64,000 nt of DNA, taken from Nevskiaceae bacterium. GTDB taxonomy: Bacteria > Pseudomonadota > Gammaproteobacteria > Nevskiales > Nevskiaceae. The stretch lies in the NCBI GenBank assembly GCA_008012115.1, contig SSEB01000001.1, positions 1 through 64,000 on the forward strand. Reading direction: 5' to 3'. The notes under the pieces are model-generated. The model made no database searches. It worked only from the letters and a program-made list of their open reading frames with translations, and was not told the origin of the DNA. Both the position numbers and the translations under genes were made by a program. This document shows, one piece after another, positions 1-64,000 of the stretch; positions within the stretch are counted from its first letter, which is position 1; every line of letters begins with the position of its first letter.

Positions 1-1
1 C

Positions 2-1396
2 ACCAAGGCTCCGGCCAAGAAGGTCGTCGCCAAGGCTCCGGCCAAGAAGGCCGCTGCCAAGCCGGCCGCCAAGAAGGCCCCGGCGAAGCAGGCAGCGGCC
101 AAGAGCGCAGCGACCCAGGGCCCCGCCCGCAGCGCCGGCGCCAGCCAGGCCGAGGCCAGCCTGTCGGTGAGCCGCGGACTGACCGTGGGCGTGCGCAAGG
201 GCGAGGTCGAGAGCCTGGAGTTCCAGCACGACCGCGATCTCGGCATCACCGTGTACTTTGGCCAGCGCAAGGGCAACGCCAGCACCGGCGATCTCACGCC
301 CGAAGGCATCGGCCAGGCGGTGTCTGCGGCCTGCGCCATCGCCCAGGCCACCGGCGAGGATCCCTGCAACGGCCTGGCCGACGCCGCGTTGATGGCACGC
401 GAGTTTCCCGATCTCGACCTCGATCATCCCTGGGACATCTCGCCCGATGCGGCGATCGATCTGGCCCGAGAATGCGAGGCCGCCGCGCTGGCGGTCGATG
501 CGCGCATCACGCAGAGCGAAGGCGGCAGCGTCAACACCCACCAGGGCGTGTCGCTGTACGCCAACAGCCACGGCTTTCTCGGCGTGCGCCGCGGCACCCA
601 GCACAGCCTCAGCTGCGCCGTGGTGGCGACGCAGGGCGAGGAGATGCAGCGCGACTACTGGTATGCCAATGCCCGCGATGCCGCCGAACTGATGAGCGCG
701 CAGGCCATCGGCCGCAAGGCCGGCGAGCGCACGGTCGCCCGCCTGGGCGCTCGCAAGCTCGGCACGCGGCAGGCCCCGGTGCTGTTCGTGCCGGAACTGG
801 CGCGCGGCCTGTTCGGCCACTTCGTCGGCGCCATTTCCGGCGGCGCGCTGTACCGCAAGGCCAGCTTCCTGCTCGACAAGCTCGGCCAGCCGGTGTTCGC
901 GCCGCGCGTGACGCTGACGCAGCGGCCGCGGCTGCCGCGCGGCCCCGGCAGCGCCGCCTTCGACAGCGAGGGCGTGGCGACGCAGGAGCGCGTGCTGGTG
1001 CAGGACGGCGTGCTGCAGGGCTGGCTGCTGGCCAGCTACTCCGCACGCAAGCTCGGCCTGCAGAGCACCGGCAACGCTGGCGGCGTGTTCAACCTCATTG
1101 CCGATACCGGCCCGCAGGGTTTCGACGATCTGGTGCGCGACATGGGCGAGGGCCTGATCGTCACCGAGCTGATGGGGCAGGGCGTCAACGGCGTCACCGG
1201 CGACTACTCGCGCGGTGCGGCCGGCTTCTGGGTCGAGAACGGCGCCATCGCCTATCCCGTGCAGGAGCTGACCATCGCCGGCAACCTGCTGGAGATGTAC
1301 CGCGGCATCCAGGCCGTCGGCAACGATGTCGACCCGCACGCCAACACTCGCACCGGCTCGGTGCTGATCGAACGCATGACCATCGCCGGCGAGTAG
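2..1396 (+). CDS. pmbA: Metalloprotease PmbA/TldE, 5'-truncated by window edge, with Ala/Lys/Pro-rich N-terminal extension
   Basis: Frame is open from base 2 to the stop at 1396. Sequence SVSRGLTVGVRKGEVESLEFQHDRDLGITVYFGQRKGNASTGD is typical of PmbA. Upstream in frame: TKAPAKKVVAKAPAKKAAAKPAAKKAPAKQAAAK. Confidence 0.85.
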   Translation, partial: TKAPAKKVVAKAPAKKAAAKPAAKKAPAKQAAAKSAATQGPARSAGASQAEASLSVSRGLTVGVRKGEVESLEFQHDRDLGITVYFGQRKGNASTGDLTPEGIGQAVSAACAIAQATGEDPCNGLADAALMAREFPDLDLDHPWDISPDAAIDLARECEAAALAVDARITQSEGGSVNTHQGVSLYANSHGFLGVRRGTQHSLSCAVVATQGEEMQRDYWYANARDAAELMSAQAIGRKAGERTVARLGARKLGTRQAPVLFVPELARGLFGHFVGAISGGALYRKASFLLDKLGQPVFAPRVTLTQRPRLPRGPGSAAFDSEGVATQERVLVQDGVLQGWLLASYSARKLGLQSTGNAGGVFNLIADTGPQGFDDLVRDMGEGLIVTELMGQGVNGVTGDYSRGAAGFWVENGAIAYPVQELTIAGNLLEMYRGIQAVGNDVDPHANTRTGSVLIERMTIAGE

Positions 1397-1440
1397 CGCC
1401 ACCAGCGCTTGCGCTAAGCTGAGGAGCGGCCTGAAAACCG

Positions 1441-1552
1441 CCACCCGCTCTAGCCACAGTGCCTGGGGAAAACGTTATTAAATATTGATCTATTTTAAAT
1501 TAGATAAATAATTAATCACAAACCGATTGCGACTTCCAGTGACAGCGGGTGA
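1441..1552. repeat. 112-bp TIR/AT-core intergenic element, copy 1
   Basis: CCACCCGCT at 1441-1449, CAGCGGGTGA at the right end, AT-rich core between GTT (34-36) and CAC (77-79); length 112 bp. Confidence 0.88.
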
Positions 1553-1575
1553 GCCGAAAAACGAGGAGAACGTCC

Positions 1576-2388
1576 ATGAAAACCGTGCCGATCTACCAGG
1601 TGGATGTGTTCGCGCGAAAGCTGTTCGCCGGCAATCCCGCCGCCGTCTGCCCGCTGCAGTCCTGGTTGCCGGAAGCGACGATGCAGGCCATTGCCGCCGA
1701 GAACAACCTGGCCGAGACCGCGTTCTTCGTGAAGGACGAGACTGGCGAGGCCGACTACCTGCTGCGCTGGTTCACGCCGACGGTGGAGATCGAACTCTGC
1801 GGCCACGCCACGCTCGCCTCCGGTCACGTGCTGCTCAACGAACTGACGCATCCGCGTGACGACGTGCGCTTCCGCACGCTGCGCGCCGGCGTGCTGTCGG
1901 TGACCAAGCGCGACGGCGCCCTGTGGCTCGATCTGCCGGCGCGCATGCCGCAGCCGCTGGCTTCGGTGCCCGAGGATCTGCTGGGCGGTCTGACCCTGCT
2001 GCCGCAATCGGTGCTGGCCACCGGCAACAAGTATTTCGCGCTCTACGATGACCCGGCCGACGTCGCCCACCTCAAGCCGGACATGGCGCGGTTGCGTCAG
2101 CTCGAAGGCATGGGCGTGGTGGTGACGGCGCCGGGGCGGCCGGACCACGAGGATTTCGTGTCGCGCTTCTTCGCGCCGGCCATGGGTGTGGACGAGGACC
2201 CCGCCACCGGTTCCGCCCACTGCCTGCTGGTGCCCTACTGGGCGCAGCGCCTGGGCAAGCGAGAGTTGCATGCGACGCAACTGTCGCCCCGCGGCGCGGT
2301 GCTGGACTGCGTGCTCGATGGCGAGCGCGTGCGCATGTCCGGTCCGGTGCGCCACTACCTGCGCGGCGAGATCGCGGTGCCGGGCTGA
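1576..2388 (+). CDS. PhzF family phenazine biosynthesis-like isomerase
   Basis: MKTVPIYQVDVFARKLFAGNPAAVCPL...ETAFFV...FTPTVEIELCGHATLASGHVL; PhzF signature. Confidence 0.9.
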   Translation: MKTVPIYQVDVFARKLFAGNPAAVCPLQSWLPEATMQAIAAENNLAETAFFVKDETGEADYLLRWFTPTVEIELCGHATLASGHVLLNELTHPRDDVRFRTLRAGVLSVTKRDGALWLDLPARMPQPLASVPEDLLGGLTLLPQSVLATGNKYFALYDDPADVAHLKPDMARLRQLEGMGVVVTAPGRPDHEDFVSRFFAPAMGVDEDPATGSAHCLLVPYWAQRLGKRELHATQLSPRGAVLDCVLDGERVRMSGPVRHYLRGEIAVPG

Positions 2389-2391
2389 GCC

Positions 2392-4137
2392 TCAGGCGGC
2401 GCTGCGGTTGTCGTCAAGCGCCGCGATCAGGTCGCGCATCTCGGCCGGATCGGCCGAGGTCAGCAGGCGCTGCACCTTGCGGCGCAGATCGCCGATATCG
2501 GACTCGATGATGATGCGCTTGATTTCCAGCACGTTGGCCGGGTGCATCGAGAACTCGGTGAGCCCCAGCCCCAGCAGCAGGCGCGTGTAGCGCGGGTCGC
2601 CCGCCATTTCACCGCACATCGCCACCGGGATGCTGCCCTGGTTGCCGGCCTCGATGGTCATGTGGATCAGACGCAGCACCGCCGGATGCAGCGGGTCGTA
2701 GAGGTAGTTGACCTCGTCGTCGACGCGGTCGATCGCCAGCGTGTACTGGATCAGGTCGTTGGTGCCGATGGAGAAGAAGCGCGAGTGACGCGCCAGCATC
2801 GGCGCGGCGATGGCGGCGGCCGGCACCTCGATCATCGCGCCGATGGGAATCTCGTCGGCAATCTTGTGGCCCTCGCTGCGCAGTTCCTCGCGCGCGCTCT
2901 CGATGATCTGCTGCGCCTGCCGGAACTCCTGCAGGTTGGAGATCATCGGCAACATGATCTGCACCTGGCCGTGGGCGGAGGCGCGCAGCAGCGCGCGCAC
3001 CTGCACGCGGAACAGATCCGGCTCCTTCAGGCAGAGGCGGATGGCGCGCAGGCCCAGCGCCGGATTGTTCGGCGTGGGGCCATGGCTGCGGCCGCTGTCC
3101 ACCTGCTTGTCGGCGCCCAGGTCCAGCGTGCGGATGGTGATCGGACCCTGCACGGCGGCGACGATGCGTGAATACGCCTCGTACTGCTCCTCCTCGCTGG
3201 GCAGGCCCTTGCGATTCATGTAGAGGAACTCGGTGCGGTACAGGCCAACGCCCTCGGCACCGTTGGCGGCGGCCTCGGCGGCGTCCTCCAGCAGCTCGAT
3301 GTTGGCCAGCAGGTGAATCTTGACGCCGTCGCGCGAGATCGCGGCCTTGCCCTTGAGCTTGACCAGGTCGCGCCGGTATTGCGCCTGGTGTTCCTGCTTG
3401 CGCAGGTAGAAGTCCATGGCCTTGGCATCGGGGTCGGCCAGCACGTGGCCGGCTTCGCCGTCGACGATGACGGTTTCGTTTTCGCGCAGCAGGCGCCGCG
3501 CGTCGCGCAGGCCGACAATGGCCGGAATGCCTAGGCTGCGCGCGAGAATCGCGGTATGCGACAGCGGACCGCCGTATTCGGTGACGAAGGCGGCGACGTT
3601 CTGCTGCGACAGCAGGATGATGTCGGCGGGCGTGACGTCGTCGGAGACGATGATGAACGGCTCCGCGCCCTCGGCCTTGGGCGCGATCTGGCGCTCGCTC
3701 TTGAGCAGGATGCGCTGCACGCGCGCGACCACGTGCTCGACGTCGTCCTTGCGCGTGCGCAGGTAGGGATCATCCATCTGCTCGAACACCGCGACCAGGG
3801 CGTCGCGCTGGCGGCGCAGCGCGGCCTCGGCGTTGATGCGGTGCTCGCGGATCAGCGCCACCACCGCCTCGGTCAGCGAGCGGTCTTCCATCATCAGCAG
3901 ATGGGTGTCGATGAACGCCGCGATTTCGCCGGGCGTGCCGCCGGGAATCTGCTGGCGCACCTGGCGCAGCTGGTCGCGCGCGCGCCGCTGCGCGGCGATG
4001 AAGCGCGCCACCTCGGCGTCGACCTCGCCGTCGGCGAGCGCGTACTCGGGCACCTCGAGATCGCCGCCGTGCATTTTCTGCACGCGCGCGATGGCAATGC
4101 CGCGCGATACGCCGATGCCGGAAAGCCAGAGACTCAT
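2392..4137 (-). CDS. ptsP: Phosphoenolpyruvate-protein phosphotransferase (PTS enzyme I)
   Basis: 581 aa; GGPLSHTAILARSLGIPAIVGL active-site region, MIEVPAA, FSIGTNDLIQYTLAIDR; PTS-Ntr gene context. Confidence 0.93.
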   Translation of the reverse strand: MSLWLSGIGVSRGIAIARVQKMHGGDLEVPEYALADGEVDAEVARFIAAQRRARDQLRQVRQQIPGGTPGEIAAFIDTHLLMMEDRSLTEAVVALIREHRINAEAALRRQRDALVAVFEQMDDPYLRTRKDDVEHVVARVQRILLKSERQIAPKAEGAEPFIIVSDDVTPADIILLSQQNVAAFVTEYGGPLSHTAILARSLGIPAIVGLRDARRLLRENETVIVDGEAGHVLADPDAKAMDFYLRKQEHQAQYRRDLVKLKGKAAISRDGVKIHLLANIELLEDAAEAAANGAEGVGLYRTEFLYMNRKGLPSEEEQYEAYSRIVAAVQGPITIRTLDLGADKQVDSGRSHGPTPNNPALGLRAIRLCLKEPDLFRVQVRALLRASAHGQVQIMLPMISNLQEFRQAQQIIESAREELRSEGHKIADEIPIGAMIEVPAAAIAAPMLARHSRFFSIGTNDLIQYTLAIDRVDDEVNYLYDPLHPAVLRLIHMTIEAGNQGSIPVAMCGEMAGDPRYTRLLLGLGLTEFSMHPANVLEIKRIIIESDIGDLRRKVQRLLTSADPAEMRDLIAALDDNRSAA

Positions 4138-4177
4138 GGCTGCGCCTGCTCCGGCGCGTGCTGGCGGTGGCGTCGGT

Positions 4178-4444
4178 TCACGCCTCTTCCCCGAAACGGT
4201 CGGCGATCAGTGCGGCGAGTTCGTCGAGCGCCTGTGCCGCGTCCTCGCCGTCGGCGATCAGGGTGATCTGGCTGCCCTTGGCGGCGGCCAGCATCATCAC
4301 GCCCATGATGCTCTTGCCGCTGACTTCGCGGCCGTCCTTGCGCACGCGCACGTCGGCGGCGAACTTGCTGGCCAGCGTCACCAGCTTGGCGGCGGCGCGG
4401 GCATGCAGACCCAGTTTATTGATGATGTCGACGGTGCGTTCCAT
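4178..4444 (-). CDS. HPr-family phosphocarrier protein (NPr/HPr)
   Basis: MERTVDIINKLGLHARAAAKLV...GKSIMGVMMLAA; HPr phospho-His and regulatory Ser motifs. Confidence 0.93.
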   Translation of the reverse strand: MERTVDIINKLGLHARAAAKLVTLASKFAADVRVRKDGREVSGKSIMGVMMLAAAKGSQITLIADGEDAAQALDELAALIADRFGEEA

Positions 4445-4591
4445 GGTTACTTCTTGGTGTGGTCTGCGGGTGCGGGGCCCCGACGCCGCGCGCTGGTCGA
4501 GCAACAGCTGCCGCTGGCAGTTGTTGGAAATCTCGATTCACTAACGACGGCTCTTTGCACGTTCGGTGGCCTGGGTTGTTTTTTTCGGTGC

Positions 4592-4987
4592 TCATGCCGG
4601 GCGCGGGCAGGCGACGATGCCGCGTTGGCCACCTTCGACGGCGTTCTTGACCATGGCATCGAGGTCAAGCCTGGGGTAATTGAAGATGCGCACCAGCATC
4701 GGCAGGTTGACGCCGGCGACCACGCGCCGGCTGCCGTCGGCACCCAGACGATTGGCGATGTTGCTGGGCGTGGAGCCGAAGGCATCGGTGAGGATCAGCA
4801 CGCCGGCGCCGCTGTCGAGCCGCTCCAGTGTCTTGGCACCCTGCGCGATCATCGCTTCCGGCGATTGCACGAGGCGCACTTCGAGCACGTCCGCCGCCAG
4901 CGGCAGCGGGCCGATCATCTCGCCCATGGTGTCGAGCAGGTGCCGTCCGAGCTTTCCATGCGTGACCAGCAACAGGCCTACAGTCAT
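4592..4987 (-). CDS. PTS EIIA (mannose/fructose-type) domain protein
   Basis: MTVGLLLVTHGKLGRHLLDT...ILTDAFGSTPSNIANRL; EIIA-Man fold motifs. Confidence 0.9.
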   Translation of the reverse strand: MTVGLLLVTHGKLGRHLLDTMGEMIGPLPLAADVLEVRLVQSPEAMIAQGAKTLERLDSGAGVLILTDAFGSTPSNIANRLGADGSRRVVAGVNLPMLVRIFNYPRLDLDAMVKNAVEGGQRGIVACPRPA

Positions 4988-5877
4988 GATTTTCCCTTGC
5001 GGCCGCGACGTTCCTGGCCGGCCCAGATTTCACGGTGCTTGACGATGATGGGGGTGTAGTGACCGCCCAGCGCCTTGGCCAGCTGTTCCACCAGGTAGAC
5101 GCTGCGGTGTTTGCCGCCGGTGCAGCCGATGGCGATGGTGAGGTAGGCGCGGTCCTGCTTCTGGTATTCCGGCAGCCAGTGCTCGAGGAAGCTGCGGATG
5201 TCGGACAGCATCCTGCGCACTTCCGGATAGCGGTCGAGCCAGGCCGAGACGGCGTCGTCGCGGCCGGTCATGGCGCGCAACGTTGGCTCCCAGTGCGGAT
5301 TGGGCAGGCAGCGCACGTCGAACACGAAATCGGCCTCGCTGGGCGTGCCTTGCTTGAAGCCGAAGGACATCAGCTGCAGGGTCAGCTTGCCGGCGCCGCC
5401 GCCGGGTGCCTGCTCGAGGATCTTTTCGCGCAGCTCATGCAGGTTGAGCGTCGAGGTGTCGATGGTGGCGTCGGCGGCGTTGGCGATCGGTTCGAGCAGG
5501 CGCACTTCCTGACGGATCGCTTCCAGCAGCGGGGTCTGGTCGTTGGACAGCGGGTGCTTGCGCCGCGTGTCGGAGTAGCGGTGCAGCAGGGTCTGTTCAT
5601 TGGCGCGCAGGAACAGCACGCGGGTCTCGATGCCCTGGTCGCGCAGCTTGTCGAGATAGCGCGGAAACTTGCGGATCTCGCCCGGCGTTTCACGCGCGTC
5701 GATGCCGACGGCGAGGCGTTCATAGCGCTTCTGCATGGTGCGCAGGGTGCGCGTGGCCATGTGCGAAACCAGGGCCAGCGGCAGGTTGTCGATGCAGAAA
5801 TAACCGAGATCCTCGTACTGCTTCAGCGCCACGGTTTTGCCCGCGCCTGAGAGACCGCTGATGATCACGAGCTGCAT
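4984..5877 (-). CDS. rapZ: RNase adapter RapZ
   Basis: MQLVIISGLSGAGKTVALKQYEDLGYFCIDNLP...IGCTGGKHRSVYLVEQL. Confidence 0.95.
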   Translation of the reverse strand: MQLVIISGLSGAGKTVALKQYEDLGYFCIDNLPLALVSHMATRTLRTMQKRYERLAVGIDARETPGEIRKFPRYLDKLRDQGIETRVLFLRANEQTLLHRYSDTRRKHPLSNDQTPLLEAIRQEVRLLEPIANAADATIDTSTLNLHELREKILEQAPGGGAGKLTLQLMSFGFKQGTPSEADFVFDVRCLPNPHWEPTLRAMTGRDDAVSAWLDRYPEVRRMLSDIRSFLEHWLPEYQKQDRAYLTIAIGCTGGKHRSVYLVEQLAKALGGHYTPIIVKHREIWAGQERRGRKGKS

Positions 5878-5883
5878 GATGGG

Positions 5884-6459
5884 CTATGCCTTCGAGTCCC
5901 TGATGGCCTGGAGCTGTCGTGCGGCAAAGTCCTCGTCCGCCCGGTAGCCGGTTTGGCGCAGCCGGAGATCGCGGCAGGCGGCTTCGACCAGCACGGCCAG
6001 ATTATGCCCGAGGCGGATCGGAATGGAGACTTCCGGCAGGTCCACGCCGAGCACCGTGCCGATGCTGCGCCGCCCTTCGAGGCGCTCCAGCGGCTGCGGC
6101 GTGCGCGCCAGCATGTCGTGGCGGAATTCGAGGCGGATCACGAGGTCGAGCCGGTGCTCGTCGCAGAGCGACCGCGCGCCGAACATCTCGCCGACATTGA
6201 GAATGCCGAGGCTGCGCGCCTCAAGAAAGCCCTGCAGCAGCGGCGGGCAGCGTCCATGCACACTGCCGTCGGCGGCGCGCAGGAACTCGGCGGCGTCGTC
6301 GGCGATCAGGCGGTGACCGCGGGTCAGCAGCTCCAGCGCCAGTTCGCTCTTGCCGACGCCGCTGGGGCCGGCCAGCAACACGCCAAGCCCGAACAGTTCC
6401 ATGAACACGCCGTGCAGCGTGATCGGGGCGACGGTGGACGTGGGCTTCGTGTCGGTCAA
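5884..6459 (-). CDS. hprK: HPr kinase/phosphorylase, catalytic domain only (N-terminal domain absent)
   Basis: ITLHGVFMELFGLGVLLAGPSGVGKSELALELLTRGHRLIADD with P-loop; TTG start; in-frame upstream stop inside the repeat core. Confidence 0.88.
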   Translation of the reverse strand: MTDTKPTSTVAPITLHGVFMELFGLGVLLAGPSGVGKSELALELLTRGHRLIADDAAEFLRAADGSVHGRCPPLLQGFLEARSLGILNVGEMFGARSLCDEHRLDLVIRLEFRHDMLARTPQPLERLEGRRSIGTVLGVDLPEVSIPIRLGHNLAVLVEAACRDLRLRQTGYRADEDFAARQLQAIRDSKA

Positions 6460-6481
6460 CGGATCGGAGGGCTGGAGGGCG

Positions 6482-6593
6482 TCACCCGCTATCGCTGCCG
6501 GGAGTGCACGGGATGTTATTTATTATTTAATGAATTAATAATCGACTAATATATTAAAACAAAATGATGGTGCATCACGGCATCAGCGGGTGG
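6482..6593. repeat. 112-bp TIR/AT-core intergenic element, copy 2
   Basis: TCACCCGCT...AGCGGGTGG; GTT at 34-36, AAC at 77-79, G at 63; length 112 bp. Confidence 0.92.
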
Positions 6594-6600
6594 TGCCCGT

Positions 6601-7062
6601 TCAGTTGCCGGGCTTGAACTGGTCGAGCAGCGCGAACAGGGTTGCATCGTCGCCCGACTCGCGCAGCTTCTTGCAGAAGCCTTCGTCGGAGAACATCTCG
6701 GCGATGGCGGCCAGGTGCTTGAGGTGGGCCTCGGTGGCGTTCTGCGGCACCAGCAGGCCGAACACCAGGTCCACGCCGAGGCCGTCGTGGGCATCGTAGT
6801 CCAGCGGGTGCTTGAGGCGCATGAAGGCGCCGACGCTGCCTTCGACGCCGGCCATGCGGCCGTGCGGGATGGCGACGCCGTGGCCCAGGCCGGTGCTGCC
6901 GAGCTTCTCGCGCGCGGCCAGGCTGTTGAGGATGTCGTTGGCGTCAACGCCGCGGGCGCCCTTGTTGAGCAGCCGCGCGAGGTCCTCGAGAACCTTTTTC
7001 TTGCTGGTGTAGGTGCCACCGGAAACCACGCGGTCGGCGCTGAGGATTTCGTTGAGCTTCAT
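6601..7062 (-). CDS. ptsN: Nitrogen-regulatory PTS IIA protein
   Basis: MKLNEILSADRVVSGGTYTSKKKVLEDLARLL...GLGHGVAIPHGRMAGVEGSVG. Confidence 0.94.
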   Translation of the reverse strand: MKLNEILSADRVVSGGTYTSKKKVLEDLARLLNKGARGVDANDILNSLAAREKLGSTGLGHGVAIPHGRMAGVEGSVGAFMRLKHPLDYDAHDGLGVDLVFGLLVPQNATEAHLKHLAAIAEMFSDEGFCKKLRESGDDATLFALLDQFKPGN

Positions 7063-7098
7063 CGGGTGCCACTCCTCGGATTCGTTATGGTGTTCAAA

Positions 7099-7128
7099 TA
7101 AAAAAGGCCCGGCCTTGCGACCGGGCCC
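7099..7128 (-). terminator. Rho-independent terminator downstream of hpf
   Basis: Minus strand GGGGCCCGGTCGCAAGGCCGGGCCTTTTTTA. Confidence 0.8.
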
Positions 7129-7141
7129 CGAGACCCGCATC

Positions 7142-7465
7142 TTACTGCAGGGACATGCGCTTGTGCGCTTCCTTGTTGTGGTGGTCGCGCAGCTTTTCCT
7201 TGTGCTTGCGCGTCTGCTGGTCGAGCTTGTCGCTGAGCAGGTCGATGGCCGCGTACATGTCTTCCGCCACCGCTTCCGCATGCAGGTTGGCGCCGCTGGC
7301 GTGCACCGTGGCTTCCGCCTTCTGCTGCAGCTTCTCGACCGAGAGCACGATTTCCGCGCTGATCAGGTGATCGAAGTGCCGCTCGATGCGCTTGAGCTTG
7401 TCCTTGACGTAAGCGCGCAGCGGCGGGGTCAGGTCGAGGTGATGGCCGGAGATGTTCAGATTCAT
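7142..7465 (-). CDS. hpf: Ribosome hibernation promoting factor, short form
   Basis: MNLNISGHHLDLTPPLRAYVKDKLKRIERHFDHLISAEIVLSVEK. Confidence 0.94.
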   Translation of the reverse strand: MNLNISGHHLDLTPPLRAYVKDKLKRIERHFDHLISAEIVLSVEKLQQKAEATVHASGANLHAEAVAEDMYAAIDLLSDKLDQQTRKHKEKLRDHHNKEAHKRMSLQ

Positions 7466-7494
7466 CGCTACCTCCTTCTGTTGATTCGCGGGCC

Positions 7495-8943
7495 TTATGC
7501 CAGCGAGGGTTTACGCTCGTGCGAGGGCGGGATGTGCAAGCCCTCCCGGTACTTGGCCACGGTGCGCCGCGCGACCTGAATGCCTTCCTTGAGCAGCATG
7601 TCGGCGAGCGTGGAGTCGGACAGGGGGCTGGCGGGATCTTCCCCCGCGATGAGACGTTTGATCATGGCCTGGATGGCCGTCGCCGAGCAGACGCCACCCT
7701 GGGTGGTCTGCACATGGCTGGAAAAGAAATACTTGAGTTCATAGAGCCCACGCGGCGTGAGCATGAACTTGTTGGCTGTCGCTCTTGAAACCGTGGACTC
7801 ATGAATCCCCAGTTGTTCCGACACGTCCCGCAACACCAGCGGACGCATCGCTTCCTCTCCATACTCCAGGAAAGCGCGCTGTTCTTCAACTATGCACTGG
7901 GCAACCCGCAGTAAGGTCTCATTCCGGGCTTCCAGGCTGTTGATAAAGTACCGCGCCTCCTGCAGGTGCTGTTTGAGCATGAGCTGGTCGCGGGACGTGT
8001 CTGCGCGCTTGATCATGCCCTGGTAATAGCTGTTGACCCGCAGACGCGGCGAATGTTCCGGGTTGAGGGTGACGCGCCAGCGGCCGTTGTGCTTGGCCAC
8101 GAAAACGTCTGGCGCAATGTAATCGCTCTCGTGCGGCTGGAAGGGACGGCCGGGATGCGGTTGCAGGGTGCGGATCAGCGCCAATGCGTCCGCCACCCGG
8201 TCCGGCTTGAGTCCGGAAGCCTTGGCGATGACCTGCGGATCGCGCCGCGCCAACGCCGGCAGATGCTGGGTGACCAGCAGCAGGGCATCGTCGCGCGCGC
8301 AGGTGTCGGCCGCCAGCTGCCCGAGCTGCAAGGCAAGGCACTCGCCCAGGTCGCGTGCAGCGACGCCAGGTGGATCAAAGTCCTGCACCCGCGCAAGCAC
8401 CTTTTCCAGTGCGGCCGGCGCCACCGCACGGGCGGCGCAGAGACGCTCACAGAGCTCGCTCCAGTTTTCCAGATAGCCGTCGTCGTTGACGGCATCGACG
8501 AGATGGGCGGCGATTTCGGCCTCCAGCGCGTTGAACGGGGCGAGTTCGAGTTGGCTGGTGAGGTGCTCGCGCAGCGTCGTCTGGGTGTGCAGATTGGCCC
8601 GCAGATGATCCTGCAGGCCCTCGTCGTCGCTGTGGGTGCCGGAGGGCGTGTAGTCGTCGTAGATCTCACCCCAGTCGGCATCAACCGGCAGCTCCTCGCT
8701 GATTTCGGCGGCGCCGTCGACCTCCGCAAGCGGCGCATCGTCCGGTGTTGAAACCGCCTCGTCGCCGGCCTCTGACGGGGGGGCGTCGTCCTCGTCACGC
8801 TCCAGCATCACATTGCCATCGAGGGCTTGCTGGATCTCAGCCTGTAGATCGAGAGTGGAAAGCTGCAACAGGCGGATGGCCTGCTGCAAGGCCGGGGTCA
8901 TTGCCAGGCTTTGGCCGGTACGCAGGCCCAGGGACTGCTTCAT
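7495..8943 (-). CDS. rpoN: RNA polymerase sigma-54 factor
   Basis: MKQSLGLRTGQSLAMTPALQQAIRLLQLSTLDLQ...ARRTVAKYREGLHIPPSHERK (RpoN box). Confidence 0.97.
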   Translation of the reverse strand: MKQSLGLRTGQSLAMTPALQQAIRLLQLSTLDLQAEIQQALDGNVMLERDEDDAPPSEAGDEAVSTPDDAPLAEVDGAAEISEELPVDADWGEIYDDYTPSGTHSDDEGLQDHLRANLHTQTTLREHLTSQLELAPFNALEAEIAAHLVDAVNDDGYLENWSELCERLCAARAVAPAALEKVLARVQDFDPPGVAARDLGECLALQLGQLAADTCARDDALLLVTQHLPALARRDPQVIAKASGLKPDRVADALALIRTLQPHPGRPFQPHESDYIAPDVFVAKHNGRWRVTLNPEHSPRLRVNSYYQGMIKRADTSRDQLMLKQHLQEARYFINSLEARNETLLRVAQCIVEEQRAFLEYGEEAMRPLVLRDVSEQLGIHESTVSRATANKFMLTPRGLYELKYFFSSHVQTTQGGVCSATAIQAMIKRLIAGEDPASPLSDSTLADMLLKEGIQVARRTVAKYREGLHIPPSHERKPSLA

Positions 8944-8993
8944 CGGGCAGTGTGTTTCCGGAACATATTCAGAGAGAGACAGCCAATTTTAAG

Positions 8994-10169
8994 ATGGCAT
9001 CGGAGATGCGTACAATCATTTGCACTTCAACTTTAGCGAAACCAGCGATGCCAACTATACAGGCAGCTCCTGCCAATGCCGCCGACGAGAACATTTCTGC
9101 AGTGCCTGCAGTCGGCGAGAATGAGGATACCGAACTTGAAAGTCTTCAGACCGAAAATCTTGGAGGCCTGTTCGAGCAACTCGGAGTTTCGCTCCTGATC
9201 AGTACCTATCAAGCCGGCAAGCTGGTCATTGCACGCAATGACGGCGGTGTGGTCAACACGCACTATCTCGACTCGCCGAAGCCGATGGGCATTGCGACCT
9301 TCCAGAATCAGCTCGCGGTCGGCACGCTGGGCGAAATACAATTTTTTGCTAACACGCCGGAAAATTGCGCCAAGATCAAGGGCGATAAGGTTCACGACGC
9401 CTGCTTCGTGCCACGTTACGCACACCTGACCGGCGAAATAGACATCCACGAAATGGCCTTCGGTGCGGATGGGCAGATCTGGTTCATCAACACACGATTC
9501 TCCGCGCTTTGCACCTTGAGTGGCTCTAACAGTTTCACGCCAGTGTGGCGGCCCCAGTTCATCAGTAGCAACGCCCCAGAGGATCGATGCCACCTCAACG
9601 GACTCGGACTGCGTGATGGCAAGCCCCGATACGTGACGGCACTAGGTGAGAGCGATAAGCCCGGTGGCTGGCGCGAGCGCAAAGCCGATGGCGGTGTCCT
9701 GATCGATCTGAAGACTGGAAAGACCATCTGCCGCGGGTTGTCAATGCCGCATTCGCCACGCTGGTATGCGGAGCAGCTATGGGTCTGCGAGTCGGGCAGA
9801 GGCACGCTCGCCAAGGTCAATGAAACGACCGGTGAAAGGATCGTCGTTTTCGAGTTCCCCGGGTTTACTCGCGGCCTCGATTTCGTTGGCCCACTTGCTT
9901 TCGTCGGCCTTTCCCAGATTCGCGAGACGGCTACGTTTAGCGGCATTCCCATTACCGAAAAAGCCGCCGAGCGGAATTGCGGTGTTTGGATCGTGGATGT
10001 GACCGATGGAACGCTGGTCGGCATCCTGCGCTTTACCAAGGGCGTGCACGAGATTTTTGCTGTGCAGGCGCTGCCCGGTTTGCGTTATCCGGCGATCCTG
10101 GAAAAGCTTGATCCCGTTGTTTTGGGCACCTATTTCCTGAAGCCAGACGTGGTTGCGAAAGTAGTCTAG
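8994..10169 (+). CDS. TIGR03032-family protein
   Basis: LGVSLLISTYQAGKLVIARNDGG...PMGIATFQNQLAVGT...FTRGLDFVGPLAFVGLSQIRETATFSGIPI; exact start uncertain. Confidence 0.8.
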   Translation: MASEMRTIICTSTLAKPAMPTIQAAPANAADENISAVPAVGENEDTELESLQTENLGGLFEQLGVSLLISTYQAGKLVIARNDGGVVNTHYLDSPKPMGIATFQNQLAVGTLGEIQFFANTPENCAKIKGDKVHDACFVPRYAHLTGEIDIHEMAFGADGQIWFINTRFSALCTLSGSNSFTPVWRPQFISSNAPEDRCHLNGLGLRDGKPRYVTALGESDKPGGWRERKADGGVLIDLKTGKTICRGLSMPHSPRWYAEQLWVCESGRGTLAKVNETTGERIVVFEFPGFTRGLDFVGPLAFVGLSQIRETATFSGIPITEKAAERNCGVWIVDVTDGTLVGILRFTKGVHEIFAVQALPGLRYPAILEKLDPVVLGTYFLKPDVVAKVV

Positions 10170-10330
10170 GCGGCAGGGGTTTTCACTCAGGATGCGCCCC
10201 ATATTTCACATTCTTGACGGTGCGGATTTGCGGGGCTAGTCTCGGGTTGTGGGCATCTGTCATCTCGTCTCGCTCCGGTGGTCGTGGGGTGTCGAGGTCA
10301 AGGTCATATGAATAAAGGGAGAAGTCACTG

Positions 10331-13318
10331 ATGAAACTCAGTTCAGAGGGTAGGTTCAGTGCTGCCGTCAGACTTGCGATCCTCGCGGGCATGGCCGGTG
10401 GCGCGCAGGGAATGGCACACGCAGACGACGCTGCGCCCAAGTCGGGCCCGGCGAAGCTTGAAGCGGTGACCGTCACTGGCTCGCGCATCAAGCAGGAGAA
10501 TCTGACCAGCAATAGCGCGATCACGGTACTCAACGACGAGGAGTTGACACTTTCGGGTACCGTCAACGTTGAGTCATTGATCAACACCCTGCCGCAGAGT
10601 TTTGCTGGCTTTGGCTCAAACGATTCCAACGGTGCGACGGGTACTGCGACAGTCGATCTGCGTGGCTTAGGGCCCGCGCGTACCATGGTGTTGATCGATG
10701 GCAAGCGCTTGATGCCGGGTGATGCTTTGCAAAGCCCTCCGTCTGCAGACTTGAACTTCATTCCAGCGCCATTAGTCGATTCCATTGACATCCTCACCGG
10801 CGGCGCATCAGCGGTATACGGCGCGGACGCCATTGCTGGTGTTGTTAACTTCAAGATGAAGAGGGATTTCGAGGGTTTCCGTCTCGATTCCCAATACAGC
10901 GAGACGACGCACCACGATGGTCTGACCCGTGAGTATTACGCCCTGTGGGGTGCGAACTCGGCGGACGGCAAGGGCAACGTGACAATGTACGCTGGCTACA
11001 CCAAAGCCAATGCGATCACGCAGGACCGGCGTAAGTTCTCTGCATGTTCAATAACGACGCCGGGTTCCGGCAAGACGCATAAGTGCGCGGGTTCGGGCAC
11101 GATCGCCGAAGGCAGAATCTACAGCTACGACCGCGCTTACAGCGCTGATCCAACGGTATCTGCGTCACCTTACGCAATCGTCAATCCAGACGGCACACGC
11201 AGCTTCATCCCTGACGACGGTCGAACCTTCAATTTCGCGCCGTACAACTATTTCCAGCGCCCGGACGAGCGCTACCATCTGGGAGGTTTTGCTCACAAGG
11301 AATTCAATGAGCACTTGGACCTCTACGGTAGTGCGATGTTCATGGACAACCACACGGTTAGTGCAGTCGCTCCGTCGGGTCTGTTCTTCGTAAATGCCTC
11401 CGTCCCTTGCGTCAGCCCCCTGTTGTCGGACAGCCAGAAGCAGTTTCTCTGCGGCGACGTTGGCAAGTCGACGGCGGCGGGCTCGACAGACGTCGCCAAC
11501 ATTCTGGTCGCCAAGCGCGCGGTCGAAGTCGGCCCCAGACTCGACGATCTTCGCCACACGGATTACCGTATCAACCTTGGCGCTAAAGGCGACATCATCA
11601 GCGGCATTGACTATGACGTGTCTTTACAGCACGGCGAAGTGATTTTTGCCGGCGCCAACCTGAACTACATTAATACCGCTAACGCCAAAGCGGCGCTGAA
11701 CACCACGGTCGACGGTAGTGGCAAGCCGGTTTGCGCAGGCAATGCACCGAAGGGCTGTGTGCCGCTGGATATTTTCCAGTTGGGCGCGATTACTCCAGCG
11801 CAGGTAGCGTTCATCAGCGCTGCGGGCTACGAGCAAGCGAATCTGACTCAAGATATTGCCACCGGCGCAGTTACGGCTGACCTCGGCAAGTTTGGAGTTA
11901 AGCTGCCGTCCGCAGCACATGGCGTTGCCATTGCGCTTGGCGCAGAACACCGCGCCGATTACCTGAACTATCGCCCCGACGACAATGTTCGGACGGGTAA
12001 CTTGGGTGGTTTCGGCGGACCTCGCCCGGCAGTGAAGGGCAAGATTGACGCCGATGAACTGTTTGGCGAACTTCGCCTGCCTATTCTCGATAACGTACAG
12101 GGGGCCAAACACCTCTTAATCAGCGGCGCTGGACGTATAACCGACTATTCAACGTCCGGAAGCGTCAAGACCTACACAGGTGGTCTGGAATATTCGCCCA
12201 CCGATGACGTCGCATTGCGTGCCAGCTATTCCCGTGCGATCCGCGCTGCCTCCGTGACCGAGGCGTTCGCCCCAGCGGCGTTGGGACTTTTTTCCGGTTC
12301 GGACCCCTGCTCAGGCACGGCGCTACGTGCCGCGGGCGCAAACGCTCCGTCGAAGGCGCAATGCGCTAACACTGGGGTGACATCAGTCCAATACGATAAT
12401 GGCATTAACAATACCAACGGTGGCGGTATCGCCGATTGCAGCAGCGGCCAATGTAATGGACTGTTCGGTGGCAATCCCGCGCTAAAGCCGGAAGAGGCAA
12501 CTACCAAGACGGTCGGTGTCGTGATTACGCCAAGTGCGGTCAAGAATCTGTCCATCACACTCGACTACTTCAATATCGATGTCGAGGGCGCGATCACTAC
12601 GGTGGGTGCCGCGGTGACGTTGCAGCAGTGTTTGGTAACCGGCAACCCGCAATTCTGCTCGAATGTGCATCGTTCACCTAACGGCCGACTTTCTGGTGAT
12701 TCCTCGAACGCGAACGTTGGTTTCATCTCCGACGTCAACACCAATATTGGTGGGAGCAAGACGCGTGGCGTCGATGCCGAGGTCGCCTACAACGTCAAAC
12801 TGACGGATATTGGTCGCTTGTATTTGGACTACTCGGCGACCTATTTGCAGAGCTTGTCGACCAATACTGGCCCTGGCCTCGGCTCGTATGAATGCGCCGG
12901 CTTGTACGGCATCACCTGCGGCACGCCGAATCCGACTTATCGGCACAAGGTGAGGACCACGCTGTCGCTGCCGGTTGGCGTCTCGGTCTCGTTGGGTTGG
13001 CGCTACTTTGGCAGTGCGGTACTCGACAAGAATTCGACGAATCCGTCGCTTAAGAGCGGTTCCCCTGACCTCATCGATAATAAGCTGCACGTGAAGAATT
13101 ATCTTGATCTGTCAGGCACGTACGATTTGCCGTTGGAGAAACAGAAGGTTACCTTGCGTTTTGGCATAAGCAATTTGCTTGGAACTAATCCGCAGACGGT
13201 GTCTAGCAACGCGCCGAATGCTGTGTCCGGCCCTCCGTTTGGCAACGGCAACACCTACCCCAACGTTTATGATCCGTTGGGGCGCACGCTCTTCGTTGGC
13301 GTGCAGGCTGATCTCTAA
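10331..13318 (+). CDS. TonB-dependent outer membrane receptor
   Basis: 995 aa; signal peptide; LEAVTVTGSRIKQENLTSNSAITVLNDEEL, plug and beta-barrel motifs, GRTLFVGVQADL C-terminus. Confidence 0.93.
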   Translation: MKLSSEGRFSAAVRLAILAGMAGGAQGMAHADDAAPKSGPAKLEAVTVTGSRIKQENLTSNSAITVLNDEELTLSGTVNVESLINTLPQSFAGFGSNDSNGATGTATVDLRGLGPARTMVLIDGKRLMPGDALQSPPSADLNFIPAPLVDSIDILTGGASAVYGADAIAGVVNFKMKRDFEGFRLDSQYSETTHHDGLTREYYALWGANSADGKGNVTMYAGYTKANAITQDRRKFSACSITTPGSGKTHKCAGSGTIAEGRIYSYDRAYSADPTVSASPYAIVNPDGTRSFIPDDGRTFNFAPYNYFQRPDERYHLGGFAHKEFNEHLDLYGSAMFMDNHTVSAVAPSGLFFVNASVPCVSPLLSDSQKQFLCGDVGKSTAAGSTDVANILVAKRAVEVGPRLDDLRHTDYRINLGAKGDIISGIDYDVSLQHGEVIFAGANLNYINTANAKAALNTTVDGSGKPVCAGNAPKGCVPLDIFQLGAITPAQVAFISAAGYEQANLTQDIATGAVTADLGKFGVKLPSAAHGVAIALGAEHRADYLNYRPDDNVRTGNLGGFGGPRPAVKGKIDADELFGELRLPILDNVQGAKHLLISGAGRITDYSTSGSVKTYTGGLEYSPTDDVALRASYSRAIRAASVTEAFAPAALGLFSGSDPCSGTALRAAGANAPSKAQCANTGVTSVQYDNGINNTNGGGIADCSSGQCNGLFGGNPALKPEEATTKTVGVVITPSAVKNLSITLDYFNIDVEGAITTVGAAVTLQQCLVTGNPQFCSNVHRSPNGRLSGDSSNANVGFISDVNTNIGGSKTRGVDAEVAYNVKLTDIGRLYLDYSATYLQSLSTNTGPGLGSYECAGLYGITCGTPNPTYRHKVRTTLSLPVGVSVSLGWRYFGSAVLDKNSTNPSLKSGSPDLIDNKLHVKNYLDLSGTYDLPLEKQKVTLRFGISNLLGTNPQTVSSNAPNAVSGPPFGNGNTYPNVYDPLGRTLFVGVQADL

Positions 13319-13345
13319 GTTTTTCTCTTGGAGCAGACTGAACGA

Positions 13346-13373
13346 GCGGCGGCCACGAGCCGCCGCTTTTTTG
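13346..13373 (+). terminator. Rho-independent terminator after TonB receptor
   Basis: AGCGGCGG-CCACGAG-CCGCCGCT followed by a T-tract. Confidence 0.85.
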
Positions 13374-13446
13374 TCCACGTATGGCCGACGAGAATTCGGG
13401 CATGACGAATCCATCCATCTAGCTATTTAATCCCGGTTCGTCGGGC

Positions 13447-15309
13447 ATGCCTACTGGAACCGATATAGAAGGTAGCGTAGAAATGAATATTGGCGGTGAT
13501 GCAACGCTTCAGACGCTGGAGCGTCTCGGACGGTACGACGAGATGGAAACCATCTACCGCGAATTGCTGGCGGAACGGCCGAACGATGCTACGACGCTGC
13601 ATAACCTGGGACTGCTGCTGCTGTCCCTGGGGCGCCACGAGGAGGCCGAGAACAAGTTGAGGCTTGCTGTGGCTGCGTCCCCTGACACGCCTGCGATGCA
13701 TAACTCGCTCGGTGTAGTCCTACGCGTGCTCGGACGAACCGAGGAAGCTGAGTCCTGCTATCGCCAAGCAGTGAAATTGTGGGCTGCCTATCCCGAGGCG
13801 CATTACAACCTCGGCATTTTGCTGGAATCCACTGGGCGCATCGATGAGGCGTTGAATGCTTACCTCGCGGCGATCGAGTGTCGCGCTGACGATGCACGTG
13901 CGCTGACGCGTGCCGCGGCGATTCTTGCTCAGCGAGGATCGCTAGAGCAGGCGCTGGAGGATGTGCAGAAAGCCTGCAAGGCAGATCCTTCGTATTTCGA
14001 TGCGCACTACTATCATGGCTGCGTATTGTCGTCGCTCAAGCGTCATGGTGAAGCACTTGCAGCTTTTGACAGAGCCGAATCCCTGCGCGCGGAAAGCGTC
14101 GAACTCGCGATTGCCCGCGCCAACGCCTTGCAAAGGGCGGGGCGCTTCGATGAGGCGCTTGCAGCCAATTGGCGCGCGCTCGAGCTAGAGCCCGAGCGTG
14201 TTACGACGCACGAAGCCCTGAACAAGCTCGCTTGGATTTCGGGGCGGCAGGATGAGTACCTGCGCTCATTCGATTTCGTTCGACAGCGCAGAGGAGACCA
14301 AGCACCGCTCCTATGCCTTGAAGCAGCTTTCCATCTGCGCCAAAAAGATTTCTCTGCGGCCGAACGCTTGTCGCGCAAGGCTTGCGCGCTTGCGCCGGAT
14401 AGCAGCGAGGCGGTCGGTATGCTGGCCCGAAGTCTCGCTGGACAGGGGAAATTCCCCGAGAGTTTTGCGCTGTTTGCCCAAGCGATCAATCTGGCGCCTG
14501 CAGAGGCCTTGTACTGGCAGGAGTTCGGCTTGACGCTGCTGCGCGCTGGAATGCCACGGGATGCGCTCAATCTTTTCGAGCGCGCCGTCGCGGCGGAGAT
14601 CAGCGACCCGATCATTCTTTCGGGCATGACCCTGGCGTTTCGTGCGCTTGGCGATGAGCGGTACGAGAAATTGATTGATTTTCCGAAGTACGTCCGCGTT
14701 TATGATCTTCACGGCGAAGAAGACGCTGATGGAGTCCGCCAGTTTAATCAGACGTTGGCGGACGAACTGGATGCTCTTCATCAGGCCAGGATCGAGCCGA
14801 TCGACCAGACGCTTCGCGGCGGTACCCAGACCACGGAACATCTGCTCGAAGAGCGGACCCCAGCGATACAGCTGCTGAAAAAGCGTTTTGATGGAGCCTT
14901 GAGCCACTACATTGGCAATCTTCCTGATGAGGCCTGGCATCCGATGGCGGGGCACAAGAGCGATCGGTTTGGCTATACAGGTTCTTGGTCTTGTCGTCTT
15001 GCCTCAGGCGGATATCATCAGAATCACGTGCATCACCGGGGCTGGATCAGTTCAGTTTATTACGTGAGGCTACCGCAGCCGCCTGTGGACCCGAATTCGC
15101 GCGACGGTTGGCTGAAGTTCGGTGAGTCTAATCTCGCGCTGGGCTCTTGGGATCGCCCCAACCAGTTGGTAAAGCCCGTTGTCGGACGTCTGGTTCTGTT
15201 CCCGTCGTTTTTCTGGCATGGGACGATTCCGTTTGCCGACGAGGGTGATCGTTTGACGGTGGCTTTTGACGTGGCGCCCGAAAGGGAGCCTTCAAGGTCT
15301 GTGTCCTGA
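13447..15309 (+). CDS. TPR-repeat protein with C-terminal putative 2OG-Fe(II) oxygenase domain
   Basis: Multiple TPRs, then GSWSCRLASGGYHQNHVHHRGWISSVYYVRLP...GRLVLFPSFFWHGTIPF (HxH...H). Confidence 0.85.
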   Translation: MPTGTDIEGSVEMNIGGDATLQTLERLGRYDEMETIYRELLAERPNDATTLHNLGLLLLSLGRHEEAENKLRLAVAASPDTPAMHNSLGVVLRVLGRTEEAESCYRQAVKLWAAYPEAHYNLGILLESTGRIDEALNAYLAAIECRADDARALTRAAAILAQRGSLEQALEDVQKACKADPSYFDAHYYHGCVLSSLKRHGEALAAFDRAESLRAESVELAIARANALQRAGRFDEALAANWRALELEPERVTTHEALNKLAWISGRQDEYLRSFDFVRQRRGDQAPLLCLEAAFHLRQKDFSAAERLSRKACALAPDSSEAVGMLARSLAGQGKFPESFALFAQAINLAPAEALYWQEFGLTLLRAGMPRDALNLFERAVAAEISDPIILSGMTLAFRALGDERYEKLIDFPKYVRVYDLHGEEDADGVRQFNQTLADELDALHQARIEPIDQTLRGGTQTTEHLLEERTPAIQLLKKRFDGALSHYIGNLPDEAWHPMAGHKSDRFGYTGSWSCRLASGGYHQNHVHHRGWISSVYYVRLPQPPVDPNSRDGWLKFGESNLALGSWDRPNQLVKPVVGRLVLFPSFFWHGTIPFADEGDRLTVAFDVAPEREPSRSVS

Positions 15310-15353
15310 ACGGCGATTCGGGGGAGGCCTCGAAGTTTCTGCGAAGTGAATTT

Positions 15354-16547
15354 ATGAATGCCAGTTCGCCAGCGGACGCGGCCCGTGAGTCCAATCAGCG
15401 TGCGATGGCTGCGATGGCGGCCGGCGATTTCTCAACCGCGCGCGAAACCCTGAAGCAGGCACTGCGGACTAGTCGTGACAATCTTTCGCTGTGGCTGAAC
15501 CTGGCGGCCTGCTGCCGTGCTTTGGGAGAGCTGCAAAATGCTTTGTCGGCGGTCGAGGAGGCGCTCAAGATCCAGCCGAGGCTGTTCACGGCACTGCTGA
15601 TGAAGGGGTCGCTGCTGGAGCAGTTGCACATGAAGCAGCAGGCGGCGAAGCTTTATGGTGCCGCGATGGCCGTTGCACCGCCAGACGATGCGCTGGATCC
15701 GCCGACGAAGGCTGCGCTCCAGCGCGCAAGACAGGTTCACGCACGCTATCTGGAGGAGTTGACCGCGTTCATCAATGCCGAGATCGACTTCGAGCATGAG
15801 CGAGGCGGCAGCGCCGAGGCGCGGCGGATTCGCAGTTTCATCGAATTGTCCTTGAGGAAGAAGAAAAATTTCAGACAGGAACCCACGGATTTCTTTTATC
15901 CTGGACTGCCGGCGATCCAGTTCTGGGAGCGCTCGTCGTTTCCTTGGCTGATGGATTTCGAGCGGGCCTCAATGGCAATCGGCGACGAACTATCCAGCAT
16001 TCTTCGAGACGATTTCCGTGATTTCATGCCCTACGTGGCTTACCCCGAAGGGCTGCCGCTTGATCAGTGGCAGCCGCTGAATCATTCGCGGAAATGGGGC
16101 GCCCTGCATCTTTTAAAATACGGCGAACGTGTAGAGGAAAACTGCCGACGTTGTCCAGCAACCATGAAGGCGTTGTCGCTGCTGCCACAGCCCGTGGTGC
16201 CTGGGCACTCACCTGCCGCTATGTTCTCCGCGCTGCAGCCGCATACGCGAATTCCGCCCCATACCGGCGTTGCCAATACGCGTTTGGTTGTGCACCTTCC
16301 CTTGGTTGTCCCGGAGGATTGCGGGTTTCGGGTTGGAAACGAAACGAAGTTCTGGCGAGTGGGCGAGGCCTGGATTTTCGATGACACCATCGAGCACGAA
16401 GCATGGAATGACAGCGACGAGCCGCGCGTTATTTTTATTTGCGATATCTGGAACCCCTTGCTAAACGAAAACGAGCGCGCATTGGTCACATCGGTGATCA
16501 CTGCAATGGACCGATTTCATGGCGCCGCTCCAGTCACCTCACTTTGA
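15354..16547 (+). CDS. TPR + aspartyl/asparaginyl beta-hydroxylase domain protein
   Basis: LQPHTRIPPHTGVANTRLVVHLPLVVPEDCGFRVGNETKFWRVGEAWIFDDTIEHEAWND. Confidence 0.88.
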   Translation: MNASSPADAARESNQRAMAAMAAGDFSTARETLKQALRTSRDNLSLWLNLAACCRALGELQNALSAVEEALKIQPRLFTALLMKGSLLEQLHMKQQAAKLYGAAMAVAPPDDALDPPTKAALQRARQVHARYLEELTAFINAEIDFEHERGGSAEARRIRSFIELSLRKKKNFRQEPTDFFYPGLPAIQFWERSSFPWLMDFERASMAIGDELSSILRDDFRDFMPYVAYPEGLPLDQWQPLNHSRKWGALHLLKYGERVEENCRRCPATMKALSLLPQPVVPGHSPAAMFSALQPHTRIPPHTGVANTRLVVHLPLVVPEDCGFRVGNETKFWRVGEAWIFDDTIEHEAWNDSDEPRVIFICDIWNPLLNENERALVTSVITAMDRFHGAAPVTSL

Positions 16548-16981
16548 TAGAGACATGGCCTGGAGCAGGTGCTGACCTGCTAATGACCGGCAATTCTCCT
16601 TCCCCGTCAGTGTCAGTCTCCAGGAGCGACACGCGAGGCCCCAGCATCTAGGTTGACCGCGTACCTATGTTGGTAACGATTCAAGCGGTGGCGACATCGA
16701 TTTCAGGGCCGTTTCTCTCATCGGAGAGTGTGGTGGCGGTAGGGATAATTCTTCTCTAGGCGCCACGGCCTTTCCCTCAAAACGAGGGTGAAAACCAGAA
16801 TTCGACAGCCGCACGCGCCCGGTGTACAGTGCTAAGGCAATTGTTTCAAGCAGTGTAGTACCCGAGGTTCCCCTGTGCCCGTTTTATGACGGTGCTGTTG
16901 TCAGTATCCCGGCTTACTTTCTTGATCGCTTGCACCCCAGGGCGTTTTTGCCCGTCACACTTTTTTGAAAGGAATGTCGTT

Positions 16982-17194
16982 ATGTCCAATGCTGCAACCG
17001 GCACTGTGAAGTGGTTCAATGAAGCCAAGGGCTTCGGTTTCATCACCCCGGAAGGCGGTGGCGAAGATCTCTTCGCGCACTTCCGCGAGATCCAGACCTC
17101 CGGCTTCAAGACCCTGAAGGAAGGCCAGCGCGTCGAGTTCGTCGCGGCTCGCGGCCCCAAGGGCATGCAGGCCACCAAGATTCGCCCGCTCTAA
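16982..17194 (+). CDS. Cold-shock protein (CspA family)
   Basis: [38 protein letters not shown]. Confidence 0.95.
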
Positions 17195-17223
17195 GATCCG
17201 CTCTTAGTTCGTGAATCAAAAAA

Positions 17224-17247
17224 CCCCGGCTTCGGCCGGGGTTTTTC
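17224..17247 (+). terminator. Rho-independent terminator after csp
   Basis: CCCCGGC-TTCG-GCCGGGG-TTTTTC. Confidence 0.88.
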
Positions 17248-17259
17248 TTTGGCCGACAT

Positions 17260-18018
17260 TCAACCGCGATGGACGGCCAGCGGGCCAAAGGCTTGGCAGA
17301 CCGGCATCAGCGTGATCTCGTTGATGTTGACGTGGACCGGCCGCGTCGCCGCCCAATAGACGCTGTCGGCCACATCGTCGGCGGTCAGCGGCTGTGTGTT
17401 GGCGTAAACGGCTGCGGCCTTCGTCTCGTCGCCCTTGAAGCGCACTTGTGAAAACTCCGTTCCGCCGGCAAGACCCGGCGCGATATAGGTCACCCGCACC
17501 GGTGTGCCGAGCAGATCGGCGCGCAGGTTGTTGCTGAACTGCCGCACGAAGGCCTTGGTGCCACCGTAGGCGTTGCCGCCCGGGTAGGGGAACTCGCCGG
17601 CCGTGGAGCCGATGTTGACGACATGACCGCGTCCGCGTGTCACCATCCCTGGCAGCACGGTGCGCGTGCAGTACATCAACCCCTTGATGTTGGTATCGAC
17701 CATGCGTTCCCAGTCGTCGAGCACGGCGCGTTGCGCCGGTTCCAGCCCCACCGCAAGCCCGGCGTTGTTGACCAGGATGTCGATCTCGGCAAAGCCGGAG
17801 GGCAGCGCGGCGACGGCGCGCTCGACCTGCGCCAGTGAACGCACGTCGAGTTCGATGGTCTCCACGAGGTCGCCAAGCTCGCCTTTCAGGGCGCGCAGAC
17901 GTTCGCCGCGACGGCCCGCGGCGATGACGCGGCTGCCGCTGGCAGCAAAACGTCGGGCGATGGCGAGGCCGAAGCCGGCGGTGGCGCCGGTGACGAAAAC
18001 CACGGGCGGAGTGCGCAT
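17260..18018 (-). CDS. SDR family NADP-dependent oxidoreductase (YdfG-like)
   Basis: VVFVTGATAGFGLAIARRFAASGSRVIAAGRR...DILVNNAGLAVG...YGGTKAFVRQFS. Confidence 0.9.
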   Translation of the reverse strand: MRTPPVVFVTGATAGFGLAIARRFAASGSRVIAAGRRGERLRALKGELGDLVETIELDVRSLAQVERAVAALPSGFAEIDILVNNAGLAVGLEPAQRAVLDDWERMVDTNIKGLMYCTRTVLPGMVTRGRGHVVNIGSTAGEFPYPGGNAYGGTKAFVRQFSNNLRADLLGTPVRVTYIAPGLAGGTEFSQVRFKGDETKAAAVYANTQPLTADDVADSVYWAATRPVHVNINEITLMPVCQAFGPLAVHRG

Positions 18019-18115
18019 GTCGGAGTTCCTGCTGCGATTCAATCGGGCGCAAAGTTTAGCCGTGACGGCATGCGCTCGCTAAACTGGCCCAACCGCATTG
18101 ACGAGGGGTGATGAG

Positions 18116-18535
18116 ATGATGCCTGCAAGGATGCAGCGCGCGGTACGCTGGGTGGCGCTGTTCGATCTGGCGGTGACGGCGCCGATGGCGCTGCCGGAAC
18201 TCTCGGAGCGCTGGGTGTCCTTCCTGCTCTCGGGATTCGGCTTTGCCGGTGATCCCGCCGCGTGGCGGCCGTTGCCGATGACCACCGCGGTGTTCTGCGT
18301 GCTCACCGGCATCCTGGGCGTGCTGTGGAACGGCTGCCGCGCACTGCGGCCTGATCCCTTGCTGGTCCGCGCCGATGTCTGGGGCCGCTACGCGGTGGCC
18401 CTGGCCCTGGCGTATTTCCTCGTGCAGCGCCAGGCGCCGTCGCCGCTCTGGCTGTTTGTGATCAGCGAGGTCGTCGGCGCCCTGATCCAGCGCCGGGCGC
18501 TGTCGGCGGCTCGTGAAGGAGCAGGCTGGGCCTGA
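18116..18535 (+). CDS. Small hydrophobic membrane protein, unknown function
   Basis: 140 aa ORF with predicted TM segments between well-supported genes. Confidence 0.6.
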   Translation: MMPARMQRAVRWVALFDLAVTAPMALPELSERWVSFLLSGFGFAGDPAAWRPLPMTTAVFCVLTGILGVLWNGCRALRPDPLLVRADVWGRYAVALALAYFLVQRQAPSPLWLFVISEVVGALIQRRALSAAREGAGWA

Positions 18536-18542
18536 GCCGCGC

Positions 18543-19031
18543 TCAGGCCCTCGATTCGCGGCGCGGACGCTTGGGTTTGAGAATGGTGCCGGTGCAGCGT
18601 TGCGCACCGCAGCGGCAGGCCCAGATGCGCTTCAGCCGCGTCGTGTGGGGCTCGTCCAGGATGATGCCGTAGTCGTAGGTCAGCTCTTCGCCGCCGCGAA
18701 CTTTGCGCAGGGTTTCGATCATGATGCGGTCGCGTGACGGATCGCCGCCGGGATGCTCGATCAGCCAGGCCTGGCAGTTCGGCGTGCAGCTGTGATTGAG
18801 CCAGCGTGCGGCATTGCCACCAACATTGGCGTCGATCACGTAGTGCTCGTTGAGCGTGAACAGGAAGGTGTGTCCGCTGTCGACGCTGCCGCCATGGCAA
18901 TCATCGGCTTCGTCGTGTGTCAGGCGCCGGCCGCGGTATTCGATGACTTCGGCGCCTTTCGGGAGATCGCGGGCGGCGAACACGCCGTTGCCGTGGATGC
19001 TGGAGCGTCTTACTACGATGGATCGGGGCAT
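18543..19031 (-). CDS. SET-domain protein-lysine methyltransferase-like protein with post-SET Cys motif
   Basis: RSSIHGNGVFAARDLPKGAEVIEYRG...ARWLNHSCTPNCQ...GEELTYDYGI...WACRCGAQRCTGTI. Confidence 0.9.
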   Translation of the reverse strand: MPRSIVVRRSSIHGNGVFAARDLPKGAEVIEYRGRRLTHDEADDCHGGSVDSGHTFLFTLNEHYVIDANVGGNAARWLNHSCTPNCQAWLIEHPGGDPSRDRIMIETLRKVRGGEELTYDYGIILDEPHTTRLKRIWACRCGAQRCTGTILKPKRPRRESRA

Positions 19032-19147
19032 GGCTTCGGTCGGAGAATCGGGTGCACATTGTCGCCGGGCCGCGTGGGGAATCAAGCGCGCGGTTCATTG
19101 GCATGGCAAGCCATGCAACAATCGGACCCTCTTCCAAGGTGGATGAC

Positions 19148-20068
19148 ATGCCCCAAATCAGCGCCAACGGCCTGCGGTTCGAATACCAGACCTTCGGCGA
19201 AGCGACGTCGCCAGCACTGCTGCTGATCATGGGGCTGGGCGGACAGCTCATTCAGTGGCCGGACGAGTTCTGCGCCGCCCTGGCTGACGCCGGCTACTAC
19301 GTGATCCGCTACGACAACCGCGATGTCGGCCTGTCCTCGCGTCTCGGCCATGTCGGCAAGCCCAACCTGATGCGCGCCGGTCTGCTGTCGACCCTGCGCC
19401 TGCCGGTACGGGCGCCCTACAAGCTCGACGACATGGCGGCCGACGCGTTGGGGTTGCTGGACGCCCTGGGCATTGCCCAGGCGCACCTGGTCGGCATCTC
19501 GATGGGCGGCATGATCGCGCAGATCCTCGCGGCCAAGCACGGCGACCGCGTGCGCAGCCTGGTGTCGATCATGTCGTCCAGCGGCAATCCGCGCCTGCCG
19601 GGTCCGAGCTGGCGGATCAAGCTGCGCATGGTGCGCCGGCCGGCGCGACTGGACCGCGAATCGATCATCGCGCACTCGATGCAGACCTGGCGCCTGATCG
19701 GCAGCCCGGGCTATCCCACCGATGAAGCCGTGCTGCGCGACAAGGTCGAGCGCGCCTATGACCGCGCCAGCTACCCGCAAGGGCTGGCGCGGCAGACGCT
19801 GGCGATCCTGGCCTCCGGCAGCCGCGTGCCGCTGCTGCGTCGCATTGCGGCGCCGACCCTGGTGATCCACGGCGACCGCGACCCGCTGGTGCCGTTGGCC
19901 GCGGCGCACGATCTGGTGCGGCACATTCCCGGCGCGCGTGCCGAGATCATCGCGGGCATGGGTCACGATCTGCCGCCGGCGCTGCTGCCGCGGTTGCAGC
20001 GGCTGATCGTCGATCACCTGTCGCAGGGCGGCGACCGCCGGGCGAAACCCGCCAGGAAGCGCGCCTGA
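19148..20068 (+). CDS. Alpha/beta hydrolase
   Basis: MPQISANGLRFEYQTFG...LLIMGLGGQLIQWP...AHLVGISMGGMIAQILA...VIHGDRDPLVPL. Confidence 0.9.
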   Translation: MPQISANGLRFEYQTFGEATSPALLLIMGLGGQLIQWPDEFCAALADAGYYVIRYDNRDVGLSSRLGHVGKPNLMRAGLLSTLRLPVRAPYKLDDMAADALGLLDALGIAQAHLVGISMGGMIAQILAAKHGDRVRSLVSIMSSSGNPRLPGPSWRIKLRMVRRPARLDRESIIAHSMQTWRLIGSPGYPTDEAVLRDKVERAYDRASYPQGLARQTLAILASGSRVPLLRRIAAPTLVIHGDRDPLVPLAAAHDLVRHIPGARAEIIAGMGHDLPPALLPRLQRLIVDHLSQGGDRRAKPARKRA

Positions 20069-20081
20069 GGCGGTAGTGGCG

Positions 20082-20193
20082 CCACCCGCCATCGTGGATG
20101 CCGGCCTTCAGATAGTTAATATATATAGATAATTTTAATAAATGATCAATAAATTAAAACAATTCTGGCGAGGTCATAGGGCACAGCGGGTGG
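20082..20193. repeat. 112-bp TIR/AT-core intergenic element, copy 3
   Basis: CCACCCGCC...AGCGGGTGG; GTT at 34-36, AAC at 77-79, G at 63; length 112 bp. Confidence 0.92.
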
Positions 20194-20225
20194 CGCGCGC
20201 CATCGACTTTGCCGGAGTGGGAAAC

Positions 20226-21074
20226 ATGCCGAAAACGATCCACGCGGTGGCGATGGCCGCCGTCCTGCCATTGGTGGCCTGCAATGGCCACGTCAATCTC
20301 GATGTCACCGACGCCGCGGTCGACAAGCTCAGCAAGGTTTACGTGCAGTTCGACAGCGTGACCCTCAAGCCGGCCGCTGCCGGCGCCGTCACGGTCACAC
20401 TCAATCCGCCCCTGACCATCGACCTGCTGGCGCTGGAGGGTGGCGGCACGTCCCGTCTGCTGAACAACAAGCAACTCAGCGACGGCAGCTACGATTCGCT
20501 CAGCCTGGGCGTCAGCGCCGACGGTAGCGGCAAGGATTCTTACGTCGTGCTGAGCGACGGCACCACCAAGGTGCCGCTGCTGATGTCCAGCAGTGCCGGC
20601 CTGACGCTGAACAGCAGGTTCAAAGTGGACAAGGACGGGACGCGCAATTACGTGATCGATTTCAACCTGCGCAAGTCCGTACTCGACCCGCTGACCGGCA
20701 CCACGGCTTATCGCCTGGCGCCCAAGCTGCGCCTGGTCGATCGCGATGCCAGCGGCGCCATCGCTGGCAGCGTCGCCGGTGCCGGTGCGACGGGCTGCAG
20801 TCCTGCGGTTTACGTCTATGCCGGCAGCGGCGCCACGCTGGGCGACGAGGGCAGTGCCCATGCGCCGCTGACCAGCGCGCTGGTGAAGGCACAGGCCACC
20901 ACGCCCGTGACCTATACCTACAAGGTTGCGTTTCTCGACCCGGGGACTTACACGCTGGCCCTCACCTGCCAGGCAGACGCCGACAGCCCGGAAATCGCCA
21001 ATGAGTCCATCGGACTGAGCAACGCCACCGAGGTGCAGGTGCAGAAGGGAACGACCGCGACGGTCAATTTCTAG
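20226..21074 (+). CDS. DUF4382 domain-containing lipoprotein
   Basis: MPKTIHAVAMAAVLPLVACNGHVNLDVTDAAVDKLSKVYVQFDSVTLKP; lipobox LVAC. The longer ORF start at 20142 falls inside the repeat. Confidence 0.82.
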   Translation: MPKTIHAVAMAAVLPLVACNGHVNLDVTDAAVDKLSKVYVQFDSVTLKPAAAGAVTVTLNPPLTIDLLALEGGGTSRLLNNKQLSDGSYDSLSLGVSADGSGKDSYVVLSDGTTKVPLLMSSSAGLTLNSRFKVDKDGTRNYVIDFNLRKSVLDPLTGTTAYRLAPKLRLVDRDASGAIAGSVAGAGATGCSPAVYVYAGSGATLGDEGSAHAPLTSALVKAQATTPVTYTYKVAFLDPGTYTLALTCQADADSPEIANESIGLSNATEVQVQKGTTATVNF

Positions 21075-21105
21075 CGCGCGTCAGCGCAGCTACCGCGCTG
21101 TCGGC

Positions 21106-23355
21106 TCAGACCGGGCTCTGCGCTTCCGTGCGGGCCTGGGAGGCCGAGATGGCATCGCTGGCGGCGTCTTCCACCTGTCGGCGGGCGGCGGCCAGGGCCG
21201 ACTCGAAGGCCGGCGGCGGATCGAGCGGATCGGACCGGCGGCTGACGAGATCCTCTTCGAAATCCTTGGGCGGGACCAGCAACCGGTTTTCGGCATCGAA
21301 GCCGCCGAAGACGATGAAATCCACATCCGGCTCGTGCTCCAGCAGGCGCATCCAGTGCGTCTCGCCGGTCTTGCGGTTAAAGACGCGGAACCAGGCGCCC
21401 AGGGTGAGAAAGTCGCGCAGTGCCTTCTTTTTGGCCGGCTCGCGCGGCTTGGCCACGGCCTTGGGCGCGGGCGCCTTCTTCTCGAGGTAAGCCTCGATCT
21501 CGTTGTGAAGCGCCTTGAGGCTGGAGATGGCCTCCTGGTTGCGCTCGCGCGGCATGCGCTCCAGCACCAGCGCATCCTCGAGATCGTCGCGCACCGTGGC
21601 GCGGTCGCTGTTGGAGAATTCGGCGGCGCGCGCCAGTTCGACGCTGCGGATCACCCGCTCCGCGAGATTGAGCGACTGCGTCCACAGGGGGCTCACGGCG
21701 CTGTGACGCAGCAGCGTCAGCCCCAGGAAGGGACGCAGGGCTCGGTCGATCAGCAGTTCGGCCGTCGCCAGCAACTCGCGGGACTCAAGCACGCGGCCCA
21801 GTTCCTCGTCGACGCGCTGCATGCCGCGTTGCACGATGACCTTGCGGCGTTGGGCCGCATCCTCGTCCATCTGACCGAGGAAGGACTGCACCGCCTCGTC
21901 GGTGACCGGCGCCGGGCTGTCGATGTTGGCGCGGACCACGGGCGCGTCCGGCGTCAGCAGCGGCGCCATCGCATCCTTCAGCGCCTGCAAGTCGGCGGTG
22001 GGATCGTGCGAGGACGTGCGCGCGCTGCTGGCGGTCGCGGCCAGGTCGTTGAGCAGCACCCGCAGGGGGTGCTGGCCATTGGTCAGGAAAGCGGGGTCGG
22101 ACAGCGCAGCCTTGAGCACCGGGAAGCGCAGCGTTTCGAGTACGGGCTTGACCGATTCCGGCAAGGCAGCGTCGTTCTGGAAGCCATCGAACATGTGACC
22201 GATCAGCTCGGCGCGCTTGGCGATGGGTTCCTGCGCGGTGTTGTTCTGGGGCTGATGCAGCCAGGACGACAGGCGCTCGCCGAGCTCCGAGGCGAGGCGC
22301 GCATCGGTGTATCCCGCGTAGGCGGCGTAGCCCGGCGGCAGCGGCAGGCCATAGGCGCCAGTCGGGGTATAGGCGCCGGGCGGAGCCACGAACGCCGTGG
22401 GGCCATAGCCACCTTGCGGCAGGGCGCCCATGCCGGGAGGCACCATTCCCGGCGGCAGGCTGGCGCCGGGTGCCGGCATGGCACCAGGGGGAGGATAGTA
22501 GCCACCCGCCGGCGCGCCGTAACCCGGCTGCGAGGGCGGCGAGAACAGATCGTTACGGCGTGCGCCGCCGTCGGCTGCGGCGGCAGCGGATCCGCCGGCC
22601 AGTGCGCCGAGAGCGCTGAGCATGCTGCTCATCTGGTGCGGGGTCTGCGGCTCGTGCGAGAGCGTGTCCTGCGCGTCCTGTGCCTGGCGCTGACTCGACG
22701 CGGTCTTCACACCATTCTCGTCGAGCGCCCGCAGCAGACGGTTGTAGAGCTCGCCCAGCTGGATCATTACGGTGCGCTCGAACAGCTTGAGCACGACCAG
22801 CCGGGTTTCGATCTCCATGTCGATGGTGCGCGAGGCGGCGAGGAAGGCCTCGCTGATCGCCAGCGGTTCCAGCGGGCCGTGTTCGACGCGCTCACCGGTG
22901 TTGTCGGCAGCCCAGTCGAGGCGCCGGCCCAGCTCGAACAACTGATCGCGGAAAAGGCCCTCCGCGCGCGCCGTCATGTTGGTGACGGCGATGGACTCTT
23001 CCAGCTCCTCGGTGGACTGCATCGACAGTTCGTCGATGGAAATATTCGCGGTCTTCTTGACCTTGCTCTCGGGATGATCGAAGCGATGGCAGAAGGATTT
23101 GAAGAAATGATCGACCACGTCGGGCCGCCGCACGCGCAGCACGCGCATCAGGCCCATGCAGCGGCGCTGCTCGTCGCCGGTGGCGCGGCGCGCCCAGTCG
23201 AACAGGGTGTCGTCGGCGCAGTCGAACATCGCCTTGAGCTGGACGTGCAGCAGGTCGATGGACTGTTGCCGGAGCAGGCGCGCGAGGGGGCCATGGGCAG
23301 GCGCCGCCGCCGGCGTCTGCTGCCTCGCAAAGATGGATGTCACATTCCCTGACAT
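21106..23355 (-). CDS. DUF1631 family protein
   Basis: 749 aa; HGPLARLLRQQSIDLLHVQLKAMFDCADDTLFDWA...FRVFNRKTGETHWMRLLEHEPD. Confidence 0.82.
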   Translation of the reverse strand: MSGNVTSIFARQQTPAAAPAHGPLARLLRQQSIDLLHVQLKAMFDCADDTLFDWARRATGDEQRRCMGLMRVLRVRRPDVVDHFFKSFCHRFDHPESKVKKTANISIDELSMQSTEELEESIAVTNMTARAEGLFRDQLFELGRRLDWAADNTGERVEHGPLEPLAISEAFLAASRTIDMEIETRLVVLKLFERTVMIQLGELYNRLLRALDENGVKTASSQRQAQDAQDTLSHEPQTPHQMSSMLSALGALAGGSAAAAADGGARRNDLFSPPSQPGYGAPAGGYYPPPGAMPAPGASLPPGMVPPGMGALPQGGYGPTAFVAPPGAYTPTGAYGLPLPPGYAAYAGYTDARLASELGERLSSWLHQPQNNTAQEPIAKRAELIGHMFDGFQNDAALPESVKPVLETLRFPVLKAALSDPAFLTNGQHPLRVLLNDLAATASSARTSSHDPTADLQALKDAMAPLLTPDAPVVRANIDSPAPVTDEAVQSFLGQMDEDAAQRRKVIVQRGMQRVDEELGRVLESRELLATAELLIDRALRPFLGLTLLRHSAVSPLWTQSLNLAERVIRSVELARAAEFSNSDRATVRDDLEDALVLERMPRERNQEAISSLKALHNEIEAYLEKKAPAPKAVAKPREPAKKKALRDFLTLGAWFRVFNRKTGETHWMRLLEHEPDVDFIVFGGFDAENRLLVPPKDFEEDLVSRRSDPLDPPPAFESALAAARRQVEDAASDAISASQARTEAQSPV

Positions 23356-23474
23356 CGCTGACCGCTCTCCATGTGTGCAGGCAAGGCCTGCATGACGAGC
23401 GGAAGCGCCTGTTAGCGTTTCCTGCTCCCGGTACAGGCTCTGCTCGCAGTGCGGCAGAGCTCCATTTTTTCATC

Positions 23475-23497
23475 AAACTGACATTATTTGTCAGTTT
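23475..23497. promoter_or_regulatory. Perfect inverted repeat, possible operator
   Basis: AAACTGACA-TTATT-TGTCAGTTT upstream of the DUF1631 gene. Confidence 0.5.
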
Positions 23498-23621
23498 TTA
23501 CCTTATTGCCCGCTTAGCTTAACGATACCGACAACAGCATGGACTTGCAAGAATAATGACGCGCTGTTCATCGCCGATTTTGCAGCCTCCGTCCGATGGA
23601 GCGTCGCCAGCCACTGTCCCG

Positions 23622-24080
23622 TCAAAAAATGCCGCAGCCGAGGCCGGCCGCCATGGCCTGTCCGAGTTCACGGCATTGCCTCAGGGCCTCGGCATCCGGC
23701 ACGCCGTGGCTGATGACGGGTTCGGCGACCTTGCTCCAGCCGTAGCCCAGGGCGATGCGTTCCAGGGCACGGACGGCGCCGCTGCCATCGTTGTCGGCGC
23801 TGACGAACATGGCCCAGGGCAGGCCGGTCACCTTGCTCTGTGCCGGGTAGTAGGTGCGGTCGAGGAAATCCTTTACCAGACCCGACAGATAGCCGAAATT
23901 CTCCGGCGTGCCGATCAGCAGACCGTTGGCCCAGAGCAGGTCCTCGAGGCCCGCGGCATCGGCGCGCAGGCAGCGCAATTCGACGTCATCGGCGCTCTCC
24001 GCGGCGCCCGCCGCCACCGCCTGCGCCAGCGCCTCGGTATGGCCGCTCTGGCTGCTGTAGACCAGCAGGAGATGTTTCAT
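23622..24080 (-). CDS. Flavodoxin-fold / NAD(P)H-dependent FMN reductase-like protein
   Basis: MKHLLLVYSSQSGHTEALAQAVAAGA...GLLIGTPENFGYLSGLVKDFLDRTYYP. Confidence 0.85.
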   Translation of the reverse strand: MKHLLLVYSSQSGHTEALAQAVAAGAAESADDVELRCLRADAAGLEDLLWANGLLIGTPENFGYLSGLVKDFLDRTYYPAQSKVTGLPWAMFVSADNDGSGAVRALERIALGYGWSKVAEPVISHGVPDAEALRQCRELGQAMAAGLGCGIF

Positions 24081-24261
24081 GCGCGCAGTGTAGAGCAGGC
24101 CGCGCGGGTCATTCAGTCGGGATTCAGTTCCGGCAGGGCACAGTGCCCCCCGAGTCGGCGCCGGCCGTGTGATGGTGAGCTCAGTCCGTCCCGTGGCGCC
24201 GCTGAAGGGCGGGGCATGCAGGCCCCGCATCCGCCGATGTCACATTCAAGAGGAATCAAGG

Positions 24262-24807
24262 ATGAATACCCCCAAGCTACGTCAAACCATCGCCGCCGCC
24301 GCGGCTGTCGCCATCCTGCCGATGACGGCCTTCGCGTTCGATTACAACAACGTCGAGGGTGGCTTCGTCCACCTCCACAATGATTCGGGTAGCGACAACG
24401 GCTTCCGCATCGGCGGTTCCTTCGCTATCGCACCGCCGGTCGCCGTGTTCGGTGAATATGACCACGGCGGCGATGTCGACCGGATCAGCGCCGGCGGGCT
24501 GTTTCACACACCGATCCACAGCAATCTCGATCTGAATCTGGGCGCTTCGCTGGAGCACGGCAGCCTGCCGCATGACCACGATACCGGCTTCGGTCTGCGC
24601 GCCGGCCTGCGCTGGAACGCCGTGCCGGGCGAGCTGGAACTGGACCCGGAGCTGCGCTACGTCAGCCTGTTCAACCGGGACGACGTGTCCGCTCGACTGG
24701 GCGGTCTCTATCACATCAACCGCAACCTCGATCTGCAGGCTGCCCTGCAGGCCGGCGACGAGGACCGCGCCGAAGTCGGCTTGCGCTACAACTTCGGTAG
24801 CCGCTAG
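24262..24807 (+). CDS. YfaZ-like outer membrane beta-barrel protein
   Basis: Signal peptide; DYNNVEGGFVHLHND...alternating beta strands...AEVGLRYNFGSR. Confidence 0.65.
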   Translation: MNTPKLRQTIAAAAAVAILPMTAFAFDYNNVEGGFVHLHNDSGSDNGFRIGGSFAIAPPVAVFGEYDHGGDVDRISAGGLFHTPIHSNLDLNLGASLEHGSLPHDHDTGFGLRAGLRWNAVPGELELDPELRYVSLFNRDDVSARLGGLYHINRNLDLQAALQAGDEDRAEVGLRYNFGSR

Positions 24808-24955
24808 AGCACTCGGTCCGGCCGCGCCCGAGTGCGCGGCCGGACGGTTGCGCCGTCCAGCGGGGCGCGAGGCGGCGTGCGAAAATCGCATGTCTCTTTT
24901 TTTGCGCCCATGCCCGCTCTCCGCTCTCTCCCGCTGATTCCGCGCAGCGCCCGTC

Positions 24956-26140
24956 GTGGCTGAAGCGCTGCCGCCGCGCGGCCGCACCGTGGTCGCGGTC
25001 GGCTTCGGCCAGCTGCTGGCCTGGGGCTCCAGCTATTACCTGCTGGCCATCCTGGCGCGGCCGATGGCGTCGGCGCTGGGCCTGAATCCGGTTGTGGTCT
25101 ACGCCGAATTCTCCGCAGCGCTGCTGCTGGCCGCGGCGCTGGGGCCGGCGGTGGGAGGCTTGATCGACCGCCACGGCGGTCGTCGCGTGCTGCTGGCGTC
25201 CAACGTGGTGTTCGCCGCCGGGCTCGGCACGCTGGCGGCAGCACAGGGCGCGGTGAGTCTCGCGCTGGGGTGGCTGCTGATCGGCGCGGCGATGCCGATG
25301 GGTTTGTATGACGCGGCGTTCTCGACCCTGGTCGGCCTGTATCGCGCCGAGGCGCGTCGCAGCATCGTCGGCGTGACGCTGATCGCCGGCTTCGCCAGCT
25401 CGGTGAGCTGGCCGCTGACTGCCGCGCTGAACGCGCATTTCGGCTGGCGGACCGCCTGCTTCGCCTGGGCATTGCTGCACCTGGCCGTGGGGGCGTCGAT
25501 CCACCGCTTCCTGCTGCCGGCGGGGCGGCCCGCCGCGCCGCTGCATGCGGCGCCGCCTGCGGACGCGCCGGCGCCACCGGGCAACGCCACGCTGTGGCTG
25601 CTGGCCGGGGTGTTCACCTGCAATGGCTTCGTCTTCGCCGCGATGGCGGCGCATCTGCCGCGCGTGCTGCAGGCCGCCGGCTGCACGCCGGTGGCGGCGG
25701 TCGCTGCGGCATCGCTGCTGGGCGTCTCGCAGGTGGCGGCGCGGCTGGCCGACGGTGCGCTGCTCAGCCGGCTGCATCCGCTGGTCTCCGCGCGCCTGTC
25801 GATGGCGATGCACCCGCTGGGTGCGGCCCTGCTCGGAAGCCTGGGTGCGCCGCTGGCGACGCTGTTCACGGCCCTGCATGGCGCTGGCGTCGGACTGATG
25901 ACCATCGTGAAAGGGACGCTGCCGCTGGCCTTGTTCGGTGCCGCCGGTTTCGGGCGCCGGTCCGGTTTGCTGGAAGCGCCATCGCGGGTGGCGCAGGCGC
26001 TGGCGCCGATCGCCTTCGGCGCGGCGCTGGATCACCTCGGTGCCCGCGCCCTCTGGATCTCCGGCGGCATCGCTGCCGCCGGGTGGATCGGTGTGCTGCT
26101 GCTGCGCGCCGATGCGACGCGCAGCGCGGGCGCGGCTTAG
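24956..26140 (+). CDS. MFS transporter
   Basis: 394 aa, ~12 TM segments; GPAVGGLIDRHGGRRVLLASNVVFAAGLG. Confidence 0.85.
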   Translation: MAEALPPRGRTVVAVGFGQLLAWGSSYYLLAILARPMASALGLNPVVVYAEFSAALLLAAALGPAVGGLIDRHGGRRVLLASNVVFAAGLGTLAAAQGAVSLALGWLLIGAAMPMGLYDAAFSTLVGLYRAEARRSIVGVTLIAGFASSVSWPLTAALNAHFGWRTACFAWALLHLAVGASIHRFLLPAGRPAAPLHAAPPADAPAPPGNATLWLLAGVFTCNGFVFAAMAAHLPRVLQAAGCTPVAAVAAASLLGVSQVAARLADGALLSRLHPLVSARLSMAMHPLGAALLGSLGAPLATLFTALHGAGVGLMTIVKGTLPLALFGAAGFGRRSGLLEAPSRVAQALAPIAFGAALDHLGARALWISGGIAAAGWIGVLLLRADATRSAGAA

Positions 26141-26457
26141 GCGCGCTTGCGCTTGGCCGGCGCCTTCTTGGCGGCGGCTTTCTTGGCCGGACGCTTGGTC
26201 GCTTTCTTCGCTGCCGGCTTGCGGCTGTTCTTCTTCAGCACGTCGAGCAGCGCGTCGAGCGCCTTGGCCACCGGCGTGCCCTTCACCGAATTGCGGAACG
26301 CGTTGACGCGGTCCTCGTGCGCGATGACCCAGTGCAGCGCGGCCTCGGCGGCGCGGGCGCGCAGGGCGGTAATCTGCTTCTTGCGCCGATCCGTTTCCGC
26401 GCTGACACGCTTCTGCACCTTCTTGATGCGCGATTCGATTTCCGTACGTGTGGTCAT
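26137..26457 (-). CDS. Small basic protein with Ala/Lys-rich histone H1-like C-terminal tail
   Basis: C-terminus KPAAKKATKRPAKKAAAKKAPAKRKRA. Confidence 0.7.
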   Translation of the reverse strand: MTTRTEIESRIKKVQKRVSAETDRRKKQITALRARAAEAALHWVIAHEDRVNAFRNSVKGTPVAKALDALLDVLKKNSRKPAAKKATKRPAKKAAAKKAPAKRKRA

Positions 26458-26522
26458 CGAGCAACTCCGTTTTGCTAGGGGAGCTTCGAGAATAGCACTC
26501 TGCGCGCGGCGCGCCAGTGCAG

Positions 26523-26789
26523 CTAGATGCCCATCGTGCTCAGCGTCGACGCGATCTGGCTCAGCGTCGCGGTGAGCCGCGGATGCTCGGCCTCGAAGCG
26601 CTCGATGGCACCGGAGAGATCGCTGCGCACCTGCGCAAGGCCGGTTGCATCGTCGGCGTTGTCGATCTGCCGCTCGATGGCGGAGACCAGTTGCTGCACG
26701 CGCTCGCGCGACTGCGGATCGTGAAAGCGCAGGGTTGCCAGATCGACGCGCAGGCTTTCCAGCGTTTCGCGGAGTTCGGTCTTGTTCAT
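26523..26789 (-). CDS. DUF4404 family protein
   Basis: MNKTELRETLESLRVDLATLRFHDPQSRERVQQLVSAIERQID...HPRLTATLSQIASTLSTMGI. Confidence 0.75.
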   Translation of the reverse strand: MNKTELRETLESLRVDLATLRFHDPQSRERVQQLVSAIERQIDNADDATGLAQVRSDLSGAIERFEAEHPRLTATLSQIASTLSTMGI

Positions 26790-26864
26790 CGCGCTGTCTC
26801 CTTCGGAAGAGGTTTTCATCCTAGCCGATGCGCCGCTGCCCGCGATTGACCGATATCAGGACGG

Positions 26865-26976
26865 CCACCCGCTGCGCTTGTGACCGATATCGCAATGGTT
26901 TTAATATGTTTAATAGATAAAAATTATTTAAATATAAATAAACATTTTCCCCAGGGGCGGATGCCAGAGCGGGTGT
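26865..26976. repeat. 112-bp TIR/AT-core intergenic element, copy 4
   Basis: CCACCCGCT...AGCGGGTGT; GTT at 34-36, AAC at 77-79; length 112 bp. Confidence 0.9.
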
Positions 26977-27118
26977 GCGGGGTGGGAGCGCTTTCGTGCC
27001 TGCCGGCGGCGTCGCCAAAACGCCGAGGGCTGCAGCGCAGCGCGGCCTGTCGTCGCGGTCAGTGCATGTTGCGCGGCCCGTGGGTATGGTGGCGCGAATC
27101 CTGACTGCCGACTGTCCG

Positions 27119-28135
27119 ATGACCGCCAAAGCCACCGCCAATGCCCTGCTCGACGCCCACGTGCGTCATGTGCTCGACCAGCTCGAACACCATCTGCCGC
27201 AGCTCGTCGGCGAGGAGCTCGATGCCGGCCTGGCGCTGGCGGACCGGCTGACGCTCAACGACTGCGTGACGCGCAAGATGATCAAGGACACCGCGCTGGC
27301 CTACGCCGCCGACCTGGAACTGGGCGCCGGCATCCCGGAGCTGGTGGGCGATGTCGCCCGTGCCTTGTACGCGCACGAGATCCACGAACACACGCGCTTC
27401 GGCGATCTGCTCGACGATGGCCATTTCCGCGAGATTCTCGACCACGCCTTGGAGCTGAAGTCGCTGCGCGAGAAGCTGGTGCACGAGGTGATCGCCAGTC
27501 CGCTGTACGCCGAATTCGCCTCGGACCTGCTCTACAACGGCATCAAGGGCTATCTCGCCGAGAACGCGGTGACGCGCAACATCCCCGGCGCCAGTTCGAT
27601 GATGAAGCTGGGCAAGACGATGATCAGCAAGGCGACGCCGCGGCTGGAGGCCTCGATCGAGGAGGGCCTGAAGAAATACATCGGCCAGTCGGTGAAAGCG
27701 ACTTCGCGGCACAGCGCCGGCTTCCTGCTCAAACACGCCGACGACGACACGCTGCGCGCGCTGGCGCAGGCCTTCTGGGAACGGGTCAAGCCGATGAAGG
27801 TCGCGGCGCTGCGCGAGGACATCGGCAGCCTGCACGTCGAAGAGGGCTTCGTCACCGCCTACGAGTTCTGGCGCAGCCTGCGACAGGGCAAGTTCTACCG
27901 CACCCTGATCGGCGCGGGCATCGACGCCTTTTTCGACAAGTACGGCGATGCCACGCTGGCGGAGCTGCTGGCGGACCTCGGCATTACGCGCGACATCATG
28001 CAGCGCGAGGCGCTGCGCTTCGCACCGCATGTGCTGAAGATGCTGCACAAGAAGAAGCTGCTGGAGCCGGTGGTGCGCCGCAATCTGGCGCGCTTCTATC
28101 ACTCGCCGGCCGCGCTGGCAGTGCTGGGCAGCTGA
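27119..28135 (+). CDS. Conserved hypothetical protein
   Basis: Long ORF with good coding composition, helical; no family recognised. Confidence 0.75.
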   Translation: MTAKATANALLDAHVRHVLDQLEHHLPQLVGEELDAGLALADRLTLNDCVTRKMIKDTALAYAADLELGAGIPELVGDVARALYAHEIHEHTRFGDLLDDGHFREILDHALELKSLREKLVHEVIASPLYAEFASDLLYNGIKGYLAENAVTRNIPGASSMMKLGKTMISKATPRLEASIEEGLKKYIGQSVKATSRHSAGFLLKHADDDTLRALAQAFWERVKPMKVAALREDIGSLHVEEGFVTAYEFWRSLRQGKFYRTLIGAGIDAFFDKYGDATLAELLADLGITRDIMQREALRFAPHVLKMLHKKKLLEPVVRRNLARFYHSPAALAVLGS

Positions 28136-28234
28136 GCGGGGCGTAAACTTTCACGGGTCGCCGCAGTCCAAGCGGCGAGGCCGGTTGCGCGCCGCGCTGC
28201 CTGCCGTTAAAACCCGTCCAGGATTCCGCCAGAG

Positions 28235-28804
28235 GTGATGTCCATGCTGTCACGCCGCCTTTCTCTCGTCGCATTGGCCTGCGCCGCCACCGTTGCCGCC
28301 GTGCCGGCGCTGGCGCAGCAGCCCTACTACGGCGCGCAGCCGCCCCCGCCGCCTCCGCCGCCGGTGTATGCGCGGGTGGTGAGCAAGACGCCGCTCTATC
28401 GCCAGGTGCGCATCGAAGTGCCGCGGCAGGAATGCCAGGAGGTGCAGGTGCAGCCGCAGGCCAACCCCGATGCGCATACCGCTGCCGGCGCCATTCTTGG
28501 CGGCGTGATCGGCGGCGTGCTTGGCCACCAAGTGGGCGGCGGTCGCGGCAAGGACGTGGCCACCGCGGTCGGCGCCGTCGCCGGCGCGGCCACCGGCGTG
28601 GGTATCGCCAACAACGCCGCGGGACCGGCGCAGCCGCAGACCGTGCAGCAGTGCCGCCAGATCATGGACTACCGCACCGAGCAGCAGCCGGACGGCTTCG
28701 ACGTGGTGTACGAGTACGCCGGCGTGAATTACCGCACGCACAGCGCCTACGATCCGGGCGACCGCCTGCCGGTGCGCGTATCGGTGATGCCGGCCACGCC
28801 CTGA
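28235..28804 (+). CDS. Glycine-zipper 2TM domain protein
   Basis: Signal peptide; AAGAILGGVIGGVLGHQVGGGRGKDVATAVGAVAGAATGVGIAN. Confidence 0.85.
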   Translation: MMSMLSRRLSLVALACAATVAAVPALAQQPYYGAQPPPPPPPPVYARVVSKTPLYRQVRIEVPRQECQEVQVQPQANPDAHTAAGAILGGVIGGVLGHQVGGGRGKDVATAVGAVAGAATGVGIANNAAGPAQPQTVQQCRQIMDYRTEQQPDGFDVVYEYAGVNYRTHSAYDPGDRLPVRVSVMPATP

Positions 28805-28822
28805 GAGGCGCGGGATCATCCG

Positions 28823-28851
28823 CCCGCAGGCGCAGGCCTGCGGGCTTTTTT
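28823..28851 (+). terminator. Rho-independent terminator
   Basis: CCCGCAGG-N6-CCTGCGGG-C-TTTTTT. Confidence 0.85.
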
Positions 28852-28861
28852 GTGCGCGCGC

Positions 28862-29671
28862 TCAGCCGAAGACGGTGACGGTCTGCCGGCTCAGCGCCAC
28901 CGGGCGGCGCTGCGCGTCCCAGAGCAGCGCGGTCTGGCTGATGTAGCCGCCGGCGCCGTAGGTCACCTCGGCGTCCATCAGCCACCAGCCGGGGGCGGGA
29001 CCGGTTTCGGCGATGTCGTGGCGCAGCAACTCCAGCGTCCAGGTCAGCGAGCTGGCCGGTGTCGGCTTCTTCAGCAGCGACAGCGCCGGCGTCGGGATGA
29101 TGTCGGTGATGGCGACGAGGTGCGCCTCGCTGGTCGCCGGCTCGTCGAGACGGATGTAGATGCCGCTGTGGGCGTCGCTGGCGCCGGTGAACGGCGGCGT
29201 GCTCAGCGCCCAGCGCATCGCGCAGTGCGTCAGGAAATTCGGCGTCATGCCGGGGAACAGCGGCATGTCGCGCAGCGTGTCGACCGCCGGCAGCTGCGGA
29301 TAGGTGGCGCGTTCCAGCTGCAGGCTCGATTCGCGCGCGCTGCCGAATACGCCGACCACCAGGCAGGCCACGGCGCCATCGACCTCGATCTGCGCCTGCG
29401 CATGCGTCACCGACTTGCCGGTGCGCAGCACGCGCGCGCGCACCACGACCGCGCCCGGCGGCACCGGCCCGATGAAGGTGGTCTGCAGCACGCGCAGCGG
29501 CACCGTGGCCGGCACCAGGCGGCGCATCGCGGTCAGCGCCATCGCGCCCTGCAGACCGCCGAAGGCGGTGCGGCCCTGCGTCCAGTCCTCGGTGACGTGG
29601 AATTGCAGCGCGCCCTCGTCCAGCGGCTGCGCCTGCGCCAGCACGGCGCTGAAAGCAGTGGAAGTGTTCAT
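28862..29671 (-). CDS. Thioesterase family protein (acyl-CoA thioesterase-like, double hotdog)
   Basis: DWTQGRTAFGGLQGAMALTAMRRLV...SARESSLQLERATYPQLP. Confidence 0.8.
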   Translation of the reverse strand: MNTSTAFSAVLAQAQPLDEGALQFHVTEDWTQGRTAFGGLQGAMALTAMRRLVPATVPLRVLQTTFIGPVPPGAVVVRARVLRTGKSVTHAQAQIEVDGAVACLVVGVFGSARESSLQLERATYPQLPAVDTLRDMPLFPGMTPNFLTHCAMRWALSTPPFTGASDAHSGIYIRLDEPATSEAHLVAITDIIPTPALSLLKKPTPASSLTWTLELLRHDIAETGPAPGWWLMDAEVTYGAGGYISQTALLWDAQRRPVALSRQTVTVFG

Positions 29672-29807
29672 GGCAATGTCTGAAAAATGGATGGCGCATC
29701 GTCGGCAAGCGCCCGGGCCGAGGCAACCGTCCGGCGTATGGTCTGGCGGTCGGCCCATCAGGGTGCTCGGCGGCCGCCTGGGTGGTCGCGAAGATGCTCT
29801 CGAGGCG

Positions 29808-29919
29808 CCACCCGCTGTCACTGCCCACGCAGGGCAGGGTGTTATATAAAATAAATCAAATTAATAAATAATAAATAAAATAAAACATTTCCCCTAAGCC
29901 AACCGGCGACAGCGGGTGG
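29808..29919. repeat. 112-bp TIR/AT-core intergenic element, copy 5
   Basis: CCACCCGCTG...CAGCGGGTGG; GTT at 34-36, AAC at 77-79, C at 50; length 112 bp. Confidence 0.93.
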
Positions 29920-29936
29920 CGACGCGCGCGGCCTGT

Positions 29937-30350
29937 TCAGTCGTCGGTGCTGCGTCGCAGGGACTTCACGCGGCCGCGCCGCGCCTTGCTGTCCAGCCGC
30001 CGCAGCTTCGAGGCGCGCGTGGGTTTCGTCGCCTGGCGGGCACGCGGCACGTGCAGGGCGCGGGCGATGAGCGTGCGCAGGCGCTCCAGCGCATCGGCGC
30101 GATTGGCGTCGAGGCTGCGTGTGGCCTGCGCCTTGATGACGATGACGCCGTCGCTGCTGATGCGACGGTCGCGCAGCGCCAGCAGCCGCGCCTTGTCGAT
30201 GTCCGGCAGCGAGGAGGCGCGGATGTCGAAGCGCAGGTGCGCGGCACTCGCCGTCTTGTTGACGTTCTGGCCGCCGGCGCCCTGCGAGCGCACGGCCTCG
30301 AACCGGATCTCGGCGAGCGGGATGCGCAACTGCGGGTGGATGACGAGCAT
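29937..30350 (-). CDS. arfB: Alternative ribosome-rescue factor ArfB (peptidyl-tRNA hydrolase, GGQ)
   Basis: EIRFEAVRSQGAGGQNVNKTASAAHLRFD...basic C-terminal tail. Confidence 0.93.
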   Translation of the reverse strand: MLVIHPQLRIPLAEIRFEAVRSQGAGGQNVNKTASAAHLRFDIRASSLPDIDKARLLALRDRRISSDGVIVIKAQATRSLDANRADALERLRTLIARALHVPRARQATKPTRASKLRRLDSKARRGRVKSLRRSTDD

Positions 30351-30409
30351 GGCGGATGCGGGAGGGCGTTTTGCGGAATACTACGCCTCTGCCTGCACCG
30401 GAGGCCGCC

Positions 30410-30619
30410 ATGTCCCTGGAAAACCGATTGATCGAATGCGAGACGCGTCTGGCCTACCAGGAGGAGACCCTGCGCGTGCTCAACGAGGTGGTGACGCGGC
30501 AGTCGCTGCAGATCGAGCAGTTGCAGCAGGTCTGCCGCCAGCTCGCCGAGCGCATCGCGCGCGGCAGCGAGGGCGTGCACAAGGGCACGCTGGCCGATGA
30601 AGTGCCGCCGCACTACTGA
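30410..30619 (+). CDS. slyX: SlyX family protein
   Basis: MSLENRLIECETRLAYQEETLRVLNEVVTRQSLQIEQLQ. Confidence 0.9.
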   Translation: MSLENRLIECETRLAYQEETLRVLNEVVTRQSLQIEQLQQVCRQLAERIARGSEGVHKGTLADEVPPHY

Positions 30620-30694
30620 GCCGCGCCGCCGCCAAGGGCCTCCCTCATCCGGCTGAGCGCCCGCTCGCCGCCATCGCGTAAGCTCGGTGCCGCT

Positions 30695-31654
30695 ATGACC
30701 TACTCGAAAATCATCGGTACCGGCAGTTATCTGCCGGAGCGCGTGGTCACCAACCACGAACTGCAAAGCCGCATCGACACCACCGACGAGTGGATCGTCT
30801 CGCGCACCGGCATCGAGGCGCGCCACGTCGCCGCCGACGGCGAGATGACCAGCGACCTGGCCTTCCACGCCGCGCAGCGGGCGATGCAGGCTGCCGGCGT
30901 CGCGCCGGAACAGGTGGACCTGATCATCGTCGCCACCACCACGCCGGACATGGTGTTTCCGTCCACCGCCTGCCTGCTGCAGGCCAAGCTCGGCGTGAAG
31001 CAGGGCGCGGCCTTCGACGTGCAGGCCGTGTGCACCGGCTTCGTCTACGCGCTGTCGATCGCCGACAAGTTCGTCGCCAGCGGCCAGAGCCGCTGCGCGC
31101 TGGTGGTCGGCGCGGAAGTGTTCTCGCGCCTGCTGGACTGGAACGACCGTCGCACCTGCGTGCTGTTCGGCGACGGCGCCGGCGCCGTGGTGCTCAAGGC
31201 CTCGGACACGCCGGGCATCCTCGCCACCGATCTGCACGCCGACGGCGGTCTCGCGCATATCCTGCGCGTGGATGGCGGCATCAGCCACGGCCAGATCCGC
31301 GGCAATCCCTTCCTGGAGATGGACGGCGGCGCGGTGTTCAAGGTCGCCGTGCGTGCGCTGGGCGAGGGCGCAGTGCAGATGCTGGAACGCACCGGCTTTA
31401 GCGCCGCCGATCTCGACTGGTACATCCCGCACCAGGCCAACCTGCGCATTCTCAACGCGCTGGCCGACAAAATCGGCGTGCCGCGCGAGAAGGTTGTCGC
31501 CACCGTCATGCGTCACGGCAACACCTCCGCCGCCTCGGTGCCGCTGGCGCTGGACACGGCGGTGAAGGACCAGCGCCTGCAACCGGGCCAGCTGGTGCTG
31601 ATGCAGGGCGTGGGCGGCGGCATGACCTGGGGCACGGTGCTGCTGCGCTGGTAG
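30695..31654 (+). CDS. fabH: Beta-ketoacyl-ACP synthase III
   Basis: [22 protein letters not shown]...[17 protein letters not shown]...[13 protein letters not shown]...[11 protein letters not shown]-like motif. Confidence 0.96.
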
Positions 31655-31672
31655 CGCTGCGCCAGCCGAGAT

Positions 31673-31702
31673 CAAAAAAGCCCGCTTTCGCGGGCTTTTT
31701 TG
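31673..31702. terminator. Bidirectional Rho-independent terminator between convergent genes
   Basis: AAAAAAGCCCGCTTTCGCGGGCTTTTTT. Confidence 0.9.
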
Positions 31703-31715
31703 TCGCGATGTCTGT

Positions 31716-33656
31716 CTACTTCAGCGCCGAAGCCGGTACCACCGGCAGCACCACGCTCGAGGGATGCGTCGCATCGCTGTAGATCGTCAGCACGCCAGCT
31801 GCAGTGTTGACCAGCGTCGGCAGCGGCGGCAGGCCGTGAGGGAAATCGCTGGGGCCGATCGACACGCGCAGCTTGTGACCGGCCTTGATCAAGGCGCTGG
31901 TCGGAAACACTTCGACCGACACGGCGGTTGGTGCGCCGCTGGTCACGCCCTGCACCGCCGCCGGTGTGAATCTGTGCCAGGGCTGGATCACCTGGCCGTC
32001 GAGCGTGCGCGAGCGCGCGGCGTCGGTCGCGCGCAGCGACAAGGTCTGCAGGCCGTTGGTCAGCGGCGTGACGGTGCTGCCATCAACGTCGTCGATGCGC
32101 GCGGAGAGGCCGGCATCGTTGCCGGTGGTGGAAACCCAGAGGTCCACCGCAATCGGGCCGTTGATGTAGAAATCCTGCGCCATCGGCGCGGTCTCGTACT
32201 TCACGTCCAGCGCCTCGACGGCGCTGTCGTCGCTGAAGCAGAACAGCGGCAGTTTGCCCAGTTCACCGGCGGTCCACTGCGAGGCGCTGGCGGAGCAGAG
32301 GCCGTTGACCGGCTCCTGCAGCGTCACGTTGCTGGCTTCGCCGGTTGCAGGCGCGTTGGCATTCACGGTCTTGTCGCCGTGCAGGTAGAGCCGCTGCGCG
32401 GACGCCTGCGGGTGCGGCCAGTCGGTGCTGGTGACGTAGTGGCCCAGGCCGTAGACGTACTGTGTGACGTTGGGCAGCCGCGAGGCGCCGCTGTCCCGGC
32501 CGCGCAGGTACTGGTCGAACCACTGCAGCGCGATGTGATCGAACGGCGGCACGCCATCGGCCGGCAGCCCGCTGCCGATGGTGGTGTGTGTCCACGGACC
32601 GATCAGCAGCTTGGCCGGCGCGTTGCGCTTGATGGTCTCGTACAGCAGCGGCTCGCCGCGCTGGAAGATGTCCTGCAGGCCACCGACGATGAAGGTCGGT
32701 ACGCGGATGTTGCCGGCCTGCTCGCGCGGCGAGCGCATCGCCCAGAAGTCGTTGTCGTAAACGGTGTTGCTGTCGCCGGTGATCGCCTTGAGCATCAGCG
32801 GTACTTCTACCGTGGCGACACCGTTCAGCAACTGCGTGAGCGCGATCTGCAGGCCGGCCGCGGGCTCGTCGAGGATTTGCGGATTGAGCGCGCTGCCGGC
32901 CATCACCAGGCCGAACCACAGCGGGATGAAAGCGATGCTGGTCTGGCCGCCGGTGAACACGATGTCGCGGTAGCTGTCCGCCATCGGCACCTTGAGAAAC
33001 GCGGCCTTGACCGCCGGATGTTGTTTGGACGCCGCGAGCGCAGCGGTGATGCCGAGCAGCGATTCTCCGTACAGGGCGATGCGGCCATTGCAGAACGGCT
33101 GCGCCACAACCCAGTCCAGCACCGGAACGTAGTCCGCCTGCTCGATGGGGCCGAACATGTCCCATACGCCTCCGGACGAACCGGTGCCGCGCACGTCCAC
33201 GAGCACTTCCGCATAACCGTGGCGTCCGAGGTAGCCGCTGACCGGCGTGTTGCCGGGCAGGTTCTTGTTGTAGCCGGTGAAGGTGACGATGGTCGGCAGC
33301 GGGCTTGCCGCACTCATGCCGTTGGCGTCTGCCGGCAGGCTCACGGCGACCGACAGGACGGTGCCGTCGGCCATGGTGACGGTGTGCGTGGTGGTGTTCT
33401 GGCCGGCGTAGGTTTCGGCCGGGTTGTAGTCGACCCACTGCGCACCGGCGTTGCTGGTGATCGGCGCCGATGCCGCAGCCGGCAGCGCGCGCGTGCCCAG
33501 CGTGCTCCAGGCTGCGCTGGCCGGTGCGCTGACGTGGTCGGACGGCGCGGTGCTGCTGCCGCAGGCGGCGAGCGTCGTCAGCGCGGCCATGGCCAGCAGC
33601 GTGAAAGGGCGGCGAAAAACGGACGACACGCCGGCGTGCGGAATCGGCTGAAGCAC
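31716..33656 (-). CDS. CocE/NonD family hydrolase (X-Pro dipeptidyl-peptidase-like), lipoprotein
   Basis: LTTLAACGSS lipobox; VLVDVRGTGSSGGVWDMFGPIEQADYVPVLDWVVAQPFCNGRIALYGESLLGI. Confidence 0.88.
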   Translation of the reverse strand: MLQPIPHAGVSSVFRRPFTLLAMAALTTLAACGSSTAPSDHVSAPASAAWSTLGTRALPAAASAPITSNAGAQWVDYNPAETYAGQNTTTHTVTMADGTVLSVAVSLPADANGMSAASPLPTIVTFTGYNKNLPGNTPVSGYLGRHGYAEVLVDVRGTGSSGGVWDMFGPIEQADYVPVLDWVVAQPFCNGRIALYGESLLGITAALAASKQHPAVKAAFLKVPMADSYRDIVFTGGQTSIAFIPLWFGLVMAGSALNPQILDEPAAGLQIALTQLLNGVATVEVPLMLKAITGDSNTVYDNDFWAMRSPREQAGNIRVPTFIVGGLQDIFQRGEPLLYETIKRNAPAKLLIGPWTHTTIGSGLPADGVPPFDHIALQWFDQYLRGRDSGASRLPNVTQYVYGLGHYVTSTDWPHPQASAQRLYLHGDKTVNANAPATGEASNVTLQEPVNGLCSASASQWTAGELGKLPLFCFSDDSAVEALDVKYETAPMAQDFYINGPIAVDLWVSTTGNDAGLSARIDDVDGSTVTPLTNGLQTLSLRATDAARSRTLDGQVIQPWHRFTPAAVQGVTSGAPTAVSVEVFPTSALIKAGHKLRVSIGPSDFPHGLPPLPTLVNTAAGVLTIYSDATHPSSVVLPVVPASALK

Positions 33657-33816
33657 GGTGAATCTCCTCGGTGCTCCGGCATCGTTATGTCATGAAGGCA
33701 CGACCGGCCGGGACGGTGCGCGCGGCGGCATTATTGCGGCAATCCGCCAGGCCGGCAAAAACGCGCCGGGAACCGACCCGCCGCCGCGGCACTCTCAATG
33801 GACAGGAGGTGCCGAC

Positions 33817-34146
33817 ATGAAAACGCATCCGATCCCGTTGCCGGCGCTGGCCGCGATGCTGGCGCTGCTGATCCTGATGGCCCTGCTGGCGGCGCAGACC
33901 GCTGCTGCGGCCGACCGTTCGCGCACGGTGCCGCCGCGTGCGCCGGCGTCATCCCAGCCCGCCGGCGGCGCGCTGGTGCTGCCGACCGCGCCGGTGATTC
34001 CGCCAACCGCGCCGGTGCTGCCGGAGATGCAGCCGGTCCAGCCGGTCACCGGTACCGCGATGCCGCCGACCGACGCCGTGCAACCGCCGCCGCCGCTGGA
34101 CAATGCGCCCACCGGCCCGGCCCCGGATACGCAGGACGGCCGCTGA
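33817..34146 (+). CDS. Small Pro/Ala-rich secreted protein, unknown function
   Basis: N-terminal hydrophobic signal, then proline-rich sequence. Confidence 0.5.
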   Translation: MKTHPIPLPALAAMLALLILMALLAAQTAAAADRSRTVPPRAPASSQPAGGALVLPTAPVIPPTAPVLPEMQPVQPVTGTAMPPTDAVQPPPPLDNAPTGPAPDTQDGR

Positions 34147-34183
34147 TCGGCGACAATCGCGCATCGCAACAGCGGAGCGTCAC

Positions 34184-34804
34184 ATGGCACTTTTCGGCGG
34201 CAGCCTGCGCATCAGCCCCAAGGAATTTCCGGATCCCATCGACGACATCGCGCATGAGACCGCGCCCGGCAAAGCGCTGGCCGTGCTCGCCGGTGGCTGC
34301 TTCTGGTGCACGGAGGCGGTGTATCGCGAACTGGACGGCGTGCTCGAAGTCGTCTCCGGCTACTCCGGCGGCAGCGCCGACACCGCCGACTACAAGACCG
34401 TCTGCACTGGCACCACGCAGCATGCGGAGGTGATCCAGATCGCCTACGATCCCTCGCGGATCAGCTTCGGCCGCCTGCTGAAAATCTTCTTCTCGATTGC
34501 CCACGACCCGACGCAGCTCAACCGCCAGGGCAACGACATCGGCACGCAGTACCGCTCCGCCATTTTCTACGCCGACGACGCGCAGAAGCGCGTGGCCGAG
34601 GCGTACATCAAACAGCTCGACGCCGCCGGCGTGTTCAAGAGCCCCATCGTCACGCGGCTGGAGCCGCTCAAGGATTTCTTCGAGGCCGAGGGCTATCACC
34701 AGAACTACGCCGCGCTGCACCCGGAGCAGGGCTACATCGCGGCGGTGGCGCTGCCCAAGGTGGAGAAGCTGCGCGCCTATTTCGGAGAACAGCTCAAGAG
34801 CTGA
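34184..34804 (+). CDS. msrA: Peptide-methionine (S)-S-oxide reductase
   Basis: AVLAGGCFWCTEAVYRELDGVLEVVSGYSGG...YRSAIFY. Confidence 0.96.
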   Translation: MALFGGSLRISPKEFPDPIDDIAHETAPGKALAVLAGGCFWCTEAVYRELDGVLEVVSGYSGGSADTADYKTVCTGTTQHAEVIQIAYDPSRISFGRLLKIFFSIAHDPTQLNRQGNDIGTQYRSAIFYADDAQKRVAEAYIKQLDAAGVFKSPIVTRLEPLKDFFEAEGYHQNYAALHPEQGYIAAVALPKVEKLRAYFGEQLKS

Positions 34805-34859
34805 GCGCCACTCGCGCGGCCTGGCGCGATCACGCCAACCCGGTCATCGACCGCAGGGG

Positions 34860-35318
34860 CTAACGCGCTGAGGGTGGCCTGGGGCGGGCCGATGCGGATG
34901 ACTTCTGGCGCGCAGGTTTTTTTGTCGCTGCGCGGGCATGGTTGTGGGCGACGGCCGAACGGATCAGCGCCTTGAACGCCGTGGCGTCGAGGGTCTCTCC
35001 CTCGCGCAGATCGATGGCGCGGCGCACCCTGCCGTCGAGGCTGCTGTTGAACAGCCGCGCCGGGTCCGGCAGCGCAGCGCCCTGGGCGAAGGTCAGCTTC
35101 ACCACCGACTTGTAGGTCTCGCCGGTGCAGAGGATGCCGTCGTGCGACCACACCGGCGTGCCCAGCCATTTCCACTCCTCCACCACCGCCGGGTCTGCGG
35201 CGCGGATCAGCGCGCGCATCCGGCGCAGCGTCTCGCCGCGCCAGTCTGTGAGCTCCGCGATGCGCTGGTCGATCAGTTGCGAAGCGGGCTGTTGCGGCGG
35301 AGTCGCTGGCTTTTTCAT
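34860..35318 (-). CDS. DUF1801 domain-containing protein
   Basis: PAVVEEWKWLGTPVWSHDGILCTGETYKSVVKLTFAQGAALPDPARLFNSSLDG. Confidence 0.85.
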   Translation of the reverse strand: MKKPATPPQQPASQLIDQRIAELTDWRGETLRRMRALIRAADPAVVEEWKWLGTPVWSHDGILCTGETYKSVVKLTFAQGAALPDPARLFNSSLDGRVRRAIDLREGETLDATAFKALIRSAVAHNHARAATKKPARQKSSASARPRPPSAR

Positions 35319-35522
35319 GAGGGCCGATCCTGTTTGCGGGAGGCGCCGTGCCTGCACCGGAAATCGCAGGGCCACAGGCTACGAAGGCATCGCATTCAAG
35401 TAAAGCAGTGCCCGCTTCCATCGGGCGCGGTGACCACGAAGTTGGGGTTGGGCGATGCCTGACCCGCGTGAACGAAACCCGCGCGCAGGCCGGTTTCATC
35501 GGCGCAGCGCAGGCTGACGCCG

Positions 35523-35634
35523 CCACCCGCTCTTGCCGTTTTACCTGGGGAAAGTGTTATTAATTATTTATCGTATTTTAAATTGATAAATAAAATATAA
35601 CAGACCTGAAATCCAGAATGGCCAGAGCGGGTGG
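35523..35634. repeat. 112-bp TIR/AT-core intergenic element, copy 6
   Basis: CCACCCGCT...AGCGGGTGG; GTTATTAATTATTTATCG...GATAAATAAAATATAAC; length 112 bp. Confidence 0.94.
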
Positions 35635-35730
35635 ATGGTTTTGAGGCGCGTCGCAGGCAAAAAGCCAACGGAATGTCTACCGGCGTCGGTGTGACGCCGG
35701 TGTCGAGGACGACTGGTGGACGCGGAGGTT

Positions 35731-36357
35731 TTACCCGCCGCCAGCGCTGCAGACCGGCGCCTTGCCGCTGGCCTGTGCGGCACGGATGCTGGCGGCGATG
35801 TCGCCGGCGATTTTCGCCAGCGCCTGCTGGTGGCCCTGGGCGAGTTCGGCGTAGCCCGGCGGCACGGTGACGTTGGCGCTGCTGCTGCACACCGGCGCTG
35901 CCGCGTCGTTGCCGAGGGCGCGCACGCTCCACAGGGCGTCGATGCGCGCGTAGGCGCCGGGCGCGGAGTCGAAGCGCTGCACGCGCAGGCTCACGCGGTA
36001 GGTTGGCGTGCTGCCGTCCTTGGCGAAGCCGGCGACGTCGCGCACGCCCAGCGCGTGCGTGAGTTGCCAGGACAGCGCACTGCGCAGCTCGTCCGGCAGC
36101 GGCGCGATCCAGCGGCGCGTGTCCACCGGCACGACTTCGCCGCTGCCGGTGCGCACCACCATCTGCGTCACGTCCACCTGCGCCGGCACGTCCACCGGCA
36201 TCACCTCGATCTGGTAGCGGAGATCGACGGCGGCCGGCGCGCCGCCCGGCGGCAGCAGCGTGTAGTAGCTCGTCGTCGGCGACGAGGCGCAGGCGCCCAG
36301 GGCGAGCGCCAGCAGCGGTGCCACGAGGCGGAGGGACGAAGGCAGGCGTGCGGTCAT
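35731..36357 (-). CDS. pqiC: PqiC family ABC-type transport auxiliary lipoprotein
   Basis: LALGACASSPTTSYYTLLPPGG; downstream of the MCE protein. Confidence 0.85.
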   Translation of the reverse strand: MTARLPSSLRLVAPLLALALGACASSPTTSYYTLLPPGGAPAAVDLRYQIEVMPVDVPAQVDVTQMVVRTGSGEVVPVDTRRWIAPLPDELRSALSWQLTHALGVRDVAGFAKDGSTPTYRVSLRVQRFDSAPGAYARIDALWSVRALGNDAAAPVCSSSANVTVPPGYAELAQGHQQALAKIAGDIAASIRAAQASGKAPVCSAGGG

Positions 36358-38009
36358 GGCGGGGTTCCCTTGCCGGCGTCGGCACCGGGTTCGACGGCGT
36401 CCGGCTTGCCGCGGATCAGCGATTCCGGGTGCTTCTCGAGATAGTCGGCCAGCGTGCGCAGTGAACGCGAGGTGGCGTTGACCTGCTCCAGCGTGCGGCC
36501 GAGGTTCTGCTGCAGCGGCGCATCGGGCGCGGCGAGGTTTTCGTTGAGCGATTGCAGGGTGCGCTGTGCGTTCTCCAGCATCTTGCGCGCCTGCGGACCG
36601 AGATCATGGTCGAGCTGCTGCAGCAGGCTGTCGGCGCTCTGCAGGGTGTTGTCGAGATTCTTGCTGATGCGGTCGTAGGGGATCGAATCCAGCTTGCGCA
36701 CGATGCTGAGGATCTGCGACTGCATTTCCTCGAGGCTGCCCGGCGCCGTCGGGATCACCAGCGGCGTCGCCGCAGGATCGAAGCTGGCCCGCTTGACGTT
36801 GGGCAGCAGGTCGAGCGCGACATACATCTGGCCGGTGAGCAGGTTGCCGGTGCGCATCTGGGCGCGCAGACCGCGCTCCACCAGCCGGCCGATCATGGTG
36901 GCGTGGCTGATGCCTTCCTTCTTTTCTTCCGCGAGCATTGCCTGCCGCGCCGGACCGAGACGGTCGGGATACAGGTCGGCCGAGACGGTGCTGTAGAAAG
37001 TCTGCGCGGCGGGGTCGAAATTGAGTTCGATCGCGCGCACCACGCCCAGCGACACGCCGCGGAAATCCACCGGCGAGCCGGGCGTGAGGCCGCGCGTGCT
37101 GCTCTCGAAGTTCATCACCACGGCTTCCGGCGGGCCGTCCGGCGGCGCCAGGCTGCTGGCCTGGTCGCCAAACAGCGTGAAGTCCGCATTCTCCGGCGCT
37201 GGTGCGCCCGGATGTTCCTCCGACAGCGGCTGGAAGGCGATGCCGCCGGCGAACACCGTCGCCAGCGATTGCGTGTTGAGCTTGAGGCCGGCGGCGTTGA
37301 GCGAGAGATCGACGCCGCTGGCGTTCCAGAAGCGTGCGTCGGTGGTGACGAAGCGGTCGTAGGGCGAATTGACGAACACCTGCAGGGTGACGTTGCGGCC
37401 GTCCTTGTCGAGGTCGTAGCTCAAGACGCGGCCGACCGCGATGCGGCGGTAATAGAGCGGCGAGCCGACACTGAGCGAGCCGGCGTCGGCGGTGTGCAGC
37501 AGAAAACTGCGGCCGCGCTGGTCGTGCGTCAGCGCCGGCGGTTTCTCCAGCCCGACGAAGCTTTTGCGCGAGTCGTCGGAGGTGCCGGCGTCGACGCCGA
37601 TATAGGCGCCGGAGAGCAGGGTGCTGATGCCGGAAACGCCACCCAGGCCGATGCGCGGACGCTCGATCCAGAAGCGGGTGTCATCGACGGCGATGCCGGA
37701 CGCGCTCTTGGCCAGGTCGACCTTGACGACGACGTGGCTGCGGTCCTCGCTGAGGTCGATGCGCCGCACCTTGCCGATCACCACGTCCTTGAAACGCACT
37801 TCGGTTTTTTCCGCCTCGATGCCTTCGGCGCTCTCGAAGGTGATCTCGATGCTGGGACCGGCGTTGAGCAGGCTGCGGATGGCCAGACCCATGCCGGCGA
37901 GCGCGGCGATCAGCGGCACCAGCCAGATCAGGGAAAGCGCGCCGCGGCGCGGCGTGCGCACCTGGGGTGGCGGCACGGCATCGGGCGCTGGGGGAGCGTC
38001 GTCGTTCAT
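36354..38009 (-). CDS. pqiB: PqiB-like MCE (MlaD) domain intermembrane transport protein
   Basis: RRGALSLIWLVPLIAALAGMGLAIRSLLNAGPSIEITFESAEGIEAEKTEVRFKDVVIGKV; repeated MCE domains. Confidence 0.92.
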   Translation of the reverse strand: MNDDAPPAPDAVPPPQVRTPRRGALSLIWLVPLIAALAGMGLAIRSLLNAGPSIEITFESAEGIEAEKTEVRFKDVVIGKVRRIDLSEDRSHVVVKVDLAKSASGIAVDDTRFWIERPRIGLGGVSGISTLLSGAYIGVDAGTSDDSRKSFVGLEKPPALTHDQRGRSFLLHTADAGSLSVGSPLYYRRIAVGRVLSYDLDKDGRNVTLQVFVNSPYDRFVTTDARFWNASGVDLSLNAAGLKLNTQSLATVFAGGIAFQPLSEEHPGAPAPENADFTLFGDQASSLAPPDGPPEAVVMNFESSTRGLTPGSPVDFRGVSLGVVRAIELNFDPAAQTFYSTVSADLYPDRLGPARQAMLAEEKKEGISHATMIGRLVERGLRAQMRTGNLLTGQMYVALDLLPNVKRASFDPAATPLVIPTAPGSLEEMQSQILSIVRKLDSIPYDRISKNLDNTLQSADSLLQQLDHDLGPQARKMLENAQRTLQSLNENLAAPDAPLQQNLGRTLEQVNATSRSLRTLADYLEKHPESLIRGKPDAVEPGADAGKGTPP

Positions 38010-38635
38010 GGTCGGGCGGCGTCTCGGTCCGTCTGTTGGTCCCAGATCAGTCGCGGGTCAAAACTCATCGACGCCAGCATGGTCAGCACGACCACGGCAC
38101 AGAAAGCCACCACGCCGGCGCCGGCCTCGACCTGCGCGAACTTGCCAAAGTGTACCAGCGTCATCAGCAAGGCCACGACGAACACGTCCAGCATCGACCA
38201 GTGGCCGATGAATTCCAGTACGCGGTAAAGCTGCGTGCGCTCGCGCGGCGCCCAGGTGGAGCCGCTCTGCGCGGTCAGCAGCAGCAACGCCAGGCACACG
38301 ATCTTGACCAGCGGCACGACGATGCTGGCGACGAAAACGATGATGGCGAGATCCCAGGAGCCGTTCTTCCACAGCAGCACGACGCCGGAGAGGATGGTGG
38401 AGTGCTCCACGTTCAGCAGTTGCACCGTGTGCATGATCGGCAGCAGGTTGGCCGGCACGTACAGGATCGCCGCCGACAGCAGCAGGGCCCAGCTGCGCAC
38501 TAGGCTGTCGGGCTTGCGGCGGCGCAGGGGCGCATCGCAGCGCGGGCAGTGCTCCGCATGCTGGCGGGCTTGCAGCACCTTGCCGCAGGCGTCGCAGCCG
38601 ATCAGGCCCAGGTCGCAGGCGCGCGGCACGTTCAT
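38006..38635 (-). CDS. pqiA: PqiA domain protein (second half)
   Basis: CDACGKVLQA...CPRCDAPLRRRKPDSLVRSWALLLSAAILYVPANLLPIM. Confidence 0.9.
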   Translation of the reverse strand: MNVPRACDLGLIGCDACGKVLQARQHAEHCPRCDAPLRRRKPDSLVRSWALLLSAAILYVPANLLPIMHTVQLLNVEHSTILSGVVLLWKNGSWDLAIIVFVASIVVPLVKIVCLALLLLTAQSGSTWAPRERTQLYRVLEFIGHWSMLDVFVVALLMTLVHFGKFAQVEAGAGVVAFCAVVVLTMLASMSFDPRLIWDQQTDRDAARP

Positions 38636-39240
38636 TCGCCCAGCTCCGCGGCGCGGTCCCACAGTTCACGCAGGTCGAAACCGCCCAGAGCGGTGATCAG
38701 CAGCGTCAGCACGCCGAAGCCCCACAGGCCGGTCTCCGCGCTGACCGTGGCGACGCCCGCGAGCTTGACCACGGACACCAGCACGCCCAGCACGAACACC
38801 TCGACCATGCTCCAGGGCTGCATCTGGCGCAGCGCATGCATGGCGCCGGCAAAGGCCGGCGGTACGTGGCCAAGGCGCAGCGGCAGCAGCACGTAGAGAT
38901 AGAGCGCGATCTGCAGCAGCGGGAAGAAGAAGATCGACAGGGCCGAGACCACGGCGATCAGCCCGACTTTGGAGTCGAAGGTGATCAGGATGATGTTCCA
39001 CAGCGTGGTTTCGCGGGTGATGCCGCCCAGCTCGACTTGCATCAGGGGATAGGCGTTGGCGATCAGCAGCACGATCATCGCGGCGACGGCCAGGGCCAGC
39101 ATGGCGTCGAGGTCGAGGCTGCGGTTGCTGTACAGCACGGCGCCGCATTGCGTGCAGCAGGCGGTCTGGCCGTGGTGCAGGGGCATCCGGCGGTAGACGC
39201 TGTCGCAGTGCTCGCAGATCACCAGTGCCGTTGTGTCCAT
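38632..39240 (-). CDS. pqiA: PqiA domain protein (first half)
   Basis: VICEHCDSVYRRMPLHHGQTACCTQCGAVLYSNRSLDLDAMLALAVAAMIVLLIANAYPLM. Confidence 0.9.
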   Translation of the reverse strand: MDTTALVICEHCDSVYRRMPLHHGQTACCTQCGAVLYSNRSLDLDAMLALAVAAMIVLLIANAYPLMQVELGGITRETTLWNIILITFDSKVGLIAVVSALSIFFFPLLQIALYLYVLLPLRLGHVPPAFAGAMHALRQMQPWSMVEVFVLGVLVSVVKLAGVATVSAETGLWGFGVLTLLITALGGFDLRELWDRAAELGE

Positions 39241-39486
39241 GCGTCGCGCGGGGTGGCGGACGGAATCGTCCCTGACGCGGGCGAGCCTATCAAAAATCGG
39301 CAGCCTGGGGAGAAACCCCCGAGAGCCGACCCGCAAAGCGTGAGGCGTTTCGCAACTTAAGAAAAATTTAGGCTTTTCCTAAGCCACAAATTAAGAACTC
39401 GCCGCCGCGGTCCGTCCTAGGCTGTGCGCCATCCGGTGAGCCATGGTTCCTGGGCCCTTTCGACACAACTTGAAGAGGATATTCCC

Positions 39487-40191
39487 ATGCAGGAAAGCAC
39501 CCCGCGTTACAACATCTACGCCGTGATCCACAAGGCGCTGCGCGCGATGATGGCCGACGCCCTGATCCGGGCCGGACGCACCGACTGGCAGGACGCCGCT
39601 GACCGCGGCGAAACGCTGGCGACGGTCCGCGGCCTGCTCGATTTCTGTGCCAGCCACCTCGAGCATGAGAACGACTTCGTGCACGCGGCGATGGAGGCGC
39701 GCCAGCCGGGTTCCAGCGCCGACGGCCAGGCCGACCACCGCGTGCATGTCAACGCCATCCGCGACCTGTGCGATCAGGCCGCCGCGGTCGAGGCTTTGCA
39801 GGGCGCCGACGCGGTCCGCGTCGGCGAGGCGCTGTACCGCAGCTTGGCAGTGTTCGTCGGCGAGAACTACGAGCACATGCATTTCGAGGAGACGCATAAC
39901 AACCAGGTGCTGTGGAGCCGCTACCAGGACCACGAGATCATGGCCATCGAGCACGCCATCCGCGCTTCGCTTCCGCCGCAGGAAAATGCCGTGGTGATGC
40001 GCTGGATGCTGCCCAACGTCAGCGCCCAGGAGCGTGCCCTGATCCTCTCGGACATGCGTGAGCAGGCGCCGCCGGAAGTGTTCCAGGGCGCGATGGGCCT
40101 GCTGCGGGTGCACCTGAGCGCAAGCGATTGGCAGAAGGCCGAGGCGGCCGTGCAGTCGGCAGGACCATCGCCGCTGGCTGCTGCGGCCTGA
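39487..40191 (+). CDS. Hemerythrin-like domain protein
   Basis: LLDFCASHLEHENDFVHAAME...YEHMHFEETHNNQVLWSRYQDHEI. Confidence 0.75.
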   Translation: MQESTPRYNIYAVIHKALRAMMADALIRAGRTDWQDAADRGETLATVRGLLDFCASHLEHENDFVHAAMEARQPGSSADGQADHRVHVNAIRDLCDQAAAVEALQGADAVRVGEALYRSLAVFVGENYEHMHFEETHNNQVLWSRYQDHEIMAIEHAIRASLPPQENAVVMRWMLPNVSAQERALILSDMREQAPPEVFQGAMGLLRVHLSASDWQKAEAAVQSAGPSPLAAAA

Positions 40192-41535
40192 TCAGGCGCG
40201 GGGAATGTCGACCAGCCGCAGCGGCCGGCGCACGTCGAGACGAAAGCGTCCGCGGCCGATCTTGTGCAGGGCCAGCGCATCGCAGCGTTCGCCCAGGCGA
40301 CGGTTGAGCAGGGTCAGGCGTGCTTCGAGGTTGTCGGAGAAGTCCGGCAGTTTCAGCGCCGGGTCCAGCCGCAGCTCGCGGTTGCTGAACTCGTTGCGGC
40401 CGTCGCGCAGGTAGTCGCCGAGCATGCGCCACAGGATGCAGCCGGCGACGCCCTTAATCAGGTACTGGTCGCCTATGAAGATGCTGTCGTTCTCCGCGTA
40501 GCGGCGCACCAGCAGTTCGGCGCCGGTGGCCGGGGCGGGCGCCATCGGTGCGGCCGCGACCGGCTCCGGCTCGTCGGCCTCCTGCAGCAGGCGCGCCATC
40601 GCGCCGAGCTGCGCGGCGAGGGTGACGAGGGCGTCCTCGTCGTCATAGCCGTAGCGGTTGGCGTCTGGACTCTCGGCGTAGAGCACGCCGAGCAGCTCGC
40701 CGCCGGCGAGGATCGGCACCGCGAGCTGGCTCTGCGGCTCGGCGAGGCCGGGGAAGGGAATCTCGGTGCGCAGCAGCTCGTCGAAGCCGCTGCGCTGCAC
40801 GGTGTCGCGCACCGCACGGCTGTAGCCGTAGTCGTTGGTCATGTAGGCGATGCGGATCGGTGTGCGCTGCTGCGCGGCGACACCGATCACGCCTTCGCCG
40901 AAGGCGATTTCCGAACCGATCCCGGACTCGCGGTAGCCGGTGCTGGCGACGGTGTACAGCCGGCCGCGCGCGCGGTCGTGCACCAGCAGCAGGGCATGCG
41001 CAATACCGAAGCCCTGGCGCAGCTGTGCCAGCGTCTCGTCGAGCAGGCTGCCGAGATCGGTGCAGGCGGCCATGGCGGTGCTGGACTTGTTAAGCGCCGC
41101 GAGCAGGTTGCGGCGCGGTGGCGCCGGCAGAGGCGCGACGCCGTCCACCGTTTCGATGTCGAGCACGCGATAGACGTCCGATCCCCGCAGCCGGAAGATG
41201 CCGCTCATGCCGGTATGCGAGGCGATGCCGGCCAGTCGCGCCTTCATCCTCTCGAACAGCGGCCCTTCGTTCTCGGTGCGCAGGTACTGCAGCGACAGGC
41301 GGTAGCTTTCGCCCGTCTCGCCCTGGGTGACGTAGAGCAGTGCCCTGGGGCGTGCCAGGATGTTCTCGCGGGTCTTGTTGAAGAACTGGAAGGTGAGGGC
41401 GACGTGCTCGTCGTCGAGGTATTCCACCTGCGATACGAAGGTGACGTTGGGCGTGCCGTCGGCGGCGCAGGTGGCGATGCTGCTGGGGATGCCGCTGTCG
41501 AGGCAGTGGCGGATACGGTCGACGCTGGGTTTCAC
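40192..41535 (-). CDS. PNPOx-like flavin-binding split-barrel + GAF domain protein
   Basis: GIPSSIATCAADGTPNVTFVSQVEYLDDEHVALTFQFFNKTRENI, then GAF-like VGVAAQQRTPIRIAYMTNDYGYSRAV...LLGVLYAES. Confidence 0.8.
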   Translation of the reverse strand: MKPSVDRIRHCLDSGIPSSIATCAADGTPNVTFVSQVEYLDDEHVALTFQFFNKTRENILARPRALLYVTQGETGESYRLSLQYLRTENEGPLFERMKARLAGIASHTGMSGIFRLRGSDVYRVLDIETVDGVAPLPAPPRRNLLAALNKSSTAMAACTDLGSLLDETLAQLRQGFGIAHALLLVHDRARGRLYTVASTGYRESGIGSEIAFGEGVIGVAAQQRTPIRIAYMTNDYGYSRAVRDTVQRSGFDELLRTEIPFPGLAEPQSQLAVPILAGGELLGVLYAESPDANRYGYDDEDALVTLAAQLGAMARLLQEADEPEPVAAAPMAPAPATGAELLVRRYAENDSIFIGDQYLIKGVAGCILWRMLGDYLRDGRNEFSNRELRLDPALKLPDFSDNLEARLTLLNRRLGERCDALALHKIGRGRFRLDVRRPLRLVDIPRA

Positions 41536-42023
41536 GTCAGCCTCGCTCCGGCCTTGGGCCCCGGTGTCTGCTGGTAGGCCGCCTCGGGCGTGAACTGCAC
41601 CGCGGCGACCGGCGTGGCGGCGCCCAGGAACACGGCACGGACCAGTTCCGCCGAAAAACCTAGTGGGGCGACTGCGCCCATGAACGCCTCGATATGGCGA
41701 CCAGCCAGGGCTTCGGCGCCCTCGGGGGTCGGGATCGGCCGCGCATCGCGGCCCTTGAGCTGCAGGGTGACGTGGGTCGCCGGTTCGTTGTAAACCACGG
41801 CGATGCGGCCGGTGGTGGCGATGTCGCGCAGCAGCGTCGTCGCCTGAAGGGCGTGGAAGACCAGAGTGACGCTGCGGCGGTCGGCCGAGACCTCGCAGCC
41901 GAGGCAGCGGGCCATCGACGGCAGGCCATCGACGCTGCTGGAGGAGGCGATCACGGAGTGGGGGCCGCAGACGAACGCGGCATGCTCTTCCGTCAGCGCG
42001 GCGCGGGTCTTTGGCGAGGGCAT
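41532..42023 (-). CDS. Pyridoxamine 5'-phosphate oxidase-like family protein
   Basis: Split-barrel-like sequence; 4 bp overlap with the neighbouring PNPOx-GAF gene. Confidence 0.6.
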   Translation of the reverse strand: MPSPKTRAALTEEHAAFVCGPHSVIASSSSVDGLPSMARCLGCEVSADRRSVTLVFHALQATTLLRDIATTGRIAVVYNEPATHVTLQLKGRDARPIPTPEGAEALAGRHIEAFMGAVAPLGFSAELVRAVFLGAATPVAAVQFTPEAAYQQTPGPKAGARLT

Positions 42024-42115
42024 GGGCAAATCATAACGAAATTTTTACGGCCGCCACCTGGGCGCCGGAAAGCACGACGCCGCCCGCAGGCGGCGTCGAC
42101 AAGACAACGGTGGCG

Positions 42116-43417
42116 CTACGGTGCCGGGATCGGCAGGCTGGCGAGATCGAGGTATTGTGGCGACGAGGTCAGGGGCAGGCTCATGCCGGCCCAGCCGATG
42201 ACGACATTGCGGGTGCTGCCGCCGATGTCGGTGACGGGGATCGTGGCATTGGCGCTGAAGCCGTTGAGCAAGGTGAGCGCATGGTTGGCAGCCAAGGTCC
42301 AGGCTACCGCCTTGTACTTGCCGGCGCTGTTGACCATCAGCAGCACGCAGTCCAGCGAGCCGCCGACCGCGACGCGCTGCACGATGCGATAACCCGACAG
42401 CTGAGTAGTCAGAGTTTTCAGCGCCTGATAAGCCGGTTTCGGGCTCAGGGTACTGGTGACGATGCCGAAATTCTGCTCGCTGTTGGTGGCGTCCGTGCCG
42501 TCGTTTTTCCAGTCGTACCAGATCGAGATCGGCACGTTGTTGAACAGGTTGATGAGCTGCATGCGCACCAGGAAGCTGGCCTGATCAGCCGTCGAGAGGC
42601 CGCCGAGAACGGTGGAGTAGCCCCACTCCCCACTGACGATGGGAATGGCGCCGCCGCTGCGGCCGGCGGGCGCCGACTGGTCGATCAGCCAGCGCAGGTA
42701 CTGGAACTCGCCGCTGACCGTTTCCGGCGTCGCGCCGCGGTAGGGGTGCACGCTGACGCCGTCGATGCAGTCGAGCACGCCGGAGCCGAGGAAGGGCGTG
42801 AGGAAGTTGTAGTCGATACCGGAGGTGACGCCGCCGATGACCGCAGCCGATGGCACGGCGCCGTGGATGGCGTCGCAGGTGGCCTTGGCCAGCGTGCTGT
42901 AGTCGGCGACGTTGGGCTGCGGTTTCCAGAAGGTGGCCAGATTCGGCTCGTTCCAGATTTCCCAGATTACGTTCTGCGACTGGAAGTGCAGTGCCGCAGC
43001 CCTGGCCCAGGCGGCAAAGGCGGCGACGCTTGAAGGGTTGCGCGGCGAATCGACGAAGACCGCGTGGGGCAGGCCGTTCTGCCACAACACCTCGACCTGC
43101 TCGTAGAGCGCATTGGAGTAGTCGAGGATGAAGTACGGCCGCATGCCGCGTTTGACGATGTTGGCGGCGAGCTCGTCGTAGGCCGACCAGTCGTAGACGC
43201 CTTTGACGTACTCGGTTGCGCTCCAGCTGAAGTCGGTGCGGACGATCTTGACTCCCGCCGCTGCCATCATGTCGAGATCTTGAGTGTTGCCTCGCGTGAA
43301 GTGGATGCTCAGGCCCGGGCTGTTGGCGATGCCCGGGGTCGGTAGCGACGCAGCGGGTGCCGCCAGCGGCGCGGCGAGGAGCAGGACCAGCGCGCAAATT
43401 CCATTTTTCAAAGCCAT
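42116..43417 (-). CDS. Secreted glycoside hydrolase, TIM-barrel clan GH-A-like
   Basis: Signal peptide; VIWEIWNEPNLATFW (NEP motif); IPIVSGEWGYS. Confidence 0.8.
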   Translation of the reverse strand: MALKNGICALVLLLAAPLAAPAASLPTPGIANSPGLSIHFTRGNTQDLDMMAAAGVKIVRTDFSWSATEYVKGVYDWSAYDELAANIVKRGMRPYFILDYSNALYEQVEVLWQNGLPHAVFVDSPRNPSSVAAFAAWARAAALHFQSQNVIWEIWNEPNLATFWKPQPNVADYSTLAKATCDAIHGAVPSAAVIGGVTSGIDYNFLTPFLGSGVLDCIDGVSVHPYRGATPETVSGEFQYLRWLIDQSAPAGRSGGAIPIVSGEWGYSTVLGGLSTADQASFLVRMQLINLFNNVPISIWYDWKNDGTDATNSEQNFGIVTSTLSPKPAYQALKTLTTQLSGYRIVQRVAVGGSLDCVLLMVNSAGKYKAVAWTLAANHALTLLNGFSANATIPVTDIGGSTRNVVIGWAGMSLPLTSSPQYLDLASLPIPAP

Positions 43418-43621
43418 GAATCGTTCCCTGTTTCTGATGGTGCCGAGGACGGAGCAAGTCCTGCGCCTGAATCTGGGTGCCAGAATACGGACGCGGGAGC
43501 GCGATGGCTGTAGGCAATTCCTACCGGGCGTGTACGCCGATCCACCCGCATGCGACCGCTGGTCGGTCGCGATCCCATCACCCGGCGCTGCAGCGGCGCC
43601 GGATTTCCAGCGCCGCGCATG

Positions 43622-43648
43622 AAAAAAGCCGGCCCTTGCGGGCCGGCT
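43622..43648 (-). terminator. Rho-independent terminator downstream of P450 gene
   Basis: Minus strand AGCCGGCCCGCAAGGGCCGGCTTTTTT. Confidence 0.85.
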
Positions 43649-43678
43649 CGGTACGCATCCGCTGCGACGCCGCGACGA

Positions 43679-45049
43679 TCAGTGGCGATAGCCTTTCACG
43701 CGGACCTTGAAGTCCATTGCCGGTCCTGGTGTTGGCGCGGTCTTGGTTTTCAGGACGTAGTTGGGCGATTCAAGTTCGAGGTCCAGCTTGTAGAACACGC
43801 GCGCCATGGTCAGCACCAGCAGAATCTCGGCGAGGCTCTTGCCGAGGCAGGTGTGCGGGCCGCGGCCGTAGGGCGAATAGGCGCCCGGCTTCATGTGCTC
43901 GGCGCGCGGCTTCTGGTAGCGGTCGATGTCGAACTTGCGGGCCTCGGGGAAATACTCGTCCATGAAGTGCGTGACGCTGGTGCCGATGTACATCATCTCG
44001 CCTTTCTTGATCAGATGGCCGTCGAAGATGAAATCCTTGGTCGCGGTGCGCATCTGCGCGACGGCGATCGGATACAGGCGCATGGTTTCCATGATGGCGC
44101 CGTTGAGCGCCGGCAGCTTCTTCATCAGACCTTCTTCGTCCACCTCGTCGCCGCTGGCGAAGAGTTCGTCCACTTCCTTGTAGACGCGCGCCTTGACCTC
44201 GGGATGCTTGAGCACGGTGTAGACGATGGCCGAGGTCGTATTGGCCACGGTATCGAGACCGGCGACATAGGGGCCGGTGATGGAGACGATCAGGTCGCTG
44301 GCCGGCATGATGTGCGGCGTTTCGATGTGCGCCGCCATGATGTCGTCGATCAGGTTGCGGTCCTCCGGCTTGATCCTGCTGTAGCGCTCCTTGCCGTAGG
44401 CGATCATCTTCTCGCCGAGCTCGACGACACGGGCGCGCGCTTTCTTGTACTTGGGATTCTTCAACAGGATCTTCGGGCGCTGGCGCGTGACCAGCACGTT
44501 GAGGATGTAGAGAATCGTGGTGCGGATGTCCTTGACGTACTCCAGCGGCGCGGAGCCGGTGAGGATGGTGCCGAGCTGGTCGGTGACCATGTACTGCATG
44601 GCTTCGACGACAGGGACTTCCTTGCCCACCGGCCAGTCGCGCTTGAACACGTTGTCGGTGATCTTGATCAGCTCGTTGTAGCGGCCCTTGAGCGATTCCT
44701 TGGAGTAGCCGCGACGCATGATGTCGCGCAGTTCCTTGTGGCTCTCGCCGTCTTCGCCGGTCAGCATGCGCTTGGCGCCGTACTCACCAACCAGACCCTC
44801 CCAGAACTCCTTGGAGCGCAGGCTCTCCTTGCCCTCGCGCGTGCCGAGGAAGGTGGCCGCTTCGACGCCGGCGATCACCGCGTAGCTCTGGCCCAGCAGC
44901 TTGACGCGGAACACCGAGCCGTACTTGCGATAGCAATCGACGAAGAACTGCGCCGGATCCTTGGCCATCGCCAGCACGTTGCCCAGATAGGGAATGCCGG
45001 GCACTTGCGGGGTCTTTTTCAGGGCAACGGATTCAGCGACGGCGCTCAT
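43679..45049 (-). CDS. Cytochrome P450
   Basis: AGLDTVANTTSA (I-helix), ETMR (K-helix), YGRGPHTCLGKSLAEI (heme loop). Confidence 0.95.
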   Translation of the reverse strand: MSAVAESVALKKTPQVPGIPYLGNVLAMAKDPAQFFVDCYRKYGSVFRVKLLGQSYAVIAGVEAATFLGTREGKESLRSKEFWEGLVGEYGAKRMLTGEDGESHKELRDIMRRGYSKESLKGRYNELIKITDNVFKRDWPVGKEVPVVEAMQYMVTDQLGTILTGSAPLEYVKDIRTTILYILNVLVTRQRPKILLKNPKYKKARARVVELGEKMIAYGKERYSRIKPEDRNLIDDIMAAHIETPHIMPASDLIVSITGPYVAGLDTVANTTSAIVYTVLKHPEVKARVYKEVDELFASGDEVDEEGLMKKLPALNGAIMETMRLYPIAVAQMRTATKDFIFDGHLIKKGEMMYIGTSVTHFMDEYFPEARKFDIDRYQKPRAEHMKPGAYSPYGRGPHTCLGKSLAEILLVLTMARVFYKLDLELESPNYVLKTKTAPTPGPAMDFKVRVKGYRH

Positions 45050-45196
45050 GACGATCTCCTCAGGAATCAATATCTTGCATTGAACATACTGCATGCCAAG
45101 CGTCCGGAGTAGCTACAAACGGACGAGTTTTTGGAATCGATTCCAGAAATTCAGTGTAAAGCGCTGAACCTGTGGCGTATAGACGGGTCACAAATC

Positions 45197-45279
45197 CGTG
45201 GGCGCGGGCGCCCACGCCACGGCCATGGAGCGTGGCGCAAGCGGACCCGGGACTGTCCGGCGGGCCGGACAGTCCCGGG
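45197..45279. other. Two adjacent perfect long palindromes
   Basis: CGTGGGCGC-GG-GCGCCCACG at 45197-45216 and CCCGGGACTGTCCGGC-GG-GCCGGACAGTCCCGGG at 45246-45279. Confidence 0.85.
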
Positions 45280-45430
45280 ATGAGCGACCGACATAACGTT
45301 GGCTTGAACCACCGCTGGCCTTGGTCATCGCATCAGGGTGTGGCCTCTCTCCCCGGCGGGCGACTGCCGGGAGAGCTTTTTCCGGCGCGCTACCATAGGG
45401 TCATCCATCTCTCAGGGATGAGGAGGACAG

Positions 45431-46240
45431 ATGAGTCGTAATTTCTGGATTGGCACGGTCGTGGCTCTGCTGCTGGCCGCAGCGGGCACGTATGTCTTCT
45501 TCAGTCGCATGACAAACGATACCAGCGGCGAAACCGCCGCCGCGCCGCAAACCTTACCGGCGGCGCAACCGGAGCCCGCACCTGCGCCGCCAGCGGCGGA
45601 GGAACACCATCCGGTGAGCGAGCCGCAGGCTCCCGGCCTGCCGGCGTTGCCGGACAGCGATAGCGCGGTGCACGAGGCGCTGGCCGGGGTTTTTGGCGCC
45701 GCTACGCTGAAGACGCTGCTGTTGCCGCAGAACATCGTGCGGAATCTTGTGGCCACCATCAACAGCCTTGATGATTCGGCGCCAGTGGCGGCGCGGTTGC
45801 GACCGCTCGCGCATGTGCCGGGATCGCCGGTGGTGGACGGCGAGGGCGATGCGCTGACGCTGAGCCCCAAGAACAGCGCCCGCTACACCCCCTATGTCGA
45901 CGCGATGCGTCAGGCAGGCGGCCGCCGCGCGGGCCAGGTCTACCTGCGCCTGTATCCGTTGTTCCAGTCGGCCTACGAGGAAATGGGCTTCAAAGGACGC
46001 TATTTCAACGACCGGCTGGTGCAGATCATCGATCACCTGCTGGCGACGCCGAAGGTGCTAGCCCCGATCCAGCTGCTGCGACCCAAGGTGCTCTACGAAT
46101 TCGAGGACTCCGATCTGGAAGCACGTTCCTGGGGTCAGAAGCTGCTGATCCGCATGGGGTCCGAGAACGAGGCGGTGGTGAAGGCCTGGCTGCGCGAGGT
46201 GCGCGCCACCGTGGTGGCGCAGCCGCCGCCCAAGGAATGA
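45431..46240 (+). CDS. DUF3014 domain-containing protein
   Basis: MSRNFWIGTVVALLLAAAGTYVFF...Pro-rich linker...LPDSDSAVHEALAGVFG...RYTPYVDAMRQAGGRRAGQVYLRLYPLFQSAYEEMGF. Confidence 0.85.
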   Translation: MSRNFWIGTVVALLLAAAGTYVFFSRMTNDTSGETAAAPQTLPAAQPEPAPAPPAAEEHHPVSEPQAPGLPALPDSDSAVHEALAGVFGAATLKTLLLPQNIVRNLVATINSLDDSAPVAARLRPLAHVPGSPVVDGEGDALTLSPKNSARYTPYVDAMRQAGGRRAGQVYLRLYPLFQSAYEEMGFKGRYFNDRLVQIIDHLLATPKVLAPIQLLRPKVLYEFEDSDLEARSWGQKLLIRMGSENEAVVKAWLREVRATVVAQPPPKE

Positions 46241-46273
46241 AGTGAGAGGCGTGAGCGTTCGGGGGAGCGCATC

Positions 46274-46945
46274 GTGAACATCAGCTATCAGTTTCTGTTC
46301 GAGGACGGCACCCGGCATCGTGTGGATGTCGATGTGCAGCGCAAGGCGGCTGCAGTCAGTGCTGCGCTGCCGGAGTGGACGCGGCTTGGCTGCAGCCGTT
46401 GCCCCAACTGCCCGTTGTCGCCTGAACAGCACAGCCATTGTCCGACCGCGGTCGATCTGGCGCCGACCGTTACCGCCTTCGCGCCGATCATCTCGCACCG
46501 CCAGGCGCGCGTGGAGGTGCAGATGCCGGAGCGCACCATCAGTCGCGATTGCCAGGTGCAGCAGGCGCTCAGTTCGCTGGTGGCCCTGATCATGGCGACC
46601 AGTGCCTGTCCCATCCTCGGACGCATGCGCGGCCTGGCAATGACGCACCTGCCGTTTGCCACGCTGGAGGAAACCCTGTTCCGCAACGTGGGCGCCTACC
46701 TGCTGCTGCAGTTCCAGATCCACAAGCAGGGCGGCACACCCGACTGGGACCTGCAAGGGCTGAGCGAACACTTTGCGCGGCTGGAGGTGCTCAACAAGGC
46801 GTTCAAGAAGCGCGTCGACGCCGCCGCCAAGCAGGACGCTGCGATCAACGCGGTCAGCGCGCTGGGCGTGCTGTCGATGGGCATAGGCCTGTCTATCGAC
46901 GATCAGCTCAGCGAACTGAGCGCCTTCGCCATGTTGCCCGCCTGA
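46274..46945 (+). CDS. Conserved hypothetical protein with Cys cluster (CSRCPNCP)
   Basis: MNISYQFLFEDGTRHRVDVDVQR...LGCSRCPNCPLSPEQHSHCPTAVDLAP. Confidence 0.7.
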   Translation: MNISYQFLFEDGTRHRVDVDVQRKAAAVSAALPEWTRLGCSRCPNCPLSPEQHSHCPTAVDLAPTVTAFAPIISHRQARVEVQMPERTISRDCQVQQALSSLVALIMATSACPILGRMRGLAMTHLPFATLEETLFRNVGAYLLLQFQIHKQGGTPDWDLQGLSEHFARLEVLNKAFKKRVDAAAKQDAAINAVSALGVLSMGIGLSIDDQLSELSAFAMLPA

Positions 46946-46951
46946 ACGGCC

Positions 46952-48337
46952 TTACGCAGACTCGAGTTCCTCCAGCGCCTCGCGGCTGTAGACCGCGAGC
47001 TTCTGCAGGTGCGGCACGGTGTCGCGACAGCCGGTGAAGCCGAAGTTGAGCGCATCGGCGTAGCTGATCACGGTGATGTTGAGGCCATAGCCCTGGAACG
47101 GGATCGACATCGGGTAGTAGGCCTCCATGCGCCAGCCGCGGAAATACAGCGGTTGCGTCGGTCCCGGCACGTTGGAGATGACCACGTTGAAGGCCGGTCG
47201 CACGCGCCCGGCTGCGCCGGGGATCTGCGACAGCAGCATCGGCGTCATCAGCATCGCGCTGTACTGCATGATGCCGTTCTTGGTCATGCCCTGGAGCTGC
47301 GCCTTGGCCTCGCGCGTGGAGGCAACGATTGCGGCGAAGCGCTCGGCGGGATCGTCAATATCGGTGCCCAGCGTCGCCAGGATCGAGCCAACCGCGTTGC
47401 CGCCGCCCGGATCGTCCTTAGGCCGGATGTTGACCGGTACCATCGCGGTCAGCGACTGCTCGGGCAGCGATTCCTGCTCGCCAAGCAGGCGGCGCAGTGC
47501 CGAGCCGCACAACGCAAGTACCAGATCGTTCAGTGTGCCGCCATGCCGCTTGGCGGTGCGCTTGAGGCGCTCGATTGGGAACTGCTGCGTCGCGAAGCGG
47601 CGATTGCGGCTGATCCTGCGGTTGAGTGCCGACTTCGGCGACTGCATCGGTGCGACCAGCACTTTCGGGCTGCCGTCCTTAGGTTTGCGCAGCGCCTGGC
47701 CCAGCGACTGGGCGATGTGGCGTGCAGTGCCGGCCTGTTCGCGCGCCAGCGCCAGCAGCGCCGACAGCGTCGGCACGGGCGTGCCGCTGCGCGCCGATTC
47801 GCGTTCCGGCGGTTTGCGCGCGAAGAACATCGGCGTGTCGCGCTCAGCCGGATCGGTGTCGAGGCCACGCGCCATCAGGCGCGTGCCGGTGTAGCCGTCG
47901 ACCAGGGCGTGATGGACCTTGAAGTAGATCGCGAAGCGCCCGCCCTCGAGGCCCTCGATGAAATGCACCTCCCAGGGCGGTCTGCGGAAATCGATGCGAT
48001 GGCTGTGCAGCCGCGACACGAGAATGCCGAGCTCGCGCTCGTCGCCAGGCGAGGGCAGCGCCGAGCGGCGCACGTGGTACTCGACATCGAAGTCGTCATC
48101 CTCGACCCAGGCCTGCAGCGGATGCGCCAGAAGACCGGGATACTTGAGCTTGAGGTTCCACGGTGCGTGCACCGTGACCGCTTCGCGAATCTCATCCATC
48201 AGGCGGCGCAGGAAATCCGGCGGCGCGTCGGGCGGCGGCGAGAACGGCGCCAGCGAGCCCACATGCATCATCGTTTCTCGGGTCTCGCCCGCGAGGAAAC
48301 TCCAATCGAGTGGGTTGAGATGCTTGACCGTGCCCAT
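46952..48337 (-). CDS. Wax ester synthase/diacylglycerol acyltransferase (WS/DGAT) family
   Basis: LNPLDWSFLAGET...FKVHHALVDGYTGTRLM (HHxxxDG); NVVISNVPGP. Confidence 0.93.
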   Translation of the reverse strand: MGTVKHLNPLDWSFLAGETRETMMHVGSLAPFSPPPDAPPDFLRRLMDEIREAVTVHAPWNLKLKYPGLLAHPLQAWVEDDDFDVEYHVRRSALPSPGDERELGILVSRLHSHRIDFRRPPWEVHFIEGLEGGRFAIYFKVHHALVDGYTGTRLMARGLDTDPAERDTPMFFARKPPERESARSGTPVPTLSALLALAREQAGTARHIAQSLGQALRKPKDGSPKVLVAPMQSPKSALNRRISRNRRFATQQFPIERLKRTAKRHGGTLNDLVLALCGSALRRLLGEQESLPEQSLTAMVPVNIRPKDDPGGGNAVGSILATLGTDIDDPAERFAAIVASTREAKAQLQGMTKNGIMQYSAMLMTPMLLSQIPGAAGRVRPAFNVVISNVPGPTQPLYFRGWRMEAYYPMSIPFQGYGLNITVISYADALNFGFTGCRDTVPHLQKLAVYSREALEELESA

Positions 48338-48524
48338 GCTCCCCTCCGTTTGTCGTTATGCGGCGATGGTAGCGCGTTCGCCGTTTCGTGAAACCTTTTA
48401 TATAACTGGAAGATATTTACAACGTATTTAATATTAGTTTGTTGTTGAATGGTGGCTGCCTAGAATCGCTGTACTGCCAGACCGCGCAACCGTATGCGCA
48501 ATCCGGTTCATCGGAGAGATTCGG

Positions 48525-49040
48525 ATGTCCGCTGCCCAAGAAATACCTGCGTTTCCCCTCGCGGCCACTGAGGCTGCTGCCCAGCAGGCTGCCGCTGCAC
48601 AGCATCCCGTACTGGTCGCGGCGCGCGCCAAGGCGGCGTCGGCGGACCTGCCCTATGCCGGCGGAATCTCTCCGCATGATGCCTGGGATCTGGTCGCTGC
48701 CGATGAGGCGGTGCTGGTCGACGTGCGTACTGCCGAAGAGCGCAAGTTTGTCGGCCATGTTCCGGACACGCTGCATGTCGCCTGGGCGACCGGTACCTCA
48801 CTGACGCGCAACCCGCGCTTTGTCCGCGAACTGGAGCAGAAGGTTCGCAAGGATCAGGTCGTGCTGCTGTTGTGCCGGAGCGGCAAGCGTTCGGCGCTCG
48901 CCGCGGAGGCCGCAGCCAAGGCAGGGTTCGCGCATGTGTTCAACATTCTCGAAGGCTTCGAGGGCGAGATCGACGCCGACCAGCATCGCGGCAGCCGCGA
49001 TGGCTGGCGTTACCGCGGCTTGCCCTGGGTGCAGGACTGA
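48525..49040 (+). CDS. Rhodanese-like domain protein (encapsulin operon)
   Basis: AVLVDVRTAEERKFVGHVPDTLHVAW...VVLLLCRSGKRSALAAEAAAKAGF. Confidence 0.92.
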   Translation: MSAAQEIPAFPLAATEAAAQQAAAAQHPVLVAARAKAASADLPYAGGISPHDAWDLVAADEAVLVDVRTAEERKFVGHVPDTLHVAWATGTSLTRNPRFVRELEQKVRKDQVVLLLCRSGKRSALAAEAAAKAGFAHVFNILEGFEGEIDADQHRGSRDGWRYRGLPWVQD

Positions 49041-49066
49041 AACGGCGCGACACATCGGAGAATCTC

Positions 49067-50005
49067 ATGAGCCGTTCTGCGCCCAAGGGTGCGCAATGGG
49101 AGCTTGCGGCCATCGTTGCCGAATTGCGCGATGTCCGCTCGCGCTGGCGCGACCGGCGCCGGCGCGATCTCGATGCGCACGAATTCCCTTCCCGCGACAT
49201 CGTGCGCGACATCATCGTGCAACTGCGCGGCGCCTTGTTCCCGCTGCGATTGGGGCCGGCGGATCTGAGGCGCGACGGCGAGGATTTCTACGTCGGCCGT
49301 GCGCTGGATGCGGCGCTGCATGAACTGGTTGCGCAGGTCCGGCTGGAGCTGAGCTCGCAACGTCGCAACGAAGGCAGCGCAGTGGATGCGCAAGCCATCG
49401 CCGGACAGGCCGACGAGATCGTCGCCACCTTCGCGCGTGCGCTGCCGAGCCTGCGCGAGCTGCTCGACACCGACGTCGAGGCGGCTTACCGCGGCGATCC
49501 GGCCGCACGCAGCGTCGACGAAGTGTTGCTGTGCTATCCCGGCGTGCTGGCGCTGATCAACCATCGGCTGGCGCATCGTCTTTATGCGCTGGGTGTGCCG
49601 CTGATCGCGCGCATCGTTGCCGAGCTGGCGCATTCGGAAACCGGTATCGACATCCATCCCGGCGCCCGCATCGGCGGTTCCTTTTTCATCGACCACGGCA
49701 CTGGCGTGGTAATCGGCGAGACCGCACAGATCGGCGAGCGTGTTCGCATCTATCAGGCGGTGACGCTGGGCGCCAAGCGCTTCGAGACCGGCAGCGACGG
49801 CGCGCTGCAGAAGGGGCAGGCGCGCCATCCGATCGTCGAGGACGACGTGGTGATCTACGCCGGTGCCACAATCCTCGGGCGCGTCACCATCGGCCAGGGT
49901 TCGACCATCGGCGGCAACGTCTGGCTCACGCGCAGCGTGCCGCCGGGCAGCCAGGTGACGCAGGCGCGCTCGCAGCAGGAGAGTGCGGACGGTGCCGTGA
50001 CATGA
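49067..50005 (+). CDS. Serine O-acetyltransferase (EpsC/SrpH-type)
   Basis: ELAHSETGIDIHPGARIGGSFFIDHGTGVVIGETAQIGERVRIYQAVTLGAKRF; hexapeptide repeats. Confidence 0.93.
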   Translation: MSRSAPKGAQWELAAIVAELRDVRSRWRDRRRRDLDAHEFPSRDIVRDIIVQLRGALFPLRLGPADLRRDGEDFYVGRALDAALHELVAQVRLELSSQRRNEGSAVDAQAIAGQADEIVATFARALPSLRELLDTDVEAAYRGDPAARSVDEVLLCYPGVLALINHRLAHRLYALGVPLIARIVAELAHSETGIDIHPGARIGGSFFIDHGTGVVIGETAQIGERVRIYQAVTLGAKRFETGSDGALQKGQARHPIVEDDVVIYAGATILGRVTIGQGSTIGGNVWLTRSVPPGSQVTQARSQQESADGAVT

Positions 50006-50232
50006 GCACGCTGGAGCTGCGTTTCGGACGCGTGGTGCGCGAGCTGCGCGAACGGCATGGCTGGTCGCAGGAGCGATTGGCGGAGATTGCCGACCTCAAT
50101 CGCAGCTACCTCGGCGAGATCGAACGCGGGCGGGTTACACCGTCGCTGTCCACCATCGGCAAGCTGGCGGCGGCGCTGCAGGTCGCGCCCTCCGCGCTGA
50201 TCGGCCGCTGCGAAACGCCAACGGCAACCTAG
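50002..50232 (+). CDS. XRE family HTH transcriptional regulator
   Basis: FGRVVRELRERHGWSQERLAEIADLNRSYLGEIERGRVTPSLSTIGKLAAAL. Confidence 0.9.
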   Translation: MSTLELRFGRVVRELRERHGWSQERLAEIADLNRSYLGEIERGRVTPSLSTIGKLAAALQVAPSALIGRCETPTAT

Positions 50233-50356
50233 AGCGCCAGCGCCATCTTCCGTGTAAGAAAAAATACCCGGAATTGATGGCTATAGCCTGTGGCCGTCGT
50301 ATCTCTAACAAGCAATTCTTCAAGCAATTCCCGCAGTCTCTTTTCCGGAGTTTTCA

Positions 50357-51257
50357 ATGGCAGACGACAAAGCCCCCAAGACCCTGGGCGACAACGCCGC
50401 ACGGCAATTGGCCAATGCCACCAAGACGGTGGCGCAGTATTCCGTCATCACGCCGCGCTGGCTGGTGCATCTGCTGCAATGGTTGCCGGTGGAAGCGGGT
50501 ATCTATCGCGTCAACAAGGTCAAGAACCCGGCCGATGTGAAGACCGCCTGCACGGTCAACGAGAAGGGCGAGTTGCCCGACTCCTTCGTCAATTACGACG
50601 AGAAGCCGCGCGAGTACTTCCTCAACGCGGTATCGACCAAGCTCAACATTCACACCCGCGTTTCCGATCTGTATTCGAGCCCGCACGACCAGATCAAGGA
50701 ACAGCTCCGCCTCACCATCGAGACCATCAAGGAGCACCAGGAAAGCGAGCTGATCAACAACCCGGACTACGGCCTGCTGGCCAACGTGGCCGACAGCCAG
50801 CGCATCCTGCCGCTGACCGGCGCACCGACGCCGGACGATCTCGACGAGCTGCTGACCAAGGTCTGGAAGGAGCCGGCCTTCTTCCTGACGCATCCGCTGG
50901 CCATCGCCGCGTTCGGACGCGAGTGCACGCGCCGCGGCGTACCGCCGCCGACGGTGAGCCTGTTTGGCTCCCAGTTCCTGACCTGGCGCGGCATCCCGCT
51001 GATCCCCTCCGACAAGGTGCCGGTGGCCGACGGCAAGACCAAGATCCTGCTGATCCGTGTCGGCGAGAAGCGCCAGGGCGTGGTCGGCCTGTTCCAGCCG
51101 GGTCTGCCGGGCGAGCAGAATCCGGGCCTGTCGGTGCGCCTGATGGGCATCGACCGCCACGCCATCGCGTCCTACCTGATCTCGCTGTACTGCTCGCTGG
51201 CGATCCTCACGGACGACGCCGTGGCGTTGCTGGACGACGTGGAAGTCAGCAAGTTCC

Positions 51258-51283
<26 letters not shown>
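50357..51283 (+). CDS. Family 2A encapsulin nanocompartment shell protein (SrpI-like)
   Basis: ARQLANATKTVAQYSVITPRWLVHLLQWLPVEAGIYRVNKVK...LFGSQFLTWRGIPLIPSDKVPV...GEQNPGLSVRLMGID; adjacent to cysteine-desulfurase cargo. Confidence 0.9.
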
Positions 51284-53414
<2,131 letters not shown>

Positions 53415-53480
53415 TCGCTGCCGCCGCATCGCAATGGCGGGCCGGCGATGCCCGGCCCGCCATTTGTTTGCCCAGACGCG

Positions 53481-53592
53481 CCACCCGCTAGGCGGAGTTC
53501 CCCAGGAAAGATTGTTTTAAAATATATATCGTTTATATTTTTGTATTATAATTAATAACAATATCTGTGCGACGCTCAGCCGCAGCGGGTGG
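53481..53592. repeat. 112-bp TIR/AT-core intergenic element, copy 7
   Basis: CCACCCGCT...AGCGGGTGG; GTT at 34-36, AAC at 77-79, C50/G63; length 112 bp. Confidence 0.94.
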
Positions 53593-53685
53593 CCGTTTCG
53601 AGCGTCGGGCTAGCGTGAAAGTTGATCGCCTCCGTCCGGCGCCTTAGGGTGCGTGCCTCGCGCATACCACCGGACCTGCCAGCGC

Positions 53686-54135
53686 ATGACGATTTTCGAC
53701 CGCATCATCGCCGGCCAGATTCCGGCCAGTTTTGCCTACCAGGACGCGCACTGCGTCGCCTTCATGGACATCAACCCGATCACGCGCGGCCACACGCTGG
53801 TGGTGCCGCGCCGTTCGGTGGCGACGCTGGATCAGCTCGATCCGGCCTTGCGTGCGCACCTGTGGGAGGTGGTGCAGCGGATCGGTGCGGCGCAACGTCA
53901 GGGGCTGGGCAGCCGCGCGCAGCATCTGCTGGTCAACGACGGCAAGGCCGCCAGCCAGAGCGTGCCGCACGTCCACATCCATGTGATTCCGCGCTACCGC
54001 GGCGACACCCTGCGTACGGTCGGCCGCATGATCTGGCACGTCACCACGCTGACGCTTCCGCGCCGCGAAACGGCGGCGCGTCGCGCCGACCTCGACGACA
54101 GCGCGCGGCGCATCCGCGAGGCGCTCGCAGCCTGA
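53686..54135 (+). CDS. HIT family protein
   Basis: MTIFDRIIAGQIPASFAYQDAHCVAFMDINPITRGHTLVVP...SVPHVHIHVIPRY. Confidence 0.93.
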   Translation: MTIFDRIIAGQIPASFAYQDAHCVAFMDINPITRGHTLVVPRRSVATLDQLDPALRAHLWEVVQRIGAAQRQGLGSRAQHLLVNDGKAASQSVPHVHIHVIPRYRGDTLRTVGRMIWHVTTLTLPRRETAARRADLDDSARRIREALAA

Positions 54136-54140
54136 GGCGG

Positions 54141-54446
54141 TTACTGACCTTGCGCGGGCGTGTCGCCGGTCGGCGCGGGTGCCGCGGCGTGGCCGGCGGC
54201 GGCATCGATCAGCGCCTGGGCGCGGTCGCAGGCGTGCTCCCAGTCGAGACGCGCGGCCGCGACCTTGGCATCGTCGGCGTTGGCGGCTTCCAGGGCCTTG
54301 ACGCGGTGCTTCTGCTGCGCGCATTCGCCACGCGCCTTGGCCACCGCCGCCGGGCTGGGCTTGGCGTCGTCGGCGAAAACGCAGAGCGCGAAGCCGGCGG
54401 CGAGCATGCCAAGCGCGGCGGCGAGACGATTCGGGTGAGTGCTCAT
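54141..54446 (-). CDS. Small secreted protein, unknown function
   Basis: Signal peptide MLAAGFALCVFA, helical body. Confidence 0.5.
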   Translation of the reverse strand: MSTHPNRLAAALGMLAAGFALCVFADDAKPSPAAVAKARGECAQQKHRVKALEAANADDAKVAAARLDWEHACDRAQALIDAAAGHAAAPAPTGDTPAQGQ

Positions 54447-54624
54447 CGGCGATCTCCTCCGTGAGTGGGCGGGAGGATCATTGCGCCGTCGTCGTCGCCG
54501 CGCAATAGCCGGGCTTGACCCAGATCAATGCGCGATGACGGCGGCGAGACACCGTTCATTTTCGATTCAGCCGCTCGGCGTAGCGTGGGAGCATGCGCCC
54601 ACGTCCGGGCGCCGGAGACCGCAC

Positions 54625-55035
54625 ATGAAACGCACCCTGATCTGCACCGCCCTGAGCCTGAGCCTTGCCGCCCTGCCGATCCTGTCGGAGGCCCACGGAC
54701 CGGAAGGCCGTCGTGGCGGCTGGGACGGCTATCGTGGTGGTTATCACGAGGGCTATCACGAGGGTTATCGCGGCGGCTATCGCGGTTATGACCGTGACGA
54801 CTATCGCCGCGGTGGCTGGGGGCATTCCGCGCTGCCGTGGGTGCTGGGCGCCGTGGCCGTCGGCGCGGCGGTGTCGCTGGCGTCGGGCCCCTACAGCTAT
54901 GCGGAGCCGGCCCCGGTGTACGGCTATGTCGCGCCGCCGCCGCCGCCGGTGACGTACTACGCCTATCCGGCGCCGGTCTACAGCTACCCGCGGACCTGCA
55001 CCTATTACCCCGACGGCTCCAGCGTCTGCCGCTGA
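54625..55035 (+). CDS. Secreted Gly/Tyr-rich repeat protein
   Basis: Signal peptide, then GGWDGYRGGYHEGYHEGYRGGYRGYDRDDYRRGGW repeats and a Pro/Tyr-rich tail. Confidence 0.65.
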   Translation: MKRTLICTALSLSLAALPILSEAHGPEGRRGGWDGYRGGYHEGYHEGYRGGYRGYDRDDYRRGGWGHSALPWVLGAVAVGAAVSLASGPYSYAEPAPVYGYVAPPPPPVTYYAYPAPVYSYPRTCTYYPDGSSVCR

Positions 55036-55073
55036 CGCGCACGTGGCGCGGGTAGTGGTCCGCCCGCGTCGTC

Positions 55074-55262
55074 TCAGGTTTCCGGCGGCGTGTCGCGCTT
55101 GAGTTGATCGAGCTTGCGGCGCGCCGCTTCCGCTTCGGCTTCGTCGCGCTGCTTCTCGGCCTTGGTGCGGCCGAACTTGATGCGGTTGGCCGCCGCCTGC
55201 GTCTCCGCCGCCTCGCGCGCCTTCTGCTTGCGCACCCTGTTGAGGTTGACGATCTTGCTCAT
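55074..55262 (-). CDS. DUF4169 family protein
   Basis: MSKIVNLNRVRKQKAREAAETQAAANRIKFGRTKAEK. Confidence 0.85.
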   Translation of the reverse strand: MSKIVNLNRVRKQKAREAAETQAAANRIKFGRTKAEKQRDEAEAEAARRKLDQLKRDTPPET

Positions 55263-55789
55263 GACGCGGGCAGGTGGTGCTGCAGCATGGCGATCAGCTT
55301 GCGCTTCATCGGGATCACCCAGTTCTGCTTGAGTTGCGGCGACAGCAAGCCCGCGTCCTCCAACTCATCGCACAGGTGCATCTGGTGGGCAAGGTCGAAC
55401 AGATCGAGCTGGTACGTGAACAAGCCATCGTCGCCGACGGTGATGAACGACACGCCCGGTGTCTGGAAATACGAGCCGTCGGCGCGCCGGCCGGGGCCGC
55501 GGTTCCACCAGTGCGTGATGATCCGGTTGCCGTGCGTGGTGTAACGCTCGATGGGAAAGCTCCAGCCCTCCCAGCCCACCAGCATCTCGCGGCCGTAGTG
55601 CGTGGCCTTGATCTGCGCGCGTGTGGTCGCGTGCACGCGCATGGTGCCGCCGTATTCGCAGAGATACTCGCAGTGCTCGGCGTAGAACGCGTCGGCGATC
55701 CAGCCCCACTCGTTGCGGCGCGCGGCTTCCTCGAAGGCGCGCGCCAGCGCCTCGGCACGGGCGCCAACCTCGGCGGCGGACAGCGGCAT
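55259..55789 (-). CDS. SnoaL-like/NTF2-like domain protein
   Basis: RNEWGWIADAFYAEHCEYLCEYGGTMRVHATTRAQI...THWWNRGPGRRADGSYFQTPGVSFITVGDDG. Confidence 0.75.
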   Translation of the reverse strand: MPLSAAEVGARAEALARAFEEAARRNEWGWIADAFYAEHCEYLCEYGGTMRVHATTRAQIKATHYGREMLVGWEGWSFPIERYTTHGNRIITHWWNRGPGRRADGSYFQTPGVSFITVGDDGLFTYQLDLFDLAHQMHLCDELEDAGLLSPQLKQNWVIPMKRKLIAMLQHHLPAS

Positions 55790-56289
55790 GACCTCTCCAG
55801 CGATGAGATGACGACGCGATTGTGCCACGCAGCCCGGGTGCCGCCTGCTCCCTTCGGTGGAGGCCGGGCGCGTGCAGCAAAACGATATCGGCGACTGTCT
55901 GTGGCCTGCGCCGGAAAACGCGACAAGACCGGCCGCAAGGAGGAAGCGTGGACGGGATGATCATCGCGACCCGCGTCACCGAGGTGGTGCCCAGCGTCGA
56001 AGAGAACCCGGTGAGTTTGACGGTGAGGGTCGACATCATGGTCGCGCGGCCCGCGACCCCCTGCCATGAACGCCACGCCTGCGGCGCGCGGCGTCCATGA
56101 AGCGCATCGATCAGGGCGCGCGGACGGTTCCGATCTGCGCGCCGGCCGCCGGTAGTCCCGCGCGCGGGCGCCGCTGGTCGTTCAAACGCTACCGTCCACG
56201 TCGGCGCCGGGACGAAGGTCGGCCCGGGCGCACCATTCGTCCGTCACGACGCGCCACGGCCCGCGGCGGCTGCCATGATCCGCTCGCAC

Positions 56290-56389
56290 TTCGGTGCAAC
56301 CTGTTTTCTCTCCCTGAGCACAGGTACTCCGCTTCTGTTTCCCCAACAGCACGGACGATTTGGGCGACCTCCCGGTCGCCCATTTTTTT
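56290..56389 (+). ncRNA. Candidate small RNA: three stem-loops with C-rich loops, last one a Rho-independent terminator
   Basis: ACCTGT-N15-ACAGGT; CTGTT-TCCCC-AACAG; TGGGCGACC-TCCC-GGTCGCCCA-TTTTTTT; no supported plus-strand CDS ends here. Confidence 0.5.
56361..56389 (+). terminator. Rho-independent terminator
   Basis: TGGGCGACC-TCCC-GGTCGCCCA-TTTTTTT. Confidence 0.88.
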
Positions 56390-56421
56390 GCCTGAAACCT
56401 GCGAAACGGCGCTGGGAGCGG

Positions 56422-56533
56422 CCACCCGCTGTAGCGATTTCCCCTAGGCAATTAGTTATTAATTATTATACAAATTTATATTTGATAAATATTTTATAAC
56501 ATTCATAAGCGCCGCCATGCCAACAGCGGGTGG
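56422..56533. repeat. 112-bp TIR/AT-core intergenic element, copy 8
   Basis: CCACCCGCTG...CAGCGGGTGG; GTT at 34-36, AAC at 77-79, C50/G63; length 112 bp. Confidence 0.94.
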
Positions 56534-56570
56534 CGTCGCCAAAGCACGTTATGCATGCCGGGCGGCGTGC

Positions 56571-57137
56571 TCAGGGCTGCGGCCTGCGCACGAAGCCCAG
56601 GTGGGCGGGCAGATCGGCGGCATCGATCCGCGCCACGCCGAGGCGTTGGTCGCCGGCCTGCAGGCGCAGGGCGGTGGGCTCGCCGCTGCGCAGCGCCAGC
56701 GCCTCGGCCAGCTGCGCCTCGTCGAGCGGTGCGCCGTCCACGCGCAGACGCGCCAGCGCCCAGTCGAGGTCCTGGTCGCCGATCAGGCCGGGGCCGTGCT
56801 CGGTGAGCAGGGTGACGGCGCCGTCCTCGTCGAGGAACGCGGCCTGCGGGCGCAACACCGGCAGGCCGGTGTGGGTCAGCAGGCGATCGGCGCCGTCGCT
56901 GCGCAGGATCAACGGCGCGTAAGCGAGCGCCACGTAGCCGCGCTGCGGGCCGTTCTGGAAGAACCAGCAGCCGCGTGCATCGGCCTCGTAGTTGCGATTG
57001 ATGGTGTCGATGATCTGCGGGCGCGAAATGATTTCGCCGCGGATCAGCCAGCGGCCGCGCCGGTCCAGGCCCATCCAGTCATAGACGTCGGGCACGTTGG
57101 GCCATTTGGCCAGTGCGCGGTAGACCCAGTCTTCCAT
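56571..57137 (-). CDS. Conserved hypothetical protein (DUF2946-like naming uncertain)
   Basis: MEDWVYRALAKWPNVPDVYDWMGLDRRGRWLIRGEIISRPQIIDTINRNYEADARGCWFFQNGPQRGYVALAYAPLIL. Confidence 0.75.
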   Translation of the reverse strand: MEDWVYRALAKWPNVPDVYDWMGLDRRGRWLIRGEIISRPQIIDTINRNYEADARGCWFFQNGPQRGYVALAYAPLILRSDGADRLLTHTGLPVLRPQAAFLDEDGAVTLLTEHGPGLIGDQDLDWALARLRVDGAPLDEAQLAEALALRSGEPTALRLQAGDQRLGVARIDAADLPAHLGFVRRPQP

Positions 57138-57292
57138 GACGCGATTTTAGGGCCTGTCGATGCCGTTTCGCCGTGGCCTCGAGGAATGGCGCCCCGTCTC
57201 GTTTTCAGCAGCTTGCACGGCTCTCTTGCGGCAGGCGTGTGAAAGGTGCAGCCTTGCAGCGCGGATGATCCGGCCGCACAGGGAGCGCCGCC

Positions 57293-57706
57293 ATGAACGT
57301 CCAGGCCAGCACGCGCCGACGCGCGCTGCTCGATATCTACCGCTCGCACCGCAAGCCGCGTGGGGGCCGTCTCTCGCTGCGGGAACTCGAACGCGACTGG
57401 AAGGGCACCGGCCTGCGCCGCGCCGATCTGGAGCTGGCGCTGCGCGAGATGACGCAGCGACGCCTGCTGCTCATGCTCCGCGGGCATGAGGGAGCGGTCT
57501 ACGAACTGACCTATCTCGGCGCCTGCGCGATGGAGCGCCTGCTCGCCGGCGATCCGCTGGCTGCGGCGCAGGACTGGTGGACGTTGCGCCGAGCCCGCCG
57601 CCGCGTGCGACCGCAGGCCGAAACCTATACGGGACCGCGCAACCGCCGCGCCGACGATGCGCCCGCCGCGGCGCCGGCGCACGGCGACCCGCTGGTGCGG
57701 CGCTGA
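57293..57706 (+). CDS. Hypothetical protein, basic, possible winged helix
   Basis: LRRADLELALREMTQRRLLLMLRGHEGAVYELTYLGACAMERLLAGD. Confidence 0.6.
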   Translation: MNVQASTRRRALLDIYRSHRKPRGGRLSLRELERDWKGTGLRRADLELALREMTQRRLLLMLRGHEGAVYELTYLGACAMERLLAGDPLAAAQDWWTLRRARRRVRPQAETYTGPRNRRADDAPAAAPAHGDPLVRR

Positions 57707-57846
57707 CCACCACGCTTCACAACGCCTCGGTGTCGCGCCGCGAGAGCCTTGGCTCGACATTCAGCGCGCAGAACGGACCGCGCCTCGCAGCGCCGGGATT
57801 CCGCTCGGCGCCGCAGGCCGCTCCGGCAGAATCCGGTTGAAGCGCG

Positions 57847-58815
57847 CTAATCCGATTCGACGCGCTCGCGGGCGATCCGCCAGCCCTTGGCGGTCTGCAC
57901 CAGGTCCAGGGTCTTGATCGAGCTGCCGTTGTAGAGGTCGGCGCGGTAATGCTGCTCGAAGCGCAGACGTGCGTGCGTGGCATCGATCCGCGTCAGCCGC
58001 GGCGACTCGGCGGTGACGCGCAGGGCGTGGGCGGCGATGATGGTGTTGCGGCGGCCCTGGGCCCAGCTGGCGCGGTCCGGCTCGATCTCCGGACGGAAAT
58101 CGTCGGCGTAGCAGGCGAGATAGGCATCGATATCCTTCGACATCCACGCCGCCAGCCAGTCTTTCAGGAACTGCGAGATTTCCGCCGTCGCCGCGTCGTC
58201 GGCCGCACCAACGATGGCGGCGGGCGCGAGGTTGGTGGCGGTGACCGGCGTTTCGCCCAGCGGCACCGGCGCACCGAGCGTCGGCTCCACCACCATGTCC
58301 GTGTCGGGGTACTCGCCGGCCAGCAGGCGCTCCACGCCACGCTGCTTGCCACGCGTCGCGCTGTCCTTGCGTCCGGCGCCCAGCGCGAGGCTGTAGGCAT
58401 CACCCGACAGGGCGAGATAGGCGTCGCCCAGGCCAACCTGCGCGGCGGCGTCGCCGGGCGCGAGCTTGGTCGCGGTCTCCAGGGCGCTGCGCGCGCGCAG
58501 GGCATCGCCCTGGCGCAGGTACAGCAGACCCAGTTCACGGTACGGCGGCGCCCGCAGCGGGTTCTCGTTGATCAGGTCGTTGAATTCGCGCTCGGCCTCG
58601 GGATAGCGATTGAGCCGTGCCAGCGTGGTGCCGCGCGCCAGGCGCGCGTCGGCGTCCTGCGGGTTCTGCGCCAGATGGTTTTCGATCAGGGACAGCGCCT
58701 CGTTGGCGTGACCGTCGGCCAGCAGCCGCTGCGCCTCCGGCGGCACCGCGGCGCGGGCGACAGCTATCGTGGACAGCGCTGCGGCCAGCGCAACGGCGAG
58801 CAACCTCATGTTCAT
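57847..58815 (-). CDS. TPR protein with C-terminal NTF2/SnoaL-like domain, secreted
   Basis: Signal peptide; LARLNRYPEAEREFNDLINENPLRAPPYRELGLLYLRQGD; FLKDWLAAWMSKDIDAYLACYADDFRPE. Confidence 0.82.
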   Translation of the reverse strand: MNMRLLAVALAAALSTIAVARAAVPPEAQRLLADGHANEALSLIENHLAQNPQDADARLARGTTLARLNRYPEAEREFNDLINENPLRAPPYRELGLLYLRQGDALRARSALETATKLAPGDAAAQVGLGDAYLALSGDAYSLALGAGRKDSATRGKQRGVERLLAGEYPDTDMVVEPTLGAPVPLGETPVTATNLAPAAIVGAADDAATAEISQFLKDWLAAWMSKDIDAYLACYADDFRPEIEPDRASWAQGRRNTIIAAHALRVTAESPRLTRIDATHARLRFEQHYRADLYNGSSIKTLDLVQTAKGWRIARERVESD

Positions 58816-58942
58816 GCCATCTCCGGGGCCGCGAACCGATCGGCGCGGCGAGGGCGCCAGTGTAGCCAGCGGGCTCGCGCCGCCGCTATCGCGTCGAGGC
58901 GCGATAGCGGCGCGACCGCGCGGCCGACGTTGGCGTCAACAC

Positions 58943-60148
58943 TCAGTTGGTCAGGGACGGACCGGCGCCGCGCATCACGGTGACCTGGTTGCCGATGCGC
59001 ACCTCGCTGTCCCACAGGTACGACAGGTGCGGCCTGGCGCTGCGCAGCACGGTCAGCGCTGCCGGGTCGCCGCGCAACTGCCAGTCCATCCAGGCCAGCG
59101 AGTAGGCGCCGGCGACATCGAAGCTCCAGCTGGCGGCCGGCAGCAGCGGATAGTTGGTCCAGGTGGCGTGCGAAGAGCCTTCGACGACGATGAAGGCGCG
59201 GTCGCCGGAGAGCTTCTCGTACACCGGACGCACCACGACGGGATTGGCCAGCGGGATCGGCGCGATCGGGCCGTCGTCGTCGCCGGTCTGGATCATCACC
59301 GGTATAGGGTTGGCGTCGAAGGGCGCGGACTGCTCGCTGATCGGCGCCGCCGCCACCGCGGCCCTCAGGCGCGGCTCCACCGCCTGCAGACCGAGCGTGG
59401 CGATGGCGCCCATGCTGTGGCCGATGACGCCGACGCGGGCGCGGTCCAGCGTGCTGCGCACCGGCGACTGCTCCAGCAGGTAGGTGAGCGCGTCCTCGGC
59501 GTCCTGAACGTTATTGCCGGGATCGCCGGCCACGCGGTCGCCCGAGTGGCCTTGGCCGCCGAAATCGAAGGCGAACACCAGGTAGCCGGCGTCGGCGAAG
59601 CGTTGGTGCCACCAGCGATACATGGCGACGTTGGTGTTGAGACCTTCCAGCGCCAGGATGGTCGGAAACGGTCCGGCCGTCGGCGGCACCGTGCCGCGCT
59701 TGGGCAGCACGATCTCGCCGTAGAGCGGCGTGCCGTAGCGGTTCTTGAAATGCACCGGCACCAGCGCGACCCCGTCGTTGTAGTAGGGATTGCCGTACCA
59801 GTTGTAGACCTGATTCAGGCGCGAACCGTCGTTGAGCTGCGCCAGCGTCGCGCGCACGGTGAAGGCGACCAGCAGCGGATCGGTGACGTCGCGGATCGTC
59901 GTGCCCAGCGATATCGGGTCGAACAGCCGCGCCACGGCCGCCGTCGGCAGCAGCGAGGACAGGGCATCGACCTGGGTGATGACGGCCTCCACCTGCGGCG
60001 GCGCCGGCGGCGGACTCTCGCCGGCCTGCGACGCCGGCCAGGCCGCAGACCCGGTGGGTGCGGCGCTGCCGGAACAGGCGGCCAGCAGCCACAGCAGGCC
60101 ACAGCCCAACAGGCGCAAGGAGCGCAATGCAACGGACGTCAGGGACAC
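58943..60148 (-). CDS. Alpha/beta hydrolase (PAF-acetylhydrolase/dienelactone hydrolase-like) lipoprotein
   Basis: LLAACSG lipobox; FAFDFGGQGHSGD; RVGVIGHSMGAIATLGL. Confidence 0.85.
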   Translation of the reverse strand: MSLTSVALRSLRLLGCGLLWLLAACSGSAAPTGSAAWPASQAGESPPPAPPQVEAVITQVDALSSLLPTAAVARLFDPISLGTTIRDVTDPLLVAFTVRATLAQLNDGSRLNQVYNWYGNPYYNDGVALVPVHFKNRYGTPLYGEIVLPKRGTVPPTAGPFPTILALEGLNTNVAMYRWWHQRFADAGYLVFAFDFGGQGHSGDRVAGDPGNNVQDAEDALTYLLEQSPVRSTLDRARVGVIGHSMGAIATLGLQAVEPRLRAAVAAAPISEQSAPFDANPIPVMIQTGDDDGPIAPIPLANPVVVRPVYEKLSGDRAFIVVEGSSHATWTNYPLLPAASWSFDVAGAYSLAWMDWQLRGDPAALTVLRSARPHLSYLWDSEVRIGNQVTVMRGAGPSLTN

Positions 60149-60343
60149 GGTTTTTCTCCAGAGCCGGCTCTGGCGGCCGGTGCGCGACGATAACGCAAAC
60201 GGGTCCCGTCTGACGGTCCTGCGCGGTCGCCGGACGGGGAGCGGCCGGCTTTAGATATTTTTTACCCTTGTGGAACCAGTGACTTGTAACGGATACTTCA
60301 ATTTGACTGCGAAGATTGAGGTTGGCGGGTGGGCAATTTCCGG

Positions 60344-60979
60344 ATGTGGAGCTGCGGCTTGGCGCTGCTGGCCAGTGTGCTGGCGAGCGCGCCGGCGGCT
60401 GCCCGTCGCGGGTCCGCGGAGGCCCTGCCCTTCGATGTCCGCCTGCAGACCGCAGGCGACGCCGCGGGCGATGGCATCCCGATGCTGGCGCCGCCGATTC
60501 CCGGTGCGCCGGTCACGTCCTCCTTCGGCTGGCGCCGCAACCCGGTGCTCAAGCATCGCCGCTTTCACGCCGGCATCGATTTCGGCGCGGCCGTTGGCGC
60601 GCCCGTCGCGGCCGCCGCGGACGGTGTGGTCGAGGAAATCGGCATGGCCAGCGATCTCGGCCGTTACGTGGTGATCCGCCACGATGCGCGGCTGTCGACG
60701 CGCTACGGCCATCTCAGTGCGGTGGCGCCGGGGTTGCAGGTCGGCGAGGCGGTGGCGGTGGGCGGACGCATCGGCGCCGTCGGCCGCAGCGGCTGGACCT
60801 CCGGGCCGAACCTGCATTTCGAAGTGGTGCTCGACGGCTACCGCATCGATCCCGAGCTGCACCTGCAACTGCCGGCCCTGTTGCCGGTGGCGGGCCTTGG
60901 CGCCGCCCGGCGCTACAACGACGTGCAGATCGTGGGCCGCGGCAACGCCAGTCGCATCGCGACCTTTTTCGATCACTGA
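60344..60979 (+). CDS. M23 family metallopeptidase
   Basis: PVTSSFGWRRNPVLKHRRFHAGIDFGAAVGAPVAAAADGVVEE...RYGHLSAV...GRSGWTSGPNLHFEV. Confidence 0.93.
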   Translation: MWSCGLALLASVLASAPAAARRGSAEALPFDVRLQTAGDAAGDGIPMLAPPIPGAPVTSSFGWRRNPVLKHRRFHAGIDFGAAVGAPVAAAADGVVEEIGMASDLGRYVVIRHDARLSTRYGHLSAVAPGLQVGEAVAVGGRIGAVGRSGWTSGPNLHFEVVLDGYRIDPELHLQLPALLPVAGLGAARRYNDVQIVGRGNASRIATFFDH

Positions 60980-60995
60980 AGCGCTCGCAACGGCG

Positions 60996-61107
60996 TCACC
61001 CGCTGACCTCCGGGCGGGTTGCCAGGCCGTTATAAAAAATCAAACGAAAATTTAATCGTTATATATTTAATAACGATTCTGCGGCCCTGCGACCGGCGAG
61101 CGGGTGG
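60996..61107. repeat. 112-bp TIR/AT-core intergenic element, copy 9
   Basis: TCACCCGCTG...AGCGGGTGG; GTT at 34-36, AAC at 77-79, C50/G63; length 112 bp. Confidence 0.92.
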
Positions 61108-61117
61108 CGCCGAAGCG

Positions 61118-61537
61118 TCACCAGCTGCCGGTGTTGGGCATGCTGGTCCAGGGCTCCTGCGGCGCTTTTGCGGCGCCTTTCTGCAGCAGCTCGACGGAGA
61201 TGCCGTCCGGTGAGCGCACGAAGGCCATGCGGCCGTCGCGCGGCGGCCGCAGCACCGTCACGCCGTGCTCGCGCAACCGCGCGCAGGCGGCGTAGATGTC
61301 GTCCACCTCGTAGGCGAGATGCCCGAAGTTGCGATCGCCGCGCAGCGGCTCCGGGTCCCAGTTGTAGGTCAGCTCGACCTGCGCCGACTCGTCGCCGGGC
61401 GCGGCCAGGAAGATCAGGGTGAAGCGGCCCGCCGGGTTGTCCATGCGGCGCAACTCGCGCAGGCCCAGGGCGTCGCAGTAGAACGCCAGGGACTGCTCGA
61501 TGCTGCTGATGCGCACCATCGTGTGCAGGTATTTCAT
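61118..61537 (-). CDS. gloA: VOC family protein / lactoylglutathione lyase
   Basis: YLHTMVRISSIEQSLAFYCDALGLRELRRMDNPAGRFTLIFLAAPGDE...GHLAYEVDDIYAACARLREHG. Confidence 0.88.
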   Translation of the reverse strand: MKYLHTMVRISSIEQSLAFYCDALGLRELRRMDNPAGRFTLIFLAAPGDESAQVELTYNWDPEPLRGDRNFGHLAYEVDDIYAACARLREHGVTVLRPPRDGRMAFVRSPDGISVELLQKGAAKAPQEPWTSMPNTGSW

Positions 61538-61577
61538 GTCCGTGTTCCGAAAGCTGCTGTGTGGCCGGCGACGGCGC

Positions 61578-61856
61578 TTACTGGCGCGACGTCACCTCGA
61601 TCAGGTGATAGCCGAACTCGGTCTGCACCGGACCCTGCACCGCGCCCACCGGCGCGCTGAACACCACCTTGTCGAAGGCCGGCACCATCATGCCCGGCGA
61701 GAAGGTGCCGAGATCGCCGCCGTCGCGGCCGGAGGGGCAGGTCGAGTGCTGGCGCGCGAGCGCGGCGAAGTCGGCGCCGCCTTCGATCTGTGTCTTGAGG
61801 GCCTGGCACTGCTGTTCGGTGGCCACGAGGATGTGGCGGGCGGAAGCCTTGGGCAT
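61578..61856 (-). CDS. Parvulin-type peptidylprolyl isomerase
   Basis: ASARHILVATEQQCQALKTQIEGGADFAALARQHSTCPSGRDGGDLGTFSPGMMVPAFD...FGYHLIEV. Confidence 0.94.
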   Translation of the reverse strand: MPKASARHILVATEQQCQALKTQIEGGADFAALARQHSTCPSGRDGGDLGTFSPGMMVPAFDKVVFSAPVGAVQGPVQTEFGYHLIEVTSRQ

Positions 61857-61912
61857 GACGGAATCCTGTTCGCGTAAGGGGGCGCACACCTTAGTGCGCG
61901 GCGGCGGCGGCT

Positions 61913-62206
61913 TCAAGCCGACGGCGCATGCCACGGCCACTGCCGGGCCCAGGCCAGCTTGTCGTGCCGTGACCGCTTCTTCAGTGCCGCCTCCGCCTTC
62001 AGCGCCTGGCTGCGGTCGGGCATCGGCATGGCGGCGACGATGCGCAGCGGCGGATTGATGCGCGTGAACGCAGCGCCGCGGCCGCGACAGTGCTGCGCGT
62101 AGCGCGCCGCGACATCGAGCGCGATGCCGGTGTAGAGCCGCCCGCCGGCGCACTCCAGCATGTACACGAACCAGCCCGCAGTGGCGGCGGCGGACGCTGC
62201 GGGCAT
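61913..62206 (-). CDS. GIY-YIG nuclease family protein
   Basis: GWFVYMLECAGGRLYTGIALDVAARYAQHCRGRGAAFTR. Confidence 0.92.
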   Translation of the reverse strand: MPAASAAATAGWFVYMLECAGGRLYTGIALDVAARYAQHCRGRGAAFTRINPPLRIVAAMPMPDRSQALKAEAALKKRSRHDKLAWARQWPWHAPSA

Positions 62207-62553
62207 CAGGCCTTCTTCAGGTACATCGCCTTCAGCATCATGCTGGTGCCGTTGACCTTGCAGTCGATCTCGTGATCGCCGTCGACGATGCGGATGCCCT
62301 TGATCTTGGTGCCGCCCTTGAGCACCAGCGACGAGCCCTTGACCCGGAGATCCTTGGCGATGATCACGGTATCGCCATCGGCGAGCGGATTGCCGTTGGC
62401 ATCCTTGACCACGCGTGCCTCGCCTTCGTCCGCCACCGCCGCGGCCGACGCGGCAGGCGACCACTCGTGACCGCAGTCCGGGCAGATGATCAGCGCGCCG
62501 TCGGGATAGGTATTTTCCATCCGGCATTTCGGGCAGGCGGGCAGTTCGGTCAT
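62206..62553 (-). CDS. yjdM: Zinc-ribbon YjdM/PhnA-family protein
   Basis: CPKCRMENTYPDGALIICPDCGHEW...KDANGNPLADGDTVIIAKDLRVKGSSLVLKGGTKIKGIRI. Confidence 0.93.
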   Translation of the reverse strand: MTELPACPKCRMENTYPDGALIICPDCGHEWSPAASAAAVADEGEARVVKDANGNPLADGDTVIIAKDLRVKGSSLVLKGGTKIKGIRIVDGDHEIDCKVNGTSMMLKAMYLKKA

Positions 62554-62599
62554 CGTCGTTCTCGTGTGGCGGGGGCGCGCATTGTAGGCGCGCGCCGCG

Positions 62600-63283
62600 T
62601 CAGTCGTAGTCGAAGCGGGCGAACTCCGCCACGCCGGCGCGCTCGCTGCGCAGGGTGTTCACGGCCGCAGCCGGGTCGGCGTAGCCCAGAGCCATGCCGC
62701 AGTAGAGCATGTCGTGCTCGTCGAGCTGGAAATGGGTTTTCAGCGTCTTGCGCAACATGCCCCAGAACTCCTGGAAGCAGGTGGACAGCCCGCGCTCGGT
62801 GGCGGCCAGGGCCAGCGACTGCATGAACATGCCCAGGTGCGCCCACTGGCTGTGGCCCATGCGCTCGTCGATGACGAAGAACACGCCGACCGGCGCGCCG
62901 AAGAACTCGAAGTTGCGCGCCACCTGCGCCAGCCGTCCCGCCTTGTTCTCGCGGCTGATGCCGAGCAGGGCGTACATGTCCTCGCCGACCTTGTAGCGGC
63001 GGCTGCGGTAGGGCTCCCACAGGTTGGCGGGATACACCGGTCGCTCGCCGTCCTCGCTGGGCACCAGGCCCGGATAGCGACGCGCGGCGTCGATCACCGC
63101 CGCGCGGGCGGCGCCGGCCACGACGATGACCTTCCACGGCTGCAGGTTGCCACCGGAGGGCGCGAGGCGCGCGAGATCGAGCAACTCGCGCACCGTGCTC
63201 TCGGGCACGGGCGTCGGCAGAAAGGCCCGGACGGAAATGCGCTGCTGCAGCGCCTGGCTGACAGTGAGGCCGGTGGCAGTCAT
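62600..63283 (-). CDS. Nitroreductase family protein
   Basis: LQQRISVRAFLPTPVPESTVRELLDLARLAPSGGNLQPWKVIVVAG. Confidence 0.92.
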   Translation of the reverse strand: MTATGLTVSQALQQRISVRAFLPTPVPESTVRELLDLARLAPSGGNLQPWKVIVVAGAARAAVIDAARRYPGLVPSEDGERPVYPANLWEPYRSRRYKVGEDMYALLGISRENKAGRLAQVARNFEFFGAPVGVFFVIDERMGHSQWAHLGMFMQSLALAATERGLSTCFQEFWGMLRKTLKTHFQLDEHDMLYCGMALGYADPAAAVNTLRSERAGVAEFARFDYD

Positions 63284-63360
63284 GACGGAGTTGGCGAAGA
63301 AGCGGGCCAGAAGCGTAACGCGAGGCCGGCCGCCGGTGTTACGGAAATCGCGATAGCCGT

Positions 63361-64000
63361 TCAGTCCTCGGGTGCGCGTCCCGGGCGATCGCCATACACC
63401 GTCTCGGCGCGTTGCGAGCGGAACAGTGGGTAGAAGAACTGCACCTGCCAGCGCTCGCTGCCGTGGCGGCGGTCGTCCGGCAGGCCGAAGGCCGGCGGAT
63501 AGCGGCGCGTGATCAGCGCGGTGCCGAACAGCACGTCCCAGAGGAACAGCAGGTTGCCGTAGTTGCCGCGGTAGTAACCGATGCCGTCGTCCTGCCGCAG
63601 CGCGTGGTGGGCATAGTGCGTGCACGGCGTGGAGATGGTGCGCTCCAGCACCCACAGCAGCGGATGCAGCCAGCGGCAGCGGAACAGGGCCTCGTCCCAG
63701 CGCGCTTCCGAGTGCGCGCCGATGATGATGGCGAGCTTGACGATGGAGTAGCCGACGTAGACCCAGCCGAAGCCGAGAAACACCAGGATCGACGACAGCC
63801 ACAGGCCCGGCATCGCCGCGTAGTAGAAAAAGTTGTTGCGGTAGACCACGCGCACGCCCATGTAGCCGGCCGAGTGGTGCGCGCGGTGGAACGGCCACAT
63901 CCACGAGCTGTGCGACAGCCGGTGCCACCAGTACTGGGTGAGATCGTCGGCGAGCAATAGCACCAGCAGCATCTGCCACCACGGCCACTGCGCCCAGGCG
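63361..64000 (-). CDS. Sterol desaturase/fatty acid hydroxylase family protein (partial, 5' end beyond window)
   Basis: DDLTQYWWHRLSH...HRAHHSAGYMGVRVVYRNNFFYY...HYAHHALRQDD; His-box motifs. Confidence 0.9.
   Translation of the reverse strand, partial: AWAQWPWWQMLLVLLLADDLTQYWWHRLSHSSWMWPFHRAHHSAGYMGVRVVYRNNFFYYAAMPGLWLSSILVFLGFGWVYVGYSIVKLAIIIGAHSEARWDEALFRCRWLHPLLWVLERTISTPCTHYAHHALRQDDGIGYYRGNYGNLLFLWDVLFGTALITRRYPPAFGLPDDRRHGSERWQVQFFYPLFRSQRAETVYGDRPGRAPED

Follow-up and report, generated by a model that had tools for sequence, protein, structure and literature searches.

What is a 112-bp sequence that is framed by inverted repeats, built around an almost pure A/T core, and repeated nine times within 64 kb of a bacterial genome? 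The question is raised by the first 64,000 nucleotides of contig SSEB01000001.1 of a Nevskiaceae bacterium (assembly GCA_008012115.1; hereafter the window), and in particular by the copy at positions 35523..35634, which an earlier note had read as a protein-binding or recombination site of two half-sites. That observation is confirmed, and it is part of a larger phenomenon that extends across the whole genome. The explanation that we prefer, and in which we place roughly even confidence, is that of a maintained dyad-symmetric site at which a putative complex would bend or wrap about 230 bp every ~8 kb, probably organising supercoiling.

Anatomy and copy number

Coordinates below are those of the window, and features have no strand unless one is given. 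In the focal element (copy 6), CCACCCGCTCT...AGAGCGGGTGG flank the A/T core. The left outer recognition word, CCACCCGCT (35523..35531, + strand), comprises columns 1-9, of which 2-9 are nearly invariant, and is usually preceded by CG. It is followed by a left arm of 24 bp (35532..35555), fixed in length and nearly free in sequence, which in this copy bears an optional motif, TTTYCCTGGGGAAA (35540..35553, + strand; columns 18-31). The 46-bp A/T core, GTT-N40-AAC (35556..35601), has its dyad between 35578 and 35579 and CG/CR steps at columns 50-51 and 62-63, and is succeeded by a right arm of 24 bp, again free in sequence (35602..35625), and by the right outer recognition word AGCGGGTGG (35626..35634, - strand). 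The remaining copies in the window lie at 1441..1552 (copy 1), 6482..6593 (copy 2), 20082..20193 (copy 3), 26865..26976 (copy 4), 29808..29919 (copy 5), 53481..53592 (copy 7), 56422..56533 (copy 8) and 60996..61107 (copy 9). A recount of these nine copies reproduced the figures given previously: a length of 112 bp in 9/9, GTT at columns 34-36 in 9/9, AAC at columns 77-79 in 8/9 (CAC in copy 1), C50 in 6/9, G63 in 7/9, and 35-39 A/T bases among the 40 of columns 37-76.

A search of the 3.25-Mb genome for the pattern of terminal inverted repeats plus GTT/AAC returned 367 forward and 366 reverse matches (reversed-pattern control: 1 and 0), and 363 on each strand at up to 2 mismatches (control: 0 and 0), giving a total of ~370 copies, or about one per 8 kb; a 113-bp version of the pattern fits four more places. 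We read 1.26 Mb (39% of the genome) base by base as stretches, and of the 151 copies found there 143 measure 112 bp, 4 measure 111 bp, 2 measure 110 bp and 2 measure 113 bp. The layout common to them is CCACCCGCT / 24 free bases / GTT / 40 A/T-rich bases / AAC / 24 free bases / AGCGGGTGG. Among 99 aligned copies, columns 2-9 and 104-111 are conserved at 97-100%, G34, T35, A78 and C79 are invariant, columns 36 and 77 exceed 90%, and G and C precede the left word at -1 and -2 in 82% and 68% of copies respectively, while little constraint is seen in columns 10-33 and 80-103 beyond mild preferences near their ends. That length should be held while arm sequence is free is as expected if the arms are spacers of a DNA-protein complex.

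The expectation that the columns singled out in the window are more constrained to G/C than their neighbours is borne out by the invariance of G34 and C79 in the 99 curated copies and by the core of 143 copies, in which columns 50-51 and 62-63 alone are G/C-rich (0.46-0.61; remaining columns <=0.17). A CG/CR step, at 50-51 and at 62-63, describes the feature better than the single letters C50 and G63 do. Covariation between mirror positions, which the earlier note proposed as a test, is absent from the terminal repeats and the arms, but a weak though real excess exists at columns 46-51/62-67 (for the pair 50/63, a match of 0.59 against 0.46 expected; z = 3.4).

TpA steps are depleted at columns 40-43 and AA/TT steps are enriched within the core, which is to say that it contains short A-tracts. 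No A/T hexamer is more strongly depleted than TATAAT, which occurs 28 times in columns 29-84 of the 143 copies where 75 would be expected (z = -5.7; in copy 6 these columns are 35551-35606), so that A/T content is kept while the promoter word is shunned, which suggests that core A/T is wanted for mechanics and that spurious promoters are selected against. The optional motif TTTYCCTGGGGAAA occupies one arm in 60 of the 143 copies (~42%) and both arms in 1, where by our own arithmetic about 7 would be expected under arm independence, and its orientation has no clear pattern with respect to neighbouring genes. It is frequent on the contig of the window (19/28 copies) and rare on another contig, C1 (4/27).

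Placement along the chromosome

With genes called by our own caller, all examined copies lie between genes, and coding overlap never exceeds 32 bp. The flanking genes of the first 106 copies occur in every orientation (34 --, 33 ++, 22 +- and 15 -+). Spacing is far more even than chance, with a coefficient of variation of 0.48 (computed without the contig that bears the copy-free stretch described below) against 0.90-0.94 for random intergenic placement. Gaps below 4 kb number 17, against about 50 expected and a minimum of 35 in 1000 draws, gaps below 2 kb number 4 against about 26, and none of the 1000 random draws was as regular as the observed spacing.

A 67-kb stretch of lower GC (G000:C5, about 47-114 kb; L099-L102) is free of copies, and encodes metal P-type ATPases, RND pumps, an outer-membrane efflux protein and an FtsH-like protease. 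It is a probable acquired metal-efflux island, and the absence of the element from it fits a maintained site and insertion alike.

A helically phased A/T wave in the flanks

Averaged over aligned copies, rather than in copy 6 alone, A/T content outside the element oscillates with a period that fits best at about 10.5 bp, in equal phase to left and right, in zones that for copy 6 correspond to 35463..35522 on the left and, in mirror image, 35635..35694 on the right. Maxima fall at columns 118, 129, 139, 150, 160 and 171 (dyad at 56.5), and the wave is strong at 62-94 bp from the dyad, clear to ~115 bp and faint to ~200 bp (in phase near column 255). Its projection per arm is 0.100 (t = 19.3; 87% of 282 arms positive), compared with <=0.021 at random positions and 0.0025 at element-free junctions. 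Closer in, at about 27-62 bp from the dyad, A/T peaks are ~11.7 bp apart, an interval longer than that of planar DNA.

Phased A/T beyond the recognition words implies that DNA is bent outside the element. Of the intrinsic curvature that the earlier note had raised, only a moderate net amount was recovered by a crude wedge-model calculation, and a simple intrinsically curved loop apex was not supported, for in this model the core and the flanks bend oppositely. Such opposed bends favour a path shaped by protein over a passively curved apex.

Part of the wave appears to be older than the element. In coding flanks (columns 147-217), its amplitude relative to base variance is, by our own division, about equal across the three codon positions, and element-free orthologues in the congener described below have the wave at codon positions 1-2 and not 3 (35 gene ends, a small sample). 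Together these observations point to elements having settled where phased DNA pre-existed; sites with phasing were probably picked first, through either insertion or selection, and tuned afterwards, although the data are suggestive only. Because an insertion mechanism would give the same pattern, this counts against the maintained site that we prefer.

Occurrence in related genomes and the question of mobility

The full form of the element is found in one genome only. The pattern, at up to 2 mismatches, is present in none of the 85 genomes of the order besides this one, viral contigs and phages yielded no match, plasmids yielded one partial A/T match only, which is irrelevant, and a scan of genome contigs gave, among the matches listed, only a chance coding match lacking the A/T core (L041). 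As far as searched, the element thus appears confined to this genus.

The sole congener (G001; GC about 55%, ~80% protein identity) carries a sparser set, roughly four times less dense and with worn ends. Its exact GTT/AAC cores are all 45 or 46 bp long (n = 15 in 800 kb; control, 7 of mixed length), the wave is present at the phase prespecified from the first genome (t = 2.6-2.8), and end words survive in some copies, e.g. CACCCGCA/TGCGGGTG (16/16). At syntenic junctions, where both neighbours are adjacent in both species, 7/26 share the element and 19/26 are without it in the congener. Six of the seven were identified by the congener core and the seventh was spotted by eye and rescored; about 1 would be expected by chance, given about 26 cores among 800-900 junctions. 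Several of the element-free junctions are short, with gaps of -1, 6, 17 and 41 nt. At the seventh shared junction the two species align through the element over 1.3 kb at 79%, the end words differ between them (TTGCCGCT/AGCGGCAG vs CACCCGCT/AGCGGGTG), and a conserved 20-codon frame, ending PLSPSWRWQL*, takes in the left end word and arm. Given the lower density in the congener, about one quarter, and the absence at 19/26 junctions, the genus does not depend on a dense array.

Several further observations concern these relatives. The frame at the seventh junction, MTxxTAxxRxPLSPSWRWQL* (G000:C19:182907, and G001:C19 at about 78.8 kb), runs into the core in both species, resembles a trp leader peptide and lies downstream of the end of an rpe-like gene. 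In the congener, the word from the first genome also makes compact hairpins, e.g. CCACCCGCAGTTTGCGGGTGG, which resemble ordinary hairpin repeats (G001:C15, stretch from 140001, at about 68.7 kb; G001:C19 at about 301.9 kb). A neighbouring genus (G008, G019, G027, G032) has A/T cores that stand singly, as candidate members only; in two of its species (L159 and L162, in G008 and G019) such an isolated 46-bp island, A/T-rich and GTT...AAC-like amid GC-rich DNA, occupies syntenic positions, and its sequence has turned over between flanks about 86% identical.

Could the element then be mobile? A MITE-like transposon would have CCACCCGCT as its terminal inverted repeat, a transposase acting in trans, a preference for bent intergenic targets, and target immunity as the source of the even spacing. 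The terminal inverted repeats (CCACCCGCT/AGCGGGTGG), the intergenic location, the lack of an ORF and the high copy number in one species all suit such an origin, as do the short element-free junctions of the congener and a flank wave that seems partly pre-existing. However, arms are unshared among the 143 copies, the best arm match between any two of them being 32/48 bases (shuffled maximum, 30), and target-site duplications are not in excess at k = 2-10, and consequently the element is not a recently copied repeat, an exclusion that does not extend to ancient spread. Moreover, both 8-bp end words are perfect in 90/106 copies in spite of random arms, a combination that needs selection on each copy. 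The seven positions common to the congener, the absence from the other genomes of the order, and the absence from those viral contigs, phages and plasmids that were searched also speak against mobility, which we consider unlikely. ERIC, REP/BIME, RIME, Correia, BOX, RUP and MITE families likewise number tens to hundreds of copies, which are partly palindromic and lie between genes. Their copies share full-length sequence by copying and are not known to be evenly spaced, whereas copies of the present element have only the end words, GTT/AAC and A/T content in common, with unrelated arms, fixed length and phased flanks.

Comparison with gyrase sites and other known systems

Somewhat less probable again, and in our view unlikely, is a strong site for gyrase or another type II topoisomerase, in which the core would be the gate, the arms and flanks would wrap around the GyrA C-terminal domains, and each copy, one per 8 kb, would pump supercoils or act as a brake on them. 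The gyrase motif of E. coli is a degenerate 130 bp, with a 36-bp centre, two 47-bp wings and a GC periodicity of 10.75 bp, and BIME-2 repeats serve as gyrase sites (PMC6379681); the ~11.7-bp interval between inner A/T peaks would also be in keeping with gyrase. The E. coli motif, the Mu SGS and BIME-2 share with the element a long, dyad-like form and a wing periodicity of ~10-11 bp in GC/AT, and BIME-2 is in addition dispersed, intergenic and of proposed topological role (PMC6379681, PMC3820752). Periodic wings are present around the core, but here they reach about 230 bp or more, against 130-150 bp for gyrase-type sites; a motif of ~130 bp is too short for phased flanks that are strong at 62-94 bp and visible at least 115 bp from the dyad, beyond the gyrase footprint. 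The element also has fixed 8-bp words at ±52 bp, which the degenerate motif lacks and which, to our knowledge, gyrase does not read, and it is evenly spaced along the chromosome. Gyrase is universal, whereas the element is genus-confined as far as seen, and the GyrA and ParC open frames of this genome are of ordinary length, which speaks against an unusual gyrase.

Multi-copy, non-coding, non-randomly placed and partly conserved in position, the element is a candidate chromosome-organising site. The systems matS/MatP, parS/ParB, SBS/SlmA and KOPS/FtsK are likewise multi-copy non-coding sites that are read by protein and organise the chromosome; yet matS, parS, SBS and KOPS are short, and regional or polarised, whereas the element is 112 bp long and evenly spread, with helical phasing beyond its ends. 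A-tract clusters, A/T runs phased at ~10-11 bp and tied to curvature and nucleoid packing (PMC3431218), resemble its flanks but are a statistical, genome-wide signal, whereas the phase of the present wave is tied to one particular sequence element. In plectoneme-pinning sequences, curvature over about 70 bp can fix where the tip of a supercoil forms (PMC6301789); for the element, our crude model gives only moderate net curvature, opposed between core and flanks. In the searches and the open-access literature consulted, we found no described equivalent.

RNA folding, gene expression and recombination

It is very improbable that the fold of the inverted repeat, as a structured RNA or a cruciform, is itself the function. 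Copy 6 does fold far better than shuffled sequences (z = -8.4), and three other copies do so to a lesser degree (z from -2.8 to -3.9), but covariation is lacking between mirror pairs of the arms, and pairing within the core (0.66) is close to expectation (0.635), so that the fold follows from the invariant ends and the A/T core; the element also occurs at all gene orientations, divergent junctions included. Nor was any Rfam family matched in the window or compensatory covariation seen in the arms, as would befit a REP/BIME/ERIC-type repeat. Cruciform extrusion, which the earlier note had entertained, is not supported as the conserved property, since mirror columns barely covary; weak covariation of this kind indicates a DNA dyad and not a hairpin code, though some copies fold well as RNA.

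A part in gene expression, as bidirectional terminator, promoter pair or regulator site, deserves hardly any credence: copies are intergenic and convergent junctions are mildly over-represented (22/104 copies vs 105/758 junctions), but every gene orientation occurs, a GC stem with a T-run is absent, the -10 hexamer TATAAT is strongly avoided, and even spacing is unexpected for an operon part. The suggestion of a recombination site is not supported, as there are no exchange-type length variants, no XerCD half-site was found (the XerD half-site TTATGTTAA occurs in the core of 0/143 copies), and positions are partly conserved between species. A scan of the 143 copies for motifs of known nucleoid proteins, as had been proposed, likewise drew a blank: IHF (2 copies, 3.8 expected), Fis (3, 6.5 expected), matS (0), parS (0), LexA (0) and DnaA (1, 0.9 expected) are not enriched, nor are CRP and Lrp words. 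A Chi-like reading of AGCGGGTGG was rejected, the word occurring outside elements 13 times against 16 expected, and E. coli Chi never inside them. The E. coli Chi word itself, GCTGGTGG, is found 311 times in 1.26 Mb, ~2x the 148 expected, all outside elements.

A putative DNA-wrapping site

We return to the maintained, dyad-symmetric site. The proposal of a two-fold-symmetric binding site in an inverted-repeat frame is well supported by rigid spacing combined with sequence-free arms, by the invariance of CACCCGCT and GTT/AAC, and by the phasing of the flanks relative to the dyad. Where length is fixed but sequence is free, two recognition words must be keeping their distance and helical phase, as contacts on one complex would; together with bending outside the element, this phasing of the words points to a two-fold-symmetric complex that may wrap about 230 bp. 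Counted from the dyad in either direction, a putative sequence-specific complex would touch GTT/AAC after about 22 bp and CACCCGCT after about 52 bp. It would bend or wrap some 230 bp, made up of the A/T core, the arms and no less than 60 bp of flanking DNA per side. Set between genes roughly every 8 kb, the ~370 complexes would most probably anchor, constrain or sense supercoils and so organise the chromosome. Of this picture, the number, geometry and symmetry of the elements, their even intergenic placement, the phasing of their flanks and their partial conservation in the congener are observed, while the protein, the wrapping and the architectural role are inferred.

The size of supercoiling domains in E. 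coli and Salmonella has been put near 10 kb (PMC3820752). As the ~8-kb period is in this range, a supercoil anchor, brake or sensor would be the most economical role. Bacterial supercoiling domains of ~10 kb are usually described as stochastic and without fixed sequence boundary. More tentatively, and at somewhat less than even confidence, we propose a dedicated system, in which ~370 built-in wrapping sites would write the size of supercoiling domains into the DNA, in analogy to a positioned nucleosome or an insulator.

Whatever its role, an element that keeps a base-exact length of 112 bp, leaves half of its sequence free and extends its phase at least 100 bp outward is unlike known dispersed repeats. 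If it is truly an evenly spaced, rigid wrapping site, it would point to an undescribed DNA-wrapping protein, and a domain size encoded in DNA would become directly testable.
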